64,000 nucleotides of DNA from Parvibaculum sp. Its GTDB lineage: Bacteria; Pseudomonadota; Alphaproteobacteria; Parvibaculales; Parvibaculaceae. The stretch is from contig JAUSLL010000089.1 in assembly GCA_030649335.1 (NCBI GenBank), positions 1 to 64,000 of the forward strand, written 5' to 3'. Positions 1 to 64,000 of the stretch are shown here, in pieces. The stretch's first letter is position 1, and each line of letters begins with the position of its first letter. The notes beneath the pieces are model-generated. The model was not told where the DNA came from. It did no database searches and saw only the letters and a list, made by a program, of their open reading frames with translations. Both the position numbers and the translations under genes were made by a program.

Positions 1-366
1 GATCCGAAGATCGCATGACGGAGTAGTGTTTTGAAACGTCAGACAGTCGGTATTTGGTTTGCTTGCAGATCCCAACCGAAGTTGGGCAAGCTCGCCAGGA
101 CACCGCCGTCCACGTTTCTCTTTCTCAAACCACAATGTCAAAGAGCACCTAAGCGTCCGGACCAAGTCCGAAAACCGAGGGTCGTAACCGACCCGAAGGA
201 CAGTCAAGCAACCCACTTCCTAGAAAGTGAGTGGCAAGCTGTCATCCTTATTTGGATCGCTCACTAAGCCACAAAGATTACTAATTAGCAAGGCTGTTTA
301 GTCATCTTCTACCAAGGTGGTCAGCGGTTCGTGGCGTGCGCCGCGGCCGCTGTGGCCTTGTTCGTG
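1..366 (-). promoter_or_regulatory. 5' leader of an rRNA operon (16S expected left of the window)
   Basis: Reverse complement contains a boxA-like TGCTCTTTGACA (147..136) followed by ...GAGAAACGTGGACGGCGGTGTCC, resembling alphaproteobacterial pre-16S leaders. Several short hairpins and no credible ORF. A strong sigma70-type promoter lies upstream. Confidence 0.75.
136..147 (-). promoter_or_regulatory. boxA-like antitermination site
   Basis: TGCTCTTTGACA on the minus strand, close to the rrn boxA TGCTCTTTAACA. Confidence 0.7.
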
Positions 367-372
367 GAGCGG

Positions 373-401
373 TTTATAGGGGGGGCAAGCCTACCCGTCA
401 A
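373..401 (-). promoter_or_regulatory. sigma70-type rrn promoter: TTGACG-N17-TATAAA
   Basis: Minus strand: -35 TTGACG (401..396), 17-bp spacer, -10 TATAAA (378..373), with A/T tracts (AAAAAAGGG, TTTTTTGAAAAAA) upstream as a possible UP element. Confidence 0.75.
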
Positions 402-867
402 ACCCTTTTTTGCAGTTTTTTCAAAAAAGTTTCACACGGGCACAAAGGACGGTTAAGTGCAGGTTTTTCAGGCTTTTAGCGCTGTTGGACCTTGACTCTG
501 TAACACAAATTTGGTTTCGCGCGCACCTCGCGGAGGCTCTTTCCGATTCCAATACAGATGCTCCCCGGGACGGTCCCGATCCTGCAAGACTATCCGCAAT
601 GAAGTGAGTTTACGGCCTCTATATGTCACGAAATGGGACGAGTTCCGGAGAGATGACATAAAACCAGTGATTTTCGCTGATATAATGGGCAATTAGGTGC
701 CTTGTTGGATGCAGTGCCGATTGACACAAACACGCCCAACGAGCATCGTTCGATCACGGGACATTTCAAAATGTCTCAATTGCCTGTGGGGAGCCTTCCT
801 TTAAGGCTTTAGGCAACCGGTTTTGCGGCCGGACCCGGGAAACCGGGACGTTTAAGGGGATAGATAC

Positions 868-2598
868 TTGTTCGATACGGGGACACGAGACCAGACGACG
901 GGACTGACAGACACTGACGCATCGCAACCTGAAGGCGCGGACATTACCGCCTCCGGTATGACTGTTGCCCGTGTCCGCCTTGCCGAAATGCGCCTCTCGG
1001 TCGAGCGGACCCTGAAGCTTTATGGCTCCGCGAGCCGCCTGGCCCTTGGTCATTCGCTGGGCCAGCGCCGCTGGCTGGTGGCAACGGGCGTTGCCGGTGC
1101 CCTATCATTCGGTTTGCTGGCGACCGGCCTTGTGGCCCTTGTCGCACCCTATTCAGGCGTCGCGACCGCAGCACTTACCGCCGAAGACACACCCCAGATC
1201 ATCGCCCATAACGCCAACCGCGCCGAGCGCGAGACCGTTCTGGCATCACATGTGCCCGTCACAACCACTGACACTGACATAATCGCGCCGCTTGCGGACC
1301 TGCGCGGGGCCAGCGAAGAAACAACCGTCGCCGAGTTGAACGACACCGTGGCTGCCGGCGACCTGTCGGACAATGCCGAACTCATCACCGCCTCGATCGC
1401 ACCTGCTGTGCCGGCCTTGCCGACTGAGACCAGCACACTTGTCGAACTCGACCCGGGCGCCACGCTGATGCAGGTCCTGACCGACAATGGCGCCGACCGC
1501 GTCGATGCCTATCACGCCATTGCGGCCCTTCGCCCGATCTTCAGCCCGACCAAACTCAGAAGCGGTCAGGAAATCTCCCTGACGTTCCTGACGACACCGG
1601 CGGCCGTTGACAGCGAAGATGGCCTGCCCTCGAAAATGCTCACCGCCATCTCGCTCCAGCCCGACGTCGAAATGAAAATCGAGGTCCAACGCGGCGACGA
1701 CGGCTCTTATACCTCCGAGCAAATCAGGAAAGAACTGACCAGCGGCTATGCGCGCGCCGAAGGCACGATCAATTCGAGCCTCTTCCTCGACGCTGCCCAA
1801 GCCGGCGTGCCTGCGCCCATCATCGTCGAGATGATCCGCATGTTCTCCTATTCGGTCGACTTCCAGCGCGAAATCCATGCCGGCGACAAGTTTCAGGTCT
1901 TCTTCGACCGTAAATATGACGCCGCTTCAGGCGCACCGGTCAAAGAAGGCGACATCTCCTTTGCCGCACTGACCATTCTCGGCAAGTCTCACAAGCTGTG
2001 GCGCTATAAAGCCGCTGACGGCACCTGGGACTATTTCGACGAAAATGGTCGCAGCATGAAGAAGTTCCTGATGAAGACACCGATCGACGGTGCCCGCATT
2101 TCATCTTCCTTCGGTCGCCGCAAGCATCCGATCCTCGGTTACACCAAGATGCACAGCGGCGTTGATTTCGCGGCACCCCGCGGCACACCCATCTATGCTG
2201 CCGGTAACGGCAAAGTCGAAGTCGCGGGCTGGACAGGCGGCTTTGGCAAATATGTGCGCATCCAACACGCCAACGGCTATGAAACCGGCTACGCCCACAT
2301 GAACGGCTTCGCCTCAGGCATCCGCAAGGGCGTCTCGGTCCGACAGGGCCAGGTCATCGGTTATGTCGGCACAACGGGCCGCTCAACGGGTCCCCATCTC
2401 CATTATGAGATCGCCGTGCGCGGCAAAAAAGTGAACCCCCTCGGCATCAAAGTACCGACAGGTACACAGCTCGCGGGCAAAGACCTGAAGAACTTCAAGA
2501 CAGCGCGGGCCAATGTGATGGCACAAATGGCCGAAACGCCGGAGCTCACCAAGGTGGCGCAAGCCAATACCGGCGAGAAAGACAGCAAAGCCAACTAG
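868..2598 (+). CDS. M23 family metallopeptidase (LytM/peptidoglycan endopeptidase), membrane anchored
   Basis: N-terminal TM segment; C-terminal SSFGRRKHPILGYTKMHSGVDFAAPRGTPIYAAGNG...GRSTGPHLHYEI typical of M23. Start codon appears to be TTG. Confidence 0.92.
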   Translation: MFDTGTRDQTTGLTDTDASQPEGADITASGMTVARVRLAEMRLSVERTLKLYGSASRLALGHSLGQRRWLVATGVAGALSFGLLATGLVALVAPYSGVATAALTAEDTPQIIAHNANRAERETVLASHVPVTTTDTDIIAPLADLRGASEETTVAELNDTVAAGDLSDNAELITASIAPAVPALPTETSTLVELDPGATLMQVLTDNGADRVDAYHAIAALRPIFSPTKLRSGQEISLTFLTTPAAVDSEDGLPSKMLTAISLQPDVEMKIEVQRGDDGSYTSEQIRKELTSGYARAEGTINSSLFLDAAQAGVPAPIIVEMIRMFSYSVDFQREIHAGDKFQVFFDRKYDAASGAPVKEGDISFAALTILGKSHKLWRYKAADGTWDYFDENGRSMKKFLMKTPIDGARISSSFGRRKHPILGYTKMHSGVDFAAPRGTPIYAAGNGKVEVAGWTGGFGKYVRIQHANGYETGYAHMNGFASGIRKGVSVRQGQVIGYVGTTGRSTGPHLHYEIAVRGKKVNPLGIKVPTGTQLAGKDLKNFKTARANVMAQMAETPELTKVAQANTGEKDSKAN

Positions 2599-2628
2599 GC
2601 TTCGTCGCTCACGCAATACATCAGAAAC

Positions 2629-2663
2629 AAAAAAGGCCGGTCAACAGACCGGCCCTTTCGTTT
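2629..2663 (+). terminator. Rho-independent terminator after the M23 gene (possibly bidirectional)
   Basis: GGCCGGTC-AACA-GACCGGCC followed by a T-rich tract and preceded by A-rich sequence. Confidence 0.8.
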
Positions 2664-2678
2664 GTGCACTTCCCGAAC

Positions 2679-3554
2679 TTACTCAGCGGGTTTCAAAAAC
2701 TTCACGATATGGGCATCGACTTCATCGTGATGGGTCACCGGCGCGAAATGACTGGCACCCGCAATAATGACTTCCTCGGCGCCCGAAATGGCTTCGGCAA
2801 GCGCATCTGTGTGCTCGCGTTTAATCCCGTCAAACTCACCCGCCATCACCAACGCAGGCGCTCTGATCGTGCCGAGTTGTTCGATCGTGAAATGCGGTTC
2901 GCTCGCCCACATCGCCAGCACTTTGCGATAGAAGACCGGCCAGTGATCGGGGGCGGGCGCGAGACGCTTATAAAAATCGCGCTGTGAGGCAACTGACGCG
3001 CCTTCCGGATCGGACGCTAGATCCGGCGTTTCGGTGAGGCCTGCCGTGTTGAAATTCGCGCCACTGATGGCAATGCGCCCCACGCGGTCGGGATAGCGGA
3101 TTGCCATATCGAGAGCGATGATGCCGCCGTCACTCCAACCCACGACATCTGCTTTTTCAATTTTAAGCGTATCGAGCAGCGCGACCATGTCGTCTGTCAT
3201 CTGGGCGTAATGGAGCGGACCTTCGCCGTCTGTCGAGCGCCCGTGCCCGCGGCTGTCGGCCGCAATAACCAGATGGTCACCCGCCAGATCGCCTATCTGA
3301 TAGTGCATGGATTCAATGAACCCCGTGCCGCCATGAAGGACCAGCACCGGAGATCCCGCACCATAGGTCTCATAGTAAAGGCGGATGCCATTGACCTCGG
3401 CATATTGTCCGCCATGCGACTGGCCGGACACGGCCTTCCACACATAGAAGGCCGGAATGCCGATGGCTTCTTTGTTGATGTAATAAAAACCGCCGCCTGC
3501 CAGCACCAACACAAGCGCCAGCCCGCTCAGAACAAACTTCTGCACTCTGCTCAA
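2679..3554 (-). CDS. alpha/beta hydrolase
   Basis: LVLHGGTGF, GWSDGG nucleophile elbow, GASHFAP catalytic His. Confidence 0.9.
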   Translation of the reverse strand: MSRVQKFVLSGLALVLVLAGGGFYYINKEAIGIPAFYVWKAVSGQSHGGQYAEVNGIRLYYETYGAGSPVLVLHGGTGFIESMHYQIGDLAGDHLVIAADSRGHGRSTDGEGPLHYAQMTDDMVALLDTLKIEKADVVGWSDGGIIALDMAIRYPDRVGRIAISGANFNTAGLTETPDLASDPEGASVASQRDFYKRLAPAPDHWPVFYRKVLAMWASEPHFTIEQLGTIRAPALVMAGEFDGIKREHTDALAEAISGAEEVIIAGASHFAPVTHHDEVDAHIVKFLKPAE

Positions 3555-3613
3555 TCTTCATTCCCCTTTGCCATGAATCGCCGGCGCGATGCTGCAAGAG
3601 ACAGATGCGCTTT

Positions 3614-4378
3614 TCAAGTCCGCGTCATCGAAACACCACCGTCGACACTCATGGCGCTGCCCGTGACAAAGCTTGAGGCGTCCGACGCCAGAAAGAGCGC
3701 GGCTTGCGCAATCTCCCGGGGATCAGCGATGCGCTTTAACGCGTGAAGACTTTCGACAAAGGCCAGTGCTTCCGGCGTATTGGTGACATCGCGCCCCATA
3801 GGCGTGTCCGTACCGCCGACAAGAAGCGCATTGGCCCGTATTTTCTGCACGCCATACTCAACCGCAATGACCCGCGCCAACCCGACAAGGCCCGCCTTCG
3901 CCGCCGCATAGGCAGCCATGCCCGGAAAGCCGAGCAGCGGCCCGACAAAGGTCGATGTGAATACGAGCGAGCCGCCGCCCCGCGCCAGCATGGCCGGCAC
4001 CTGGCTTTGTGCGCAGGCAAAAGCACTGGTGAGATTGATTTCTATCGTCTCCCGCCATCCGGCCAGAGATATTTCAGCCACCGGTGCCATTTCACCCAAC
4101 ATACCGGCATTGTTGAGCGCGATATCGAGCCCGCCAAACGTCCCGATCGCACGTTCGACAAGACGTGCAGGCAATCCGTCATCGCGCAAATCACCTGCAA
4201 GGGCCACGGCAACGCCACCGTCCGCTTTAATCTCATCGAGCAATGCGTCCAACGCATCACCGCGGCGTCCAGTCACAACAAGCTCTGCTCCTTCAAACGC
4301 GAACAACCGTGCAGCGGCATAACCAATGCCTGAACTTGCGCCTGTAATCAGCGCCACTTTTCCCGTCAACGCACCCAT
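3614..4378 (-). CDS. SDR family oxidoreductase
   Basis: TGASSGIG nucleotide-binding motif, NNAG, YAAAKAGL active site, C-terminal GSAMSVDGG. Confidence 0.93.
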   Translation of the reverse strand: MGALTGKVALITGASSGIGYAAARLFAFEGAELVVTGRRGDALDALLDEIKADGGVAVALAGDLRDDGLPARLVERAIGTFGGLDIALNNAGMLGEMAPVAEISLAGWRETIEINLTSAFACAQSQVPAMLARGGGSLVFTSTFVGPLLGFPGMAAYAAAKAGLVGLARVIAVEYGVQKIRANALLVGGTDTPMGRDVTNTPEALAFVESLHALKRIADPREIAQAALFLASDASSFVTGSAMSVDGGVSMTRT

Positions 4379-4463
4379 CTTCCGTTCCCTTCAAAATTGA
4401 TCCGGGCGGAACATGGAAGGATGCGCGACATCGGTCTGGCAGAAATCGGACCTGTCATTACAA

Positions 4464-4494
4464 CAAAGGCCGCCCGATCAGGGGCGGCCTTTGC
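4464..4494 (-). terminator. Terminator between clpB and the SDR gene
   Basis: GGCCGCCC...GGGCGGCC hairpin flanked by A/T tracts. Confidence 0.7.
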
Positions 4495-4518
4495 GCAAGT
4501 ATCAATATGCTGGTCGGT

Positions 4519-7122
4519 TCAATGAACGACGCGCAGGGCTTCTCCCTCGGGGCCTTCACCGTTAATGACGATACCCTTCGATGTTGCCGAGACACGAACC
4601 ACCTCGCCGTCTTTGATGCGTCCTTCAAGCAGCAACTCAGCAAGACTGTCCTGCACATTGCGTTGAATGACGCGCTTCAAAGGTCGCGCACCATAGGCCG
4701 GATCGAAGCCCTCATCGGCGAGCCATGTCCGCGCGCTGTCATCAAGCTCGATCACGATCTTGCGATCATCAAGAAGCTTCTGCAGACGCGCGATCTGGAT
4801 ATCGACAATAACATCCATCTGCTCGCGCGTGAGACGATGGAAAATCAGCATTTCGTCCAGACGATTGAGGAACTCTGGCCGGAAGCGCGAACGCACCACG
4901 TCGAGCACCTGTTCGCGCACCTCTTCCACATCACCGCCGTCAGCCAGAAACTCCGAGCCGAGGTTCGAGGTCATGATGATGAGCACGTTCTTGAAATCGA
5001 CGGTGCGGCCCTGACCATCCGTCAGACGCCCGTCGTCGAGCACCTGCAGCAACACGTTGAAGACATCGGGATGCGCTTTTTCGATCTCGTCAAACAGCAC
5101 AACCTGATAAGGACGACGCCGCACACTCTCGGTGAGGGCGCCGCCTTCTTCATAGCCGACATAACCCGGCGGCGCGCCGATGAGGCGGGCGACCGAATGC
5201 TTCTCCATATATTCAGACATATCGAGGCGACAGATCGCCTGATCATCGTCAAAGAGGAAGTCTGCAAGTGCCTTGGTCAATTCCGTTTTGCCGACACCGG
5301 TCGGTCCCAGAAAAAGGAACGAACCAATGGGGCGGCTCGGGTCCTGCAATCCGGCGCGCGCACGACGCACGGCACGTGACACAGCAGAGACCGCTTCTTC
5401 CTGACCGATGACGCGTTTACCGAGCGACACTTCCATCTGCAACAGCTTGTCGCGTTCGCCTTCCAGCATCTTGTCGACAGGAATGCCGGTCCAGCGCGAC
5501 ACGATCTGCGCGATATGCGCTTCCGTCACTGCTTCATCGACCAACGCGCCTTCGACGCCACGCTTTTCGGTTTCGACGAGTTTCTTCTCAAGCTCCGGAA
5601 TAATGCCGTAAGCAAGTTCGGACGCGCGTTCGAGCTTGCCGCCCCGCTGGGCCTGCACCAGTTCCTGACGCGCACCATCAAGCTGTTCTTTGAGCTTCTG
5701 GGCGCTGCCGAGTTTGGACTTCTCCGCCTGCCAGCTTGCCGTGAGGTCCGCCGACTTGCCTTCAAGCTCCGACAATTCACCCTGCAACTTCTCAAGCCGG
5801 TCGCGCGACGCGTCATCTTTCTCTTTCTTCAGCGCTTCGCGTTCGATCTTGAGCTGAATGACACGGCGGTCGATCTCATCGAGCGCTTCGGGCTTTGAAT
5901 CAACCTGCATCCGCAACCGGCTTGCTGCCTCGTCCATCAGGTCGATGGCTTTGTCGGGCAGGAAACGATCGGAGATATAGCGGTCCGACAAAGTGGCCGC
6001 CGCTACAATCGCGCTGTCGGTGATGCGGACACCATGATGCAACTCGTATTTTTCTTTGAGACCACGCAGTATCGACACTGTGTCTTCCACCGTCGGTTCA
6101 GCGACCAGCACCGGCTGGAAGCGGCGGGCAAGGGCTGCGTCCTTCTCGATATACTTGCGATATTCATCCAGCGTGGTGGCGCCAACGCAATGAAGCTCAC
6201 CGCGCGCAAGCGCGGGTTTCAACAGGTTTGAGGCGTCCATCGCACCATCGCTTTTGCCCGCGCCAACGAGCGTATGCAATTCGTCAATGAACAGGATGAC
6301 GCCGCCTTCGCTTGTCGAAAGTTCCGCGAGAACAGCCTTCAAACGCTCTTCAAACTCGCCGCGATATTTAGCACCCGCGATGAGCGCACCCAGATCGAGC
6401 GACAGAAGACGTTTGCTCTTGAGGCTTTCGGGCACGTCGCCGTTGACAACGCGCAGCGCGAGGCCTTCGGCAATCGCTGTCTTGCCAACGCCGGGCTCAC
6501 CGATCAGCACCGGATTGTTTTTCGTGCGCCGCGCCAGCACCTGAATGGTGCGGCGAATTTCTTCATCGCGCCCGATCACGGGATCGAGTTTACCCGACCG
6601 CGCTTCGGCGGTGAGATCACGCGTATACTTCTTCAGCGCTTCATATCCGTCTTCGGCCGTGGCGCTGTCGGCTGTGCGACCCTTGCGCACCGCATTGATC
6701 GCTTCATTGAGCGCCTGCGCGGTGACACCTGCTGTTTTCAAAATCTTGGCAGCTTCAGTATTTGGTTCGATCAACAACGCGAGCAGCAAACGCTCAGCGG
6801 TCACAAAGCTGTCGCCTGCTTTCTTCGCGAGACTTTCGGCACCGTCAAAAACGCGCGCGGTTTCCGGCGCGAGATAAAGCTGACCGGCCGACGATCCTTC
6901 GACTTTCGGAAGTTTGTTCAACACAGTTTCAACGCCCGTCAGCGCCTGATCGGGACGACCGCCGCCCGCACGAATGAGACCGGCGGCGAGGCCTTCCTCG
7001 TCGTCGAGCAGAACTTTCAGAAGATGTTCGGGGGTGAAACGCTGATGCCCGGAGCGCACCGCAAGTCCTTGTGCCGACTGCACAAACCCGCGGGCTCGTT
7101 CGGTATATTTCTCGAGATCCAT
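4519..7122 (-). CDS. clpB: ATP-dependent chaperone ClpB
   Basis: 867 aa; two AAA+ modules ([16 protein letters not shown]), Clp N domain, middle coiled coil. Confidence 0.98.
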
Positions 7123-7339
7123 GCCGTGATCCTTTCAAGCACGCTGCGAAAGCCCAATTGCTCCAACTCATTGAACAAACTGGCTCTTTTCGAGCGCCTT
7201 CTTTTCATCGACTATGCACCCATACCCCTTGCCGGAGACTTACTTTTGGCTAGGTATAAAGCGCAGCGACCCTCAATAGGCGTCGCCTAATAGCAATATG
7301 GTGTGGCCAATGCGTCACACAAGAGGCAGGGACCAAGAC

Positions 7340-8104
7340 ATGAGCATGACGGGCACCGTGACCGGACTTTATCGCTACCCCGTCAAAGGCCTGTCGCCGG
7401 AACCGCTGAAGGAAACGCAACTCACGGCGGGCGACACCATCGCCTATGACCGCGCCTTTGCCATCGAGAACGGCAAGCATGACTTTGATCCCGCCGACCC
7501 CAAACACTTTCCAAAAATCAAATTCCTGATGCTGATGCGCGACGAACGCCTCGCCGCTCTCAGCACAAAATTTGACGAGGCGACGACGACGCTGACGATC
7601 AGCGAGGCGGGCGAGACACGCGCCAGCGGCAATCTGATGACGCCGGAAGGATGCGCAGCCGTCGAAGACTTCATAACGACCTATATGAAAGCCGAACTCC
7701 GCGGCACGCCGAAGATCGTCCATGCGCCGGGCTTCTCGCACTCAGACGCCCCGTTCAAACTCCTCTCGATCATCAACCTCGCCACTGTGCGCGAAGTGGA
7801 AAAGCTCATCGGCAAACCCATCGACCCGATGCGCTTTCGCGGCAATATCTATGTCGAAGGGCTGGAACCCTGGGAAGACCACCAATGGGTGGGCAAGGTG
7901 ATCCGCCTGGGCGATGCGACGCTCAAAGGCTTCTTCAAAATCCCGCGCTGCGCCGCGACCAATGTGAACCTCGAAACCGCGACACGCGACATGGACATCC
8001 CCAAGACGTTGCAACGCGTCTATGACCATGTGGACTTGGGCCTTTACGTTGAAGTGAGCGAAGGCGGGACAGTGCGCGCGGGCGACACGCTGCAACTCAT
8101 CTGA
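7340..8104 (+). CDS. MOSC domain-containing protein
   Basis: N-terminal LYRYPVKGLSPE (MOSC N-beta barrel) and C-terminal RCAATNVN, typical of MOSC proteins. Confidence 0.88.
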   Translation: MSMTGTVTGLYRYPVKGLSPEPLKETQLTAGDTIAYDRAFAIENGKHDFDPADPKHFPKIKFLMLMRDERLAALSTKFDEATTTLTISEAGETRASGNLMTPEGCAAVEDFITTYMKAELRGTPKIVHAPGFSHSDAPFKLLSIINLATVREVEKLIGKPIDPMRFRGNIYVEGLEPWEDHQWVGKVIRLGDATLKGFFKIPRCAATNVNLETATRDMDIPKTLQRVYDHVDLGLYVEVSEGGTVRAGDTLQLI

Positions 8105-8120
8105 CCCGATCTGAAAACGA

Positions 8121-8158
8121 AAACGCGCGCGAACCGGTGAACGGATCGCGCGCGTTTC
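8121..8158. terminator. Hairpin between convergent MOSC and DUF4167 genes
   Basis: AAACGCGCGCGA...TCGCGCGCGTTT inverted repeat. Confidence 0.65.
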
Positions 8159-8177
8159 AATTCAGATAGCTGAAAAA

Positions 8178-9020
8178 TCAGACCGGCACTTCGTCCGAAC
8201 CTGTACCACCGGCTTCGGCATCAGCGGCACCTTCGGCGCGCGGACGACGACGGCGCGGCGCACGACGACGCGGCGCTTCGGCGGCATCACCCTCGGCACC
8301 GGCTTCGGCAACGACAGGCGTTTCGGCAACTGCAACTTCGGGCGCGGCTTCAACAGCGACCGGCATGATGCTGGGCTGTTCGGCCTCCTCGGGTGCCACC
8401 TGATCGTGCACGCGCGGTGCTTCGTCCGACCCGCCCGCTTGCTGTGTCCGCTCGGTGCTATTGCCGTCGCGGTCATTGCGTTCGTTGCGGTTGTTGTTGC
8501 GGTTATTACGGTTGTTGCGGTTATTGCGGTCGTTGCGATTATTGCCGTCCTCATTACCGCGACGCTCGCCGCCGTTCTGCTGATGGCCGTTATTGCCGCC
8601 GTTGCCATTATTGTTATTGTTTTGCTGATGATAGGGCTGGCCTGCCGACTGGGGCTGGGCCTGATCCATCTCATTATCATCCTCGTCATATTCCTGATCT
8701 TCATCAGGGCGATAGCCGAGCGCATTCTGGGGCCGGGGCTGGCCGTCGCTGGGGGCCTGAGCGGCCATGATCAGACGGTAATAGTGTTCCGCGTGCTGAT
8801 AGTAATTTTCGGCCATAACGCGGTCGCCCGAGGTGATCGCATCGCGGGCAAGCTGCTGGTATTTTTCGCACACATGGGTGGCTGTGCCACGGATCTTTAC
8901 GTCCGGCCCGTTGCTGTCATAAGCACGGTTACCGTTGTTACCCTGGGGCTTCCTCCCGCGTCCGCGTGAACGCTTGGAGTTGTTGTTATTATTGTTCTGC
9001 CCTTGCCGAATATGATTCAT
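8178..9020 (-). CDS. DUF4167 domain-containing protein with Asn/Arg-rich low-complexity region
   Basis: N-terminal MNHIRQGQNNNN...RAYDSNGPDVKIRGTATHVCEKYQQLARDAITSGDRVMAENYYQHAEHYYRLI = DUF4167. Start refined to the internal Met at 9020; the tracked ORF to 9218 is probably over-extended. Confidence 0.9.
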   Translation of the reverse strand: MNHIRQGQNNNNNNSKRSRGRGRKPQGNNGNRAYDSNGPDVKIRGTATHVCEKYQQLARDAITSGDRVMAENYYQHAEHYYRLIMAAQAPSDGQPRPQNALGYRPDEDQEYDEDDNEMDQAQPQSAGQPYHQQNNNNNGNGGNNGHQQNGGERRGNEDGNNRNDRNNRNNRNNRNNNRNERNDRDGNSTERTQQAGGSDEAPRVHDQVAPEEAEQPSIMPVAVEAAPEVAVAETPVVAEAGAEGDAAEAPRRRAPRRRRPRAEGAADAEAGGTGSDEVPV

Positions 9021-9448
9021 GATCCCGATACTGCTTGTCTGTTCAACTGAGAGTTCAAATGGCCCCACCGCACTTCTCTGATTGACCACGCCGTGTGGCA
9101 TCAAAGGGCGATATACCGGTTTTGTTTGACCGGCCCGGCTTTGCGTCGCCGGAAAAAATGATCCGCATAAACGGTCTTCTGCATCAGGTACACAATCCGG
9201 CCCCACCGGAAAATTCAAGTCGGATGCTCAGAAGTTCCGCCCCAGCGCTGTCGCGTTTGTCCCTGCTATCGGGTTTCACGTCGGAGCGCCTGCCTTAGGG
9301 TTCAACCTTCGCTGTCTCGAAACCTGCATGTATGGAAGCGGTTTGAAGAGCGAGGTGAATGTCCCTTGGCTCAAATCCCTGACAACGAACCTAACCTCTA
9401 ACCAACCCCTTTCCAACCCTTTTTTCATATCCGCTGCGCTCGGCAAAA

Positions 9449-10309
9449 TCAGGTGTCGGGACGCGATGCCACCAGTGCGCGCGGAATGCCGCCCAGATCG
9501 GAGACAATTGACGAAACCTTAAGGCCCGACGCCACACACAAAGCGCTCACCGCATCGCCCTGCCCCGCGCCCAATTCGATGACAGCGTGACCACGGACGC
9601 TAAGAAGTGACGGTAGCGCAAGGGCGATGGCGCGATAGGCATCAAGCCCGTCGGCCCCGCCATCGAGCGCCAGCACGGGATCAAAGCCGCGCACTTCGCG
9701 GGATAAGGTTTCGATATCGGAGGCCGGAATATAGGGGGGATTACTAATTATCAGATCGAAAGGACCGACTAATCCCTCAGCCCAACGCCCGTGTCGAAAC
9801 GTCGCACGGCTCGATACACTCAAATTCCGAGCGTTTTCCTGTGCGATTTCGAGTGTTTCCATGTCGAGGTCTATACCGAGGCCGACGGCGTCCTGACGCT
9901 CGTGCAATAGCGCGATGAGGAGACAGCCGGTGCCTGTCCCCAGGTCGAGGAGAGAGGGTTTATCCACGGCTGAGAGTAATTTCAGCGCCGTCTCGATGAG
10001 CGTCTCGCTGTCGGGACGGGGGTCGAGTGTGGCAGGCGTGACACGGAATTCTAATCCCCAGAATTCGCGCGTGCCGAGAATCCGCGAGACGGGTTCGCCC
10101 GCCAGACGACGTGATTCGAAACCAGCGAGGATTTCAATTTCGCCGTCCGACAACATTTTCCCCGGCTCACGAATCATATCGATCTCATTGCAACCGCATG
10201 ACGCCTGCACGAGAAGCCGCGCATCAAGCGAAGCATTGTCGATGCCCGCGTCGCGCAAGCGCCAGCCGAGCATGCGGAACGCATGATCGCGGGTCAGCTT
10301 GGCACTCAC
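9449..10309 (-). CDS. prmC: peptide chain release factor N(5)-glutamine methyltransferase
   Basis: [17 protein letters not shown] motif, SNPPYIP motif; next to prfA. Confidence 0.96.
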
Positions 10310-11373
10310 AGATCGTCACCCAGCGCCGCCAAACGTTCCGCCTGATCTTCGGCAACGAGGGCTGAGAGCATTTCATCAAGCGCATCGCCCGCGATCACCT
10401 GATCGAGTTTGTGCAACGTGAGATTGATGCGGTGATCGGTAACGCGGCTTTGCGGAAAATTGTAAGTGCGGATGCGCTCGGAACGATCACCGGACCCGAC
10501 CTGACCTTTGCGCTCGGCGGCGCGCTCACGGTCGAGCTTGGCACGTTCGTTTTCATAGATGCGGGCGCGCAGGATCAACATAGCGCGCGCCTTGTTCTTG
10601 TGCTGGGACTTCTCGTCCTGCTGCGCGACCACCGTGCCTGTCGGCAAATGGGTGATGCGCACGGCACTTTCGGTTTTGTTGACGTGCTGACCACCGGCAC
10701 CGGACGCGCGATAGACGTCGATCCGCAGGTCCTTGTCTTCGATGACGATATCAACTTCTTCAGGCTCGGGCAGAACCGCGACAGTGGCCGCCGACGTGTG
10801 AATGCGCCCGTCGCCTTCGGTGGCGGGCACACGCTGCACACGGTGGACACCGGACTCAAATTTCATTTTGGCAAAGACACCACGGCCTGACACTTCGGCA
10901 ATGATTTCTTTGTAGCCGCCGACTTCGCCTTCAGAGGCCGACATAATCTCAACCTGCCAACCCTGCAAGGAGGCATAGCGCGCATACATGCGGAAGAGAT
11001 CGCCTGCAAAAAGCGCGGCTTCATCGCCGCCTGTACCGGCGCGCACTTCGAGAATGATATTGCGCTCGTCGGCAGCATCTTTGGGCAGAAGCAGAAGCTG
11101 CACCTGACGTTCGAGCGCGGGCAGCTCTTCATCAAGCCGGGTGATTTCTTCGCGCGCCATTGCCGCCATGTCTTTATCGGCAAGCATGACCTCTGCCTCG
11201 TCGCGCTCGGCCTGTGCCGACTGAAACGCACGCACAGCGGCGGCAACCGGAGAAAGCTCGGCAAACTCTTTGGACAGCGACACGAAACGCTCACGCCCGA
11301 CATCGGAATTCATCTCCGACTGAACGGAATCAAATCGTTCGAGAACCTTGTGCAGGCGATCTGAAGAAATCAT
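10306..11373 (-). CDS. prfA: peptide chain release factor 1
   Basis: GAGGQHVN (GGQ) motif, [15 protein letters not shown]; start refined to [14 protein letters not shown]. Confidence 0.97.
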
Positions 11374-11436
11374 GTTTGAAAACTTTGGTGCGGAGAAGAA
11401 GACAGGCGGCATCACAAAAACGCATGTGATGCGTCG

Positions 11437-12600
11437 CTAATCTCCGGCGCGCGCAAGCTGCGCGGCTTCGGCGTCATTCGCTGCTTTTTCTTCAGCGGCA
11501 CGCGCGGCGTCAATCTCTTTGGCTTTGGCTTCGACAAGCTCGACCAAGTGATCGACGATTTGATCGTTCTTGATTTTATGATCTGTCACGCCAGCGAGAT
11601 AGACCATGCCCGCGCCCGCACCGCCGCCGGTGAAACCAATGTCGGTCTGTTCGGCTTCGCCCGGTCCGTTGACGACGCAGCCGATGACCGAAAGCGACAT
11701 GGGTGTTGCGATATGCGCAAGACGATCTTCAAGCAGCTTCACGGTGCTGATGACGTCGAAACCCTGACGCGCACAGGAGGGACACGAAATGATTGTCACA
11801 CCGCGATGGCGAAGCCCGAGCGATTTCAGAATATCAAAACCGACTTTGACTTCTTCAACGGGATCGGCTGACAGCGACACACGGATCGTGTCGCCTATGC
11901 CGCCCCAAAGGAGCATGCCCAATCCGATGGATGACTTGATCGTGCCGGTCATCAAGCCACCCGCTTCGGTGACGCCGATGTGCAGCGGACAGTCGATGGC
12001 GTCGGCGAGTTGCTGGTAGGCAGCGACCGTGAGGAACGGGTCGGACGCCTTCACGCTGATTTTGAAATCGTGGAAGTCGTGGTCCTGCAATATGCGCGCG
12101 TGATCGAGCGCGCTTTCGACCATCGCCTCGGGGCAAGGCTCACCGTATTTTTCCAAGAGGTCGCGTTCGAGCGAACCGGCATTGACGCCGATGCGCATGG
12201 AGACGCCATGATCCTTGGCGGCCTGCACCACTTCTTTGACGCGAGCGGCTGAGCCGATATTGCCGGGATTGATGCGCAGGCAGGCAGCACCGGCCTCGGC
12301 GGCTTCAATGGCGCGGCGATAATGGAAATGAATGTCAGCGACGATCGGAATTTTCGCTTCGCGCACGATCTCGTGCAGCGCCTTGGTGGACTCTTCGTCG
12401 GGGCAGGAAACGCGGACAATGTCGCAGCCTGCCTCTTCGATGCGGCGGATCTGTTCAATCGTCGCTTTGGCGTCCGAGGTCAGCGTATTGGTCATGGTCT
12501 GAACGGAAATCGGCGCATCACCGCCCACCGCCACCTTACCAACCTGGATGGTGCGGCTCTTTCTGCGTTCAATATCGCGCCACGGGCGAATGCTGCTCAT
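11437..12600 (-). CDS. ispG: 4-hydroxy-3-methylbut-2-enyl diphosphate synthase
   Basis: [38 protein letters not shown] motifs. Confidence 0.97.
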
Positions 12601-12724
12601 CAGATAACCTTGAAGCGCCCGCCGGAGGACGGGCGTCGCTCTTTATATATGTGTAGGGGGTGAAGATAACAGAAATGAGGCGAAAGGCCACGAGGGGGTT
12701 GGTCGCAGGGGGGATGGAGGGAAG

Positions 12725-12812
12725 ACCCTCACCCCAGCCCTCTCCCAGAGGGAGAGGGAGAAGAGGCGCATGACCTAAAGCCCTCTCCCTCTGGGAGAGG
12801 GTTGGGTGAGGG
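12725..12812. repeat. Intergenic palindromic repeat (CCCTCTCCCTCTGGGAGAGGG type)
   Basis: ACCCTCACCCCAGCCCTCTCCCAGAGGGAGAGGG ... CCCTCTCCCTCTGGGAGAGGGTTGGGTGAGGG; large imperfect inverted repeat between ispG and the rodZ-like gene. Confidence 0.85.
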
Positions 12813-12835
12813 ACTTACGTACTCAAATAGAAAAT

Positions 12836-14071
12836 TCAGCGCGTCGTAACCGCTTCCGGCGCGAGGGCCGCTGCTTCTTCCGCCGGTGTCGGCACAGGGC
12901 GCGGCATGGCGGCGAGGATTGCCGTGGGGTCGAGCGGTTTGCCGGTCAGGACCAATGTGGGCGGACCGGCGAGGCCGAGAGAGGCGTTGTCGACGACGAG
13001 TTCGAAGGCCGAGGCGTCACGCGCGACGAGAATGGAACCCGGCGCATTCGGCACGGCGTAAGTGTCACCGACCTGCAATGTACGTTCGATCAGCACATGG
13101 CCTTGCGCGTCTTCGATGCGGATCCAGGCGTCAGGTTTGCGGGCGCGGACGACAACACGGGCGTCTGTGTTCTCGATGCCGAAGGCAGCGCCTTGCGGAA
13201 CTTCAGGAAGACCCGCGATGGCGGCGGGCGCATCAGCACCCACGGCAGGGGCGCTCATATCGCCGGTGGCCGCTGGCGATGTCAGCAAAGCGAGTTGCTC
13301 AGGTGCGGCGTCAGTAGGACCAGCTTCGACAACGGGGGGCACGGCGTAAACGCTCGACGGATCAGTGTCCGGTGCGCCGTCACCCAGCAATTGCAGGGCT
13401 GTTACGTCGTTTTCGGCGCGTGTGGCGGCGGAAGCCGGATCGCCGCTGAGACCACGGCGTACGTCGGGGGCTTGCGGATTGGCGGTCTGGGCTTCGGCAA
13501 GCGCCGGTGCGGCAGGCGCACGCTCGGCCATCAGCTTGTCAGCCGAACGTGTCATCAGATAGGCGCCGTAAGCGCCGACGCCGATGATGAGCGCGATGAT
13601 GAGGAACGTGCCGCGCGGCAGTCGCACCTGTTCTTGCACTTCGGGAAAATGAATGGCGCCCGGAGCGGCCAGATGAAGATCAAGTTCGGCTTTGTAGCGT
13701 TCAACAATGTGTGCGCTGTCGAGGCCGAGATATTCTGCATAGGAACGCACGAAGCCGACGGCATAAGCACGGCCCGGCAGATCGTCGTAGCGGCTTTCTT
13801 CCAGCGCTTCGAGCTGTTCGCGGCGGATGCGCAGCGACATCGCGATGGCGCGCATGTCTTCGCCGCGACGTTCACGCGCAACGCGCAGATCGGCGCCTGC
13901 ACGATCATCGCCCGCGTCGGGCAATTCATTGGTGATGTCGCGCAAGTGGAGCCTCCGGCGCGCTTCTGACCGGTCATCTGTCCCAAAGGTGAACTGACTG
14001 GTCGTCGGCTTGTCGGACATAGACTTATCGGTCATTGAATTGGGATCTTCCCCGGGATGTGCCGTCCCCAT
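12836..14071 (-). CDS. RodZ-like helix-turn-helix / DUF4115 transmembrane protein
   Basis: N-terminal HTH_25 (LRVARERRGEDMRAIAMSLRIRREQLEALEESRYDDLPGRAYAVGFVRSYAEYLGLD), TM segment, C-terminal DUF4115-like VVVRARKPDAWIRIED. Confidence 0.88.
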   Translation of the reverse strand: MGTAHPGEDPNSMTDKSMSDKPTTSQFTFGTDDRSEARRRLHLRDITNELPDAGDDRAGADLRVARERRGEDMRAIAMSLRIRREQLEALEESRYDDLPGRAYAVGFVRSYAEYLGLDSAHIVERYKAELDLHLAAPGAIHFPEVQEQVRLPRGTFLIIALIIGVGAYGAYLMTRSADKLMAERAPAAPALAEAQTANPQAPDVRRGLSGDPASAATRAENDVTALQLLGDGAPDTDPSSVYAVPPVVEAGPTDAAPEQLALLTSPAATGDMSAPAVGADAPAAIAGLPEVPQGAAFGIENTDARVVVRARKPDAWIRIEDAQGHVLIERTLQVGDTYAVPNAPGSILVARDASAFELVVDNASLGLAGPPTLVLTGKPLDPTAILAAMPRPVPTPAEEAAALAPEAVTTR

Positions 14072-14342
14072 TACGCTTCACCGCTCCGGCAATTAACCAT
14101 CCGACCGCCCCAGCCCCCTGTGGCAAAACCGGCTTGAACCACTCTCTGGAACATCCGGTCTAGGTCGATGTTTTGCCTCATTGAATCTATTCGGTCCACA
14201 TGCCCCCTGCGCTGTGTCCCTATGCGCACACTAGACCAAAAGTGTTGACTCTTCGCAACTGTAGATTGGTCCAAATGCTACAGAATCGGCCATTTGCCGC
14301 ATATGAGTGAAATTTTCTTCGCGCAAGCAGATCAGCGCGCGG

Positions 14343-16613
14343 TCAGATGACCACGCCGTGATCGGCGGCAAAATCGGCAAGCTGTTCGCGCACGCTGGCG
14401 TCCGGCAGGCCGTAAAGCCCCTCCATGAAGGTCTCAAGGAGGCCCGCAGGCAGTGACCGGACCATCATTTTGACCGGCCCGATGGCCGCAGGCGACATGG
14501 AAATGCGGCGGAAACCAAGGCCCACAAGCGCCATGGCCTCAAGCGGCCGACCCGACATCTCACCGCAGAGCGTGACCGGCACATTATGGGCACGGCACTT
14601 GGTGACGATGAAGCGCAGGAAGCCGAGCGTAGCGGGCGAAAGCAGATCATAACGGTTGGAAACGCGCGAATTGCCGCGATCCACCGCGAAGAGGAATTGC
14701 ATCAGGTCATTGCTCCCGACGCTGACGAAATCGACAAGCGGCAACAGCGTGTCGAGCTGCCAGACGAGCGAGGGCACTTCGAGCATGGTGCCGATTTCGA
14801 GATGCGCGGGCACGGGATGGCCGAATTTCTTCAACCGCGCGAGTTCCTTATCCACGAAGGCACGCGCACGTTTAAACTCGGCCACTTCCGCGACCATCGG
14901 GAACATGACACGCAGCGAGCGACCAGCAGCGGCCGTGAGCAGCGCACGCAACTGGTGGCGCAGCAAAGCCGGACGATCAAGACCGATGCGGATGGCACGC
15001 CAGCCGAGCGCGGGGTTCTCTTCCTTGAAGGCAGCCACATCCATATAGGGCAGCATCTTGTCGCCGCCGACATCAAGCGTGCGGAAGACGGTCGGATGAT
15101 CGCCTGCGGCATCGAGCACGGCGGTGTAAAGTTCGATCTGATCTTTCAGGCTCGGTAGTTTGGCCGCGACCATGAATTGCAATTCGGTGCGGAACAGACC
15201 GATGCCCTCGGCACCTGATTCATGCAGGTGGCGCAGATCAACCTGCAGACCGGCATTCACATAAAGCGCGACCGGTTCGCCGTCCGACGTCACCGACGGT
15301 TCGTGACGGATCGCCTGATACTGCTCCTGCTTGCGGGCACGGAAGCGGGCCTTCTCGGAATAGGCGTCGATAATATCCGATGTCGGACGAATATAAACAT
15401 CACCCGCATCACCATCGACGATGATCGCATCGCCCGTGTCGATACTGTCGAGAATGGCGTCGGCGCGCCCCACCGTGACGATGCCCAATGCACGCGCGAC
15501 GATGGCGACATGGGCATTGGCCGCCCCCTCTTCGAGCACGAGAGCGCGGAGCCGCACCTTGTCGTAGTCCAGCAATTCGGCAGGACCCATGTTGCGGGCA
15601 ATGAGGATCGTGTCATTGGGCAGATTGCCGCTCGCTGACGAAAGCTTGACGCCGGTGAGCTGGCGCAGGAGCCGGTTCGCCAGATCATCAAAATCATGCA
15701 AACGGTCGCGCAAATAAGGATCGGCGGCGCGTAGAAGCCTTGCACGCGTGTCGTTTTGCACGCGTTCAACAGCAGCTTCAGCCGTAAGGCCGGTGCGCAC
15801 AGCTTCCGACATGCGCTGCAGCCAGCCACGGTCATTGGCAAACATGCGATAGGCCTGAAGCACCTCGCGGTGGTCACCGGCATGGCTCAGGTCTTCGGTT
15901 TCGAGCATGTCGTCGATGGAGCCGCGCAACTGGTAAACCGACTGCTCAAGCCGTTCGAGCTCAACATCCACGTCTTCGGCGATGAGACGGGTGACGTGCA
16001 CACGCGGCTCGTGCATGACCGCATGGCCAAGCGCGATGCCTTCGGCAAAGGGCGAAGCCGCAATGTGCAACGGACGGCGCTGCGTCTGGGTGGCCCCGTC
16101 GAGTTCATTGAGATTGATGAGATCGCCGGCGGCCACAACTTCGGCCAGCACCATGGCGACCGTCTGCAGCGCTTCAACCTCTTCTTCGGTGTAATTACGC
16201 TTGGTGCGGTTCTGCACAGCAAGCACACCGACGACGCGGCCCGACCGCAGCACGGGCACACCCATCAGCGACTTGTAAACCTCTTCGCCCGTTTCAGGAC
16301 GATAGGCGAAACCGGGGTGCGATTGCGCGTCCGCCAAATTCAAAGGCCGCGCATGGGACGCGATGTCGCCGATCAGACCTTCGCCGACACGCAGACGCGT
16401 CTTGTGAACGGCGGTGGGTTTCAAACCTTCGGTGGCGAAAAGTTCCAACTCGTTGGTCGGCCGCATCAGATAGACCGAACACACTTCGGCGACCATGTTG
16501 GAGGCGATGAGGACGACGATCATGTCGAGACGCTGTTGCGCCGTGACCTGTTCGGCCATGACTTCGCGCAATTTGCGCAGCAGAACGCGGGGGCCCCCGA
16601 CTGCGCCCGCCAT
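14343..16613 (-). CDS. ptsP: phosphoenolpyruvate-protein phosphotransferase, PTS-Ntr EI with GAF domain
   Basis: N-terminal GAF; EEGAANAHVAIVARALGI phospho-His region; PEP-utiliser C domain (GLFRTELQFM, VGSNDLMQF, CGEMSGRP). Confidence 0.95.
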   Translation of the reverse strand: MAGAVGGPRVLLRKLREVMAEQVTAQQRLDMIVVLIASNMVAEVCSVYLMRPTNELELFATEGLKPTAVHKTRLRVGEGLIGDIASHARPLNLADAQSHPGFAYRPETGEEVYKSLMGVPVLRSGRVVGVLAVQNRTKRNYTEEEVEALQTVAMVLAEVVAAGDLINLNELDGATQTQRRPLHIAASPFAEGIALGHAVMHEPRVHVTRLIAEDVDVELERLEQSVYQLRGSIDDMLETEDLSHAGDHREVLQAYRMFANDRGWLQRMSEAVRTGLTAEAAVERVQNDTRARLLRAADPYLRDRLHDFDDLANRLLRQLTGVKLSSASGNLPNDTILIARNMGPAELLDYDKVRLRALVLEEGAANAHVAIVARALGIVTVGRADAILDSIDTGDAIIVDGDAGDVYIRPTSDIIDAYSEKARFRARKQEQYQAIRHEPSVTSDGEPVALYVNAGLQVDLRHLHESGAEGIGLFRTELQFMVAAKLPSLKDQIELYTAVLDAAGDHPTVFRTLDVGGDKMLPYMDVAAFKEENPALGWRAIRIGLDRPALLRHQLRALLTAAAGRSLRVMFPMVAEVAEFKRARAFVDKELARLKKFGHPVPAHLEIGTMLEVPSLVWQLDTLLPLVDFVSVGSNDLMQFLFAVDRGNSRVSNRYDLLSPATLGFLRFIVTKCRAHNVPVTLCGEMSGRPLEAMALVGLGFRRISMSPAAIGPVKMMVRSLPAGLLETFMEGLYGLPDASVREQLADFAADHGVVI

Positions 16614-16709
16614 CAGATCTCTTTCCTCACAGAAACAGTCACACGTTCTCCGCCATTCGTTGCGCGTCGCAATTCATCTCAGTCTGGCAGGTTATACGTC
16701 CCGCAAGAC

Positions 16710-17978
16710 CTATTCGCCGTCGAGTCCATAGGCCGTGTGGAGTGCCCGCACAGCCAGTTCAGTATACTCCGACGAAATTAACACGCTCACCTTGATCTCG
16801 CTCGTGGTGATGGCAAGTATATTGATGCCTTTTTCACCCAGCGTCTGGAACATGGTCTTCGCCACGCCCGTATGCGAACGCATACCAATGCCGATGATTG
16901 AAATTTTAACGACATTAAGGTCAGTTTTGACCTCCTGGGCGCCCACATCGCTCTGAAGCTTGCGGATCAGGTCTTCCGCACGCACAAGCTCGGCCTGCGG
17001 CACGGTGAAGGTCATGTCGGTGGTTTTACCGTCATCGGAGAGATTTTGGATAATCATATCCACATTGATCGAATTATCTGCCAAAGGTCCGAAGACGCGG
17101 GCGGCAACGCCCGGTTTGTCGGGTACACGCGACAGCGTGACCTTGGCCTCATCCTTTGAATAAGCGATGCCGCTAACGACTTGCTGTTCCACGATTTCGT
17201 CCTCGTCGCAAACAAGAGTACCGGGATAAAAATTGGCCGATCCGTCCTTGCCGAGACAACTCGGCTGGGCGTCAGGCGCGTCAAAGCTAGAGCGCACCTG
17301 CAGGCGCACACGATGGACCATGGCGAGCTCAACGGAACGGGTCTGGAGCACTTTGGCACCGAGCGATGCCATTTCCAGCATTTCTTCGTAACTGATTCTA
17401 TCAATCTTGCGGGCCTTCGCAACGATGCGCGGGTCCGTCGTATAGACGCCATCAACGTCGGTATAGATGTCGCAGAGATCGGCTTTCACGGCAGCGGCAA
17501 TGGCAACCGCGCTCGTATCCGAGCCGCCGCGACCAAGCGTCGTGATCCTGTTATCGGGTGCGAGGCCCTGAAAACCGGCAATGACTGCCACCTCACCGCG
17601 CTCGAAACGCGAGATGAGTTCGCTGCCGTCAATTTCCTGAATACGCGCCGCGCCATGTGCGCCGTCCGTGCGGATCGGGATCTGCCAGCCGAGCCAGGAG
17701 CGCGCGGGAATTTCCAAACGCTGCAGCTCAATGGCCAGAAGCCCCGCTGTCACCTGTTCGCCGGACGCGACAATGGAATCATACTCGCGCGCGTCATGCA
17801 GCGGCGCGACTTCGCGCGCCCAGCCGACAAGCTCGTTCGTCTTGCCCGACATGGCCGAAACGACCACGGCGACCTGATGGCCGGCATCGACCTCGCGTTT
17901 GACATGCTGCGCCACATTGCGAATGCGTGCGATGTCAGCGACGGAGGTCCCGCCAAATTTCATGACCAGTCTGGCCAT
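16710..17978 (-). CDS. lysC: aspartate kinase
   Basis: KFGGTSVAD, GRGGSDTSAVA, two C-terminal ACT domains. Confidence 0.97.
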   Translation of the reverse strand: MARLVMKFGGTSVADIARIRNVAQHVKREVDAGHQVAVVVSAMSGKTNELVGWAREVAPLHDAREYDSIVASGEQVTAGLLAIELQRLEIPARSWLGWQIPIRTDGAHGAARIQEIDGSELISRFERGEVAVIAGFQGLAPDNRITTLGRGGSDTSAVAIAAAVKADLCDIYTDVDGVYTTDPRIVAKARKIDRISYEEMLEMASLGAKVLQTRSVELAMVHRVRLQVRSSFDAPDAQPSCLGKDGSANFYPGTLVCDEDEIVEQQVVSGIAYSKDEAKVTLSRVPDKPGVAARVFGPLADNSINVDMIIQNLSDDGKTTDMTFTVPQAELVRAEDLIRKLQSDVGAQEVKTDLNVVKISIIGIGMRSHTGVAKTMFQTLGEKGINILAITTSEIKVSVLISSEYTELAVRALHTAYGLDGE

Positions 17979-18238
17979 TGCATAATTCCTGCTCGGGGGC
18001 CGGCAAAGCGGGCCCTTTTCGTTGATCTGAACGGGGGCAACAGCGGGCGCGCCAGCCGACTGGACCGCGCACCCTCGAACGCCCTATATCATAGGGTCGG
18101 ATACATACTCGGATGGTCCGAAGGCCGCAACCGGCTGGGCTGAGCAAAAACCTCAATCCCATGCCGCGTTTTGCCGCAAAGGCAAAGGTACGATTGACGT
18201 GCCTGATTGACGTGAACGTAAAGGGAAGCGACCAGCAG

Positions 18239-19024
18239 ATGATTGCCCGCGCTGAACCGGCACCCGGACAGGGACATAAAAGCGGCCTCGACACGGTGGA
18301 CCCTGCCGAAGTCGCCCGTTTTTCGGCGATGGCGGCTGAGTGGTGGGACCCGCAGGGCAAATTCCGCCCACTGCACAAGTTCAACCCCGTACGCCTCGCC
18401 TATATTAAGGAAAAGGTCTCGGCCCACTTCCAGCGCGACGCCCAAAGCCTCACGCCATTTAAGGGTTTGCGCTTTCTCGACATTGGCTGTGGCGGCGGCC
18501 TTTTGAGCGAGCCCATGAGCCGACTGGGCGCGACAATGGTTTCAGCTGATGCGTCGGCGGAAAACATCGCCACCGCCTCGGTCCATGCCGCCGAACAGGA
18601 CCTCACCATCGACTATCGCGCCACCACCGCCGAAGCACTGGAAGCAGCGGGCGAAAAATTCGACGTCGTGCTCAACATGGAAGTGATCGAGCATGTCGCT
18701 GACCGCGACGGTTTCCTGCGCTGCTGCGCCGACATGCTGAAGCCCGGCGGACTAATGTTTGTGGCGACGCTCAACCGCTCGGCCAAGGCCTTTGGCCTCG
18801 CCATTGTCGGCGCTGAATATATTCTGGGCTGGATGCCGCGCGGCACGCATGACTGGTCGAAATTCATCACCCCTGCCGAGATGCGCGACGGCATTGCCGC
18901 TTGCGGCCTCACACTGACCGAAGAGACCGGCGTGAGCTATAATCCGATCCGCGACCGCTGGTCGCTGAGTAAAGACATGGGCGTCAATTATATGGTGCTC
19001 GCGCGAAAGCCGAAGGCAGAATAG
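18239..19024 (+). CDS. ubiG: bifunctional 2-polyprenyl-6-hydroxyphenol methylase / 3-demethylubiquinol 3-O-methyltransferase
   Basis: [48 protein letters not shown]; divergent from lysC. Confidence 0.95.
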
Positions 19025-19028
19025 TCCA

Positions 19029-19679
19029 ATGGCCACAGGCTCTTTTGATCTCGCCATCAAACGCGCCCCGCGCCAGAAACGCGCTGTCGAAACCTATGAA
19101 CGCATCCTCCAAGTATCAACGCGTCTGCTGACCGACCTCGGCGTAGACGGGATCACCACCAATCTCATCGCGGCCGAAGCCGGCATCAAAGTGCCGACGC
19201 TCTATCGCTACTTCCCCAATAAATATGCCGTGCTGATGGCCCTGGGAAACCGGCTGATGGCGGCGCAAAATATCATCATCGAACAATGGCTCAGCCGCTC
19301 AGAAGAAAACCGGTCGCCGGGGGCGCTGATCGACGATATTGAATTCCTGATTGCGGGCACCATCAAAGTGACGCGCGCCGAACCCGGCGCATTGGCCATC
19401 TCGCTCGCGCTGCGCGCCGTGCCCGCACTCCAAAATGTGCGGCTCACCTCGCACCGGATGATGACCGACCTCATCACGGCACGGATCAGCGACCGCCTTA
19501 CCGGTGTCCCGCGCGACCTTCTGTGGCCGCGCATACGTCTGTCGCTTGATCTGGCCTATGCCGCCATCGAAATGGCGCTCGAAGAACCCATGGTCGATGA
19601 CGAGATGGTCTCCACCGAAACCACCCGCCAGATCAGGGCCTATTGGACCGTCCAACTGGAGCTCTGGCTAAAAGAGTAG
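19029..19679 (+). CDS. TetR/AcrR family transcriptional regulator
   Basis: N-terminal TetR HTH: TYERILQVSTRLLTDLGVDGITTNLIAAEAGIKVPTLYRYFPNKYAVL. Confidence 0.93.
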   Translation: MATGSFDLAIKRAPRQKRAVETYERILQVSTRLLTDLGVDGITTNLIAAEAGIKVPTLYRYFPNKYAVLMALGNRLMAAQNIIIEQWLSRSEENRSPGALIDDIEFLIAGTIKVTRAEPGALAISLALRAVPALQNVRLTSHRMMTDLITARISDRLTGVPRDLLWPRIRLSLDLAYAAIEMALEEPMVDDEMVSTETTRQIRAYWTVQLELWLKE

Positions 19680-19692
19680 TAAATACTACTCT
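19673..19692. promoter_or_regulatory. 8+8 bp palindrome AGAGTAGT-AAAT-ACTACTCT (putative operator)
   Basis: Perfect inverted repeat overlapping the tetR stop codon and ending 5 bp before TTGACA (19698..19703), upstream of the cytochrome c gene. Confidence 0.5.
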
Positions 19693-19758
19693 TATTATTG
19701 ACAGCGACTCCCTCCCCCCTCATTCTGATCTAGTCAATAGAGTGAGGCGGGGTGGTTC

Positions 19759-20151
19759 ATGTCCGGCAGGACAGGTTTTTCTGTAAGGTTTCTGCCGGTT
19801 CTGGCGCTTGCCGGTACCTTGACCCTCCTTGGCGGCTGCGGCGACAACGCAGGCCCGCCTGCGGCCAAAGCCGCGCCGCTCGACGCACGCCTTACCGAGA
19901 TTTACAGCCGCACCTGTGTCGGCTGCCACACGACGCCCGACAGCGGCGCTCCCCAGTCCCATAACGTGGCGGCCTGGGCCCCGCGCATGGCGCAAAGCGA
20001 CGAATTATTGCTCGCCCATATGGCGGACGGCTTTGCCGGTATGCCGCCGCTCGGACAATGCGCTGAATGCAGCGCCGAAGACCTTATCGCTTTGATGCAT
20101 TTCATGGCCGCCCCCGCCCCTGCGGACCCCAGCACAAAAGACGCTGAATAA
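19759..20151 (+). CDS. c-type cytochrome lipoprotein
   Basis: Lipobox-like LTLLGGC, haem motif CVGCH, PPLGQC region. Confidence 0.85.
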   Translation: MSGRTGFSVRFLPVLALAGTLTLLGGCGDNAGPPAAKAAPLDARLTEIYSRTCVGCHTTPDSGAPQSHNVAAWAPRMAQSDELLLAHMADGFAGMPPLGQCAECSAEDLIALMHFMAAPAPADPSTKDAE

Positions 20152-20175
20152 AAAAGGAAGGAAGGGCCACTCGAT

Positions 20176-21594
20176 ATGAGCCATCCCACACGCCGCAGCC
20201 TATTGAAAATGGCAACCGCCGCTTCTGCCATTGCCGCCACAGGCACTGTGCCTGCGATTGTGCATTCGGCCTTTGCCGACACGCCTGCCGCCGCGACCAA
20301 AAACGGCGCATTGCCGAAATCGCTGCCGTGGCGCAACTGGTCGGGCGGACAAAGTTGCCAGCCCGCCCAACGCATCGCACCTGCCAATGAAGGCGAACTT
20401 GCAGAACTTCTCCGCAAAGTCCCGACGCCGATCCGCGCGGTCGGCGCTGGTCATTCCTTCTCGCCCGTGGTGCCGACCGACGGCACGCTGGTGACGCTCG
20501 ACCGCATTGCCGGTGTTGAAAATATCAATGCAAAAACGCATCAGGCCGATGTGCTCGGCGGCACACGGCTTTACCGCATGGCTGACGATCTGGCTGATAT
20601 GGGTCTCGCCTTCGACAATATGCCCGACATCAACAAGCAATCGCTGGCCGGGGCGATTTCGACATCGACGCATGGCACAGGCGCGAATATCGGTTCGCTC
20701 TCGACTTTCGTGCAAGGCCTGCGGCTCGTCACGGTATCGGGCAGGACCATCGATTGCAGCGCGACGAAAAACGCGGACCTGTTTCAGGCGGCACGCGTGT
20801 CGGTGGGCTCGCTGGGGCTGATCACAAAAGCACGCGTGCAGGCCCGCCCGCTCTACAAGCTCAAACGCCGCGTCTGGGTGCAGCCGGTGGAAGAAATGCT
20901 CGAAGCACTACCGGAGCTTGAAGCCAAGCATCGCAATTTTGAATTCTATTATGTGCCTTACTCAGGCCTCGCGCTTGGCATCAGCAATGACGAGACGGAC
21001 GAAGCCGAAACGCCGACGCTGATGAACGAGGATGATGACAGCCTGATGCAACTCAAGATGTTGCAGGACTGGCTCGGCTGGGCACCCGGTATGCGCCGCT
21101 GGGCCATTCAGAAAGCCTTTGGTGATTATCCCGTCGAGACGCGCGTGGATTTTTCGCACAAGACGCTGACGAGCGAGCGCGGTGTACGCTTCAACGAGAT
21201 GGAATATCACCTGCCGCGCGAAGTCGCCGCCGACGCGCTACGCGAGATCATAAAAACCATCGAGACCAATAATATCAGGGTTTTCTTCCCCATCGAATTT
21301 CGCACGGTGGCAGCCGACGACATCTGGCTGAGCCCCTTCTATGGCCGCAAGAGCGCGTCGATTGCCGTGCATCAGTTTCACGAATGGGACTATCACGACT
21401 ATTTCGCCGCCGTCGAAGCGATCTATAAAAAGCACGAGGGCCGGCCGCATTGGGGCAAGATCAATACGCTGAAGGCGGCAGACTTTGCCGCGCTTTACCC
21501 CAAATGGAATGACTTCCTGAAAATCCGCAAGGAACTCGACCCGACAGGAAAATTCCTCACGCCCTATATGAAGGACGTGTTCGGCGTCGCCTGA
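20176..21594 (+). CDS. FAD-binding oxidase/dehydrogenase, D-arabinono-1,4-lactone oxidase-like (VAO family), Tat-type signal
   Basis: Twin-arginine leader RRSLLKMATAASAIAATG; AVGAGHSFSP and LAGAISTSTHGTG motifs; C-terminal GRPHWGKIN as in ALO. Confidence 0.88.
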   Translation: MSHPTRRSLLKMATAASAIAATGTVPAIVHSAFADTPAAATKNGALPKSLPWRNWSGGQSCQPAQRIAPANEGELAELLRKVPTPIRAVGAGHSFSPVVPTDGTLVTLDRIAGVENINAKTHQADVLGGTRLYRMADDLADMGLAFDNMPDINKQSLAGAISTSTHGTGANIGSLSTFVQGLRLVTVSGRTIDCSATKNADLFQAARVSVGSLGLITKARVQARPLYKLKRRVWVQPVEEMLEALPELEAKHRNFEFYYVPYSGLALGISNDETDEAETPTLMNEDDDSLMQLKMLQDWLGWAPGMRRWAIQKAFGDYPVETRVDFSHKTLTSERGVRFNEMEYHLPREVAADALREIIKTIETNNIRVFFPIEFRTVAADDIWLSPFYGRKSASIAVHQFHEWDYHDYFAAVEAIYKKHEGRPHWGKINTLKAADFAALYPKWNDFLKIRKELDPTGKFLTPYMKDVFGVA

Positions 21595-21603
21595 ACTCAG
21601 AAT

Positions 21604-22458
21604 CTAGAATTTATAATCGCGGTCATGCGTGAGGCTCGGTACGCGCGCACGCGCATCGGCAACCGCTGCCGGATCAATGTCCGCCATAATGAAGCCCGTC
21701 TCGACACCGGCCTCGGCAATGACCTCACCCCAAGGCGCAACGATGAGTGAATGGCCGAAGGTTTCACGGCCCGTCTCATGTGTACCGCCCTGCGCGGCGG
21801 CAAAGACATAAGCCCCGCATTCGATCGCGCGCGCCCGCATCAGCACATGCCAATGGGCCTGACCTGTGGGCTTGGTAAAGGCCGCCGGAATGGTGAGAAA
21901 AGACGCACCCGCTTTGGCAAGCCCCCGATAGAGATGCGGAAAACGCAGGTCATAGCAAATGGTCATGCCCAGCGTGCCCCACGGCAGTTCGGCAACGACG
22001 GCTTTTGCTCCGGGTTTGAAATTTTTGGATTCGCGATAGCTCTCGCCGCCACCGAGATCGACGTCGAACATATGGATCTTGTCGTAACGCGCTGTGACCG
22101 CACCTTCGGGGTTGATGAGAAAAGAACGGTTGGCGAGTTGATCGGCTGAAATCTTGATCGGCAGCGAACCGATGAGGAGCCAGATTTTGCGCGCCGCCGC
22201 CACTGTGCGAAAAGCAGCAAGAGCCGTGTCGGCACCTTCCGCGACCGCTTTCTGAAACAGCAATTCACGGTTCGCTTCCATGAGCGACGTGTTTTCCGGC
22301 GTGGAAATAAACTGGGCGCCCGCGTCCGCCGCTTCATTGATGAGCGCGACAGCGATTTCGACATTTCGCGCAACATCGCGGCCTGCGCGCAACTGGACGC
22401 AGGCGGCTTTGAAGGGCCCAGAGGCAGTCATCGCCTCCGTCATCGCGGGGACGCTCAA
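21604..22458 (-). CDS. carbon-nitrogen hydrolase (Nit2/omega-amidase-like)
   Basis: FISTPENTS (Glu), RYDKIHMFDVD (Lys), GMTICYDLRFPHLYR (Cys) nitrilase triad. Confidence 0.93.
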   Translation of the reverse strand: MSVPAMTEAMTASGPFKAACVQLRAGRDVARNVEIAVALINEAADAGAQFISTPENTSLMEANRELLFQKAVAEGADTALAAFRTVAAARKIWLLIGSLPIKISADQLANRSFLINPEGAVTARYDKIHMFDVDLGGGESYRESKNFKPGAKAVVAELPWGTLGMTICYDLRFPHLYRGLAKAGASFLTIPAAFTKPTGQAHWHVLMRARAIECGAYVFAAAQGGTHETGRETFGHSLIVAPWGEVIAEAGVETGFIMADIDPAAVADARARVPSLTHDRDYKF

Positions 22459-22712
22459 GCGGCGAGCATTGCGTCGAGCTTGCCTGCGCCATCGAGCGCA
22501 TGAAGTTCATCGCAGCCGCCGACATGGGTATCGCCGATAAAAATCTGCGGCACGGTATAGCCGCCATTGGCGCGTTTGGTCATCTCATCGCGCAGATCCG
22601 CGTCCATGCCGACATCGACCTCTTTGAAGGCTACGCCCTTTTCCGACAGCAGTGCCTTGGCGCGGTAGCAATAGGGGCACATCATTGTCGTGTAGATCGT
22701 CACTTCGGCCAT
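22455..22712 (-). CDS. grxC: glutaredoxin 3
   Basis: MAEVTIYTTMMCPYCYRAKALL...VPQIFIGDTHVGGCDEL. Confidence 0.94.
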   Translation of the reverse strand: MAEVTIYTTMMCPYCYRAKALLSEKGVAFKEVDVGMDADLRDEMTKRANGGYTVPQIFIGDTHVGGCDELHALDGAGKLDAMLAA

Positions 22713-22744
22713 CGGGCACTCCTTGAACGCAAGCAATGCGACTA

Positions 22745-23518
22745 TCATACAGACACAGTGACCGACTGAACAACCCGTGCGAGCGTCAGCACCCGAAGCT
22801 CAACCGCACCGGCAGCGGCCAGCACACGGGCGCAAGCGTCAATCGTCGCCCCCGTCGTCATCACATCATCGACAAGCACGATGGTTTTGCCCTGAACGCG
22901 GGGTAGGCTGCGTGCGGGCACGGCAAAGGCACCCGCCACATTACGACGCCGCGCATCGCCCGAAAGCCCGACCTGAGGCCGCGTGGCGCGGACACGCGTG
23001 AGAAGCTCGGGCGCAAAGCCAAGGCCTGCCTCTGCCGCGATGAGGCGGGCAAGCTCGGCAGATTGATTATAGCGCCGCGTGAAAAGCCGCCGCCTGTGAA
23101 GCGGCACCGGCAGCACGAGGTCCGCGCCGGCCAGAACCTCGCCGCCCGCCCGCACCATCCAGCCTGCAAAAGCAGGCGCGGCCTCCATGCGGTCGGCATA
23201 TTTGAAACGCAACACGAGGGCGGCGGAGGCATCATTATATTGCATGACGCTGCGGGCTTTAGCATAAGGCGGCGGGCTTGAGGCCACATCGGGCCGGACC
23301 ATGCTGCCGCCCGGATCAAAGGCAAAGGGCAGCCCGCTCACCTCGCAAAAGGGCCGCGAGATAAAGTCGATGGCCGACCAGCAGGGCCCGCACAAACCAC
23401 CCTGTCGACTGACCGGCAACCCGCAGGACAGGCATTGCGGCGGCAAGGCAAGGTCGGCAGCCCGCGAGGCCAAGGCGCGGGCGCGAAAACCGATGGTCTG
23501 AAGGGCCGCGTGGATCAT
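22745..23518 (-). CDS. ComF family protein (phosphoribosyltransferase-like)
   Basis: CLSCGLPV...CGPC zinc-finger region; VLVDDVMTTGATIDAC PRPP motif. Start refined to MIHAALQTIG. Confidence 0.9.
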   Translation of the reverse strand: MIHAALQTIGFRARALASRAADLALPPQCLSCGLPVSRQGGLCGPCWSAIDFISRPFCEVSGLPFAFDPGGSMVRPDVASSPPPYAKARSVMQYNDASAALVLRFKYADRMEAAPAFAGWMVRAGGEVLAGADLVLPVPLHRRRLFTRRYNQSAELARLIAAEAGLGFAPELLTRVRATRPQVGLSGDARRRNVAGAFAVPARSLPRVQGKTIVLVDDVMTTGATIDACARVLAAAGAVELRVLTLARVVQSVTVSV

Positions 23519-23596
23519 GGGGTGAAGATAGCAGATGACGACTTTGGGTATAGGTGCCCCTTGCCCTTCGCGGCCTCCCCTACCAATATGCGCGCC

Positions 23597-24505
23597 ATGT
23601 CGGCACCCCAGATGATCTTTGACCGCAACCTGCTGAAAACGCGCCGGAACCGCGCGGCGTCGGGCTTTGGCGCGCATGACTTTTTGCTGGTGCGCGCCGC
23701 CGAAGACATGGGCGAGCGGCTTGGCATCATCACACGGACTTTTGAGAAAGCTCTCGACCTCGGCTGTCATCAGGGCGCGGTGGATAAGATGGGGCTCGCG
23801 CCCGACAAGATCGGCACGCTCGTCAGCGCCGACCTGTCGCCTGCGATGCTCGCAGGGCTGAGCGGCGCTCGCGTTGCGGCCGATGAGGAGCACCTGCCCT
23901 TCGCCGACAAATCATTCGATCTCATCGTCTCGGCACTGTCGCTGCACTGGACCAATGATCTGCCCGGTGCGCTGATCCAGATCCGCCGCGCGCTGGTCGC
24001 GGACGGGTTGTTCATGGGCGCGATGTTTGGCGGCGACACGCTCACCGAATTGCGCCAGTCGCTGACCCAAGCCGAAGTTGAAATCGACGGGGGCCTGAGC
24101 CCGCGCGTCTCGCCCTTTGCCGACCTGCGCGACATGGGCGCGCTGATGCAGCGGGCAGGATTTGCTCTGCCTGTCGTTGACAGCGACCGCGTGACCGTCA
24201 CCTATGCGCACCCGCTGAAACTGATGGCGGAGCTGCGCGGCATGGGCGAAACCAATGTCATCGGCGAGCGCCGCCGCGTGCCGCTGACGCGCAAAACACT
24301 GATGCGGGCCTGCGATATTTATATTGAAAAGTTTGGAAATGCCGATAGCCGTGTCACGGCGACTTTCGAGATTGTGATGCTGGCAGGCTGGAGCCCGCAT
24401 GAGAGCCAGCCGAAGCCCTTACGGCCCGGCAGCGCCACGGCACGGCTTGCCGATGCGCTGGGATCGGTTGAACAACCCGCAGGCGAGAAGACGCCGCGCG
24501 GCTGA
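23597..24505 (+). CDS. SAM-dependent methyltransferase (BioC/NDUFAF5-like)
   Basis: IFDRNLLKTRRNRAA, LDLGCHQGAV, FDLIVSALSLHWTNDLPGALIQIRRAL. Confidence 0.88.
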   Translation: MSAPQMIFDRNLLKTRRNRAASGFGAHDFLLVRAAEDMGERLGIITRTFEKALDLGCHQGAVDKMGLAPDKIGTLVSADLSPAMLAGLSGARVAADEEHLPFADKSFDLIVSALSLHWTNDLPGALIQIRRALVADGLFMGAMFGGDTLTELRQSLTQAEVEIDGGLSPRVSPFADLRDMGALMQRAGFALPVVDSDRVTVTYAHPLKLMAELRGMGETNVIGERRRVPLTRKTLMRACDIYIEKFGNADSRVTATFEIVMLAGWSPHESQPKPLRPGSATARLADALGSVEQPAGEKTPRG

Positions 24506-24679
24506 TCAGGCGAACAGATCGACGATGCGCTGGAACATAGCGACAAGGCTTGTGCCGATGGTCGTGGTAGCTGCAGCAACAACCATCGAGAGCAATGCGG
24601 CGATCATACCGTATTCAAGCGCCGTGGCCCCGCGCGTGTCTTTTGAGAACCGCAAAAGCATCTCGTGCATATTGGTCAT
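24506..24679 (-). CDS. Flp family type IVb pilin
   Basis: 57 aa; FSKDTRGATALEYGMIAALLSMVVAAATT prepilin motif. Confidence 0.88.
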   Translation of the reverse strand: MTNMHEMLLRFSKDTRGATALEYGMIAALLSMVVAAATTTIGTSLVAMFQRIVDLFA

Positions 24680-24720
24680 CTTATGCCTCCCACCTTCCGT
24701 CTGACTTCGCCCGCCTCCCT

Positions 24721-25158
24721 TCACAGAAGATCGAGCAAGGCAGCCACAAGCGGTTCATCCGCCGGTGGCATCGCATAGGACCGCAAATCAGCGGGCCTGA
24801 CCCATTTCAGTGCCTGCCCCTCGCGGGACTGCACCTGACCCTCCCAACGCCGGCAAATATAAAGCGGCATCAGCAGGTGAAACGTCTCGTAGCCGTGGCT
24901 TGCAAAACTGAGCGGCGCAAGACAAGGCGGCGCGACAGTGATGCCGAGTTCTTCGTTGAGCTCCCGGATCAAAGCCTGCTCCGGCACCTCGCCGGGATCG
25001 ACCTTGCCGCCGGGAAATTCCCAAAGGCCCGCCATTGACTTGCCCTCGGGACGCTGCGCCAACAAAACGCGGCCATCCATATCGACAAGCGCACAGGCCA
25101 CCACCAGAACCAGCTTTTTAAGCTCCGGGGCCCCTTTGCGCTCGTCCATCATGCTCAC
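24721..25158 (-). CDS. mutT: (deoxy)nucleoside triphosphate pyrophosphohydrolase, MutT-like Nudix
   Basis: Nudix box GGKVDPGEVPEQALIRELNEELGI. Confidence 0.92.
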   Translation of the reverse strand: MSMMDERKGAPELKKLVLVVACALVDMDGRVLLAQRPEGKSMAGLWEFPGGKVDPGEVPEQALIRELNEELGITVAPPCLAPLSFASHGYETFHLLMPLYICRRWEGQVQSREGQALKWVRPADLRSYAMPPADEPLVAALLDLL

Positions 25159-25265
25159 ATTATTTTCTTAATGAATTGGGATAAGAACCCGCTGAATTAG
25201 GCGCAAAACGCCCCTATTCCAGCCGGTTTCCTCGAATTGAGCTGCGATTGTCCGCCCAAACCATA

Positions 25266-26861
25266 TTAGCTGCGATAGTCCGCATTAATTGAAATATAGC
25301 CGTGCGTGAGATCGCAGGTCCAAACAGTGGCAGCCCCCGAACCGACGCCGACATCGACTTCGATATTGATGTCGGAGCCTTTCATGTGGCGGGCGACGGG
25401 CGTTTCATCAAATCCGGGCACAGCCTGACCGTCGCGCGCGACATCAACACCGCCGATGCGGATCGAAAGCCGGTCACGATCAGCGGCCTCACCCGATTTG
25501 CCGACCGCCATGACGATGCGGCCCCAATTGGCGTCCTCACCCGCAATCGCGGTTTTGACGAGCGGCGAATTGGCGATGACCAGACCGATGGTGCGCGCCG
25601 CCTTGACGCTCTCGGCACCCGACACAGCAACAGAAATAAATTTCGTCGCACCTTCACCGTCGCGCACGACCTGATGCGCAAGATCAAGGAGCAGCTCATC
25701 AAGCGCGGCTCGGAAAGCGGCCAAACGCGGATCGACAACCGAGGTGAGCGAGGTTTTACCACGCATGGCTGTGCCGGTGGCAAAGAGCATCAGCGTGTCC
25801 GACGTTGATGTATCGCTATCCACTGTCGTCGCGTTGAAGCTCTTATCCGCGCCGCTGGCGATCAATGATTGCAGGAGCGGCGCAGCAATGGCGGCATCCG
25901 TCACGACAAAGGCGAGCATGGTGGCAAGGTCCGGCGCGATCATGCCTGAGCCTTTGGCTATACCGTTGATCGTGACTTTGACGCCGTCGATTTCAACAGA
26001 ACGCGTCGCGAGCTTGCGATAAGTGTCCGTCGTCATGATGGCGCGGGCAGCCTTGTCCCAATTGTCTTCATCCGCTTCAAACAGTGCCGTGCCGATACCA
26101 TCGATAACAGGGCGCGGGTCGAGCGGCTGGCCGATGACGCCTGTGGAGGCGACAAAGACTTCGCTGGTGCGGGCACCTGCGGCACGCGCTGCGGCTTCAA
26201 CAGTTGCCTCAACGGTTGCCACACCTGCCTTGCCGGTGAAGGCATTGGAATTGCCGGAATTGACGACAACGATGCGGCCCGAACCTGATTTCACATTGGC
26301 GCGGCACAGATCAACCGGCGCAGAGGCCGTCTTTGATGTGGTGAAGACACCTGCCGCCGTTGTGCCTTCGGGCAGACGGATGACGAGCACGTCATCGCGG
26401 CCTTTATATTTGATGCCGGTCGCTGCTGTACCTAGATCGACACCCTGAAGACCCGGCAATTTAGCAAATTTCTTCGGTGCCAGAGGCGAGACAGCGCTTG
26501 CCACTTTTTTAGCTTTGGCAGGCTTTTTCGCAGGTTTCTTGGCTGCCGGTTTTTTGACTACGAGCTTTTTCGCCGCCGGTTTCTTCGCCGGAGCTTTTTT
26601 AGACACGGCCTTTTTTGCGGCGGGCGTCTTGGCGACCGTCTTCTTCTTCGCCGCCGCTTTTTTCACAACCGCCTTTTTAGCCGGTGCCTTCTTTGCAACA
26701 GATTTTTTGGTGGCGGACTTTTTCGCGGCAGGCTTCTTGGCAGAAGCCTTTTTAGCCGCGGCCTTCTTCGCAGCCGGTTTCTTTGCAGCCAATTTTTTGG
26801 CGGGCGCTTTTTTGGCGGTGGCTTTTTTCTTGGACTTCACGGTGGCGCTCCGACTGGGCAA
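25266..26861 (-). CDS. argJ: bifunctional ornithine acetyltransferase / N-acetylglutamate synthase, with Lys/Ala-rich N-terminal extension
   Basis: ArgJ core from [38 protein letters not shown] autoprocessing motif, DANWGRI; first ~120 aa are (xAAKK)-type repeats. Confidence 0.95.
26505..26861 (-). repeat. Coding tandem repeats: Lys/Ala-rich (AKKPAAKK)n histone-H1-like segment fused to ArgJ
   Basis: About 47 Lys in the first 120 residues; ~5-residue periodicity visible in the translation. Confidence 0.9.
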
Positions 26862-26873
26862 AAGGGAGGTGCG

Positions 26874-27731
26874 TTACGGCGCGGGCGTCATCTGTGACGC
26901 AGGTGCCTTGGCTGCTCCGACAATTTCGACTTTTGCCGCTTTACGCAAGTCTTCCATCACCTTATTGCTCTGCTCGCGCACCAGCGAGCGCATGATCTCG
27001 TCCTGCGCTTCTTCAAATGTGGGCTTGGGCGCTTTGCGCGTGTCGATGAGTTTAATCACATGCCAGCCGAATTGCGTCTCGACGGGTGCTGAGACCTCGC
27101 CCTTCTTCATGGCGAAAACGGCATTTGCAAATTCCGGCACCATATCGGCTTTCTTGAACCAGCCGAGATCGCCGCCATCGGCCGCGCTTGAATCCTTCGA
27201 TGCTTTTTTGGCAGCCGCTTCGAAGCTCTCGCCGCCCTTGATGCTGTCGATGGCTTTTTGCGCCTCGGCCTTGGACGTCACAAGAATATGGGCGGCATGG
27301 GCTTCTGTCTCGGATTCGGCCTTGGCGATATTGGCGTCGTAATAGGCTTTGACCTTGGCTTCCGACACTTTGTCGCGCATCAGCTGGACCCAATAGACGT
27401 CACGTAGCACTTTTTCGTCGAAATAGGCCTCGCGCGCCTTCACCATCGGATCATCCTGCATCTTCTTGGCGCGCGCGGCGTCGGCCACAATGCGCCGGTC
27501 GATCAGCATGGAGAGAAGATACTGGAACCGCTGCTGCTCGGGCAGTTGCGCCAACGCCTGACCCATTTCCTCATCCGCCAGTGCCACATCGGACAATTTG
27601 ATGGGCTTACCGTTGACATGGGCGATGATCTCGTCAGACCCCGTGTCAGCCGCTGAGGCCGCAAAAACGCCGCCGGTCGCCAGACCAAACGCAAGAACAC
27701 CGGAGATGAGGGGACGACGGAGGCAACGCAT
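26874..27731 (-). CDS. peptidylprolyl isomerase (parvulin/PpiC type), exported
   Basis: Signal peptide; AHAAHILVTSKAEAQKAIDSIKGGESFEAAAKKASKDSSAADGGDLGWFKKADMVPEFANAVF. Start refined to MRCLRRPLIS. Confidence 0.93.
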   Translation of the reverse strand: MRCLRRPLISGVLAFGLATGGVFAASAADTGSDEIIAHVNGKPIKLSDVALADEEMGQALAQLPEQQRFQYLLSMLIDRRIVADAARAKKMQDDPMVKAREAYFDEKVLRDVYWVQLMRDKVSEAKVKAYYDANIAKAESETEAHAAHILVTSKAEAQKAIDSIKGGESFEAAAKKASKDSSAADGGDLGWFKKADMVPEFANAVFAMKKGEVSAPVETQFGWHVIKLIDTRKAPKPTFEEAQDEIMRSLVREQSNKVMEDLRKAAKVEIVGAAKAPASQMTPAP

Positions 27732-28001
27732 GATGAAGTTCCTGAAGACCGATCCTGAGCCCCCTGATCCGGGTCCAATAATCGGGGTAAATAAAGCCGC
27801 GCCGGACGAGGCTCCGAGCCTCCCGCACACGGGCGTGCCTATGGCACATTTTTGCCCATGATGACGCGCACGCCGCGCCCGCACAAGGCAGCGGAACATT
27901 AATAAACCGAGAGACTTGCGGCCATTTTGTGGCAGCGGACGAACCCCTGCGGCATGGCCGCCGGACGGGCCCGCCTGGCCCTCGCGAGAGGGCCAGTTTC
28001 A

Positions 28002-28030
28002 TTGACAACATCGCCCCTGCTGCTTACATG
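28002..28030 (+). promoter_or_regulatory. Putative secA promoter TTGACA-N17-TACATG
   Basis: -35 at 28002..28007, -10 at 28025..28030. Confidence 0.45.
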
Positions 28031-28195
28031 TCAGCTGTCTTTTTTCCCGCTACGGCCACCAGGGCCTTGAGGGCTTTTTGGCCGCCCCTGAACCGCTATT
28101 CAGGGTGCGCGCGGCGAGATGCCCCGATGGCGCGCCCGCCCGACAAGCTCTCACAGCACAAAGTCTATGCGGAACGCATTGAGGAAACAGAATTC

Positions 28196-30919
28196 ATGGC
28201 TAGCTTCGGCGCTCTCGCCAAGCGGTTGTTCGGCAGCGCCAACGACCGCAAGCTCAAAGCTTACACAACGCGGGTCAACGAGATCAACGCGTTCGAACCG
28301 GCCATTTCAGCCCTCAGCGACGACGATCTGAAAGCCAAGACCGCCGAATTCCGCGCCCGCCTTGAAGCCGGCGCGACGCTCGACGATCTTCAGGCCGAAG
28401 CCTTTGCCACGGTGCGCGAAGCCGCCCAACGTGCGCTCGGTCAACGCCACTATGACACCCAGCTCATGGGCGGCATGGTGCTGCATGACGGCAAGATCGC
28501 CGAAATGAAAACCGGTGAAGGTAAAACACTTGTTGCCACCCTCGCCTGCTATCTGAACGCGCTGCCCGGCAAAGGCGTCCATGTCGTCACCGTCAACGAC
28601 TACCTTGCCAAACGCGACAGCGAATGGATGGCGCAGGTCTACAACTTCCTCGGCATGACCACCGGCGTCATTCTGCACGGGCTGGACGACAACGAACGCC
28701 GCGACGCCTATGCCGCCGACATCACCTACGGCACCAACAACGAATACGGCTTCGACTATCTGCGCGACAACATGAAATATCAGGTCGCCGCCATGGTGCA
28801 GCGCCGCCACGCCTATGCGATCGTCGACGAAGTGGACTCGATCCTCGTTGACGAAGCCCGCACGCCGCTCATCATTTCCGGCCCGCTCGACGACAAGTCG
28901 GAACTCTACATCTCCATCGACGACATCATCCCGATGATTGCCGACGAAGACTTCGAACTCGATGAAAAACAGCGCACCGTCAACCTGACGGAAGACGGCA
29001 ACGAGAAGATCGAGGCGATCCTCGCCGAACGCAGCATTCTCAAAGAAGGTTCGCTCTACGACATCGAGAACATCACCATTGTCCACCATGTGCAGAACGC
29101 GCTGAAGGCGCACAAGCTGTTCCAGAAGGACAAGGACTATATCGTCAAGGGCGACAAGCTCATGATCATTGACGAGTTCACCGGCCGCATGATGGAAGGC
29201 CGCCGCTATTCAGACGGTTTGCATCAGGCGCTCGAAGCCAAGGAACGCGTGACGATCCAGCCGGAAAACCAGACGCTGGCCTCGATCACCTTCCAGAATT
29301 ATTTCCGCATGTACGAAAAGCTTTCCGGCATGACGGGCACGGCGCTGACCGAAGCCGACGAATTCATGGACATCTATGGCCTTGAAGTGATCGAAGTGCC
29401 GACCAACCGGCCTATTGCGCGTATTGACGAGGACGACGAAGTCTATCGTTCGGCCCGCGAAAAATATGAAGCCATCGTGCTTGAACTTGACGATTGCGTG
29501 AAGCGCGGCCAGCCCGTGCTCGTCGGCACCGTGTCGATTGAGAAATCCGAAACGCTGTCTGAATTCCTCAAGAAGAAAAAGATCAAGCACAACGTCCTGA
29601 ACGCGCGCTATCACGAGCAAGAAGCTTACATTGTGGCGCAGGCCGGTGTGCCCGGCTCGATCACCATCGCCACCAACATGGCCGGTCGCGGCACCGACAT
29701 TCAGCTCGGCGGCAACCTTGAAATGCGCGTCGCCGACGAGACAGCGGGCATCGAGGACGAGCGCAAGCGCGAACGCAAGATCGAAGAGATCAAAGCCGAC
29801 ATCGCTGCCAAGAAGGAAGCCGCCAAAGACGCGGGCGGCCTCTACATCATCGGCACCGAACGCCACGAAAGCCGCCGCATCGACAACCAGCTGCGCGGCC
29901 GCTCAGGCCGTCAGGGCGATCCGGGACGTTCCAAGTTTTTCCTCTCGCTTGACGACGACCTGATGCGCATTTTCGGCACCGACCGCATGGAAGGCGTGCT
30001 GCAGAAGCTCGGCCTTAAAGAAGGCGAAGCGATCATCCATCCCTGGATCAACAAGGCGCTGGAAAAAGCCCAGCAAAAGGTTGAAGCGCGCAACTTCGAC
30101 ATGCGCAAGAATGTGTTGAAATATGACGACGTGATGAACGATCAGCGTCGCGTGATTTTCGATCAGCGCGTCGATCTGATGAACGCCCCCGACGTGGCTG
30201 AAACGATCACCGATATGCGCCATCAGGTGATCGACGGGCTTGTGACGACACATATTCCCGCCAAAGCCTATGCCGAACAATGGGACGCCGAAGGCCTCAA
30301 AGAAGCGATCACACTGACGCTCGGTCTTGATCTGCCGATCGCCGAGTGGGCTGCCGAAGAAGGCATTGCCGATCAGGAAATGCGCGACCGTCTTTATGAC
30401 GAGGCCGACCGCGCCATGGCGCAGAAGGTTGCCATGTCCGGCACCGACCTGATGCGTCAGGTGGAAAAAGCCGTGCTGCTGCAAACGCTCGATCATCACT
30501 GGCGCGAACATCTGATGATGCTCGACTATCTGCGTCAGGCCGTTGGCCTGCGCGGCTATGCGCAGCGTGACCCGCTGAACGAATATAAAGGGGAAGCCTT
30601 CGAGCTTTTCGAAAGCCTGCTCAACCGTCTGCGCGAAGACGTGACGCGCCAGATGATGAATGCGCAATTTGTGCAGGAAGCAGCGCCGCGCATTGAAGAC
30701 ACGCCGCTGCCGCAGATGCGGGCTGAACACATCAACCCGAACACCGGCGAGAATGAGTTCGACGGCGGCAACGAGGCGGGCAACCGCCCGGCGCGCAATG
30801 CACCGCCCGTCGCCGTGAACCCCAATGACCCGACGACATGGGGCAAGGTCGCACGCAACGAAGCCTGCCCTTGCGGCTCGGGCAAGAAGTTCAAACATTG
30901 CCACGGGTCTTTTGCCTGA
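28196..30919 (+). CDS. secA: preprotein translocase subunit SecA
   Basis: [34 protein letters not shown]-terminal zinc motif [15 protein letters not shown]; start refined to [14 protein letters not shown]. Confidence 0.98.
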
Positions 30920-30939
30920 CGGCTTGAAGACGACACATG

Positions 30940-30977
30940 AAAACGCCCGCCTCTCAAAAAAGAGGCGGGCGTTTTTT
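30940..30977 (+). terminator. secA Rho-independent terminator
   Basis: AAAACGCCCGCCTCT-CAAAAA-AGAGGCGGGCGTTTTTT. Confidence 0.9.
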
Positions 30978-30986
30978 GTTTCTATC

Positions 30987-31069
30987 GTCATTGCGAGCAG
31001 AGCGAAGCAATCCAGAACGGCATATGCGGAACAACCGGATTGCCGCGTCGCTTCACTCCTCGCAATGAC
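30987..31069. repeat. Intergenic palindromic repeat (GTCATTGCGAG...GCAATCC type)
   Basis: GTCATTGCGAGCAGAGCGAAGCAATCC ... GGATTGCCGCGTCGCTTCACTCCTCGCAATGAC, imperfect inverted repeat. Confidence 0.85.
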
Positions 31070-31075
31070 TGGGCT

Positions 31076-32413
31076 TTACTTGTCTCCGCCGACGAGCTTC
31101 TTGATGTCAGCTTCGTAGGTCTTGCCGGCCCAATAATAATGAACCGCCGCCCAGACGCCGATGAAGCTTGTGCCGAAGAGCGCCCAGCGCAGGCTCTCGA
31201 CGCCATAGGTCGGCGTGAGCCAATCGGAAATCAAGCCGACGGTGAGCGGGCCAAAGCCAAGCGCGATGAAATTCAGCACAAAGAGCATGACGGCAGAGGC
31301 CAGCGCGCGCATGTGAATGGGCGTGAGGCTCTGGATCATGGCAAAGCTCGGCCCGAGGTAGAAGGCACCGAGAAGCGACGACATGATATAGACCGGGATC
31401 ATGATAGTGAGATCGGATGACATATAAAAGACGATGAAAAGCGGCATGCCGAGAATTTTGGCCACCGCAATGATCCAGGCGTTCCAGCGCATATCTGTGC
31501 GCGATAGGCGGTCGGCCAGATAGCCGCCGATGAGGGCGCCAAGCCCGCCGATGAAACCTGCCGTGAGGCCGAAGATCAAACCGATCTTGGTCATGTCGAG
31601 GCCGAGCGAACGGGAAAAGAAAGACGGCCCGAAAATCAACCCGCCATAACCTACGAAGGACACAAGCGTGAGGCCAATGATGATGTGGCGGGCCGACCGC
31701 GTGGACCAGAGATGCACGAACACATGCCAGAGCGCCATCACATAGGACCCGAGCGACGCCTTGCTCTTATGGGCTTCTGCCTGCGCCAACCCGTCGGTGA
31801 CACCGCGCACCGGCTCGTCCATCGTGTAACGAACAAGCAAAGCGATTAGCAGACCCGGCAGACCGACGACAAAGAAAGTGGCGCGCCAGCCATAGTTCTG
31901 GACGACATAGCCACCCACCACGAGACCGATCATGGCACCGAAATAAACGCCGATCGCATAGACCGACATGGCAGTGGAGCGCTGCTCTTTGGGATAGAGA
32001 TCCGCGATCATCGAATGGGAGGGCGGGCTAGAGCCGGCCTCACCGATACCGACGCCGATGCGCGCCAAAAGAAGATGCGAGAAGCTGCCCGCGAGTCCGC
32101 AGGCCGCCGTCATGCCCGACCAGACCGTGACGGCCAACGCCACGATGTTACGGCGGTTGCCACGGTCGGCCCACATGGCAATCGGCACGCCGAGCGTTGC
32201 GTAAAACAACGCAAAGACAAAGCCGCCCATGAGGCCAAGCAATGTGTCGCTGACGTCGAACGCCTGTTTGATCGAAGGCATCAGAATATTGACGATGCCG
32301 CGATCCACATGGCTCGATGTATAGGCGAGCGTCAGAATAATAAGGGCGTAGTGTTTCTTGAAGCCTGTGGCTTGCACAGGCGCACCTGCCCCGCCGACAA
32401 CATTGTCGCTCAT
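31076..32413 (-). CDS. MFS transporter (spinster-like)
   Basis: Multiple TM segments; SSHVDRGIVNILMPSIKQAFDVSDTLLGLMGG, ADRGNRRNIVALAVTVWSGMTAACGLA; start refined to MSDNVVGG. Confidence 0.9.
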   Translation of the reverse strand: MSDNVVGGAGAPVQATGFKKHYALIILTLAYTSSHVDRGIVNILMPSIKQAFDVSDTLLGLMGGFVFALFYATLGVPIAMWADRGNRRNIVALAVTVWSGMTAACGLAGSFSHLLLARIGVGIGEAGSSPPSHSMIADLYPKEQRSTAMSVYAIGVYFGAMIGLVVGGYVVQNYGWRATFFVVGLPGLLIALLVRYTMDEPVRGVTDGLAQAEAHKSKASLGSYVMALWHVFVHLWSTRSARHIIIGLTLVSFVGYGGLIFGPSFFSRSLGLDMTKIGLIFGLTAGFIGGLGALIGGYLADRLSRTDMRWNAWIIAVAKILGMPLFIVFYMSSDLTIMIPVYIMSSLLGAFYLGPSFAMIQSLTPIHMRALASAVMLFVLNFIALGFGPLTVGLISDWLTPTYGVESLRWALFGTSFIGVWAAVHYYWAGKTYEADIKKLVGGDK

Positions 32414-32584
32414 GTATCCTCCCCGAAGTGTCTTTTCATTTTTATTTTCACACACCTTAGAGAGCCAGCGCCCCTGCGGCAATGATAAGCGGCGGGGATA
32501 AGCGGCGGGCGATGGCCATTGCAGGGCGCGGGGCGACTGGCATAATGCCGCTCAACCAGAACAAGCTTCCCCGGAGGAACCCCC

Positions 32585-33778
32585 ATGTCCGTATCCGCGC
32601 CCGTCCCTTTCAAGATCGACATCCCGCAAATCACGCTTGATGTGATCGCCACCAAGGTTGCGGCTTATGAATGGCACGAGATGCCGGAGATTGCCGAAGG
32701 CGGCAACCGCTGGGCCTATGGCACCGACATGGTTTATATGCGTGAACTTTGCGACTACTGGCTCAAAAGCTACGACTGGCGCAAAGCCGAAGAGAAGCTC
32801 AACCGCTTTCCGCAATTTAAAGTGACGGTGGATGAACAGGAAATCCACTTCATCCATGTGAAGGGATCGGGCAGCAACCCCGAGCCGGTGCTGATGACAC
32901 ATGGCTGGCCGGGATCGGTGTTTGAATTTTTCGACGTCATCGAACAGCTCGCGCATCCTGAAAAATTCGGCGGCAATGCGGAAGACGGCGTGACACTCGT
33001 CCTGCCCTCGCTGCCGGGCTATGCCTTTTCCGGCAAACCCAAAACGCCCATCGGCCCCAAAGGCACCGCAGCCCTTTGGGACAAGCTGATGCGCGACGTG
33101 CTCGGCTATAAAACCTATATCGCGCAAGGCGGCGACTGGGGCTCCGTTGTGACGAGCTTCATCGGCTACAACCATTCGACACTCAAAGGCGGCGGCGCGA
33201 AAGCGATCCACCTCAATATGTTCGGCCTGCGCCCGCCCGCCTTCCCCGAAACAGAAGAAGAAAAAGCCTGGGCCGCCACAGCAGGCCTCACGTTTGAACT
33301 CGAAGGCGCTTACCTGCGTTTGCAGATGACAAAGCCGCAGACGCTGTCCTACGGCATGATGGACAGCCCCGTGGGTGCAGCCGCCTGGATCGTGGAAAAA
33401 TTCCACGCCTGGTCGGACAAGCGCGACGCCAAGGGCAACGAACACATCGAAAACGCTTTCAGCAAGGATCAACTGCTGACGAGCGTGATGATTTATCTCG
33501 TGACGAAAACCTTCAACACGGCCACATGGTTCTATCGCGGCATGTTTGAAGACGGCGGCAACAATATGGCTCCCGGCACCAGCATCGACATTCCGGTCGG
33601 CATTGCCTGCTACCCGAAAGAATTTCTCATCTTCCCGCCGCGCAGCCTGATGGACAAGGGCTACAACATCATCCAGTGGAACGAGTTCGACCACGGCGGC
33701 CATTTCGCGGCGATGGAAACAAAAGATGTGTTTGCAAAAGACGTCCGCACATTCGTCAAAGCGGTGAAGGCACAATGA
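32585..33778 (+). CDS. epoxide hydrolase (EHN domain, alpha/beta hydrolase)
   Basis: N-terminal EHN region, HGWPGS oxyanion motif, GGDWGS nucleophile, GGHFAAME catalytic His. Confidence 0.93.
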   Translation: MSVSAPVPFKIDIPQITLDVIATKVAAYEWHEMPEIAEGGNRWAYGTDMVYMRELCDYWLKSYDWRKAEEKLNRFPQFKVTVDEQEIHFIHVKGSGSNPEPVLMTHGWPGSVFEFFDVIEQLAHPEKFGGNAEDGVTLVLPSLPGYAFSGKPKTPIGPKGTAALWDKLMRDVLGYKTYIAQGGDWGSVVTSFIGYNHSTLKGGGAKAIHLNMFGLRPPAFPETEEEKAWAATAGLTFELEGAYLRLQMTKPQTLSYGMMDSPVGAAAWIVEKFHAWSDKRDAKGNEHIENAFSKDQLLTSVMIYLVTKTFNTATWFYRGMFEDGGNNMAPGTSIDIPVGIACYPKEFLIFPPRSLMDKGYNIIQWNEFDHGGHFAAMETKDVFAKDVRTFVKAVKAQ

Positions 33779-34974
33779 CCCATCGCATCATTCCCGCCGA
33801 TCCGTTCACGATCCGTGTTTCGGAAGGTGAGATCGAAGACCTGAAGCTGCGTCTTCAGCGCACCCGCTTTCCCAATGAGCCGCAAGGCAATGACCATTGG
33901 GACTACGGCACCAACCTTTCCTATATGGAACAACTCGTTGCCACATGGCGCGACGATTTTGATTGGCGGCAGGCTGAAAAAAACCTCAACCGCTTTCCGC
34001 AATATCGCGCGACCCTGACCGATGATGACGGCGAAGATCACGAAATCCACTTCATTTACGAGAAGGGATCGGGCAGCGATGCCGTGCCGCTGATCCTGAC
34101 GCATGGCTGGCCCTCGACCTTCCGCGAATTTCTCGATGTTGTGGACCCGCTGGCGCATCCTGAAAAATACGGCAAGTCCGGACCCGCCTTCGACGTGATC
34201 GTACCCTCGCTCGTCGGCTATGGTTTTTCATCCATTCCGCGCGCGCCCATCGGTCCCGCTGCCATTGCCGATCTGTGGCACCGGCTGATGACGGAGGTAC
34301 TGGGCTACGACACTTATGTTGCGCAGGCAGGCGACTGGGGCAGTTTCGTCACCTCGCGCCTCGCGCTGCAACATGCCGACAGTGTGCGCGCCATTCACCT
34401 GACCATGCTGCCGCTACGGCCATATCTGAAACATGAAAGCCAACCGCCCGTGAGCGCGGAAGAAGGCGCATGGATCAAAGAAATGGGCCAATGGTGGAAA
34501 CAGGAAGAAGGCTACCGCTCGATCCAATCGACAAAGCCGATGGCGCTGGCCTTCGCTCTGACCGACAGTCCGGCGGGACTGGCAGGTTGGCTCGCCGATA
34601 AATATTACCGGCTCGGCGACACGGACAAGACAACGACCATGGACGGCATGATCGCGCGTTTTCCCTTCGAGACAATACTGACGCAGCTTTCGATCTACTG
34701 GTTTACGGGCACGATCAACGCCGCCAATACGCTTTACAAGGCAGGACCGGCAGAAGGATCCGCGCTGCTCAAAGCAGGCGAGAAAGTAACCGTGCCTGTC
34801 GCCTATTCTGAATATCCGATGGACACATTGCCGATCACGCCACGCTCATGGGCGGAACGCGGCTACAACATCAAACGCTGGCGCGTGATGGACAAGGGCG
34901 GCCATTTCGCCGCGATGGAAGAACCGGAAATTTTTGCAGATGATGTGCGGGACGCTTTCGCCGAAATGCTCTAG
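33775..34974 (+). CDS. epoxide hydrolase (EHN domain), tandem paralogue
   Basis: HGWPST, AGDWGS, GGHFAAMEEPE; ATGA overlap with the preceding gene. Confidence 0.92.
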   Translation: MTHRIIPADPFTIRVSEGEIEDLKLRLQRTRFPNEPQGNDHWDYGTNLSYMEQLVATWRDDFDWRQAEKNLNRFPQYRATLTDDDGEDHEIHFIYEKGSGSDAVPLILTHGWPSTFREFLDVVDPLAHPEKYGKSGPAFDVIVPSLVGYGFSSIPRAPIGPAAIADLWHRLMTEVLGYDTYVAQAGDWGSFVTSRLALQHADSVRAIHLTMLPLRPYLKHESQPPVSAEEGAWIKEMGQWWKQEEGYRSIQSTKPMALAFALTDSPAGLAGWLADKYYRLGDTDKTTTMDGMIARFPFETILTQLSIYWFTGTINAANTLYKAGPAEGSALLKAGEKVTVPVAYSEYPMDTLPITPRSWAERGYNIKRWRVMDKGGHFAAMEEPEIFADDVRDAFAEML

Positions 34975-35501
34975 GCGGGAATGCCCGCGCCAATATCGAT
35001 CCAGCGCACATCCTCAAAACTCTGCACTTCGCGATAATCGCGCCCGTCAAAGCTGACGGATTCGGTGGGGCCGAAATAAGAGAGGATGAGCGGGTGACCG
35101 GACAGCCGGTGGGTCATCGGCAGGAACAAGACCTCGACACGCGACAGAATGCCGGAGGCTTCATGCGTGTGCAAAACGGATTGCCGTCCGCAAGGATGAT
35201 TGACCTGATGGTTGAGCATTTCGAGATAGGGCAGTCGCGCGGCAGGCGCGATGGAATCAAGATAATTTTTGCCCGTCGGGTCGGTGCCCATGCGTGCGAC
35301 AAGATCGGTGCCGATCAGGCGCATCTCGACACGATCAGGCGGCACGACTTCAAGAATTGTAACCGACGGCATCAGACGGTGAATGGCAGGCGGATTGAAT
35401 GTGCCGCGGTCGGGCACGAGGCCGACCTTAGGAAGCCCGTTCCAATATTCAAAAAATTGCCGCGCACCAGCCGATTGCAAGATTTCGGAAACAGGCGACA
35501 T
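34971..35501 (-). CDS. PAS domain-containing protein (PAS_5-like)
   Basis: FFEYWNGLP...VPDRGTFNPPAIHRLMPSVTILEV...MRLIGTDLVARMGTDPTGKNYLD. Confidence 0.8.
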   Translation of the reverse strand: MSPVSEILQSAGARQFFEYWNGLPKVGLVPDRGTFNPPAIHRLMPSVTILEVVPPDRVEMRLIGTDLVARMGTDPTGKNYLDSIAPAARLPYLEMLNHQVNHPCGRQSVLHTHEASGILSRVEVLFLPMTHRLSGHPLILSYFGPTESVSFDGRDYREVQSFEDVRWIDIGAGIPA

Positions 35502-35537
35502 GTCTGACCAACCCTAGAAACGTTACGCTGTTTCCGG

Positions 35538-36497
35538 TCAGTTGACGCCTGTACGGCCGATTGCCAGAAACTTCTCACGACGCTGACGCTTAAGGCTCGC
35601 CGCGTCAAGCTTATCGAGGCCGCGCAATTCTTCTTCGATGGCGTCGCCGGTCTCTTTGATCATCTGTGTACGCTCGCGATGTGCGCCGCCGATGGGCTCG
35701 ACCAAAATACGGTCAATTACACCAAGCTGATGCAGGCTCTGCGCCGTGATTTTCAGCGCATTCGCCATATCCTGCGCCTTGTCGGATGAACGCCAAAGAA
35801 TAGACGCACCCGCTTCCGGCGAAATGACACTGTAGACAGCATGTTCGAGCATGAGCACGCGATTGCCCGTGGCCAAGGCCACAGCGCCGCCAGAGCCACC
35901 CTCGCCAATGATGACGGAGACAAGCGGCACACCAAGGCCAAGACAGCAATCGGTTGAACGGGCGATGGCTTCGGCCTGACCGCGCTCTTCGCCGCCGATG
36001 CCGGGATAGGCACCTGCCGTATCAACCAGCGTAATGACCGGAATGGCGAAACGCTCGGCAAGCTCCATCAGGCGCACGGCCTTGCGGTAGCCTTCGGGTG
36101 TTGCCATGCCGAAATTATGTTTCATGCGGCTCTGCGTGTCAGAGCCTTTTTCATGGCCCATAACCATGACGGAACGACCACGGAAGCGACCGAGACCACC
36201 GACAATGGCATAATCCTCGCCGAACACGCGGTCGCCCGCGAGCGGCGTGAAATCTTCGATGAGGCGTTCGACGTAATCGACAAAATGCGGACGGCGCGGA
36301 TGACGCGCGACCTGCAGCTTCTGCCACGGCGTCAGATCCTTGTAGAGGTCCTGCAGAAGGACCGCTGCTTTTTGCTCAAGCTTGGCCACTTCGTCGCTAA
36401 CGCTGACGCCTGTGTCCTGCGCCGCCAGAAGCCGCAGCTCCTGCACCTTGCCTTCAAGCTCGGCCAGCGGTTTCTCAAAGTCGAGATATGTATGCAT
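35538..36497 (-). CDS. accA: acetyl-CoA carboxylase carboxyltransferase subunit alpha
   Basis: [55 protein letters not shown]. Confidence 0.97.
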
Positions 36498-36744
36498 CTT
36501 GCTCTGGGATGGAGTGCTCAGGGAATTGGTCCTTCACTCGGACGATACGCGTTTCGGCAGCAACGAAAAGCATAGACGTAACTCTCCGGCGCGTACCCCT
36601 GAATTGCTCAGGAATTGGGCCGCACACTGGCTTTTGCCAGTCATATTGTCAACCGCCGCCGGTCTTTTTGGCCCTGCCAGCCCCCCGCCAGTGGCTCTTT
36701 CGCTGCGTTAACCGTTTTCCATAAGATCAATCCTCGCAAAGACC

Positions 36745-36771
36745 TGTCACAGCACGGCGCGCCCGCGCGTC
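36745..36771 (+). promoter_or_regulatory. Putative ECF41 promoter TGTCACA-N16-CGTC
   Basis: TGTCACA 36745..36751 and CGTC 36768..36771, upstream of the operon that contains the ECF41-type sigma gene. Confidence 0.65.
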
Positions 36772-36821
36772 TTGATGGCAGAACAATCGTTTTGACCCCA
36801 ATAAGCCGGATGGAGAGCCCG

Positions 36822-37226
36822 ATGGCCACCGACAAAACCCGCTGGAAACAAGCCGCATTAGCGCTCACCGCCCTGCTGCTGGCCGCCAATGCGCTCTACA
36901 TGCTGGCCGATCCGCTGAGCTGGTACGGCGCGGTGGAGGGTGTGCCGGACACCGGCCCCTTCAACCCCCATTTTGTGCGCGACATCGGTGTCGCTTATCT
37001 CACCTGCGCCCTTTGCGCGGCAGCAAGCGCACTTTGGCTGCGACAGGCAACAACCCTGATGAGCGTGGTGACGCTGTTCCTCGGGCTGCATGTGGGTCTG
37101 CACATCTGGGACATGGTCGCCGGTCGCCTGCCGCTCGACCATCTCATCATTGATGCGCCGGGCGTGCTCGGACCGACACTCGTCACCGCCGCCCTCGCCT
37201 GGTGGACCAGAGCGGAGCGCGCCTGA
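36822..37226 (+). CDS. small multi-pass membrane protein (DoxX-like/DUF), first gene of ECF41 operon
   Basis: 134 aa with several hydrophobic segments; tightly followed by the AhpD-like gene. Confidence 0.7.
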   Translation: MATDKTRWKQAALALTALLLAANALYMLADPLSWYGAVEGVPDTGPFNPHFVRDIGVAYLTCALCAAASALWLRQATTLMSVVTLFLGLHVGLHIWDMVAGRLPLDHLIIDAPGVLGPTLVTAALAWWTRAERA

Positions 37227-37255
37227 CCTCTCCGAACCAAAGCAGGAGGGTTCCA

Positions 37256-37810
37256 ATGCTCAATGTCCTTATCGTACGCCTGTGCAAAACGCAGGAACGC
37301 GCCACCGGCGAAAGCATGGATTTTGTTCGCGACCTGCGTCGCGCCTCGCCTGGTGGTTTCTGGCGCTTTGCCTTTTTCACACCCATGGCCAGCTACCGCC
37401 GCGTGCTGCCTGTGGAAGCCTATGCGGTGGCAAAGATCGCGGCGGCACATTCGGAAGATTGCGGACCCTGTTTGCAGACGACCATCAATCTCGCCAAGGC
37501 TGACGGCGTAAGCGACACGATCATCCGCGCCGCTGTACTGGGCGATGTCAACGCGATGGACGAACGCACAGGTGCGGCTTTTGCCTTTGCACGCGCTGTT
37601 TGCGCTCATGACTTCGCGTCCGAGGAATTACGCCCTAAACTCATCGCCTGGTGGGGTGAAGCAGGCATTGCCGAACTGAGCCTTGCAATCTGCGCTTCGC
37701 GCCTTTTTCCGACGCTCAAACGCGGGCTTGGCCACGGACAGGCTTGCCAGCGCGTGGTGGTAGGCAAAGAGACTCTGCAAGTGACAGCACCCAACACCCA
37801 CGCTGCCTGA
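37256..37810 (+). CDS. carboxymuconolactone decarboxylase / AhpD-like protein
   Basis: YAVAKIAAAHSEDCGPCLQTTINLAKADGVSD: CxxC core of CMD/AhpD family; upstream AGGAGG-like RBS. Confidence 0.82.
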   Translation: MLNVLIVRLCKTQERATGESMDFVRDLRRASPGGFWRFAFFTPMASYRRVLPVEAYAVAKIAAAHSEDCGPCLQTTINLAKADGVSDTIIRAAVLGDVNAMDERTGAAFAFARAVCAHDFASEELRPKLIAWWGEAGIAELSLAICASRLFPTLKRGLGHGQACQRVVVGKETLQVTAPNTHAA

Positions 37811-37822
37811 CCCGACGGGATC

Positions 37823-38758
37823 ATGCCGATGACGACGACAGCGACAACAAATGAAAGCGCCGACACGATCTTCGCCCGCCACCGCGCGCGCGTCTTCGCC
37901 ATCGCCTATCGCCTGACAGGCACTGTGAGCGACGCCGAAGACGTGGTGCAGGAAACATGGCTGCGCTGGAACAAAGCCGACATAAATGAAATCGTGACAC
38001 CGGAAGCATGGCTCACAACGGTCGCAAGCCGCTTGGGGCTCGACCACTTGCGCCGGATGAAAGCGCGGCGCGAAACCTATGTCGGCCCTTGGCTGCCCGA
38101 GCCGCTTGTCGAAGCCTCAACCGGTGAGGCCCAGCCGACACCGGAAGACAAGCTTGCACTCGCCGACGATATTTCAATGGCGCTGTTGCATATGCTGGAA
38201 CGCCTCGCGCCGGATGAGCGCACAGCTTTTTTGCTCCACGAAGCTTTCGACTATGACTATGGCGAACTCGCAAGCCTGCTTGGCAAATCCGAAGCGGCCT
38301 GCCGCCAGATCGTCAGCCGCGCGCGCCGTCGCGTCAGTGATGAACGCCCGCGCTTCAACACAAGCGTCAGCGAACATGCAAGACTCGCACAGGCATTCTC
38401 GCTGGCCCTGTCGAGCGAAGACCCCAATGCGCTGATCGCCTGCCTGAAGCCCGACGCTGTGCTGCTGTCGGACGGTGGCGGCAAGGCAGCAGCCGCTCTC
38501 AATCCGATTTTCACAGCAGATCACATCACACGGTTCCTCTTCGGCATCGCGCGGAAATTTAAAATGCCGTTCAGCCCGCTGCCTGTCACCATCAACGGCC
38601 AGCCGGGCTTTGCCCTCATACATGAAGGCCAGCTTCATTCGCTTATCAGCGTGGATATCGAAGACGGGCAGATCGCCACGATCTACATCATGCGCAATCC
38701 CGACAAGATCGCGCGGGCGGCCGAGGCTTTGGGATTGCCGCTGCTGGCGAACCCGTAA
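37823..38758 (+). CDS. RNA polymerase sigma factor SigJ-like (ECF41) with C-terminal SnoaL-like extension
   Basis: FAIAYRLTGTVSDAEDVVQETWLRW (sigma2), FLLHEAFDYDYGELASLLGKSEAACRQIVSRARRRV (sigma4), extra ~110 aa C-terminal NTF2-like domain. Confidence 0.92.
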   Translation: MPMTTTATTNESADTIFARHRARVFAIAYRLTGTVSDAEDVVQETWLRWNKADINEIVTPEAWLTTVASRLGLDHLRRMKARRETYVGPWLPEPLVEASTGEAQPTPEDKLALADDISMALLHMLERLAPDERTAFLLHEAFDYDYGELASLLGKSEAACRQIVSRARRRVSDERPRFNTSVSEHARLAQAFSLALSSEDPNALIACLKPDAVLLSDGGGKAAAALNPIFTADHITRFLFGIARKFKMPFSPLPVTINGQPGFALIHEGQLHSLISVDIEDGQIATIYIMRNPDKIARAAEALGLPLLANP

Positions 38759-38773
38759 GCTGACCTGAAAAAA

Positions 38774-39196
38774 TCAGGCGAATTTGGCGCGCGGGATGAG
38801 ACGCACGGTCGATGTCGCTTTGGCGAGCGTGTTTCCCGCCTCATCGCTCAGACGTCCTTCCAGAAAGACCGTCGAGCGGCCCTTCTGTTCGATCCAGGCT
38901 TCCGCTGTGACGAGGCCCGGTGCGCAAGGCTTGAAGAAGCTCACTTTAATTTCGAGTGACATGGGCACGAATTCAAAATTCGTTGCGGCCATCGTCGCAT
39001 GCGCCATGGCCGCATCGATCCAGCCCGTGACGAAACCGCCCTGCGCGACGCCGCCCGAATGGCACATGTGAAGGCCGCAGCGATATTCGATGATCGCGCG
39101 ACCGGCATCCGCGTCCAGAGAGACAACACGCACCTGCCCCAGTGATTTGCCCAGTTCGCCCGCGTCTCTCGACGGTGTTGTGGTTTCGCTCATCAT
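38774..39196 (-). CDS. PaaI family thioesterase (hotdog fold)
   Basis: CHSGGVAQGGFVTGWIDAAMAHA...VPMSLEIKVSFFKP. Confidence 0.85.
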   Translation of the reverse strand: MMSETTTPSRDAGELGKSLGQVRVVSLDADAGRAIIEYRCGLHMCHSGGVAQGGFVTGWIDAAMAHATMAATNFEFVPMSLEIKVSFFKPCAPGLVTAEAWIEQKGRSTVFLEGRLSDEAGNTLAKATSTVRLIPRAKFA

Positions 39197-39245
39197 CTTG
39201 TCCCGTATCTGAATGTCATGTGGGCGCGACCATAGACGAGCGCAT

Positions 39246-39283
39246 AAAAAACGTCACCGCCTGATCGGATCAGGCAGTGACGC
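39246..39283 (-). terminator. Terminator downstream of xerD
   Basis: Minus strand CGTCACTGCCTGATCCGATCAGGCGGTGACG followed by TTTTTT. Confidence 0.8.
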
Positions 39284-39332
39284 ATTTGGACGCAAGGTCA
39301 GCGCGGGTGGACGCAACCAAGAAGACGCGACG

Positions 39333-40322
39333 TCAGTCCTTCTTGGCGAGCGGGTGATGCTCTTCCACGAGGGACTTCAGACGATCGTCAAGCACATGGG
39401 TATAGATCTGCGTTGTCGAAATATCGGCATGTCCCAGCATCTGCTGGACCGCACGCAGATCCGCACCATTGGCCAGCAAATGGCTGGCAAAGGCGTGACG
39501 CAGCGTATGGGGCGAGACACGGGTCGCATCAAGCTTTGCCGAGGTCGCAAGGTCTTTCAGCAATTGCGCAAAACGATGTCGCGTCAGATGGCCCTGACGA
39601 CCCCGCGAGGGAAAAAGCCAGGGCGATACGCCGTCGCCCAGACGGGCGACACGCAAAGGCAGGTAGTCATCAATCGCACGGCGCGCTGTTTCGGACAGCG
39701 GCACCAGACGTTCGCGCCCGCCCTTGCCCGATATCGCCAGAAAGCGCCCGTCGCCCTTGGCCGCTGACAGCGGCAGGCCGACAAGTTCGGACACGCGCAG
39801 GCCTGTCGCGTAAAGCACTTCCATGAGACAGACGAGACGCGCGCGCTTATAGGCGCGTACGTTTTCTTCCTGCGAGCGACCGTCCTCAGCGAGACGCGCA
39901 GCAACAAGCAGCGCGTCGACTTCTTCGACCGAGAGCGTCTTGGGGAGCGGACGCGCACGACGAGGTCCCTCGATGGCCCCGCAAGGATCATCGACCCGCA
40001 CACCATCGGTGTAGAGAAAACCGTGGAACTGACGGATCGCTGACAGACGCCGTGCCGCCGTGGCCGACGACAGGCCCTGAGCTGTGAGCGCCTCAAGATA
40101 GGCGCGCACATCCATGGTCTGGGCTTCGGTCACCGCTTTACCGCGTGCTGCGAGAAAGCCGGAAAAATCCTTAAGGTCGCGCTGATAGGCATCGAGCGTG
40201 TTGCGCGCGGCTCCACGTTCGGCACTCAGCATCTCAAGAAAAGCCTCAATATGATGGGAGCCGGCACCGCCGCCGGATTCATATTTGGTATTCTGGTTTG
40301 CAATATTCGACATGGAACTCAC
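39333..40322 (-). CDS. xerD: site-specific tyrosine recombinase XerD
   Basis: ATGLRVSELVGL, HTLRHAFASHLLANGADLRAVQQMLGHADISTTQIYTHV. Confidence 0.95.
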   Translation of the reverse strand: MSSMSNIANQNTKYESGGGAGSHHIEAFLEMLSAERGAARNTLDAYQRDLKDFSGFLAARGKAVTEAQTMDVRAYLEALTAQGLSSATAARRLSAIRQFHGFLYTDGVRVDDPCGAIEGPRRARPLPKTLSVEEVDALLVAARLAEDGRSQEENVRAYKRARLVCLMEVLYATGLRVSELVGLPLSAAKGDGRFLAISGKGGRERLVPLSETARRAIDDYLPLRVARLGDGVSPWLFPSRGRQGHLTRHRFAQLLKDLATSAKLDATRVSPHTLRHAFASHLLANGADLRAVQQMLGHADISTTQIYTHVLDDRLKSLVEEHHPLAKKD

Positions 40323-42388
40323 CCGCGTCCGGCGTGACTACGTCCCAGCAAAGCTTCGATGGCAAGGCGCCGTGCCTCACCGTCGAGTTGGACCGCTCTG
40401 AGACTTGATACGCTTTGCGCAACAGCTTGTCGGTCTGCGCTCTCCGGCCCCCCAGGCCCGATTGCAACAAGTGACAGCAACACAACTTCGCCCCGTGAGC
40501 CTTTCAGCCCGGCGGAATGAAGTTGGTTGAGGAGTGTTTCCGGCGCACCGACACTGCGGGGCGCCGAGACCAGGGCTTCGAGTACGATTTGCGGCAGCAC
40601 TTGTCCTGACGCATCGAAGATCATGGCCTCCGTGGCCGCGAAATTTTGGGTCGCGGCAACTCCGGATTTGAGATCAGAAGCGATCTCGGCGGCAAGCGAA
40701 GGATCAATGGGACGAAGCCCGTTGGGATCGCTCACACGCATAAGGGCAGTCAGTTCCCGCCGGTCGCGGCCCAATGCGGGGCCGCCCTGATTGACGAGCG
40801 TAAACCATTTCAATGTGTTGGGGCGGTCACCCGCCATGATGAAGGCCCGCGTGGCAGCAGGCGCAAAACCGGCAACAAGCGGCGAAGGCTCAAGCGCTGA
40901 GAGCCATGGCATGACGGCCCCGACGCCTGCGCGGTAGACACCCGCCGTCTCGCTCGACGACAGATAGGTCGCCATCAAAGCCGCCCGATCAGTGGGCAGC
41001 ACTTCAGCGGCAATCGCCTGATAGAGAAGCGCGCTGCGCAGCGCTGATTCTTTCGGATACAGACCGGCTTTCGCGCCTTCAAGATCATCGGCAGAAAATT
41101 TGACGATGCCGTAAAGCTTGCCAAGTTCATCGCCGCTAAGAATGCCCATAGATGCGGCGCGTTCGCCTGCTGCAATGCGCACCTGCGGCGCAAGGCTATC
41201 ATCCGCCGCCATCAGCTTGACAACGGCAGGTACCGCGATGGTACCGGCATTGTCCGGCAGCGGACGCTTGGCCAGTTTATAAAATCGCGCGTCGAGCGCA
41301 TCGATGGATTTCGGTGCAGGCGCTTTGAGCTTCAACCCGTCATTGGCTTCAGCAGCAAGCGAATAAAATAGCGGATTGTCGTAACCCTCCTCGCGCGCAA
41401 GATCGAGCGTCACGTTGGCGGCCGAATTATTACCCGACGAAATCTGACAAAAGGCGGATAACCGCGTCGCGAAAGCATCAAACTCATCATGCGCGGGATC
41501 ATTACCCGCAGGCAGATTGGAAAGCTCGCTACAGGCGGATTTGTCGTCGGCCAGCGCCAGCGCAGCCCGGGCCCGCGCGACGGCAACCGGCGTCGATGTA
41601 TCCGCAAGCGTGCCGCGACCGAGTTCGGCGGCAAGATCCGCACGACCGGATGCAATCAGACGATCAAGACGCAGCGCCAGCAGAGACCCGCCACCCGACG
41701 GGCCTTCAGGCGGTGTGGCACTTGTGAGCAAAAGGCGGCGGGCAAGATCATTGGCCACAGGTGAGGGCGTGCCGACAGGCATCATGGCAAGAAACTGGTC
41801 CACATTGGAGCGTGTCGCGCCGCGCCACATATCCGTGCCGAAGCCACCGTCATTGCTGCCGATAAGACCGGCGGCGGAGGCGTCAACGCTGCCAAGCTCT
41901 CCCATACTGATGCCCGCACCCGCTCTTCCGGGTACGGAGGAGACATCGCGCAAGGGCTGGACGTCCGGCATGTTATCACCCGACGGAAACGCCGTGTCGG
42001 GGCGCGCGGCCCGGGCAGCGGCGGCAGGATCGCCCTCTTCGACAACCGGCGCGGTGGCACCGGCAAAGCCGGGCGGCAGAATGGGTTGCGGACCGGCACC
42101 AAGGCGTGCGGGCGCGGCGGTGTTCGCGGGCGGCAATGTGCCGTCAGCGGGAAGCGTGCGCGTGGTTGTGCGCCCGTCAGATCCTGTCGTGGTCACCGTG
42201 CCCGGCACAATGGTTTTGCCCGCAGGCATGGTGCCCAGCACCGCCTCTTCGGCCATTGCGGGCACAAGGATGGCGGGCACAAGGGAAGCCGACAGCGCAA
42301 CAAAAAGCGCCGTCACAGCAAACCGTGCTGCCAGAACCTGCAATGACGCACCGGTCGTCAGACCGGCATTAGCGCGGGAACTGATCAT
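40319..42388 (-). CDS. conserved hypothetical exported protein (689 aa)
   Basis: Hydrophobic signal-like N-terminus (AVTALFVALSASLVPAILVPAMA), long helical Ala-rich body; 4-bp overlap with xerD. Confidence 0.75.
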   Translation of the reverse strand: MISSRANAGLTTGASLQVLAARFAVTALFVALSASLVPAILVPAMAEEAVLGTMPAGKTIVPGTVTTTGSDGRTTTRTLPADGTLPPANTAAPARLGAGPQPILPPGFAGATAPVVEEGDPAAAARAARPDTAFPSGDNMPDVQPLRDVSSVPGRAGAGISMGELGSVDASAAGLIGSNDGGFGTDMWRGATRSNVDQFLAMMPVGTPSPVANDLARRLLLTSATPPEGPSGGGSLLALRLDRLIASGRADLAAELGRGTLADTSTPVAVARARAALALADDKSACSELSNLPAGNDPAHDEFDAFATRLSAFCQISSGNNSAANVTLDLAREEGYDNPLFYSLAAEANDGLKLKAPAPKSIDALDARFYKLAKRPLPDNAGTIAVPAVVKLMAADDSLAPQVRIAAGERAASMGILSGDELGKLYGIVKFSADDLEGAKAGLYPKESALRSALLYQAIAAEVLPTDRAALMATYLSSSETAGVYRAGVGAVMPWLSALEPSPLVAGFAPAATRAFIMAGDRPNTLKWFTLVNQGGPALGRDRRELTALMRVSDPNGLRPIDPSLAAEIASDLKSGVAATQNFAATEAMIFDASGQVLPQIVLEALVSAPRSVGAPETLLNQLHSAGLKGSRGEVVLLSLVAIGPGGPESADRQAVAQSVSSLRAVQLDGEARRLAIEALLGRSHAGRG

Positions 42389-42512
42389 CGGGGAGCACTT
42401 TTTCAACTGACTGTACCGGCGCGGAGCCCGCCTGCCCGAGATAGATAAGCCCGCCGCCGATGGCGGCAAGCAGAAGAAGGGTAATCACTAGGAAACGCAC
42501 GAGGCTGTTCAT
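42369..42512 (-). CDS. 47-aa single-TM small protein
   Basis: MNSLVRFLVITLLLLAAIGGGLIYLGQAGSAPVQSVEKVLPDDQFPR; overlaps the start of the 689-aa gene by 20 bp. The longer tracked ORF is likely over-extended. Confidence 0.65.
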   Translation of the reverse strand: MNSLVRFLVITLLLLAAIGGGLIYLGQAGSAPVQSVEKVLPDDQFPR

Positions 42513-42809
42513 GGCACTTTCGATCTGTTCTTGCCGCGTCAAAGCGCGGCTCAATGGGGTAGCTTCGGGAAGAAACAGCCCCCGTTCGGGGGCCGGTTCA
42601 ACAATATGATAGCTTTCCCCATAATCCGAAATACAGGTTTTGAATTTCCAACTTATGTACGGCTTGCGGCGAAATTTGGGCGCGGGCAGTCGCTCGGTGC
42701 TATAGGTTGAGGCCGAAACGCCCGAATAGGGCAAAAAGACCTGCCGGACCCTGCCTCTTGGCCAAAGATTTGCCTGAGGCGAGGCCCGATATAGACATTA
42801 AGTATTATA

Positions 42810-43433
42810 ATGACCGAGCCCCGATCCCCGGCTGAGCCTATGCCGGACCTCGCCTCCGAAGCGCAAGCCCCGGCTTTGACGTCGCTGCCCGCGCGTTCCA
42901 TCGAACGCTCGATTGTGCTTGTGGGTCTGATGGGGGCTGGCAAAACAACGGTAGGCCGACGCCTTGCCCAGCGACTGGGGCTTGATTTTGTCGATGCTGA
43001 TATCGAAATCGAGCGGGCGGCAGGCGAAACCATTCCTGAAATTTTCGAGCACCGTGGCGAAGCGGCTTTCCGCGAAGGCGAGCGCCGCGTGATTGCCCGC
43101 CTGCTGGACGAAGGCCCCAAAGTGCTGGCCACCGGCGGCGGCGCTTTCATGGACCCGACCACGCGCCAGAACATCACCGCGCGCGGCATATCCATTTGGC
43201 TGCGCGCCGATCTGGATGTCCTGATGCGCCGCGTCTCACGCCGCAACAACCGCCCGCTGCTGAAACAGGGTGACCCGCGCGCGACGATGGAGCGGCTCAT
43301 CAATGAACGCTATCCTGTCTATGCAGCGGCCGACATCACGGTCGAAAGCATTGAAGGCCCGCATGAAACCGTGGTCGATGATGTCATCACACATCTGAAC
43401 ACCTATCGCCAAACACCTGAGCAAAACACATGA
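42810..43433 (+). CDS. aroK: shikimate kinase
   Basis: LMGAGKTTVGRRLA, ATGGGAF motifs; adjacent aroB. Confidence 0.95.
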   Translation: MTEPRSPAEPMPDLASEAQAPALTSLPARSIERSIVLVGLMGAGKTTVGRRLAQRLGLDFVDADIEIERAAGETIPEIFEHRGEAAFREGERRVIARLLDEGPKVLATGGGAFMDPTTRQNITARGISIWLRADLDVLMRRVSRRNNRPLLKQGDPRATMERLINERYPVYAAADITVESIEGPHETVVDDVITHLNTYRQTPEQNT

Positions 43434-44554
43434 GTGCCGCCTCACCTATCAAGACCGTCCGCGTCGAACTTGCCGACCGCGGCTATGACATTCTGGTCGG
43501 ACCGGACCTCATTGCGGACGCAGGCACACATCTGAAACCGCTGCTGCGCCGCGCCCGCGTGGCCATTGTCACGGACGAAACGGTTGCGGGCTTTCATCTG
43601 GGCGCACTCACCGCAAGCCTCGATGCGCACGGCATCCGGCATGACACACTCATCCTCACGCCCGGCGAGGCGACCAAACGCTTCAGCGAATTGCAGCGCG
43701 TAACGGAATGGATTTTGGAAACCGGCATCGAGCGCGGCGATCTTGTCATCGCACTCGGCGGTGGCGTTATCGGCGACCTCACGGGCTTTGCCGCCTCCAT
43801 CGCACGGCGCGGCGTCGATTTCGCGCAGATTCCCACGACGCTGCTCTCTCAGGTCGATTCATCTGTGGGCGGCAAGACAGGTATCAACACGGCACAGGGC
43901 AAAAACCTTGCAGGCGCCTTCTATCAGCCGCGCCTCGTACTGGCCGACACAAGCGCACTGGCAACCCTGCCCATGCGCGAGCTGATGGCAGGCTACGCCG
44001 AAGTCGTCAAATACGGGCTCATCAACGACCGGCCTTTCTTTGACTGGCTCGAAGTCAATCTCGACGCGATCAAAGCGGGCGATGTGGCAGCCCGCACCTA
44101 TGCGATTGTCAAAAGCTGTGAGGCCAAAGCCCATATCGTGGCGCTCGATGAACGCGAGAGCAATGTGCGCGCACTGCTGAACCTTGGCCACACATTCGGC
44201 CATGCGCTGGAAGCGGCCACCGGCTTTTCACAAAAACTCGTGCACGGCGAAGGCGTCGCGGTCGGCATGGCGCTCGCCTTCGACCTTTCCGCCAAGCTCG
44301 GCCTTTGTTCTGGGCAGGATGCAACGCGTCTGCGCCGCCATCTGGAACGCGCAGGCTTGCCGAACAAACTTGCTGATGTGGCCGGACCGCTGCCGGATGC
44401 TGACGGGCTCATCGCCCTGATGGGTCAGGACAAAAAAGTCGTGGACGGCAAACTCACCTTCATCCTTGCACGCGGCATCGGCGAGGCCTTCATCACCCGT
44501 GATGTGGACGCCACCCCCTTGCGCGCCCTCCTGTCCGAAAGAGAACCCGCCTGA
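43430..44554 (+). CDS. aroB: 3-dehydroquinate synthase
   Basis: LGGGVIGDLTGFAA, PTTLLSQVDSSVGGKTGIN, LNLGHTFGHALE. Confidence 0.97.
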   Translation: MSAASPIKTVRVELADRGYDILVGPDLIADAGTHLKPLLRRARVAIVTDETVAGFHLGALTASLDAHGIRHDTLILTPGEATKRFSELQRVTEWILETGIERGDLVIALGGGVIGDLTGFAASIARRGVDFAQIPTTLLSQVDSSVGGKTGINTAQGKNLAGAFYQPRLVLADTSALATLPMRELMAGYAEVVKYGLINDRPFFDWLEVNLDAIKAGDVAARTYAIVKSCEAKAHIVALDERESNVRALLNLGHTFGHALEAATGFSQKLVHGEGVAVGMALAFDLSAKLGLCSGQDATRLRRHLERAGLPNKLADVAGPLPDADGLIALMGQDKKVVDGKLTFILARGIGEAFITRDVDATPLRALLSEREPA

Positions 44555-45843
44555 TGATCTCGATGAGCCTCGGCCTGACCATTGCGTCGATTGTGATCCT
44601 GATCGCGCTATCGGCTTTTTTCTCCGGCTCGGAAACGGCGCTGACGGCGGCATCGCGCGCGCGCATGAACCGCTTAGCTGAAGAAAAAAATAAACGCGCC
44701 GCACTGGTGCTTAAACTCACAGACAATCTGGAACGTCTGATCGGGGCGCTGCTGCTGGGCAACAACCTCGTCAATATTTTGGCCTCGGCGCTCGCCACCA
44801 CCGTCTTCCTCAGCCTCTTCGGCGACGCAGGCGTTGTTTACGCGACACTCGTCATGACCGCGGTGGTTGTGATTTTTGCCGAAGTCATGCCCAAGACCTA
44901 TGCCATCACCAACACCGACCGCTTCGCGCTCGCCGTGGTGCCGATCCTGCGCGTCATCGTCTGGGTCTTCGCGCCGATCACCATGACAGTGCAATGGATC
45001 GTGCGCGGCGTGATGCGTGTCTTCGGTGTCGATATCAGCGAAACCGCCAATGTCTTGTCGGCGCGCGAAGAGTTGCGCGGCGCGATCAACCTACATCACC
45101 GCGAGGCCGGCCTGATCAAGCGCGACCGCGACATGCTGGGCGGTATTCTCGACCTCTCCGACCTCGATGTGTCTGACATCATGGTCCACCGCAAGAACAT
45201 GACGATGCTCGACGCTTCCGCAGGCAATGAAGCGCTTGTCGCAGAAGTGCTTGCCGCTCAGCACACCCGCCTGCCGCTGTGGAAGGACGAACCGGACAAC
45301 ATCGTCGGCGTGTTGCACTCCAAAGACTTGCTGCGTGCCGTCGCCGGTGCCGGATGGAAGCCCGACGCGATCAAGGTGCTCGACGTCGCGAGCGAACCCT
45401 GGTTCATCCCCGACACGACGCCGCTGCAGAGCCAGCTCAACGCCTTCCTCCGCCGCAAAGCGCATTTTGCGCTGGTGGTGGATGAATACGGCGGGCTGAT
45501 GGGTCTCATCACGCTGGAAGATATCTTGGAAGAGATCGTCGGCGATATTTCCGACGAACATGACATCGACCGCGCGCGCATCCGCATCCAGTCCGATGGT
45601 TCGGTGATTGTCGCAGGCGCTTTGCCGATCCGCGATCTGAACCGTGCGCTCGACTGGGCGCTGCCGGACGACGAAGCAACGACGATTGCGGGCCTCGTCA
45701 TCCACGAGGCGCGCGCGATCCCTGAAGTGGGACAGGCGTTTAATTTTCACGGGGCGAAATTTGAAATCCTGCGCCGCCAGCGCAATCAGCTTGCCGTGCT
45801 GCGCGTGACGCCCAATCGGGCGCGTGTAACACCGAAGAAGTAA
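44554..45843 (+). CDS. HlyC/CorC family transporter (DUF21-CBS-CorC_HlyC)
   Basis: FFSGSETALTAASRARM, CBS region, FALVVDEYGGLMGLITLEDILEEIVGDI. Confidence 0.94.
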   Translation: MISMSLGLTIASIVILIALSAFFSGSETALTAASRARMNRLAEEKNKRAALVLKLTDNLERLIGALLLGNNLVNILASALATTVFLSLFGDAGVVYATLVMTAVVVIFAEVMPKTYAITNTDRFALAVVPILRVIVWVFAPITMTVQWIVRGVMRVFGVDISETANVLSAREELRGAINLHHREAGLIKRDRDMLGGILDLSDLDVSDIMVHRKNMTMLDASAGNEALVAEVLAAQHTRLPLWKDEPDNIVGVLHSKDLLRAVAGAGWKPDAIKVLDVASEPWFIPDTTPLQSQLNAFLRRKAHFALVVDEYGGLMGLITLEDILEEIVGDISDEHDIDRARIRIQSDGSVIVAGALPIRDLNRALDWALPDDEATTIAGLVIHEARAIPEVGQAFNFHGAKFEILRRQRNQLAVLRVTPNRARVTPKK

Positions 45844-45849
45844 AGCAGC

Positions 45850-46125
45850 TTACTTCGCCGCTTCCGCAGGCGTTTGCGTCTTCAATGCCAGTGCATGAAT
45901 AGGATTGTCGATTTCATTTTTGAGCACCCCCGTCACCATACGGTGACGCTGAACGCGCGAAACATCTTCAAAGGCGCTCGATACAATCGTCACATGAAAA
46001 TGCGTTTCGACGCCCGGTCGATGGCCTGCGTGACCCTGATGCTGGTGAGACTGATCCTCGACCACAAGGGAGAGCGGCGAAAATGCCGTTTTGAGCTTTT
46101 GTTCGATGATTTCAGCAATCGTCAC
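45850..46125 (-). CDS. BolA family protein
   Basis: VEDQSHQHQGHAGHRPGVETHFHVTIVSSAFEDVSRVQRHRMV. Confidence 0.92.
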   Translation of the reverse strand: MTIAEIIEQKLKTAFSPLSLVVEDQSHQHQGHAGHRPGVETHFHVTIVSSAFEDVSRVQRHRMVTGVLKNEIDNPIHALALKTQTPAEAAK

Positions 46126-46219
46126 GCAACATCTCCGGAGCTTTTAGTGTTATAGTCCTCGACCCTAACCCGCCCGACCTTTTTTTGCACTTCCTGCCAA
46201 CTGAATACCGGACCTGACC

Positions 46220-46888
46220 TTGACCTCTGATTTTTTCGACAGCATCCGCATCGCGCCCCGCAAAAAACGCGGGCTTGAAGGCACCAAGGAAGCGCGTGAG
46301 GAAATGAAAGCCCGCGCCGAAGCCAAGCCCTGTAGCTGGGACGGCTGCGCCTTGACGGGCAAACACCGCGCGCCCGGCCTAGCAAATGCCAATGGCGGCC
46401 TCAACGGCAAAGACACGACCTATCGCTGGTTCTGCGACAAGCACATCAAAGAATTCAACGCCAATTACGACTTTTTCCAAGGGATGACAGCCGCTGAAGT
46501 GGCCAAATTCCAGCGTGAAGGCCTGACCGGCCACCGCCCGACATGGGGCCTAGGCGTCAATGCCGCCCCCAATTACAGTCAGGGCTTTGATAAAAACGGC
46601 AAAAGGGCAGGTGCCGCCTTCCGCGACAGTTACGCCCTTTTTGGCGATGACGCAGCGTCAAACGAAGATAACACCCCTCGCCGCCCGCGCATCAAGCCAT
46701 TACAGCGACAGGCTTTGCGCACAATGGACCTTGAGGAAACCGCCACCTTGATCGAGATTAAGTCCCGGTATAAGGAACTTGTGAAGCGACATCACCCAGA
46801 CGCCAATGGCGGCGACCGATCCGCTGAAGAACGCCTGCGCAAAGTCATTCAAGCCTATGACTACCTACGCAAGAGCGGCTTCTGCTAA
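46220..46888 (+). CDS. J domain-containing protein (DnaJ-like), probable TTG start
   Basis: C-terminal TATLIEIKSRYKELVKRHHPDANGGDRSAEERLRKVIQAYDYLRKSGFC with HPD motif. Confidence 0.92.
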   Translation: MTSDFFDSIRIAPRKKRGLEGTKEAREEMKARAEAKPCSWDGCALTGKHRAPGLANANGGLNGKDTTYRWFCDKHIKEFNANYDFFQGMTAAEVAKFQREGLTGHRPTWGLGVNAAPNYSQGFDKNGKRAGAAFRDSYALFGDDAASNEDNTPRRPRIKPLQRQALRTMDLEETATLIEIKSRYKELVKRHHPDANGGDRSAEERLRKVIQAYDYLRKSGFC

Positions 46889-47036
46889 TCTGCACTGATG
46901 CTGTTTGAACGAGAATTTGGCAAGGCCTGAACGCGCATGTGTTCAGGTCCCGCGCGGCGGATGAGTAAGCCTCCCGCGCAGTAGTGAAATCTGACCGCTC
47001 TTCATTCCGGGCGGCGCGACTTTGGAAGCAGGACCG

Positions 47037-48032
47037 ATGAGCGTAGATGTAACGGGTACAATGTCGTTGAGCGAACCGGACACGAAAGTGAATGTCCGCG
47101 ACGTGTTCAAAATCGACGTGGACATGATGGTGCCGGCCTTCTCCAAGGGCAGCGAATATGTGCCTGACCTTGATCCGGACTATCTGTTCGACCGCGACAC
47201 GACGCTCGCCATTCTCGCAGGCTTTGCCTTCAACCGCCGCGTCATGGTGCAGGGCTATCACGGCACGGGCAAATCAACCCACATTGAGCAGGTCGCCGCG
47301 CGCCTCAACTGGCCGTGCATCCGCATCAACCTCGACAGCCACATCTCCCGTATCGACCTCGTCGGTAAGGACGCGATTGTGCTGCGCGAAGGCAAGCAGG
47401 TCACAGAATTCCGCGAAGGCCTGCTGCCATGGGCTTTGCAGCACCCCGTCGCGCTCGTCTTTGACGAATATGACGCGGGCCGTCCTGACGTGATGTTCGT
47501 GATCCAGCGCATTCTCGAAGTTTCCGGCAAGCTGACGCTGCTCGACCAGAACCGCGTCATCCGCCCGCATAATGCCTTCCGCCTGTTCTCGACGGCCAAC
47601 ACCGTGGGTCTCGGTGATACATCGGGCCTCTATCACGGCACGCAGCAAATCAACCAGGGCCAGATGGACCGCTGGAACATCGTCACGACGCTCAACTATC
47701 TGAGCCATGACGCTGAAACCGCCATCATGGTGTCGAAGCTGAAGTCGTATCAGACCGAAGGCGGCAAAAAGACAATCGGCGCAATGGTGCGTGTCGCTGA
47801 TCTCACGCGCTCGGCTTTCATCAACGGCGATATCTCGACCGTGATGAGCCCGCGCACCGTGCTGACATGGGCTGAGAACGCCGAGATTTTCGGTGGTGAT
47901 GTGGGCTTTGCCTTCCGCCTCACCTTCCTCAACAAATGCGATGAGCTGGAACGTGCAACGGTTGCCGAATTCTACCAGCGTTGCTTTGGTGAAGATCTGC
48001 CCGACAGCGCCGCCAAGATCATGGTCGCCTGA
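47037..48032 (+). CDS. cobS: cobaltochelatase subunit CobS
   Basis: [42 protein letters not shown] (MoxR-like AAA+). Confidence 0.97.
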
Positions 48033-48055
48033 GGCCATTTGCCCGAGAAGGCGCA

Positions 48056-49960
48056 TTGTCGATGAGTAGCAAAGAAGGTCCGGTCGAACCGTTCAAGCGC
48101 GCGCTGACAACCGCGATGCGCACGATTGCGGAAAATGCCGAACTCAATGTGACTTTTGGCACGGAGCCTCCGGGCCTCAGGGGCCTGCGTGCGCGCCTGC
48201 CCATGCCGAGCCGCACCCTGCCGCCCGAAGAAGTCGCACAAGTCCGCGGCGTCGCCGACAGTTATGCCCTGCGCCTTGCCCATCACGATGAAAAGATCAA
48301 CGCGCGCCTGCAGCCCGAAGGCGGCAATGCGCTTGCTGTCTTTGATGCGGTGGAACAGGCCCGTGTTGAAGCCATCGGCGCCAATCAGATGATGGGCATG
48401 GGGCAGAACCTTGCCGCCGCCCTTGAGCAACGCGCCCTGTCGCGCGGCTACAACCGCATCAAAACACGCGACGAGGCACCGCTGGCCGAAGCCGTTGCCA
48501 TGATCGTGCGCGAACAACTGACAGGTCTCAAGCCACCGCCCGCGACGCAGACACTCGTCGATCTGTGGCGTCCGTGGATCGAAGAGAAAGCCGGCAAAGA
48601 CCTCGCACGACTGCGCGACATTGCAGACGATCAGGTGGCCTTTGCGCGCGTCACACGCGACATCCTGAAAGACCTCGACATGGGGTCTGAGCTTGGTCAG
48701 CCGCAGGATGACCAGTCCGAAGACAGCGACAGCGAAGACGGCGACAGCGAGCAATCGTCCGACGACAGCCAGTCCGGTGAAGCCGAACAGCAGGACGGTG
48801 CCTCCGCCGACAAAGTCGAGTATGCCGAAGGCGAAGGCGAAGAAGGCGACGAGCAGACGGTCGAAGTTGAAAGCGACGATCAGGCGCTCGACGGCGAAAC
48901 CGACGAAGCAAGCGAAGGCACGCAGCCCTGGCGGCCCAATCAGGGTGCCGATGGTCCTGCCCGCGACGCATACAAAGTCTTTGCCGCCCAATATGACGAA
49001 GTGATAGCCGCCGAAGACCTCTGCGACATCGAAGAGCTTGGCCGCTTGCGCCAATATCTCGATCAGCAATTGCAGCAGATGCAGGGCGTTGTTTCGCGCC
49101 TCGCCAACCGCCTGCAGCGCCGCTTGCTCGCCAAGCAGAACCGCACATGGGAATTCGATCTGGAAGAAGGCATCCTCGATGCCGGACGCCTGACGCGCGT
49201 GGTCACAGACCCGATGCACCCGCTGTCGTTCAAGATCGAACACGACATGAATTTCCGCGACACGGTGGTGACGCTGCTGATCGACAATTCAGGTTCGATG
49301 CGCGGGCGCCCAATCACGGTCGCGGCCATGTGCGCGGACATTCTGGCGCGCACGCTGGAACGCTGCGCCGTGAAGGTCGAAATTCTGGGCTTCACAACCC
49401 GCGCCTGGAAGGGCGGCCAATCGCGCGAGCGGTGGCTGGCCGACGGCAAGCCCGCCATGCCCGGACGCCTGAACGATCTGCGCCACATCATCTATAAAGC
49501 CGCCGACAGTCCGTGGCGTCGTGCGCGCCGCAACCTCGGCCTGATGATGCGCGAAGGTCTGCTAAAAGAAAACATCGACGGCGAGGCGCTGATTTGGGCG
49601 CATAATCGCCTGCTCGCCCGTCCCGAACAGCGCCGCATCCTGATGGTGATTTCAGACGGTGCGCCGGTGGACGACTCGACGCTCTCGGTTAACGCGGGCA
49701 ATTATCTCGAACGTCATCTGCGCTCGGTCATCGAACAGATCGAAACGCGTTCGCCCGTCGAACTCATCGCCATCGGCATCGGCCATGATGTGACACGCTA
49801 CTATCGCCGCGCTGTCACAATCGTCGACGCTGAGCAACTTGGCGGCGTGATGACGGAAAAACTCGCCGAATTATTCGAAGACGCACATGGCACCGGCCGC
49901 GGGGCAAAACGCGCCGCAACCAAAGGCGTTTCGATGAAAGCGGCCCGCTCGGTCCGCTGA
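48056..49960 (+). CDS. cobT: cobaltochelatase subunit CobT
   Basis: Acidic linker ([18 protein letters not shown]...) and C-terminal [22 protein letters not shown]. Confidence 0.96.
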
Positions 49961-50058
49961 GAGCGGTCTCCCGCACAAGGTGCCGCAGCCCGCACCGCTT
50001 GTATCAGACCTGCGCCCAGATATGATGCCCTTCACAGGGTACGAGTATTTGCGCTTAA

Positions 50059-51225
50059 GTGAGGCGCATGAATGGGGTGCGTAAAATTTTCCGGCATGTA
50101 AAGGGCAGCGTCTGCGCCCGTGATCTCGCCCACAATTTGGCCCACAATCTAGTTCTGGGATTTACCTTCTGTCTCGCGTTGGCAGGCTTCACAGCCCCGC
50201 AAGCGAATGCCGATGAAGCGGGCGCATCTCTCACCCGCTTCATCGAGATCAACGCCCAGCCCGTGCGCTGGAACCCTGAGAACCGCACTGACATCAAGGC
50301 GGGTGAGCTTGAATATTCAGGCGGGCTCGAACTGACATCACCCGACAAGGCATTCGGCGGTTGGTCCGGCCTTGCCGTCAGCACAGACGGCGCAATGCTT
50401 GTTGCCGTGTCCGATGAAGCCCATTGGCTGAGCGCCCAGATCATTTATGACGAAAAAGGCCGCCTCGCCGGCTTGGCTGACGCCCGTATGTCCCCTTTGC
50501 GCGATCTCAAGGGCAAGCCCATTACGAGCAAGAACATGGGCGACGCTGAAGGTCTTGCGATCACGGGAAACGACCCGAGCAAGGGCGAGGCTTATGTGAG
50601 TTTCGAGCGCCATCACCGCATCTGGCGTTATGATCTCGGCCATTCCGGTTTCGACGCCGTGCCAAGCCAGATCGTGACCGAACGCCGGCTCGGCGGCATG
50701 CCCGCCAACTCAGGCATTGAAGCCATTGCCACGCTGCTGCCCGAAACAGGCGGCGACACACAACGCCTCATCGCCCTGAGCGAAGACGGCCGCAACGCGA
50801 ACGGCGAGCGCAAAGCCTTTCTGATCGAAGGCCGCACGGTTGAACGTCTCACCACAAAACTCGACGAGCCTTTCAAACCGACTGATGTCGCGCGCCTGCC
50901 GAACGGTGATTTTTTAATTCTGGAACGCAGCTACTCGCCGCTCGCCGGACCCGGCATGTCATTGCGTCAGGTGCCGGGCAGCGACGTGGAGGCCGGTGCG
51001 GCACTCGAAGGCCGCCTGCTCATGCGGGCCAATCACCGCAATATGATCGACAATATGGAAGGACTGGCAGTCCGTGCGGGCGACAAGGGCGAAGTGCTCG
51101 TCTATGTCATGTCGGACGATAATTACAGCCCGCTCCAGAAGACGCTGCTGATGATGTTCCGTCTGAAGCTTGCCCCCGCAGAAGGCGTGCTCACGCTCCC
51201 CCATAGCCCGACAAAGGCCGAATAG
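50059..51225 (+). CDS. esterase-like activity of phytase family protein
   Basis: Signal peptide; GGWSGLAVSTDGAMLVAVSDEAHWL..., DAEGLAI, NMEGLAV. Confidence 0.85.
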   Translation: MRRMNGVRKIFRHVKGSVCARDLAHNLAHNLVLGFTFCLALAGFTAPQANADEAGASLTRFIEINAQPVRWNPENRTDIKAGELEYSGGLELTSPDKAFGGWSGLAVSTDGAMLVAVSDEAHWLSAQIIYDEKGRLAGLADARMSPLRDLKGKPITSKNMGDAEGLAITGNDPSKGEAYVSFERHHRIWRYDLGHSGFDAVPSQIVTERRLGGMPANSGIEAIATLLPETGGDTQRLIALSEDGRNANGERKAFLIEGRTVERLTTKLDEPFKPTDVARLPNGDFLILERSYSPLAGPGMSLRQVPGSDVEAGAALEGRLLMRANHRNMIDNMEGLAVRAGDKGEVLVYVMSDDNYSPLQKTLLMMFRLKLAPAEGVLTLPHSPTKAE

Positions 51226-51910
51226 CCCCGCGCAGGAGCGCTGTCGGCAGAAGCTGCAGAACTGCCCAGCCAAGCTGGATAGCGCTCAGCAGCGCAAGGC
51301 GCGGCCAGATATCGCCTTGCCACACGCCGACCATGGCCCCTGTCACGAGCAGATGATCAAGAACGTGAAAAGCGAAGGTCTGCGTGAGACCACCGACGAG
51401 AGCGGCCACCAACGGTGCCTCCCACCACGGAATGCCGCGCATCCAGTCGAAAAAATAGATGCACAGCACCTGACCGGCAAAAAGCGACAAGCCGAGCGCC
51501 AATGCTAGCGGCACGGGCATGATTTCCTGATCGAACGAACCGATAAGCCCCTGGACTAGGGCCCAATAGACACCGCCGCCGATGAGCGCCCAGACAAGCA
51601 TCACAGTCCACAGCGCAAGGCCCGGCCCGTAGCGGCGGCTGGTGAGATTGAGCACAAAATAAACCAGCGGCAAAACGAGGAGACCACGCCCGAGCTTGTG
51701 GCTGCCGACCGCATTTACGAACTCGTCAAAGCGCGTGAGATAAGGCGAGGCACCCGCGGGCTGCACATCGAAAGCCCAATAGACCCCGAGCGCCGACAAC
51801 AATGCTGCCACCGGCACGACAAGACGCCCCAACCCGATAAAAAACCGGCCCACAAGCCCTGCCGGTTTGGGCGGCCCCCGCCGCTCTACACCTTTGTCGA
51901 GCATCAACAC
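51191..51910 (-). CDS. hypothetical multi-pass membrane protein
   Basis: Several TM stretches; 3' end overlaps the convergent phytase-like gene by 35 bp. Confidence 0.7.
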   Translation of the reverse strand: MLMLDKGVERRGPPKPAGLVGRFFIGLGRLVVPVAALLSALGVYWAFDVQPAGASPYLTRFDEFVNAVGSHKLGRGLLVLPLVYFVLNLTSRRYGPGLALWTVMLVWALIGGGVYWALVQGLIGSFDQEIMPVPLALALGLSLFAGQVLCIYFFDWMRGIPWWEAPLVAALVGGLTQTFAFHVLDHLLVTGAMVGVWQGDIWPRLALLSAIQLGWAVLQLLPTALLRGAIRPLSGYGGA

Positions 51911-51955
51911 TCCCCACTACAAGCCGCTGAGACTAGCGTGCACCTTGACGCAAAG

Positions 51956-51986
51956 CAAAACGGGCAGCCCTAAGGCTGCCCGTTTT
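51956..51986 (-). terminator. rpmB terminator
   Basis: AAAACGGGCAGCC-TTA-GGGCTGCCCGTTTT-type hairpin. Confidence 0.85.
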
Positions 51987-52023
51987 AAATCTCATCCGGT
52001 AAACGACCGGTTAGCTCTGACAC

Positions 52024-52326
52024 TCAGGCCGCTTGGGCGGCCGTCGCGGCTTTGGCTTTTTCGATGCTGGTCTTGAGGCGCAGCGCACGGGCCGACAGGT
52101 CCGTCTTGCGGGCTTTGACGAGGAAAGCGTCGAGGCCGCCATTGTGTTCGACCGAGCGCAGAGCATGGGCCGAAATGCGCAAGCTATAACGACCGCCGAG
52201 CACATCGCTCATCAGCGTGACCTGGCAAAGGTTCGGCAGGAACCGGCGCCGCGTCTTGCGGTTGGCATGGCTCACATTGTTGCCGGACATGACGGCCTTG
52301 CCGGTAAGTTCGCAACGACGCGACAT
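52024..52326 (-). CDS. rpmB: 50S ribosomal protein L28
   Basis: [36 protein letters not shown]. Confidence 0.98.
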
Positions 52327-52525
52327 GGGATATTCCTTGCAATCAACGGCCTGCAACCGATGAGGGAAACAGGCAAAATGGGTGGGTCGGCCACATCAAG
52401 ACAGACTTGGGGCCAGATCAGGCGGGCACGTATAAAAGGCGGGGGGCAACCAGTCAAGGGGCGGCGGTGCAGAAGCCCCCAAATGGAGACGAAAAACCGC
52501 ACTTCCGCGCCAAAAACACAGAAAC

Positions 52526-53527
52526 TCAGCCTTTGCCCGTTCCAAAGACCAGCCCCAGCAGTTTTTGTGCGGCCAGCGTCGGCGTGGTACGGCCCGCCTT
52601 CACATCCGCCTCAAGGTGGGGAATAAGGCGGGAAGCCTCAGTATTGGCTTTGAGCGAAGTGAGAAGCCCCTCACGAATCTCGGTCCACATCCATGCCTGC
52701 GCCTGCGCCGCGCGGTGGCTTGCGATCTCGCCTGCCCCTTCCAGCGCCTCACGATGGGCGCTGACAGCGGCCCAGATCTCGTCGATGCCTGTACCCTTGA
52801 GAGAGGAGGCCAGCAACACGTCGGGCCGCCAATGGGCGCTCTTGGGCCGCATCAGATGCAGCGCCGATTTATACTCCATAGCCGCACGCTTGGCCGCAGG
52901 CACGAGATCACCGTCCGCCTTGTTGACGATAACAAGATCGGCGAGTTCCATGATGCCGCGTTTGATGCCCTGCAATTCATCGCCGCCGCCGGGCGACAGG
53001 AGCAGCACAAACATATCGACCATATCGGCGACCGCGGTTTCGGACTGACCGACACCGACCGTCTCGATGAGCACGACGTCAAAGCCCGCAGCTTCCGTGA
53101 GCAGCATCGCCTCTCGCGTGCGCCGTGCAACACCGCCGAGCGTGCGGCCCGCAGGCGACGGACGAATGAAAGCGTTGGGGTCGCGCGCCAGAAGTTCCAT
53201 GCGCGTCTTATCGCCAAGAATTGATCCGCCCGTGATCGAGGACGAGGGGTCAATCGCCAGAACCGCCACCCTGAGACCGCGCGCGGTAAGCGACAGACCA
53301 AAGGCTTCAATGAAGGTTGATTTGCCGACACCCGGCGCACCCGACAGGCCGAGCCGGACGGCACGGCCTGTATGAGGCAGCACTCGCGTCAGAAGGTCCT
53401 GCGCCTGCGCCTGATGGTCGGCCCGCGAGCTTTCGACAAGTGTGATGGCGCGCGCTAAAGCGGTGCGTTCACCCTGCAGGACACGGGCCGCCAAAGTGGC
53501 AGGATCGCTCACGCCGCGTCCGCTCAA
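52526..53527 (-). CDS. meaB: methylmalonyl-CoA mutase-associated GTPase MeaB
   Basis: [49 protein letters not shown]. Confidence 0.95.
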
Positions 53528-53688
53528 TTGATCCCCCTTCCCGCCATTTGCACATTTTCCTGTTGTCGCCCGACAGGCAGGTCATACTGCGTCGGACGGT
53601 TCGGGCCACCCCAAGTTGAATAAGGGTTTGGCCGCGTGGCGTCCAGACCGATGTGTGAGGGGCGTGGGGGCGCTTGAGGTGGGTTGAG

Positions 53689-54633
53689 ATGGATCTGACA
53701 CACGGATTATGCCGGCTTGCGCAGGCGGGGCTTGTGGGCCTGCTCGCGAGCACCTCATCTGCATACGCAGCAGAACCCGCACAGACGCAAAGCACAAACG
53801 TCGCGCTGGCGCAAAGCGCAGACTCCGCGTCCGTGCAAAGCGACGTCGCGGCAGGCTTCACGATCTATGTCGGCGGCGTCCTATTTGTCGAAGGACATTT
53901 CAAGGCCGAGGTTGCAGGCGACGCCTATCGCCTCAATACCTATATGGAAACCACAGGCCTCGCTCATCGCCTCTACCCTGCGGTTTACAAGCTCATGAGC
54001 ATGGGCCGCATCGCGGGCGAAAGCATCGAGCCTGAGAAATTTGTCTCCGACACGGTTGCGCGCGATGATAAACGCCTCGTGACATTGACCTATGACGACA
54101 TGGGCATGCCGAGCCTCAGCGTCACACCACCCTATGACGAAGATGATATCAAGGAAGTGACGGCTGATCAGCAACGCGCGACGCAAGACCCCGTCAGCGC
54201 CTTCCTGTTGCCTGTGCGCGCAACCGACACGCCCTGCGCACGCACAATCCCGATTTTCGACGGCAAGCGCCGCTTCAATCTCACATTCGCCCATCAGGGC
54301 ACAAAAAAGATTGCACCGCACGACACGTCGGCTCCCGATGGCTGGGGTCCGTCACTCGACACAATCGTTTGCACAATGCACTACGAGGCCATTACGCCGC
54401 CCGCCAAGAAGCGCCGCTTCACCACCGTCCTGCGCCGCAACGACGAGATGAAAATTTGGTTCGCGCCCTTCAATGACGGCCGCGTTTATCTGCCGGTGCG
54501 TTTTGAAATACCGACGCCGCTCGGTGCGGCAGTGATGGAACTGAACGATCTGACTGCCACAAAATCGGCAAGCCTCGGACGGGACGAAAAGTCAGCCCTT
54601 GTTGTCAGCGCGCAAGAGTCCACGCGTTTCTGA
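53689..54633 (+). CDS. DUF3108 domain-containing protein
   Basis: Signal peptide; FTIYVGGVLFVEGHFKAEVAGDAYRLNTYMETTGLAHRLYP and C-terminal VYLPVRFEIPTPLGAAVMEL. Confidence 0.82.
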   Translation: MDLTHGLCRLAQAGLVGLLASTSSAYAAEPAQTQSTNVALAQSADSASVQSDVAAGFTIYVGGVLFVEGHFKAEVAGDAYRLNTYMETTGLAHRLYPAVYKLMSMGRIAGESIEPEKFVSDTVARDDKRLVTLTYDDMGMPSLSVTPPYDEDDIKEVTADQQRATQDPVSAFLLPVRATDTPCARTIPIFDGKRRFNLTFAHQGTKKIAPHDTSAPDGWGPSLDTIVCTMHYEAITPPAKKRRFTTVLRRNDEMKIWFAPFNDGRVYLPVRFEIPTPLGAAVMELNDLTATKSASLGRDEKSALVVSAQESTRF

Positions 54634-54834
54634 AAGAAGATCCGCCAAGCGCAGGATCAGCGGATCATCAGAACGTGTGCCGCTCTGCTGCATATCGAGC
54701 AATAGTTTTTCCAGACGATCGGCCAGCACGGTGTAGTAAGCGGTGGAATCAACGCTCGTCTTAGACTGCACCTTCAGGGCAGCCGCAAAGTCATGGTCGT
54801 CCAGCGGACGCAAATTTTGATCGCGGGCGCTCAT
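54592..54834 (-). CDS. hypothetical protein, 80 aa
   Basis: Compact helical ORF with plausible start; 42-bp convergent overlap with the DUF3108 gene. Confidence 0.55.
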   Translation of the reverse strand: MSARDQNLRPLDDHDFAAALKVQSKTSVDSTAYYTVLADRLEKLLLDMQQSGTRSDDPLILRLADLLSETRGLLRADNKG

Positions 54835-55103
54835 GAAGCACCTCCGTCAGTTGTTGTACCCAGAATTTTAAATCAACTACCGCGCTTGCCCGGGCACCTG
54901 AACACCCCGAACCGCACAGCTATTGTGATCGAACCCGGATGTGACGACGCGCTTCTGCGGAGCATCGTGGGCAAGCTTGCAATTTTTTGCAGGCGCCGGT
55001 CGGGTTGCGACCTGATCAATTCATTTGTGACTGATCATTGCGGCGAGAGTTAGGTCGATAAAGTTAATGATTCAAGTTCAAAAGGCCCAAAAGGGCGCAA
55101 ATG

Positions 55104-55138
55104 CCGCACATATGCACGCTACGTGTGCATATGTGCGG
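55104..55138. repeat. Perfect palindrome, 14-bp arms: CCGCACATATGCAC-GCTACGT-GTGCATATGTGCGG
   Basis: Read directly, between the small hypothetical gene and the methylmalonyl-CoA mutase gene. Confidence 0.95.
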
Positions 55139-55168
55139 ACTGCGTAATCCGTAAGCAGATAATAAAAA

Positions 55169-57325
55169 TCAGGCGGAAGCGCTACGTTTCTCACGAATAA
55201 GATGGAGAATATCGGCGGCCGCTGCAGGAATGTTCGTACCCGGTCCAAAAATCGCCGAGGCCCCTGCTTTTTTCAAAAACTCATAATCCTGCTGCGGAAT
55301 CACGCCGCCGCAAATGATGAGAATATCGCCTGCACCTTGTTTCTTCAATTCTTCCGCAAGCGTCGGAACAAGCGTTTTATGTCCTGCGGCCAATGACGAA
55401 ATGCCGATCACATGAACGTCGTTTTCGATAGCGTCGCGCGCGGCTTCTTCCGGTGTCTGGAACAAGGGTCCTACGTCCACGTCGAAACCAAGATCGGCAA
55501 ATGCGGTGGCGATCACTTTGGCGCCACGGTCATGTCCGTCCTGCCCCATCTTGACGACGAGCATACGCGGACGGCGGCCTTCGGCTTCGGCGAAAGCTTC
55601 GATGTCTTTCTGGATCTGCATGAAACCGGCATCCCCTTCATAGGCCTGACCATAGACGCCGGAAATGGATTTGATCTCGGCACGGTGACGGCCAAAGACT
55701 TTTTCCATCGCGTCTGAAATTTCTCCAACGCTGGCGCGTGCCCGCGCGGCCACAACCGCAAGCGCCAGCACATTGCCCGTACCGCGCGCGCCTTCGGTCA
55801 GCGCTTCAAGCGCCGCCTGACATTTGGCTTCATCGCGGGTTGCCCGCATTTTCTGCAAACGGGCGACCTGCGACTGACGCACTTCATCATTGTCGATGTC
55901 GCGGATGTCGAGATGGTCTTCTTTGGCAGGCTTATATTTATTGACGCCGACAATGACTTCCTCACCACGGTCGATGCGGGCCTGCTTGCGGGCGGCCGCT
56001 TCTTCGATCTTGAGCTTGGGCATGCCGCTTTCGACAGCCTTGGTCATGCCGCCCAGCTCTTCGACTTCTTCCATCAGCTTCCACGCTTCGCTGGCCAGCG
56101 AATGAGTGAGGCTTTCAATGTAATAAGAGCCGCCGAGCGGATCGATGACATTGGTCACACCCGTCTCGTGCTGGATGACGAGCTGCGTATTACGCGCGAT
56201 ACGGGCGGAAAATTCCGTCGGAAGCGCAATCGCTTCATCCAGCGCATTGGTGTGCAACGACTGGGTGCCGCCAAGCACAGCGGCGAGCGCCTCGATGGTG
56301 GTGCGGATGACGTTGTTATACGGATCCTGTTCGGTGAGCGAGACACCCGACGTCTGGCAATGGGTGCGCAGCATCAGGGATTTGGGATCTTTCGCACCGA
56401 AATCCGACATGACGCGCGACCAGAGAAGACGCGCGGCGCGCAGCTTTGCCACTTCCATGAAGAAATTCATGCCGATAGCAAAGAAGAACGACAGACGCGG
56501 CGCGAACTCGTCCACATCAAGACCGGCCTGCAGCGCGGCGCGCACATATTCGCGACCGTCGGCAATGGTGAACGCCAGCTCCTGCAACTGCGTCGCGCCC
56601 GCTTCCTGCATGTGATAGCCGGAAATCGAGATCGTATTGAACTTCGGCATGTGCTCGGAACAATAGCCGATGATGTCGGCAATGATGCGCATGGAAGGTA
56701 CAGGCGGATAGATATAGGTGTTGCGCACCATGAACTCTTTGAGAATGTCGTTCTGGATGGTGCCTGCGAGCTTGTCCTGCGAGACGCCCTGTTCTTCAGC
56801 CGCCACGATGTAGTTGGCAAGGATGGGAATGACCGCGCCGTTCATGGTCATCGACACGGACATTTCATCAAGCGGTATCTGGTCGAAGAGAATTTTCATA
56901 TCCTCGACACTGTCGATTGCGACACCCGCTTTGCCGACGTCGCCGACAACGCGCGGATGGTCGCTGTCATAGCCGCGATGGGTCGCAAGATCGAAGGCAA
57001 CCGACAGGCCCTTCTGGCCGCCGGCGAGATTACGGCGATAGAAGGCATTGGATTCTTCAGCTGTCGAGAAGCCCGCATATTGGCGGATAGTCCAGGGACG
57101 GCCCGCATACATGGTCGTCTGCGGCCCGCGCGTGAAAGGTGCAAAGCCCGGCATCGTGTCGGCGTTAAAGCCCTCGCCTGCAAGACGTTCAAGATCGGCG
57201 GCTGTATAGAGCGGCTTGACGTCAATGCCTTCGGGCGTTTTCCAGACGAGCGAGCCGACACCGGCACCTTTGGTCTGCTTGTCGACCGCCGCTTCCCAAT
57301 CCTTGACGCTCTTGCTATCGGCCAT
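55169..57325 (-). CDS. scpA: methylmalonyl-CoA mutase
   Basis: [65 protein letters not shown]12-binding [24 protein letters not shown]. Start refined to [10 protein letters not shown]. Confidence 0.97.
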
Positions 57326-57668
57326 GACGCTCTCTCTCAACTCGCAATTTCGGTCACCAGCCCGCACGCAACCTGCGCGGGCCAACCACCCTTTTAAAAT
57401 CGCGCGGAGTATCGGAGAGATGGACAAACGCGTCAAACATCGCCGCCGCCATAGCGCCGCATTATCCGCAAACACGCCATTCCCTTGCGTCACAAACGAC
57501 GCTCCCGACCGCGGCGAAGGCGAGAAATCGGTCGGCCATGTCGCAACTTGGCTTGCAGCGGCACAAAATTAACAACACCATGGCGCAAATTCGCGCCGCG
57601 CGCTCTCCCATGGGGCCCATCTTCGACGCGGTTAAATAAAACTAGATGTACCCGAGGGACCAACACCC

Positions 57669-58370
57669 ATGATGAAAAGCTGCCGAAATGACATGTTTAC
57701 CCGCCTTTTTTCGGCCCGCAGCGGCATTTTACTGCTGACCCTCGGCAGTTTGACACTAACGGCCTGCTCCAGCGGTGGCGGCCACCGCCGCGGTGAAGAT
57801 GGCCGCCCCATTCCCACTGCCCGCGAACTCGATCCGGCAGGTACGCAATATTCCGACACCATGGACCAAGCCGCCGCCGGCGATTGCTCTGATGGAACTG
57901 TCGCCGTACTCACTTGCTATGCCTATCGCGGCCACGGCTATGAAGGCGCGCAAACGGCCCTCGGTCTTTGCCAAACCCAAAATAAAAACGCGACCGAAGG
58001 GGTGACCTGGCTCAGGCGCGCCGCCAACAGCGGCTGGCCGGATGCCCAAAAGGCGCTTGTCGGCCTCTATCTCAAAGGCGAAGGCGTGGCAGCTGACAAG
58101 ATCGAGGCAGGCAAATGGGCCCAACTTTACCGCAAAAACCCCTCGCTCCTCTCGCTGGGCGTCCAACCCGACAAAAAAATCGCTGAGCAGGTCCGGTCCG
58201 AGCTAACCCAATCGGAACGGATCGAGGCAAGCCTGCGGGCGGACCAGTGGAATGCTGAATTCTGGAAGCCGCAAACGGCCCTGGATTCGCGGACAGCCGC
58301 CATTTGTTACCTCGCCCCGCGCCGCACCCGTGGTCAGGGAACCGTCGTGAATACGACGGAAACCTACTGA
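57669..58370 (+). CDS. Sel1-repeat lipoprotein
   Basis: Lipobox LTLTAC; AANSGWPDAQKALVGLYLKGEGV Sel1-like repeat. Confidence 0.75.
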   Translation: MMKSCRNDMFTRLFSARSGILLLTLGSLTLTACSSGGGHRRGEDGRPIPTARELDPAGTQYSDTMDQAAAGDCSDGTVAVLTCYAYRGHGYEGAQTALGLCQTQNKNATEGVTWLRRAANSGWPDAQKALVGLYLKGEGVAADKIEAGKWAQLYRKNPSLLSLGVQPDKKIAEQVRSELTQSERIEASLRADQWNAEFWKPQTALDSRTAAICYLAPRRTRGQGTVVNTTETY

Positions 58371-58504
58371 CGCCACACTTCGGACACCCTGCCTAAGTTG
58401 CATTACTGACAGCTTTTTCAGGGAAAATTTACTCCCCTACCTGACAATAAGCGTCAGGGAATCCCGGCAGCACAAGAGCTGGATGCGACCGGGGGGAGGA
58501 GCCG

Positions 58505-60754
58505 ATGGCGATTACACAGGCCCATCGAGACCAGATCGAACTTGAAGCTCTCAAGTCCGTCATGCGGAGCTTTGTCACCGTTCCGCTGCTCTATCCGACC
58601 GTCTGCGGCCTAATTGCCCTCAATCTGCCCTCGACCTACAGCACCAATATCATTCTCCTATGGTGGTTGGCGCTTGCGGCGACGCAGATCGAATATGTGT
58701 TCTACCAGAACCGCTTTTTCAAACGGGCAACAGACAATGCTGACGTCTGGACCAAAAGCAGCGCCATCCGCCATGCTCTGATGAACACGGTCTGGATCGG
58801 CATGGTTCCCTTGTTCTGGGCCGAAGGCGAGGATGTGCAGAACCTCGGCCTCGTGCTCATACAGGTCATCCATTGCCTGATCGCGAGCCTGCTCGCCGCG
58901 CCGCGCCGCACGAACATGTTTGCCTGCACGCTGCCTGTCATCGCCTCTGCCATGATCGGCTCTTTTGCGGGTGGCACACCCATTTTCATGGTGCTCGCCG
59001 GCGCTCTGTTGCTGACCTACGCTTTCCTTGTTCGCATGGGCGCACAGTCGCGTCAGCTGTTTGAAAACCAGTGGGAGTTAAGTCTCCGCAATCAGGACCT
59101 CATCAGCGAACTTTCGCGCCGCGAAGAACGGTTCCGCGCGCTGGTCGACAACGCCTTTGACGGCATCGTCGTCACAGACGCCGACCAAATCATCACCTAT
59201 GCCTCTCCCTCTGTACGTTCCATCGGCATGACGCCGGAAAATATGGTCGGACGTACTGCCTTGTCATTTTTACCGGCAAGCGAGATCAAACAGATTTTGA
59301 CCACGCTCGATGAAAATGAAGGGCAGACGCCGCGAGGCAAGAATGTCGAGTTTCACACCAAAGGTCCGGACGGCAAAGCCCATTGGTTTGAAAGTTCCAT
59401 CACCGACCTCAGATCCAATCCGAGCATCGGCGGCTTCGTCCTCAACATGCGCGATATCACCGAGCGCAAGCGGAGCCAAATGGAACTCATCAACCAGTCG
59501 CGCGTGCTCGAAGCTCTCGCCACCGGCGCCCCCATCGACCATGTGATGGAACTCGTGGCGCAAGGCGCGGAACAGGGAAACCCTGATTCCAACGTGGTGA
59601 TCTATCTCGCCGACGATAAGCTCAATCTCACCGTTTGTGCCTCGCCCAGCTTTCCTGAGCATTTCAAACAAGCCATCTCTGATTTCTGGGACAATAACAA
59701 AACCAAAGCCTTCGGCGATGCTGTGTCACGCGAAGAGGGCTTGCTGGTGATGGAAGATCTTCTGGATTACACCGACCAGCCCGACGTCATCGCCTTTGCT
59801 ACAGCCTATGGCGTACGCGCTTTGTGGATGCAGCGTTTTAAGGCGGCCGACACCAGTGGCGGCACAGGCTCCATCGCCGTCTATCTCAAAGAGCCCCGCA
59901 AACCGAGTAAATGGGAAGCGTCATATCTGCAAGGCACAGCGCAACTTGCTTCTATCGCTGTCAACCGCCGCCGCGCTGAACATAATCTGCGCGAAGCGAC
60001 CCACAATGCCGAGCTTGCCAACCGTGCCAAGACCAAATTCCTGGCCAATATGAGCCACGAGCTGCGCACCCCCCTCAACGCCATCATCGGCTTTTCCGAC
60101 ATTATGAAGAGCGAACTCTTCGGCGCATTGGGTTCTGCCCGCTACACCGAATATGCCAAGGACATCAATGACAGCGGCGCGCATCTGCTGAACGTGATCG
60201 ACGACATTCTCGACATTTCCAAAATCGAGGCCGGTCGCTATCAGCTTGAAGAAAGCGACATGGACCTTGATGAGTGCATGCGCTGGTCCGTCGAGATGGT
60301 GCGCCCGCGCACGGCAGAAAAAAGCCTCACCATCACGCTCGATATTGCCCCGGACCTGCCCGCGATCAATGCCGACCGCCGCGCCATCCGTCAGATCATG
60401 CTGAACCTTCTGTCCAACGCGTCCAAATTCACCCCGGAATTCGGCACCATCACCCTTGCCGCGCATGTGAAGCGTAATGGTACGCTGCACATCAGCGTTG
60501 CAGATACAGGCATCGGTATTCCCGCCGACAAACTCAAAGTGGTGCTCGAACCCTTCGGGCAAGTGGACGATACGAACGCACGCCAGCATGGCGGTACAGG
60601 ACTCGGCCTCTCCATCACCAAAGCACTCGTCGAACTGCACGATGGAAAATTCTGGCTCGAAAGCAATCTCGGCCATGGCACCACGGCAATCATGACCCTG
60701 CCGCCCCAGCGCCTGAGCGATGTCAAATTCGCAAAAAAGGCCGCCGCGGACTGA
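58505..60754 (+). CDS. PAS/GAF hybrid membrane sensor histidine kinase
   Basis: N-terminal TM helices, PAS (FRALVDNAFDGIVVTDADQIITYASPSVRSIG), HisKA (MSHELRTPLNAIIGFSDIM), HATPase (GTGLGLSITKALVELHDG). Confidence 0.94.
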   Translation: MAITQAHRDQIELEALKSVMRSFVTVPLLYPTVCGLIALNLPSTYSTNIILLWWLALAATQIEYVFYQNRFFKRATDNADVWTKSSAIRHALMNTVWIGMVPLFWAEGEDVQNLGLVLIQVIHCLIASLLAAPRRTNMFACTLPVIASAMIGSFAGGTPIFMVLAGALLLTYAFLVRMGAQSRQLFENQWELSLRNQDLISELSRREERFRALVDNAFDGIVVTDADQIITYASPSVRSIGMTPENMVGRTALSFLPASEIKQILTTLDENEGQTPRGKNVEFHTKGPDGKAHWFESSITDLRSNPSIGGFVLNMRDITERKRSQMELINQSRVLEALATGAPIDHVMELVAQGAEQGNPDSNVVIYLADDKLNLTVCASPSFPEHFKQAISDFWDNNKTKAFGDAVSREEGLLVMEDLLDYTDQPDVIAFATAYGVRALWMQRFKAADTSGGTGSIAVYLKEPRKPSKWEASYLQGTAQLASIAVNRRRAEHNLREATHNAELANRAKTKFLANMSHELRTPLNAIIGFSDIMKSELFGALGSARYTEYAKDINDSGAHLLNVIDDILDISKIEAGRYQLEESDMDLDECMRWSVEMVRPRTAEKSLTITLDIAPDLPAINADRRAIRQIMLNLLSNASKFTPEFGTITLAAHVKRNGTLHISVADTGIGIPADKLKVVLEPFGQVDDTNARQHGGTGLGLSITKALVELHDGKFWLESNLGHGTTAIMTLPPQRLSDVKFAKKAAAD

Positions 60755-60804
60755 TCCGCAGACGGCCTCTCTTCTTTTCACTTCAGGACAAAACCCTGCG
60801 GCGT

Positions 60805-62097
60805 TTATTCCGCCGCCTTGGCAGATTTGTTCGATCCCATATAGCCGAACAGGTGTCCGCCCACTTTGCGGATCTGTATCTCTTCCGCACCTTCCGTGAT
60901 GCGATAGCGGCGGTGATGGCGATAGATGTGCTCAAACGGCTTGTGCCGTGAATAACCGATGGCGCCATGCACCTGAATGGCAAGATCGGCCGCCTGACAA
61001 ACAAGGCGGTTTGCGCGGTAATTGCACATCGACACTTTGTCGGAGAGATACTTCGCCACATCAGGCTTCGACATCTGATCCATCTGCCATGCGGTCTTGT
61101 AAACAAGATTGCGCACCATCTCGCATTCAGTATGCGCCTCAACAAGCGGAAACTGGATCGCCTGATTGGACGCCAGCGGCTTGCCGAAAGGTTTGCGGTG
61201 ACGCGCGTAATCGACGCTTTCATCAATGCAATACTGAGCAGCGCCAACACCGGACGCGGCCTGACGGATGCGGTTTTCATGCACAAAATGCTGCGCGAGT
61301 TCAAGCCCGCGCTCGACGTCGCCCAGATGCTCGCCTTCGGGAATCCAGACATTGGTGAAGGAGACGCGCGGATGGTCGGTCGGCATGTTGAAGGTCCAGA
61401 GATATTCCTCGATCTTCACGCCCGGCGCATCGCAAGGGACAATGAAACAACCGATGCCGAGCGCATCACCGTCTTTGCCCGAGACACGCGCGAACACGAA
61501 ATCATGTGTCGCCACATGCATACCCGTGTTCCACATTTTCTGACCGTTGATGAGCCAGCCATCCACACCGTCGCGCTTTTCGCGCACCGCACGCGTTTCC
61601 ATCCATGTGGCATCCGAACCGTGATCGGGCTCGGTGAGGCCAAAGGCAATGCGCGTGGTGCCATTGAGGCCACCCTTAATAAACTTTTCCTGCTGCGCAG
61701 GCGTGCCGAAATCGCGGAACATCAACACGGTCGGAAAATTGCCGACAATGGATGACTCGTTCTGTAAATCATTGTGAAGGCCAAGACCCTTATGTGCGAG
61801 ATGCTCGCGGATCACAGCCATCGCCAGATTGCTACCGTCCTGACCGCCGTATTCCTTGGGCAGACCGAAGCGTAGATGACCGGCCTTGTCGGCAAGCTTA
61901 CGCATCTGGCCGAGCAACTCTTCCCAGTCGTGACGCGGCAAGCCCTGATTGTCCCAGTCAGTGCGCGCGTGTTCGCGACGGTGATCAAAAAAGCGCTCGT
62001 TATCGTCTTTGGCCTGAAGCGGCTTGATTTCTTTCTCGATGAAAGCATCCAGCACCGCAAGATAGTCGGTAATGTCCTTCGGCATATTGAAGTCCAT
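60805..62097 (-). CDS. acyl-CoA dehydrogenase family protein
   Basis: AFGLTEPDHGSDATWMETRA, QVHGAIGYSRHKPFEHIYRHHRRYRITEGAEEIQI. Confidence 0.92.
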   Translation of the reverse strand: MDFNMPKDITDYLAVLDAFIEKEIKPLQAKDDNERFFDHRREHARTDWDNQGLPRHDWEELLGQMRKLADKAGHLRFGLPKEYGGQDGSNLAMAVIREHLAHKGLGLHNDLQNESSIVGNFPTVLMFRDFGTPAQQEKFIKGGLNGTTRIAFGLTEPDHGSDATWMETRAVREKRDGVDGWLINGQKMWNTGMHVATHDFVFARVSGKDGDALGIGCFIVPCDAPGVKIEEYLWTFNMPTDHPRVSFTNVWIPEGEHLGDVERGLELAQHFVHENRIRQAASGVGAAQYCIDESVDYARHRKPFGKPLASNQAIQFPLVEAHTECEMVRNLVYKTAWQMDQMSKPDVAKYLSDKVSMCNYRANRLVCQAADLAIQVHGAIGYSRHKPFEHIYRHHRRYRITEGAEEIQIRKVGGHLFGYMGSNKSAKAAE

Positions 62098-62529
62098 TTG
62101 GCAGTCCTCCCTTTTCAGTTTCTGAGTTTCAGTTTGGTGATTTTTATGGCCCGCGCCGCCATCTGTTAGATGCGTCGCAGGACCGGAATTGCTGTGTCAG
62201 ATATCTCCCGCGCGCGAGAGTGCCTCAGTTTGTGAGAGAGCGACAAGCGCTTCCACGACCTTCCCTTGGGGAAGTAGGGCGGATTTTTTTACGATACGGC
62301 GGATAAGGGGGCAGACCACCATAGAGAGTGTCGGCCCGTTGCCCCGACCCGTTAAGATTTTCGGAAAATTAACAATCTCTATGGGTAACGCGCTGAAAAA
62401 CCACAAGATTTAGCCGTGAACGAAGGGCGAAGACAGGCCCATCAGCGATTCGGTCCCGCTTCGTTCGGTTAATATTCCAGAGGCTTGCGGAGGTGTCGTT
62501 AAGAATTGGGAGAGTCTAGATGTTGAGGT

Positions 62530-62604
62530 GAAGACCCTCACTCTCCGCGCCGAGCGGCGCTCCCCCTCCCCCAACGGGAGAGGGCTGAGAGCAGGTCACT
62601 CACC
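62530..62604. repeat. Possible second copy of the GAAGACCCTCAC / GGGAGAGGG intergenic repeat family
   Basis: Shares GAAGACCCTCAC and GGGAGAGGG with the element at 12725..12812. Confidence 0.5.
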
Positions 62605-62648
62605 ACTTGCCTTGCACCGCAATTGCCTCGAATGTGCCCGACAAGCAG

Positions 62649-64000
62649 ATGAACATTCACACCCTCAGAAACGAGCCCCGTCCCGCCCGCATCACAGCGG
62701 TGCTCGGGCCGACCAACACGGGCAAAACCCATCTCGCCATCGAGCGGATGATGGGGCACGCGTCGGGCATGATCGGCCTGCCGCTCAGGCTGCTGGCGCG
62801 CGAAATCTATGAACGTGTGGTCCGCATCAAAGGGGCCCGCGAGGTCGCGCTCATCACCGGCGAAGAAAAAATTCTGCCGCCCCATGCGCGTTATTTCGTC
62901 TGCACGGTTGAAGCGATGCCGCTCGACAGGCCGGTTGAATTTCTTTGCATCGACGAAATCCAGCTCGCCGCCGACCGCGAGCGCGGCCACACCTTCACCG
63001 AACGGCTTTTGCACGCGCGCGGCTTAAGCGAAACCATGGTGCTCGGGTCCGAAACCGTGCGCGGCCTCATCCAGAAACTGTTGCCGGACACGATATTCAT
63101 CAACCGCCCGCGCTTTTCAGAACTGACATGGACCGGCTCGAAGAAGCTGACGCGCCTGCCGCGCCGCTCTGCCATCGTCGCTTTCTCCGCCGATCAGGTC
63201 TACGCGATTGCCGAAATGATCCGCCGCCAGCGCGGTGGCGCTGCCGTCGTCATGGGCGCGCTTTCACCCCGCACCCGCAACGCACAGGTCGCGCTTTATC
63301 AGTCCGGCGACGTTGATTTTCTGGTCGCCACCGACGCCATCGGCATGGGACTCAACATGGATGTGGACCATGTGGCCTTTGCCTCGACCTCCAAATTCGA
63401 CGGCCAGCAGCACCGGCCTTTGAAAATTTCCGAGATCGCCCAGATCGCAGGCCGCGCCGGCCGGCACATGAACAACGGCACGTTCGGCATCACGGGCGAT
63501 GCCGCCTCGCTGAGCGACGATGTCATCCACCGCGTTGAAAACCACGAGTTTGATGCAGAACGGGTGTTGCAATGGCGCAACCCGAACCCGGAATTTTCGT
63601 CCATCGGAGCGCTTATCAAAAGCCTCGAAGTGCCGCCCAATGTGCCGGGCCTGGTGCGCGCGGGCACCGGCGATGATCTCGATGCGCTGATGCGTATGGC
63701 GCAAAACGATGATGTGACGCGCCTCACGCGTGGGGCCCAAGCTATAAAAAGACTATGGGATGTGGCTCAAGTGCCCGATTTCCGCAAGACAATGGCCGCA
63801 GAACACGCCGGATTGCTGACACAACTCTATTTGCACCTTGCACAGGGAGACGGCCGAATTCCGCATAACTGGCTGCAAGGCCAGCTCGCCAAGGTCGATC
63901 GCACCGATGGGGACATAGATACTTTATCAATGCGCATTGCTCATGTGCGCACCTGGACCTATGTTTCCAACCGCGCAGACTGGCTGCACGATCCTGCGCA
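62649..64000 (+). CDS. SUV3-like DEAD/DEAH-type helicase (truncated by window end)
   Basis: Open frame to the window edge: MNIHTLRNEPRPARITAVLGPTNTGKTHLAIERMMGHASGMIGLPLRLLAREIYERV, CIDEIQLAADRERGHTFTERLLHARG, VATDAIGMGLNMDVDHVAFAS, QIAGRAGRH. Confidence 0.93.
   Translation, partial: MNIHTLRNEPRPARITAVLGPTNTGKTHLAIERMMGHASGMIGLPLRLLAREIYERVVRIKGAREVALITGEEKILPPHARYFVCTVEAMPLDRPVEFLCIDEIQLAADRERGHTFTERLLHARGLSETMVLGSETVRGLIQKLLPDTIFINRPRFSELTWTGSKKLTRLPRRSAIVAFSADQVYAIAEMIRRQRGGAAVVMGALSPRTRNAQVALYQSGDVDFLVATDAIGMGLNMDVDHVAFASTSKFDGQQHRPLKISEIAQIAGRAGRHMNNGTFGITGDAASLSDDVIHRVENHEFDAERVLQWRNPNPEFSSIGALIKSLEVPPNVPGLVRAGTGDDLDALMRMAQNDDVTRLTRGAQAIKRLWDVAQVPDFRKTMAAEHAGLLTQLYLHLAQGDGRIPHNWLQGQLAKVDRTDGDIDTLSMRIAHVRTWTYVSNRADWLHDPA

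Follow-up and report, generated by a model that had tools for sequence, protein, structure and literature searches.

A lysine-rich, histone H1-like N-terminal tail on the arginine-biosynthesis enzyme ArgJ of Parvibaculum and its family

Introduction

Among bacterial proteins, lysine-rich, histone H1-like tails are known from those related to DNA or to granules (TopA, AlgP, PhaF, HC2), and lysine-rich low-complexity regions of prokaryotes have been associated with nucleic-acid binding (PMC6821194). In AlgP of Pseudomonas aeruginosa, a helical domain is followed by C-terminal KPAA tetramers, and this C-terminal domain binds DNA and is required for the spacing of polyphosphate granules (PMC9239181). 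The PhaF phasin of Pseudomonas putida is a granule-coat protein whose C-terminal polycationic tail binds DNA and positions PHA granules (PMC3574117), while in Streptomyces TopA the lysine repeats fused to the enzyme stabilise its complex with DNA (PMC7398561). The bacterial H1-like proteins of the HC2 type (PF07382) stand alone.

Here we describe such a tail on ArgJ, or ornithine acetyltransferase (OAT), an enzyme whose mature form has been described as a heterotetramer (PMC4490483). The window analysed is a 64,000-nucleotide stretch of Parvibaculum sp. (contig JAUSLL010000089.1, assembly GCA_030649335.1). Compared with ArgJ/OAT as described (PF01960, NF003802; PDB 1vz6, 3it4), the window's enzyme is the same in its core, its catalytic and self-cleavage residues, its predicted fold and its neighbourhood, but differs by a polycationic N-terminal tail of 117 aa; the matched parts of the solved ArgJ chains begin at about residue 4-40. 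Like that of AlgP, the tail is of Lys/Ala/Pro low complexity, strongly positive, predicted to be disordered and attached to a folded domain, whereas AlgP carries tetramers at its C-terminus and ArgJ carries KK pentamers at the N-terminus of an enzyme. With PhaF it shares a polycationic, disordered tail joined to a functional domain, although PhaF has no homology to ArgJ. TopA, which has a similar tail in the window's own genome, is likewise an enzyme with fused lysine-rich repeats, but its substrate is DNA, which makes the use of its tail evident, whereas ArgJ has no nucleic-acid substrate. In contrast to the free-standing HC2 proteins, the tail is an in-frame N-terminal part of the enzyme in 33 of 33 readable family loci. 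It is thus no member of HC2 or AlgP, and at most resembles their tails. Full-text literature searches found no paper on a Lys-rich extension of ArgJ. The tail and the enzyme are each of an already known kind; in the literature searched we found no description of the two combined, of this combination being fixed in a family, or of it recurring in other Alphaproteobacteria.

A complete ArgJ with an N-terminal extension

The gene, its predicted products and its neighbours are as follows:

25266-26861, minus strand: single open frame including the Lys/Ala-rich stretch and ArgJ, stop-free across the junction
25923..26840, minus strand: predicted alpha chain (tail and N-terminal half of ArgJ), with self-cleavage before Thr307; motif conserved
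25266..25922, minus strand: predicted beta chain of ArgJ with N-terminal nucleophile Thr307, plus stop codon, from the starts of PDB beta chains
26874..27899, minus strand: upstream gene, PpiC-type peptidyl-prolyl isomerase (ORF call; the true start is probably further in)
24721..25158, minus strand: downstream gene, MutT-type NUDIX hydrolase

The initial annotation had claimed that a Lys/Ala extension is read in frame into a normal ArgJ core, and the stop-free frame and full-domain profile matches bear this out. Residues 132-531 scored 454 bits against Pfam ArgJ (PF01960; cut-off 32) and 499 bits against NCBIfam NF003802 (cut-off 351), and in these searches the protein from SPLAP onward is a complete enzyme core. 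The self-cleavage motif with its nucleophile Thr, STGVIG, DGEGATK and the C-terminal NADYRS segment were all found. In an alignment of 27 sequences T233, G234, K296, T307 and E396 were invariant; their catalytic roles we take to be those of solved ArgJ/OAT. The PDB beta chains 1vra_B and 3it4_B begin at query residue 307, and an AlphaFold model of ArgJ has the OAT fold, its best Foldseek matches being 1vz6, 1vz8, 1vra and 3it4, with a TM-score to target of 0.87-0.92 for the 1vz6-1vz8 chains. The window's genome has one copy of argJ. Judged from sequence and model, the window's ArgJ is a normal, self-cleaving, single-copy ornithine acetyltransferase / N-acetylglutamate synthase. With the T307 self-cleavage site conserved, the tail would remain on the alpha chain, as had been proposed. 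The gene order secA / PpiC isomerase / argJ / mutT / Flp pilin (window 24506-30919) is the same as on Sinorhizobium pSymB (CP090106.1), where a GNAT acetyltransferase gene, absent from the window, lies between argJ and mutT.

Start codon and composition of the tail

Three features define the 5' end of the gene:

26490..26840, minus strand: N-terminal tail of ArgJ, polycationic and predicted to be disordered, (AKKxA)n with period 5, 117 aa before SPLAP
26838..26840, minus strand: most likely ArgJ start codon, GTG (Shine-Dalgarno duplex -5.8 kcal/mol; position matches the relatives' conserved start)
26848..26851, minus strand: GGAG Shine-Dalgarno, seven bases upstream of GTG 26840, kept as gcGGAGcgg in most congeners

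The ORF had originally been read from TTG 26861. This codon lacks a Shine-Dalgarno (duplex +0.5 kcal/mol), and at the position of GTG 26840 the relatives have an ATG start with a conserved ..GGAG.., so that the window's ArgJ most likely initiates at GTG 26840 and not at the TTG. A further GTG within the frame (KKVASAV), 5 codons before SPLAP, is also without a Shine-Dalgarno (-0.3).

The tail has the H1/AlgP-like composition and the period of about five residues ascribed to it initially: its 117 aa include 47 Lys, 0 Arg and 0 Asp/Glu (K+R = 40%), and 17 of the 22 intervals between KK pairs are 5 residues. When searched alone it matched Pfam HC2 (histone H1-like, PF07382) with 51.8 bits (gathering 40; 1.4e-13), a match that reflects composition and does not imply common descent. 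In the AlphaFold model, residues 1-110 had a mean pLDDT of 33-48 per block of ten and no secondary structure. The tail is accordingly predicted to be disordered, with the enzyme fold intact.

Conservation and selection within the family

Searching 37 genomes of the genus and family gave 33 loci, from 33 genomes, with a readable ArgJ N-terminus; four incomplete genomes in which ArgJ is partial or absent (G004, G020, G023, G034) were left out. All 33 carry a basic tail, of 39-117 aa and about 28-43% Lys+Arg, with few acidic residues, and a tail this regularly present is far beyond chance. K, A, P, V, R, S and T make up about 90% of the family's tails, and hydrophobic or amphipathic character is absent. 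The presence of the tail at 33 loci from as many genomes also rules out an assembly or frameshift artefact. In several relatives (L004, L007, L008, L013, L017, L018 and others) 49-70 codons separate the last ATG, GTG or TTG from the core, and the next such codon is found only within it; most of the tail must therefore be translated with ArgJ.

In close pairs the dN/dS of the tail was mostly about 0.07-0.35, with tail dS similar to core dS (tail dN/dS of 0.054/0.377 for L014/L020, 0.064/0.734 for L013/L019 and 0.028/0.236 for L027/L028). As tail dS is saturated between L001 and L002, the selection test rests on the other relatives. Tail dN was usually 2-5 times core dN, and the tail sequence is thus loosely constrained. 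Across 13 pairs, single-base differences at Lys codons comprised 6 K-R, 6 K-T, 1 K-N and 0 K-E, which are small counts, and acidic residues occurred in 7 of 190 tail differences versus 82 of 398 core differences. The lack of K-E differences together with the scarcity of acidic residues indicates selection for positive charge, which looks to be maintained in this way. On the family tree, one clade has the tail motif [HR]SKAKxxRAxRK; the window's clade lacks it, yet is equally or more highly charged. That a clade-specific motif is absent there while charge persists suggests that what is conserved is bulk charge. The tails of L001 and L002 consist of KK pentamers and show repeat expansion.

ArgJ N-termini across Alphaproteobacteria

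We compared 80 loci from 66 alphaproteobacterial families, chosen as those most similar to a tail-containing query, so that the proportion of tailed proteins may be high. Most of the sampled ArgJ have 3-9 residues before SPLAP, and lysine-rich tails of >=20 aa were found in about 10 of the 66 families (f1, f108, f5, f110, f81, f51, f91, f113, f104, f4). The initial annotation had called such a tail unexpected on an arginine-biosynthesis enzyme: it is real on this ArgJ, but it is not peculiar to this copy, being fixed in the family and recurring in other Alphaproteobacteria.

Other kinds of N-terminus were also seen. Those of Rhodobacteraceae are shorter, Lys-rich and coiled-coil-like, and coiled-coil-like, Lys-rich N-termini occur at L056, L077, L082, L087 and L097. 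In Caulobacterales (L083, L088, L089, L094, L099) and at L137 and L174, an amphipathic LDPLxxALK/R element is followed by a linker that is often basic; N-termini of this type, which thus recur in several distant families, are possibly an older N-terminal module of ArgJ. At two f110 loci (L136, L195) the N-terminus reads GETLRNAFLRRAQ and continues into a KKAKKKKK-type stretch.

On an ArgJ-core tree, the tail trait required 17 changes by parsimony, at least 9 of them forced by well-supported branches; this was a quick tree of fragments <=230 aa with start codons partly assigned by rule. The 17 changes rule out a single origin of the tail in the class. Basic ArgJ N-termini are thus clustered by lineage, yet have been repeatedly gained or lost in Alphaproteobacteria.

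Other lysine-rich tracts

In a similarity search of its own genome, the window's tail matched two other proteins only, an H1-like ORF that stands alone and TopA, at its C-terminus. We also scanned by composition 800 kb of the congener G013, one fifth of its genome, taken as four 200-kb blocks of which one was picked to contain argJ and three were not picked by content; only ArgJ, an H1-like protein and TopA came up. With three carriers in the window's genome by similarity and the same kinds in the 800 kb of G013, a genome-wide habit of lysine tails is ruled out.

The H1-like protein (L112; G000:C97:116148-116577, minus strand) is about 140 aa long and built of (AKKPAAKK)n; G013 has an equivalent (L228 block). 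TopA (L113; G000:C97 near 133086, plus strand) ends in an AKKPAAKK-type tail, and directly after it lies an RNase R-like gene, named from sequence, whose product has a Lys-rich N-terminus (MKERKPSKKTPAKADAPRKR).

Possible role of the tail

We propose that the tail, which is translated and selectively maintained, acts as a sequence-tolerant electrostatic tether to a cellular polyanion, a reading that we prefer to its rivals and consider about evenly poised between right and wrong. Binding is plausible, and we infer it from the composition of the tail, from its company (TopA and the H1-like protein) and from the precedents of AlgP, PhaF and TopA. We likewise infer a benefit to the cell and which polyanion would be bound, the nucleoid or its RNA being the likeliest candidate and polyphosphate the alternative one. 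The tail would take no part in catalysis; staying on the alpha chain of the mature oligomer, it would be displayed in several copies per ArgJ particle, and these together would hold the enzyme on the polyanion. Yeast Arg5,6 is a precedent. Against a tether, we know of no need of ArgJ for DNA, RNA or polyphosphate, the sequence of the tail is loosely constrained, and the coiled-coil-like or amphipathic extensions elsewhere in Alphaproteobacteria suit contacts with protein or membrane. These same N-termini, the Lys-rich coiled-coil-like ones and those with LDPLxxALK/R and a basic stretch, favour a rather doubtful alternative in which the tail binds acidic arginine-synthesis enzymes or anionic lipid, forming a loose metabolon, instead of nucleic acid; but the family's own tails, with neither hydrophobic nor amphipathic character, resemble DNA-binding tails. 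It is also unlikely that the tail is tolerated and nearly neutral, kept up by slippage of its repeats and by codon bias, or of use for solubility alone. Its faster evolution than the core, its variable length (39-117 aa) and the expanded repeats of the L001/L002 clade would be expected on this account, but the tail has been lost at none of the 33 readable loci, most close pairs give a dN/dS far under 1, K-to-E differences are absent although they need a single transition just as K-to-R does, and the other lysine tracts in the sampled sequence are confined to two DNA-related proteins.

Two further explanations place the effect outside the peptide. Runs of Lys AAA/AAG codons can slow ribosomes, and the tract opens a gene for amino-acid biosynthesis, so a lysine-rich leader might act in cis to tune argJ expression to the supply of amino acids, with no function for the peptide as such. 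We regard this as very improbable: the tract belongs to the ArgJ protein itself instead of forming a leader of its own, Arg codons are absent from the window's tail, a scan of 26400-27000 against Rfam matched no RNA element, and selection acts on the amino acids while synonymous sites are free to change. Even less credible is an annotation artefact, in which ArgJ begins at its core, with the Lys-rich ORF either left untranslated or yielding a short product of its own. The GTG 5 codons before SPLAP would permit it, and the initial annotation had raised a separate product with ArgJ starting at that codon, but the codon lacks a Shine-Dalgarno and in many relatives no start codon lies close to the core (start-free for 49-70 codons), whereas the 5' end of the tail has a conserved start with Shine-Dalgarno and purifying selection is seen at the protein level. 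On start-codon positions and Shine-Dalgarno strength we reject the separate short product and the internal start.

Throughout a family, the tail is a fixed and apparently selected portion of an enzyme of core biosynthesis. If it tethers ArgJ to the nucleoid, RNA or polyphosphate, this would be a clear case of a low-complexity tail that spatially controls amino-acid synthesis. A wider and doubtful extension is that, in this family and convergently in several further lineages of Alphaproteobacteria, ArgJ is a metabolic enzyme tethered to a polyanion, with DNA, RNA or polyphosphate governing its location or its activity. Arginine synthesis, through its acetyl cycle, would then be coupled to nucleoid state or to starvation driven by polyphosphate, and acetylation of tail lysines might be the switch.

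Finally, a 275-aa shadow ORF with FFAAGFLAG-type repeats runs opposite the tail (26515-27342, plus strand). It mirrors the lysine codons of the tail and is probably not a gene.
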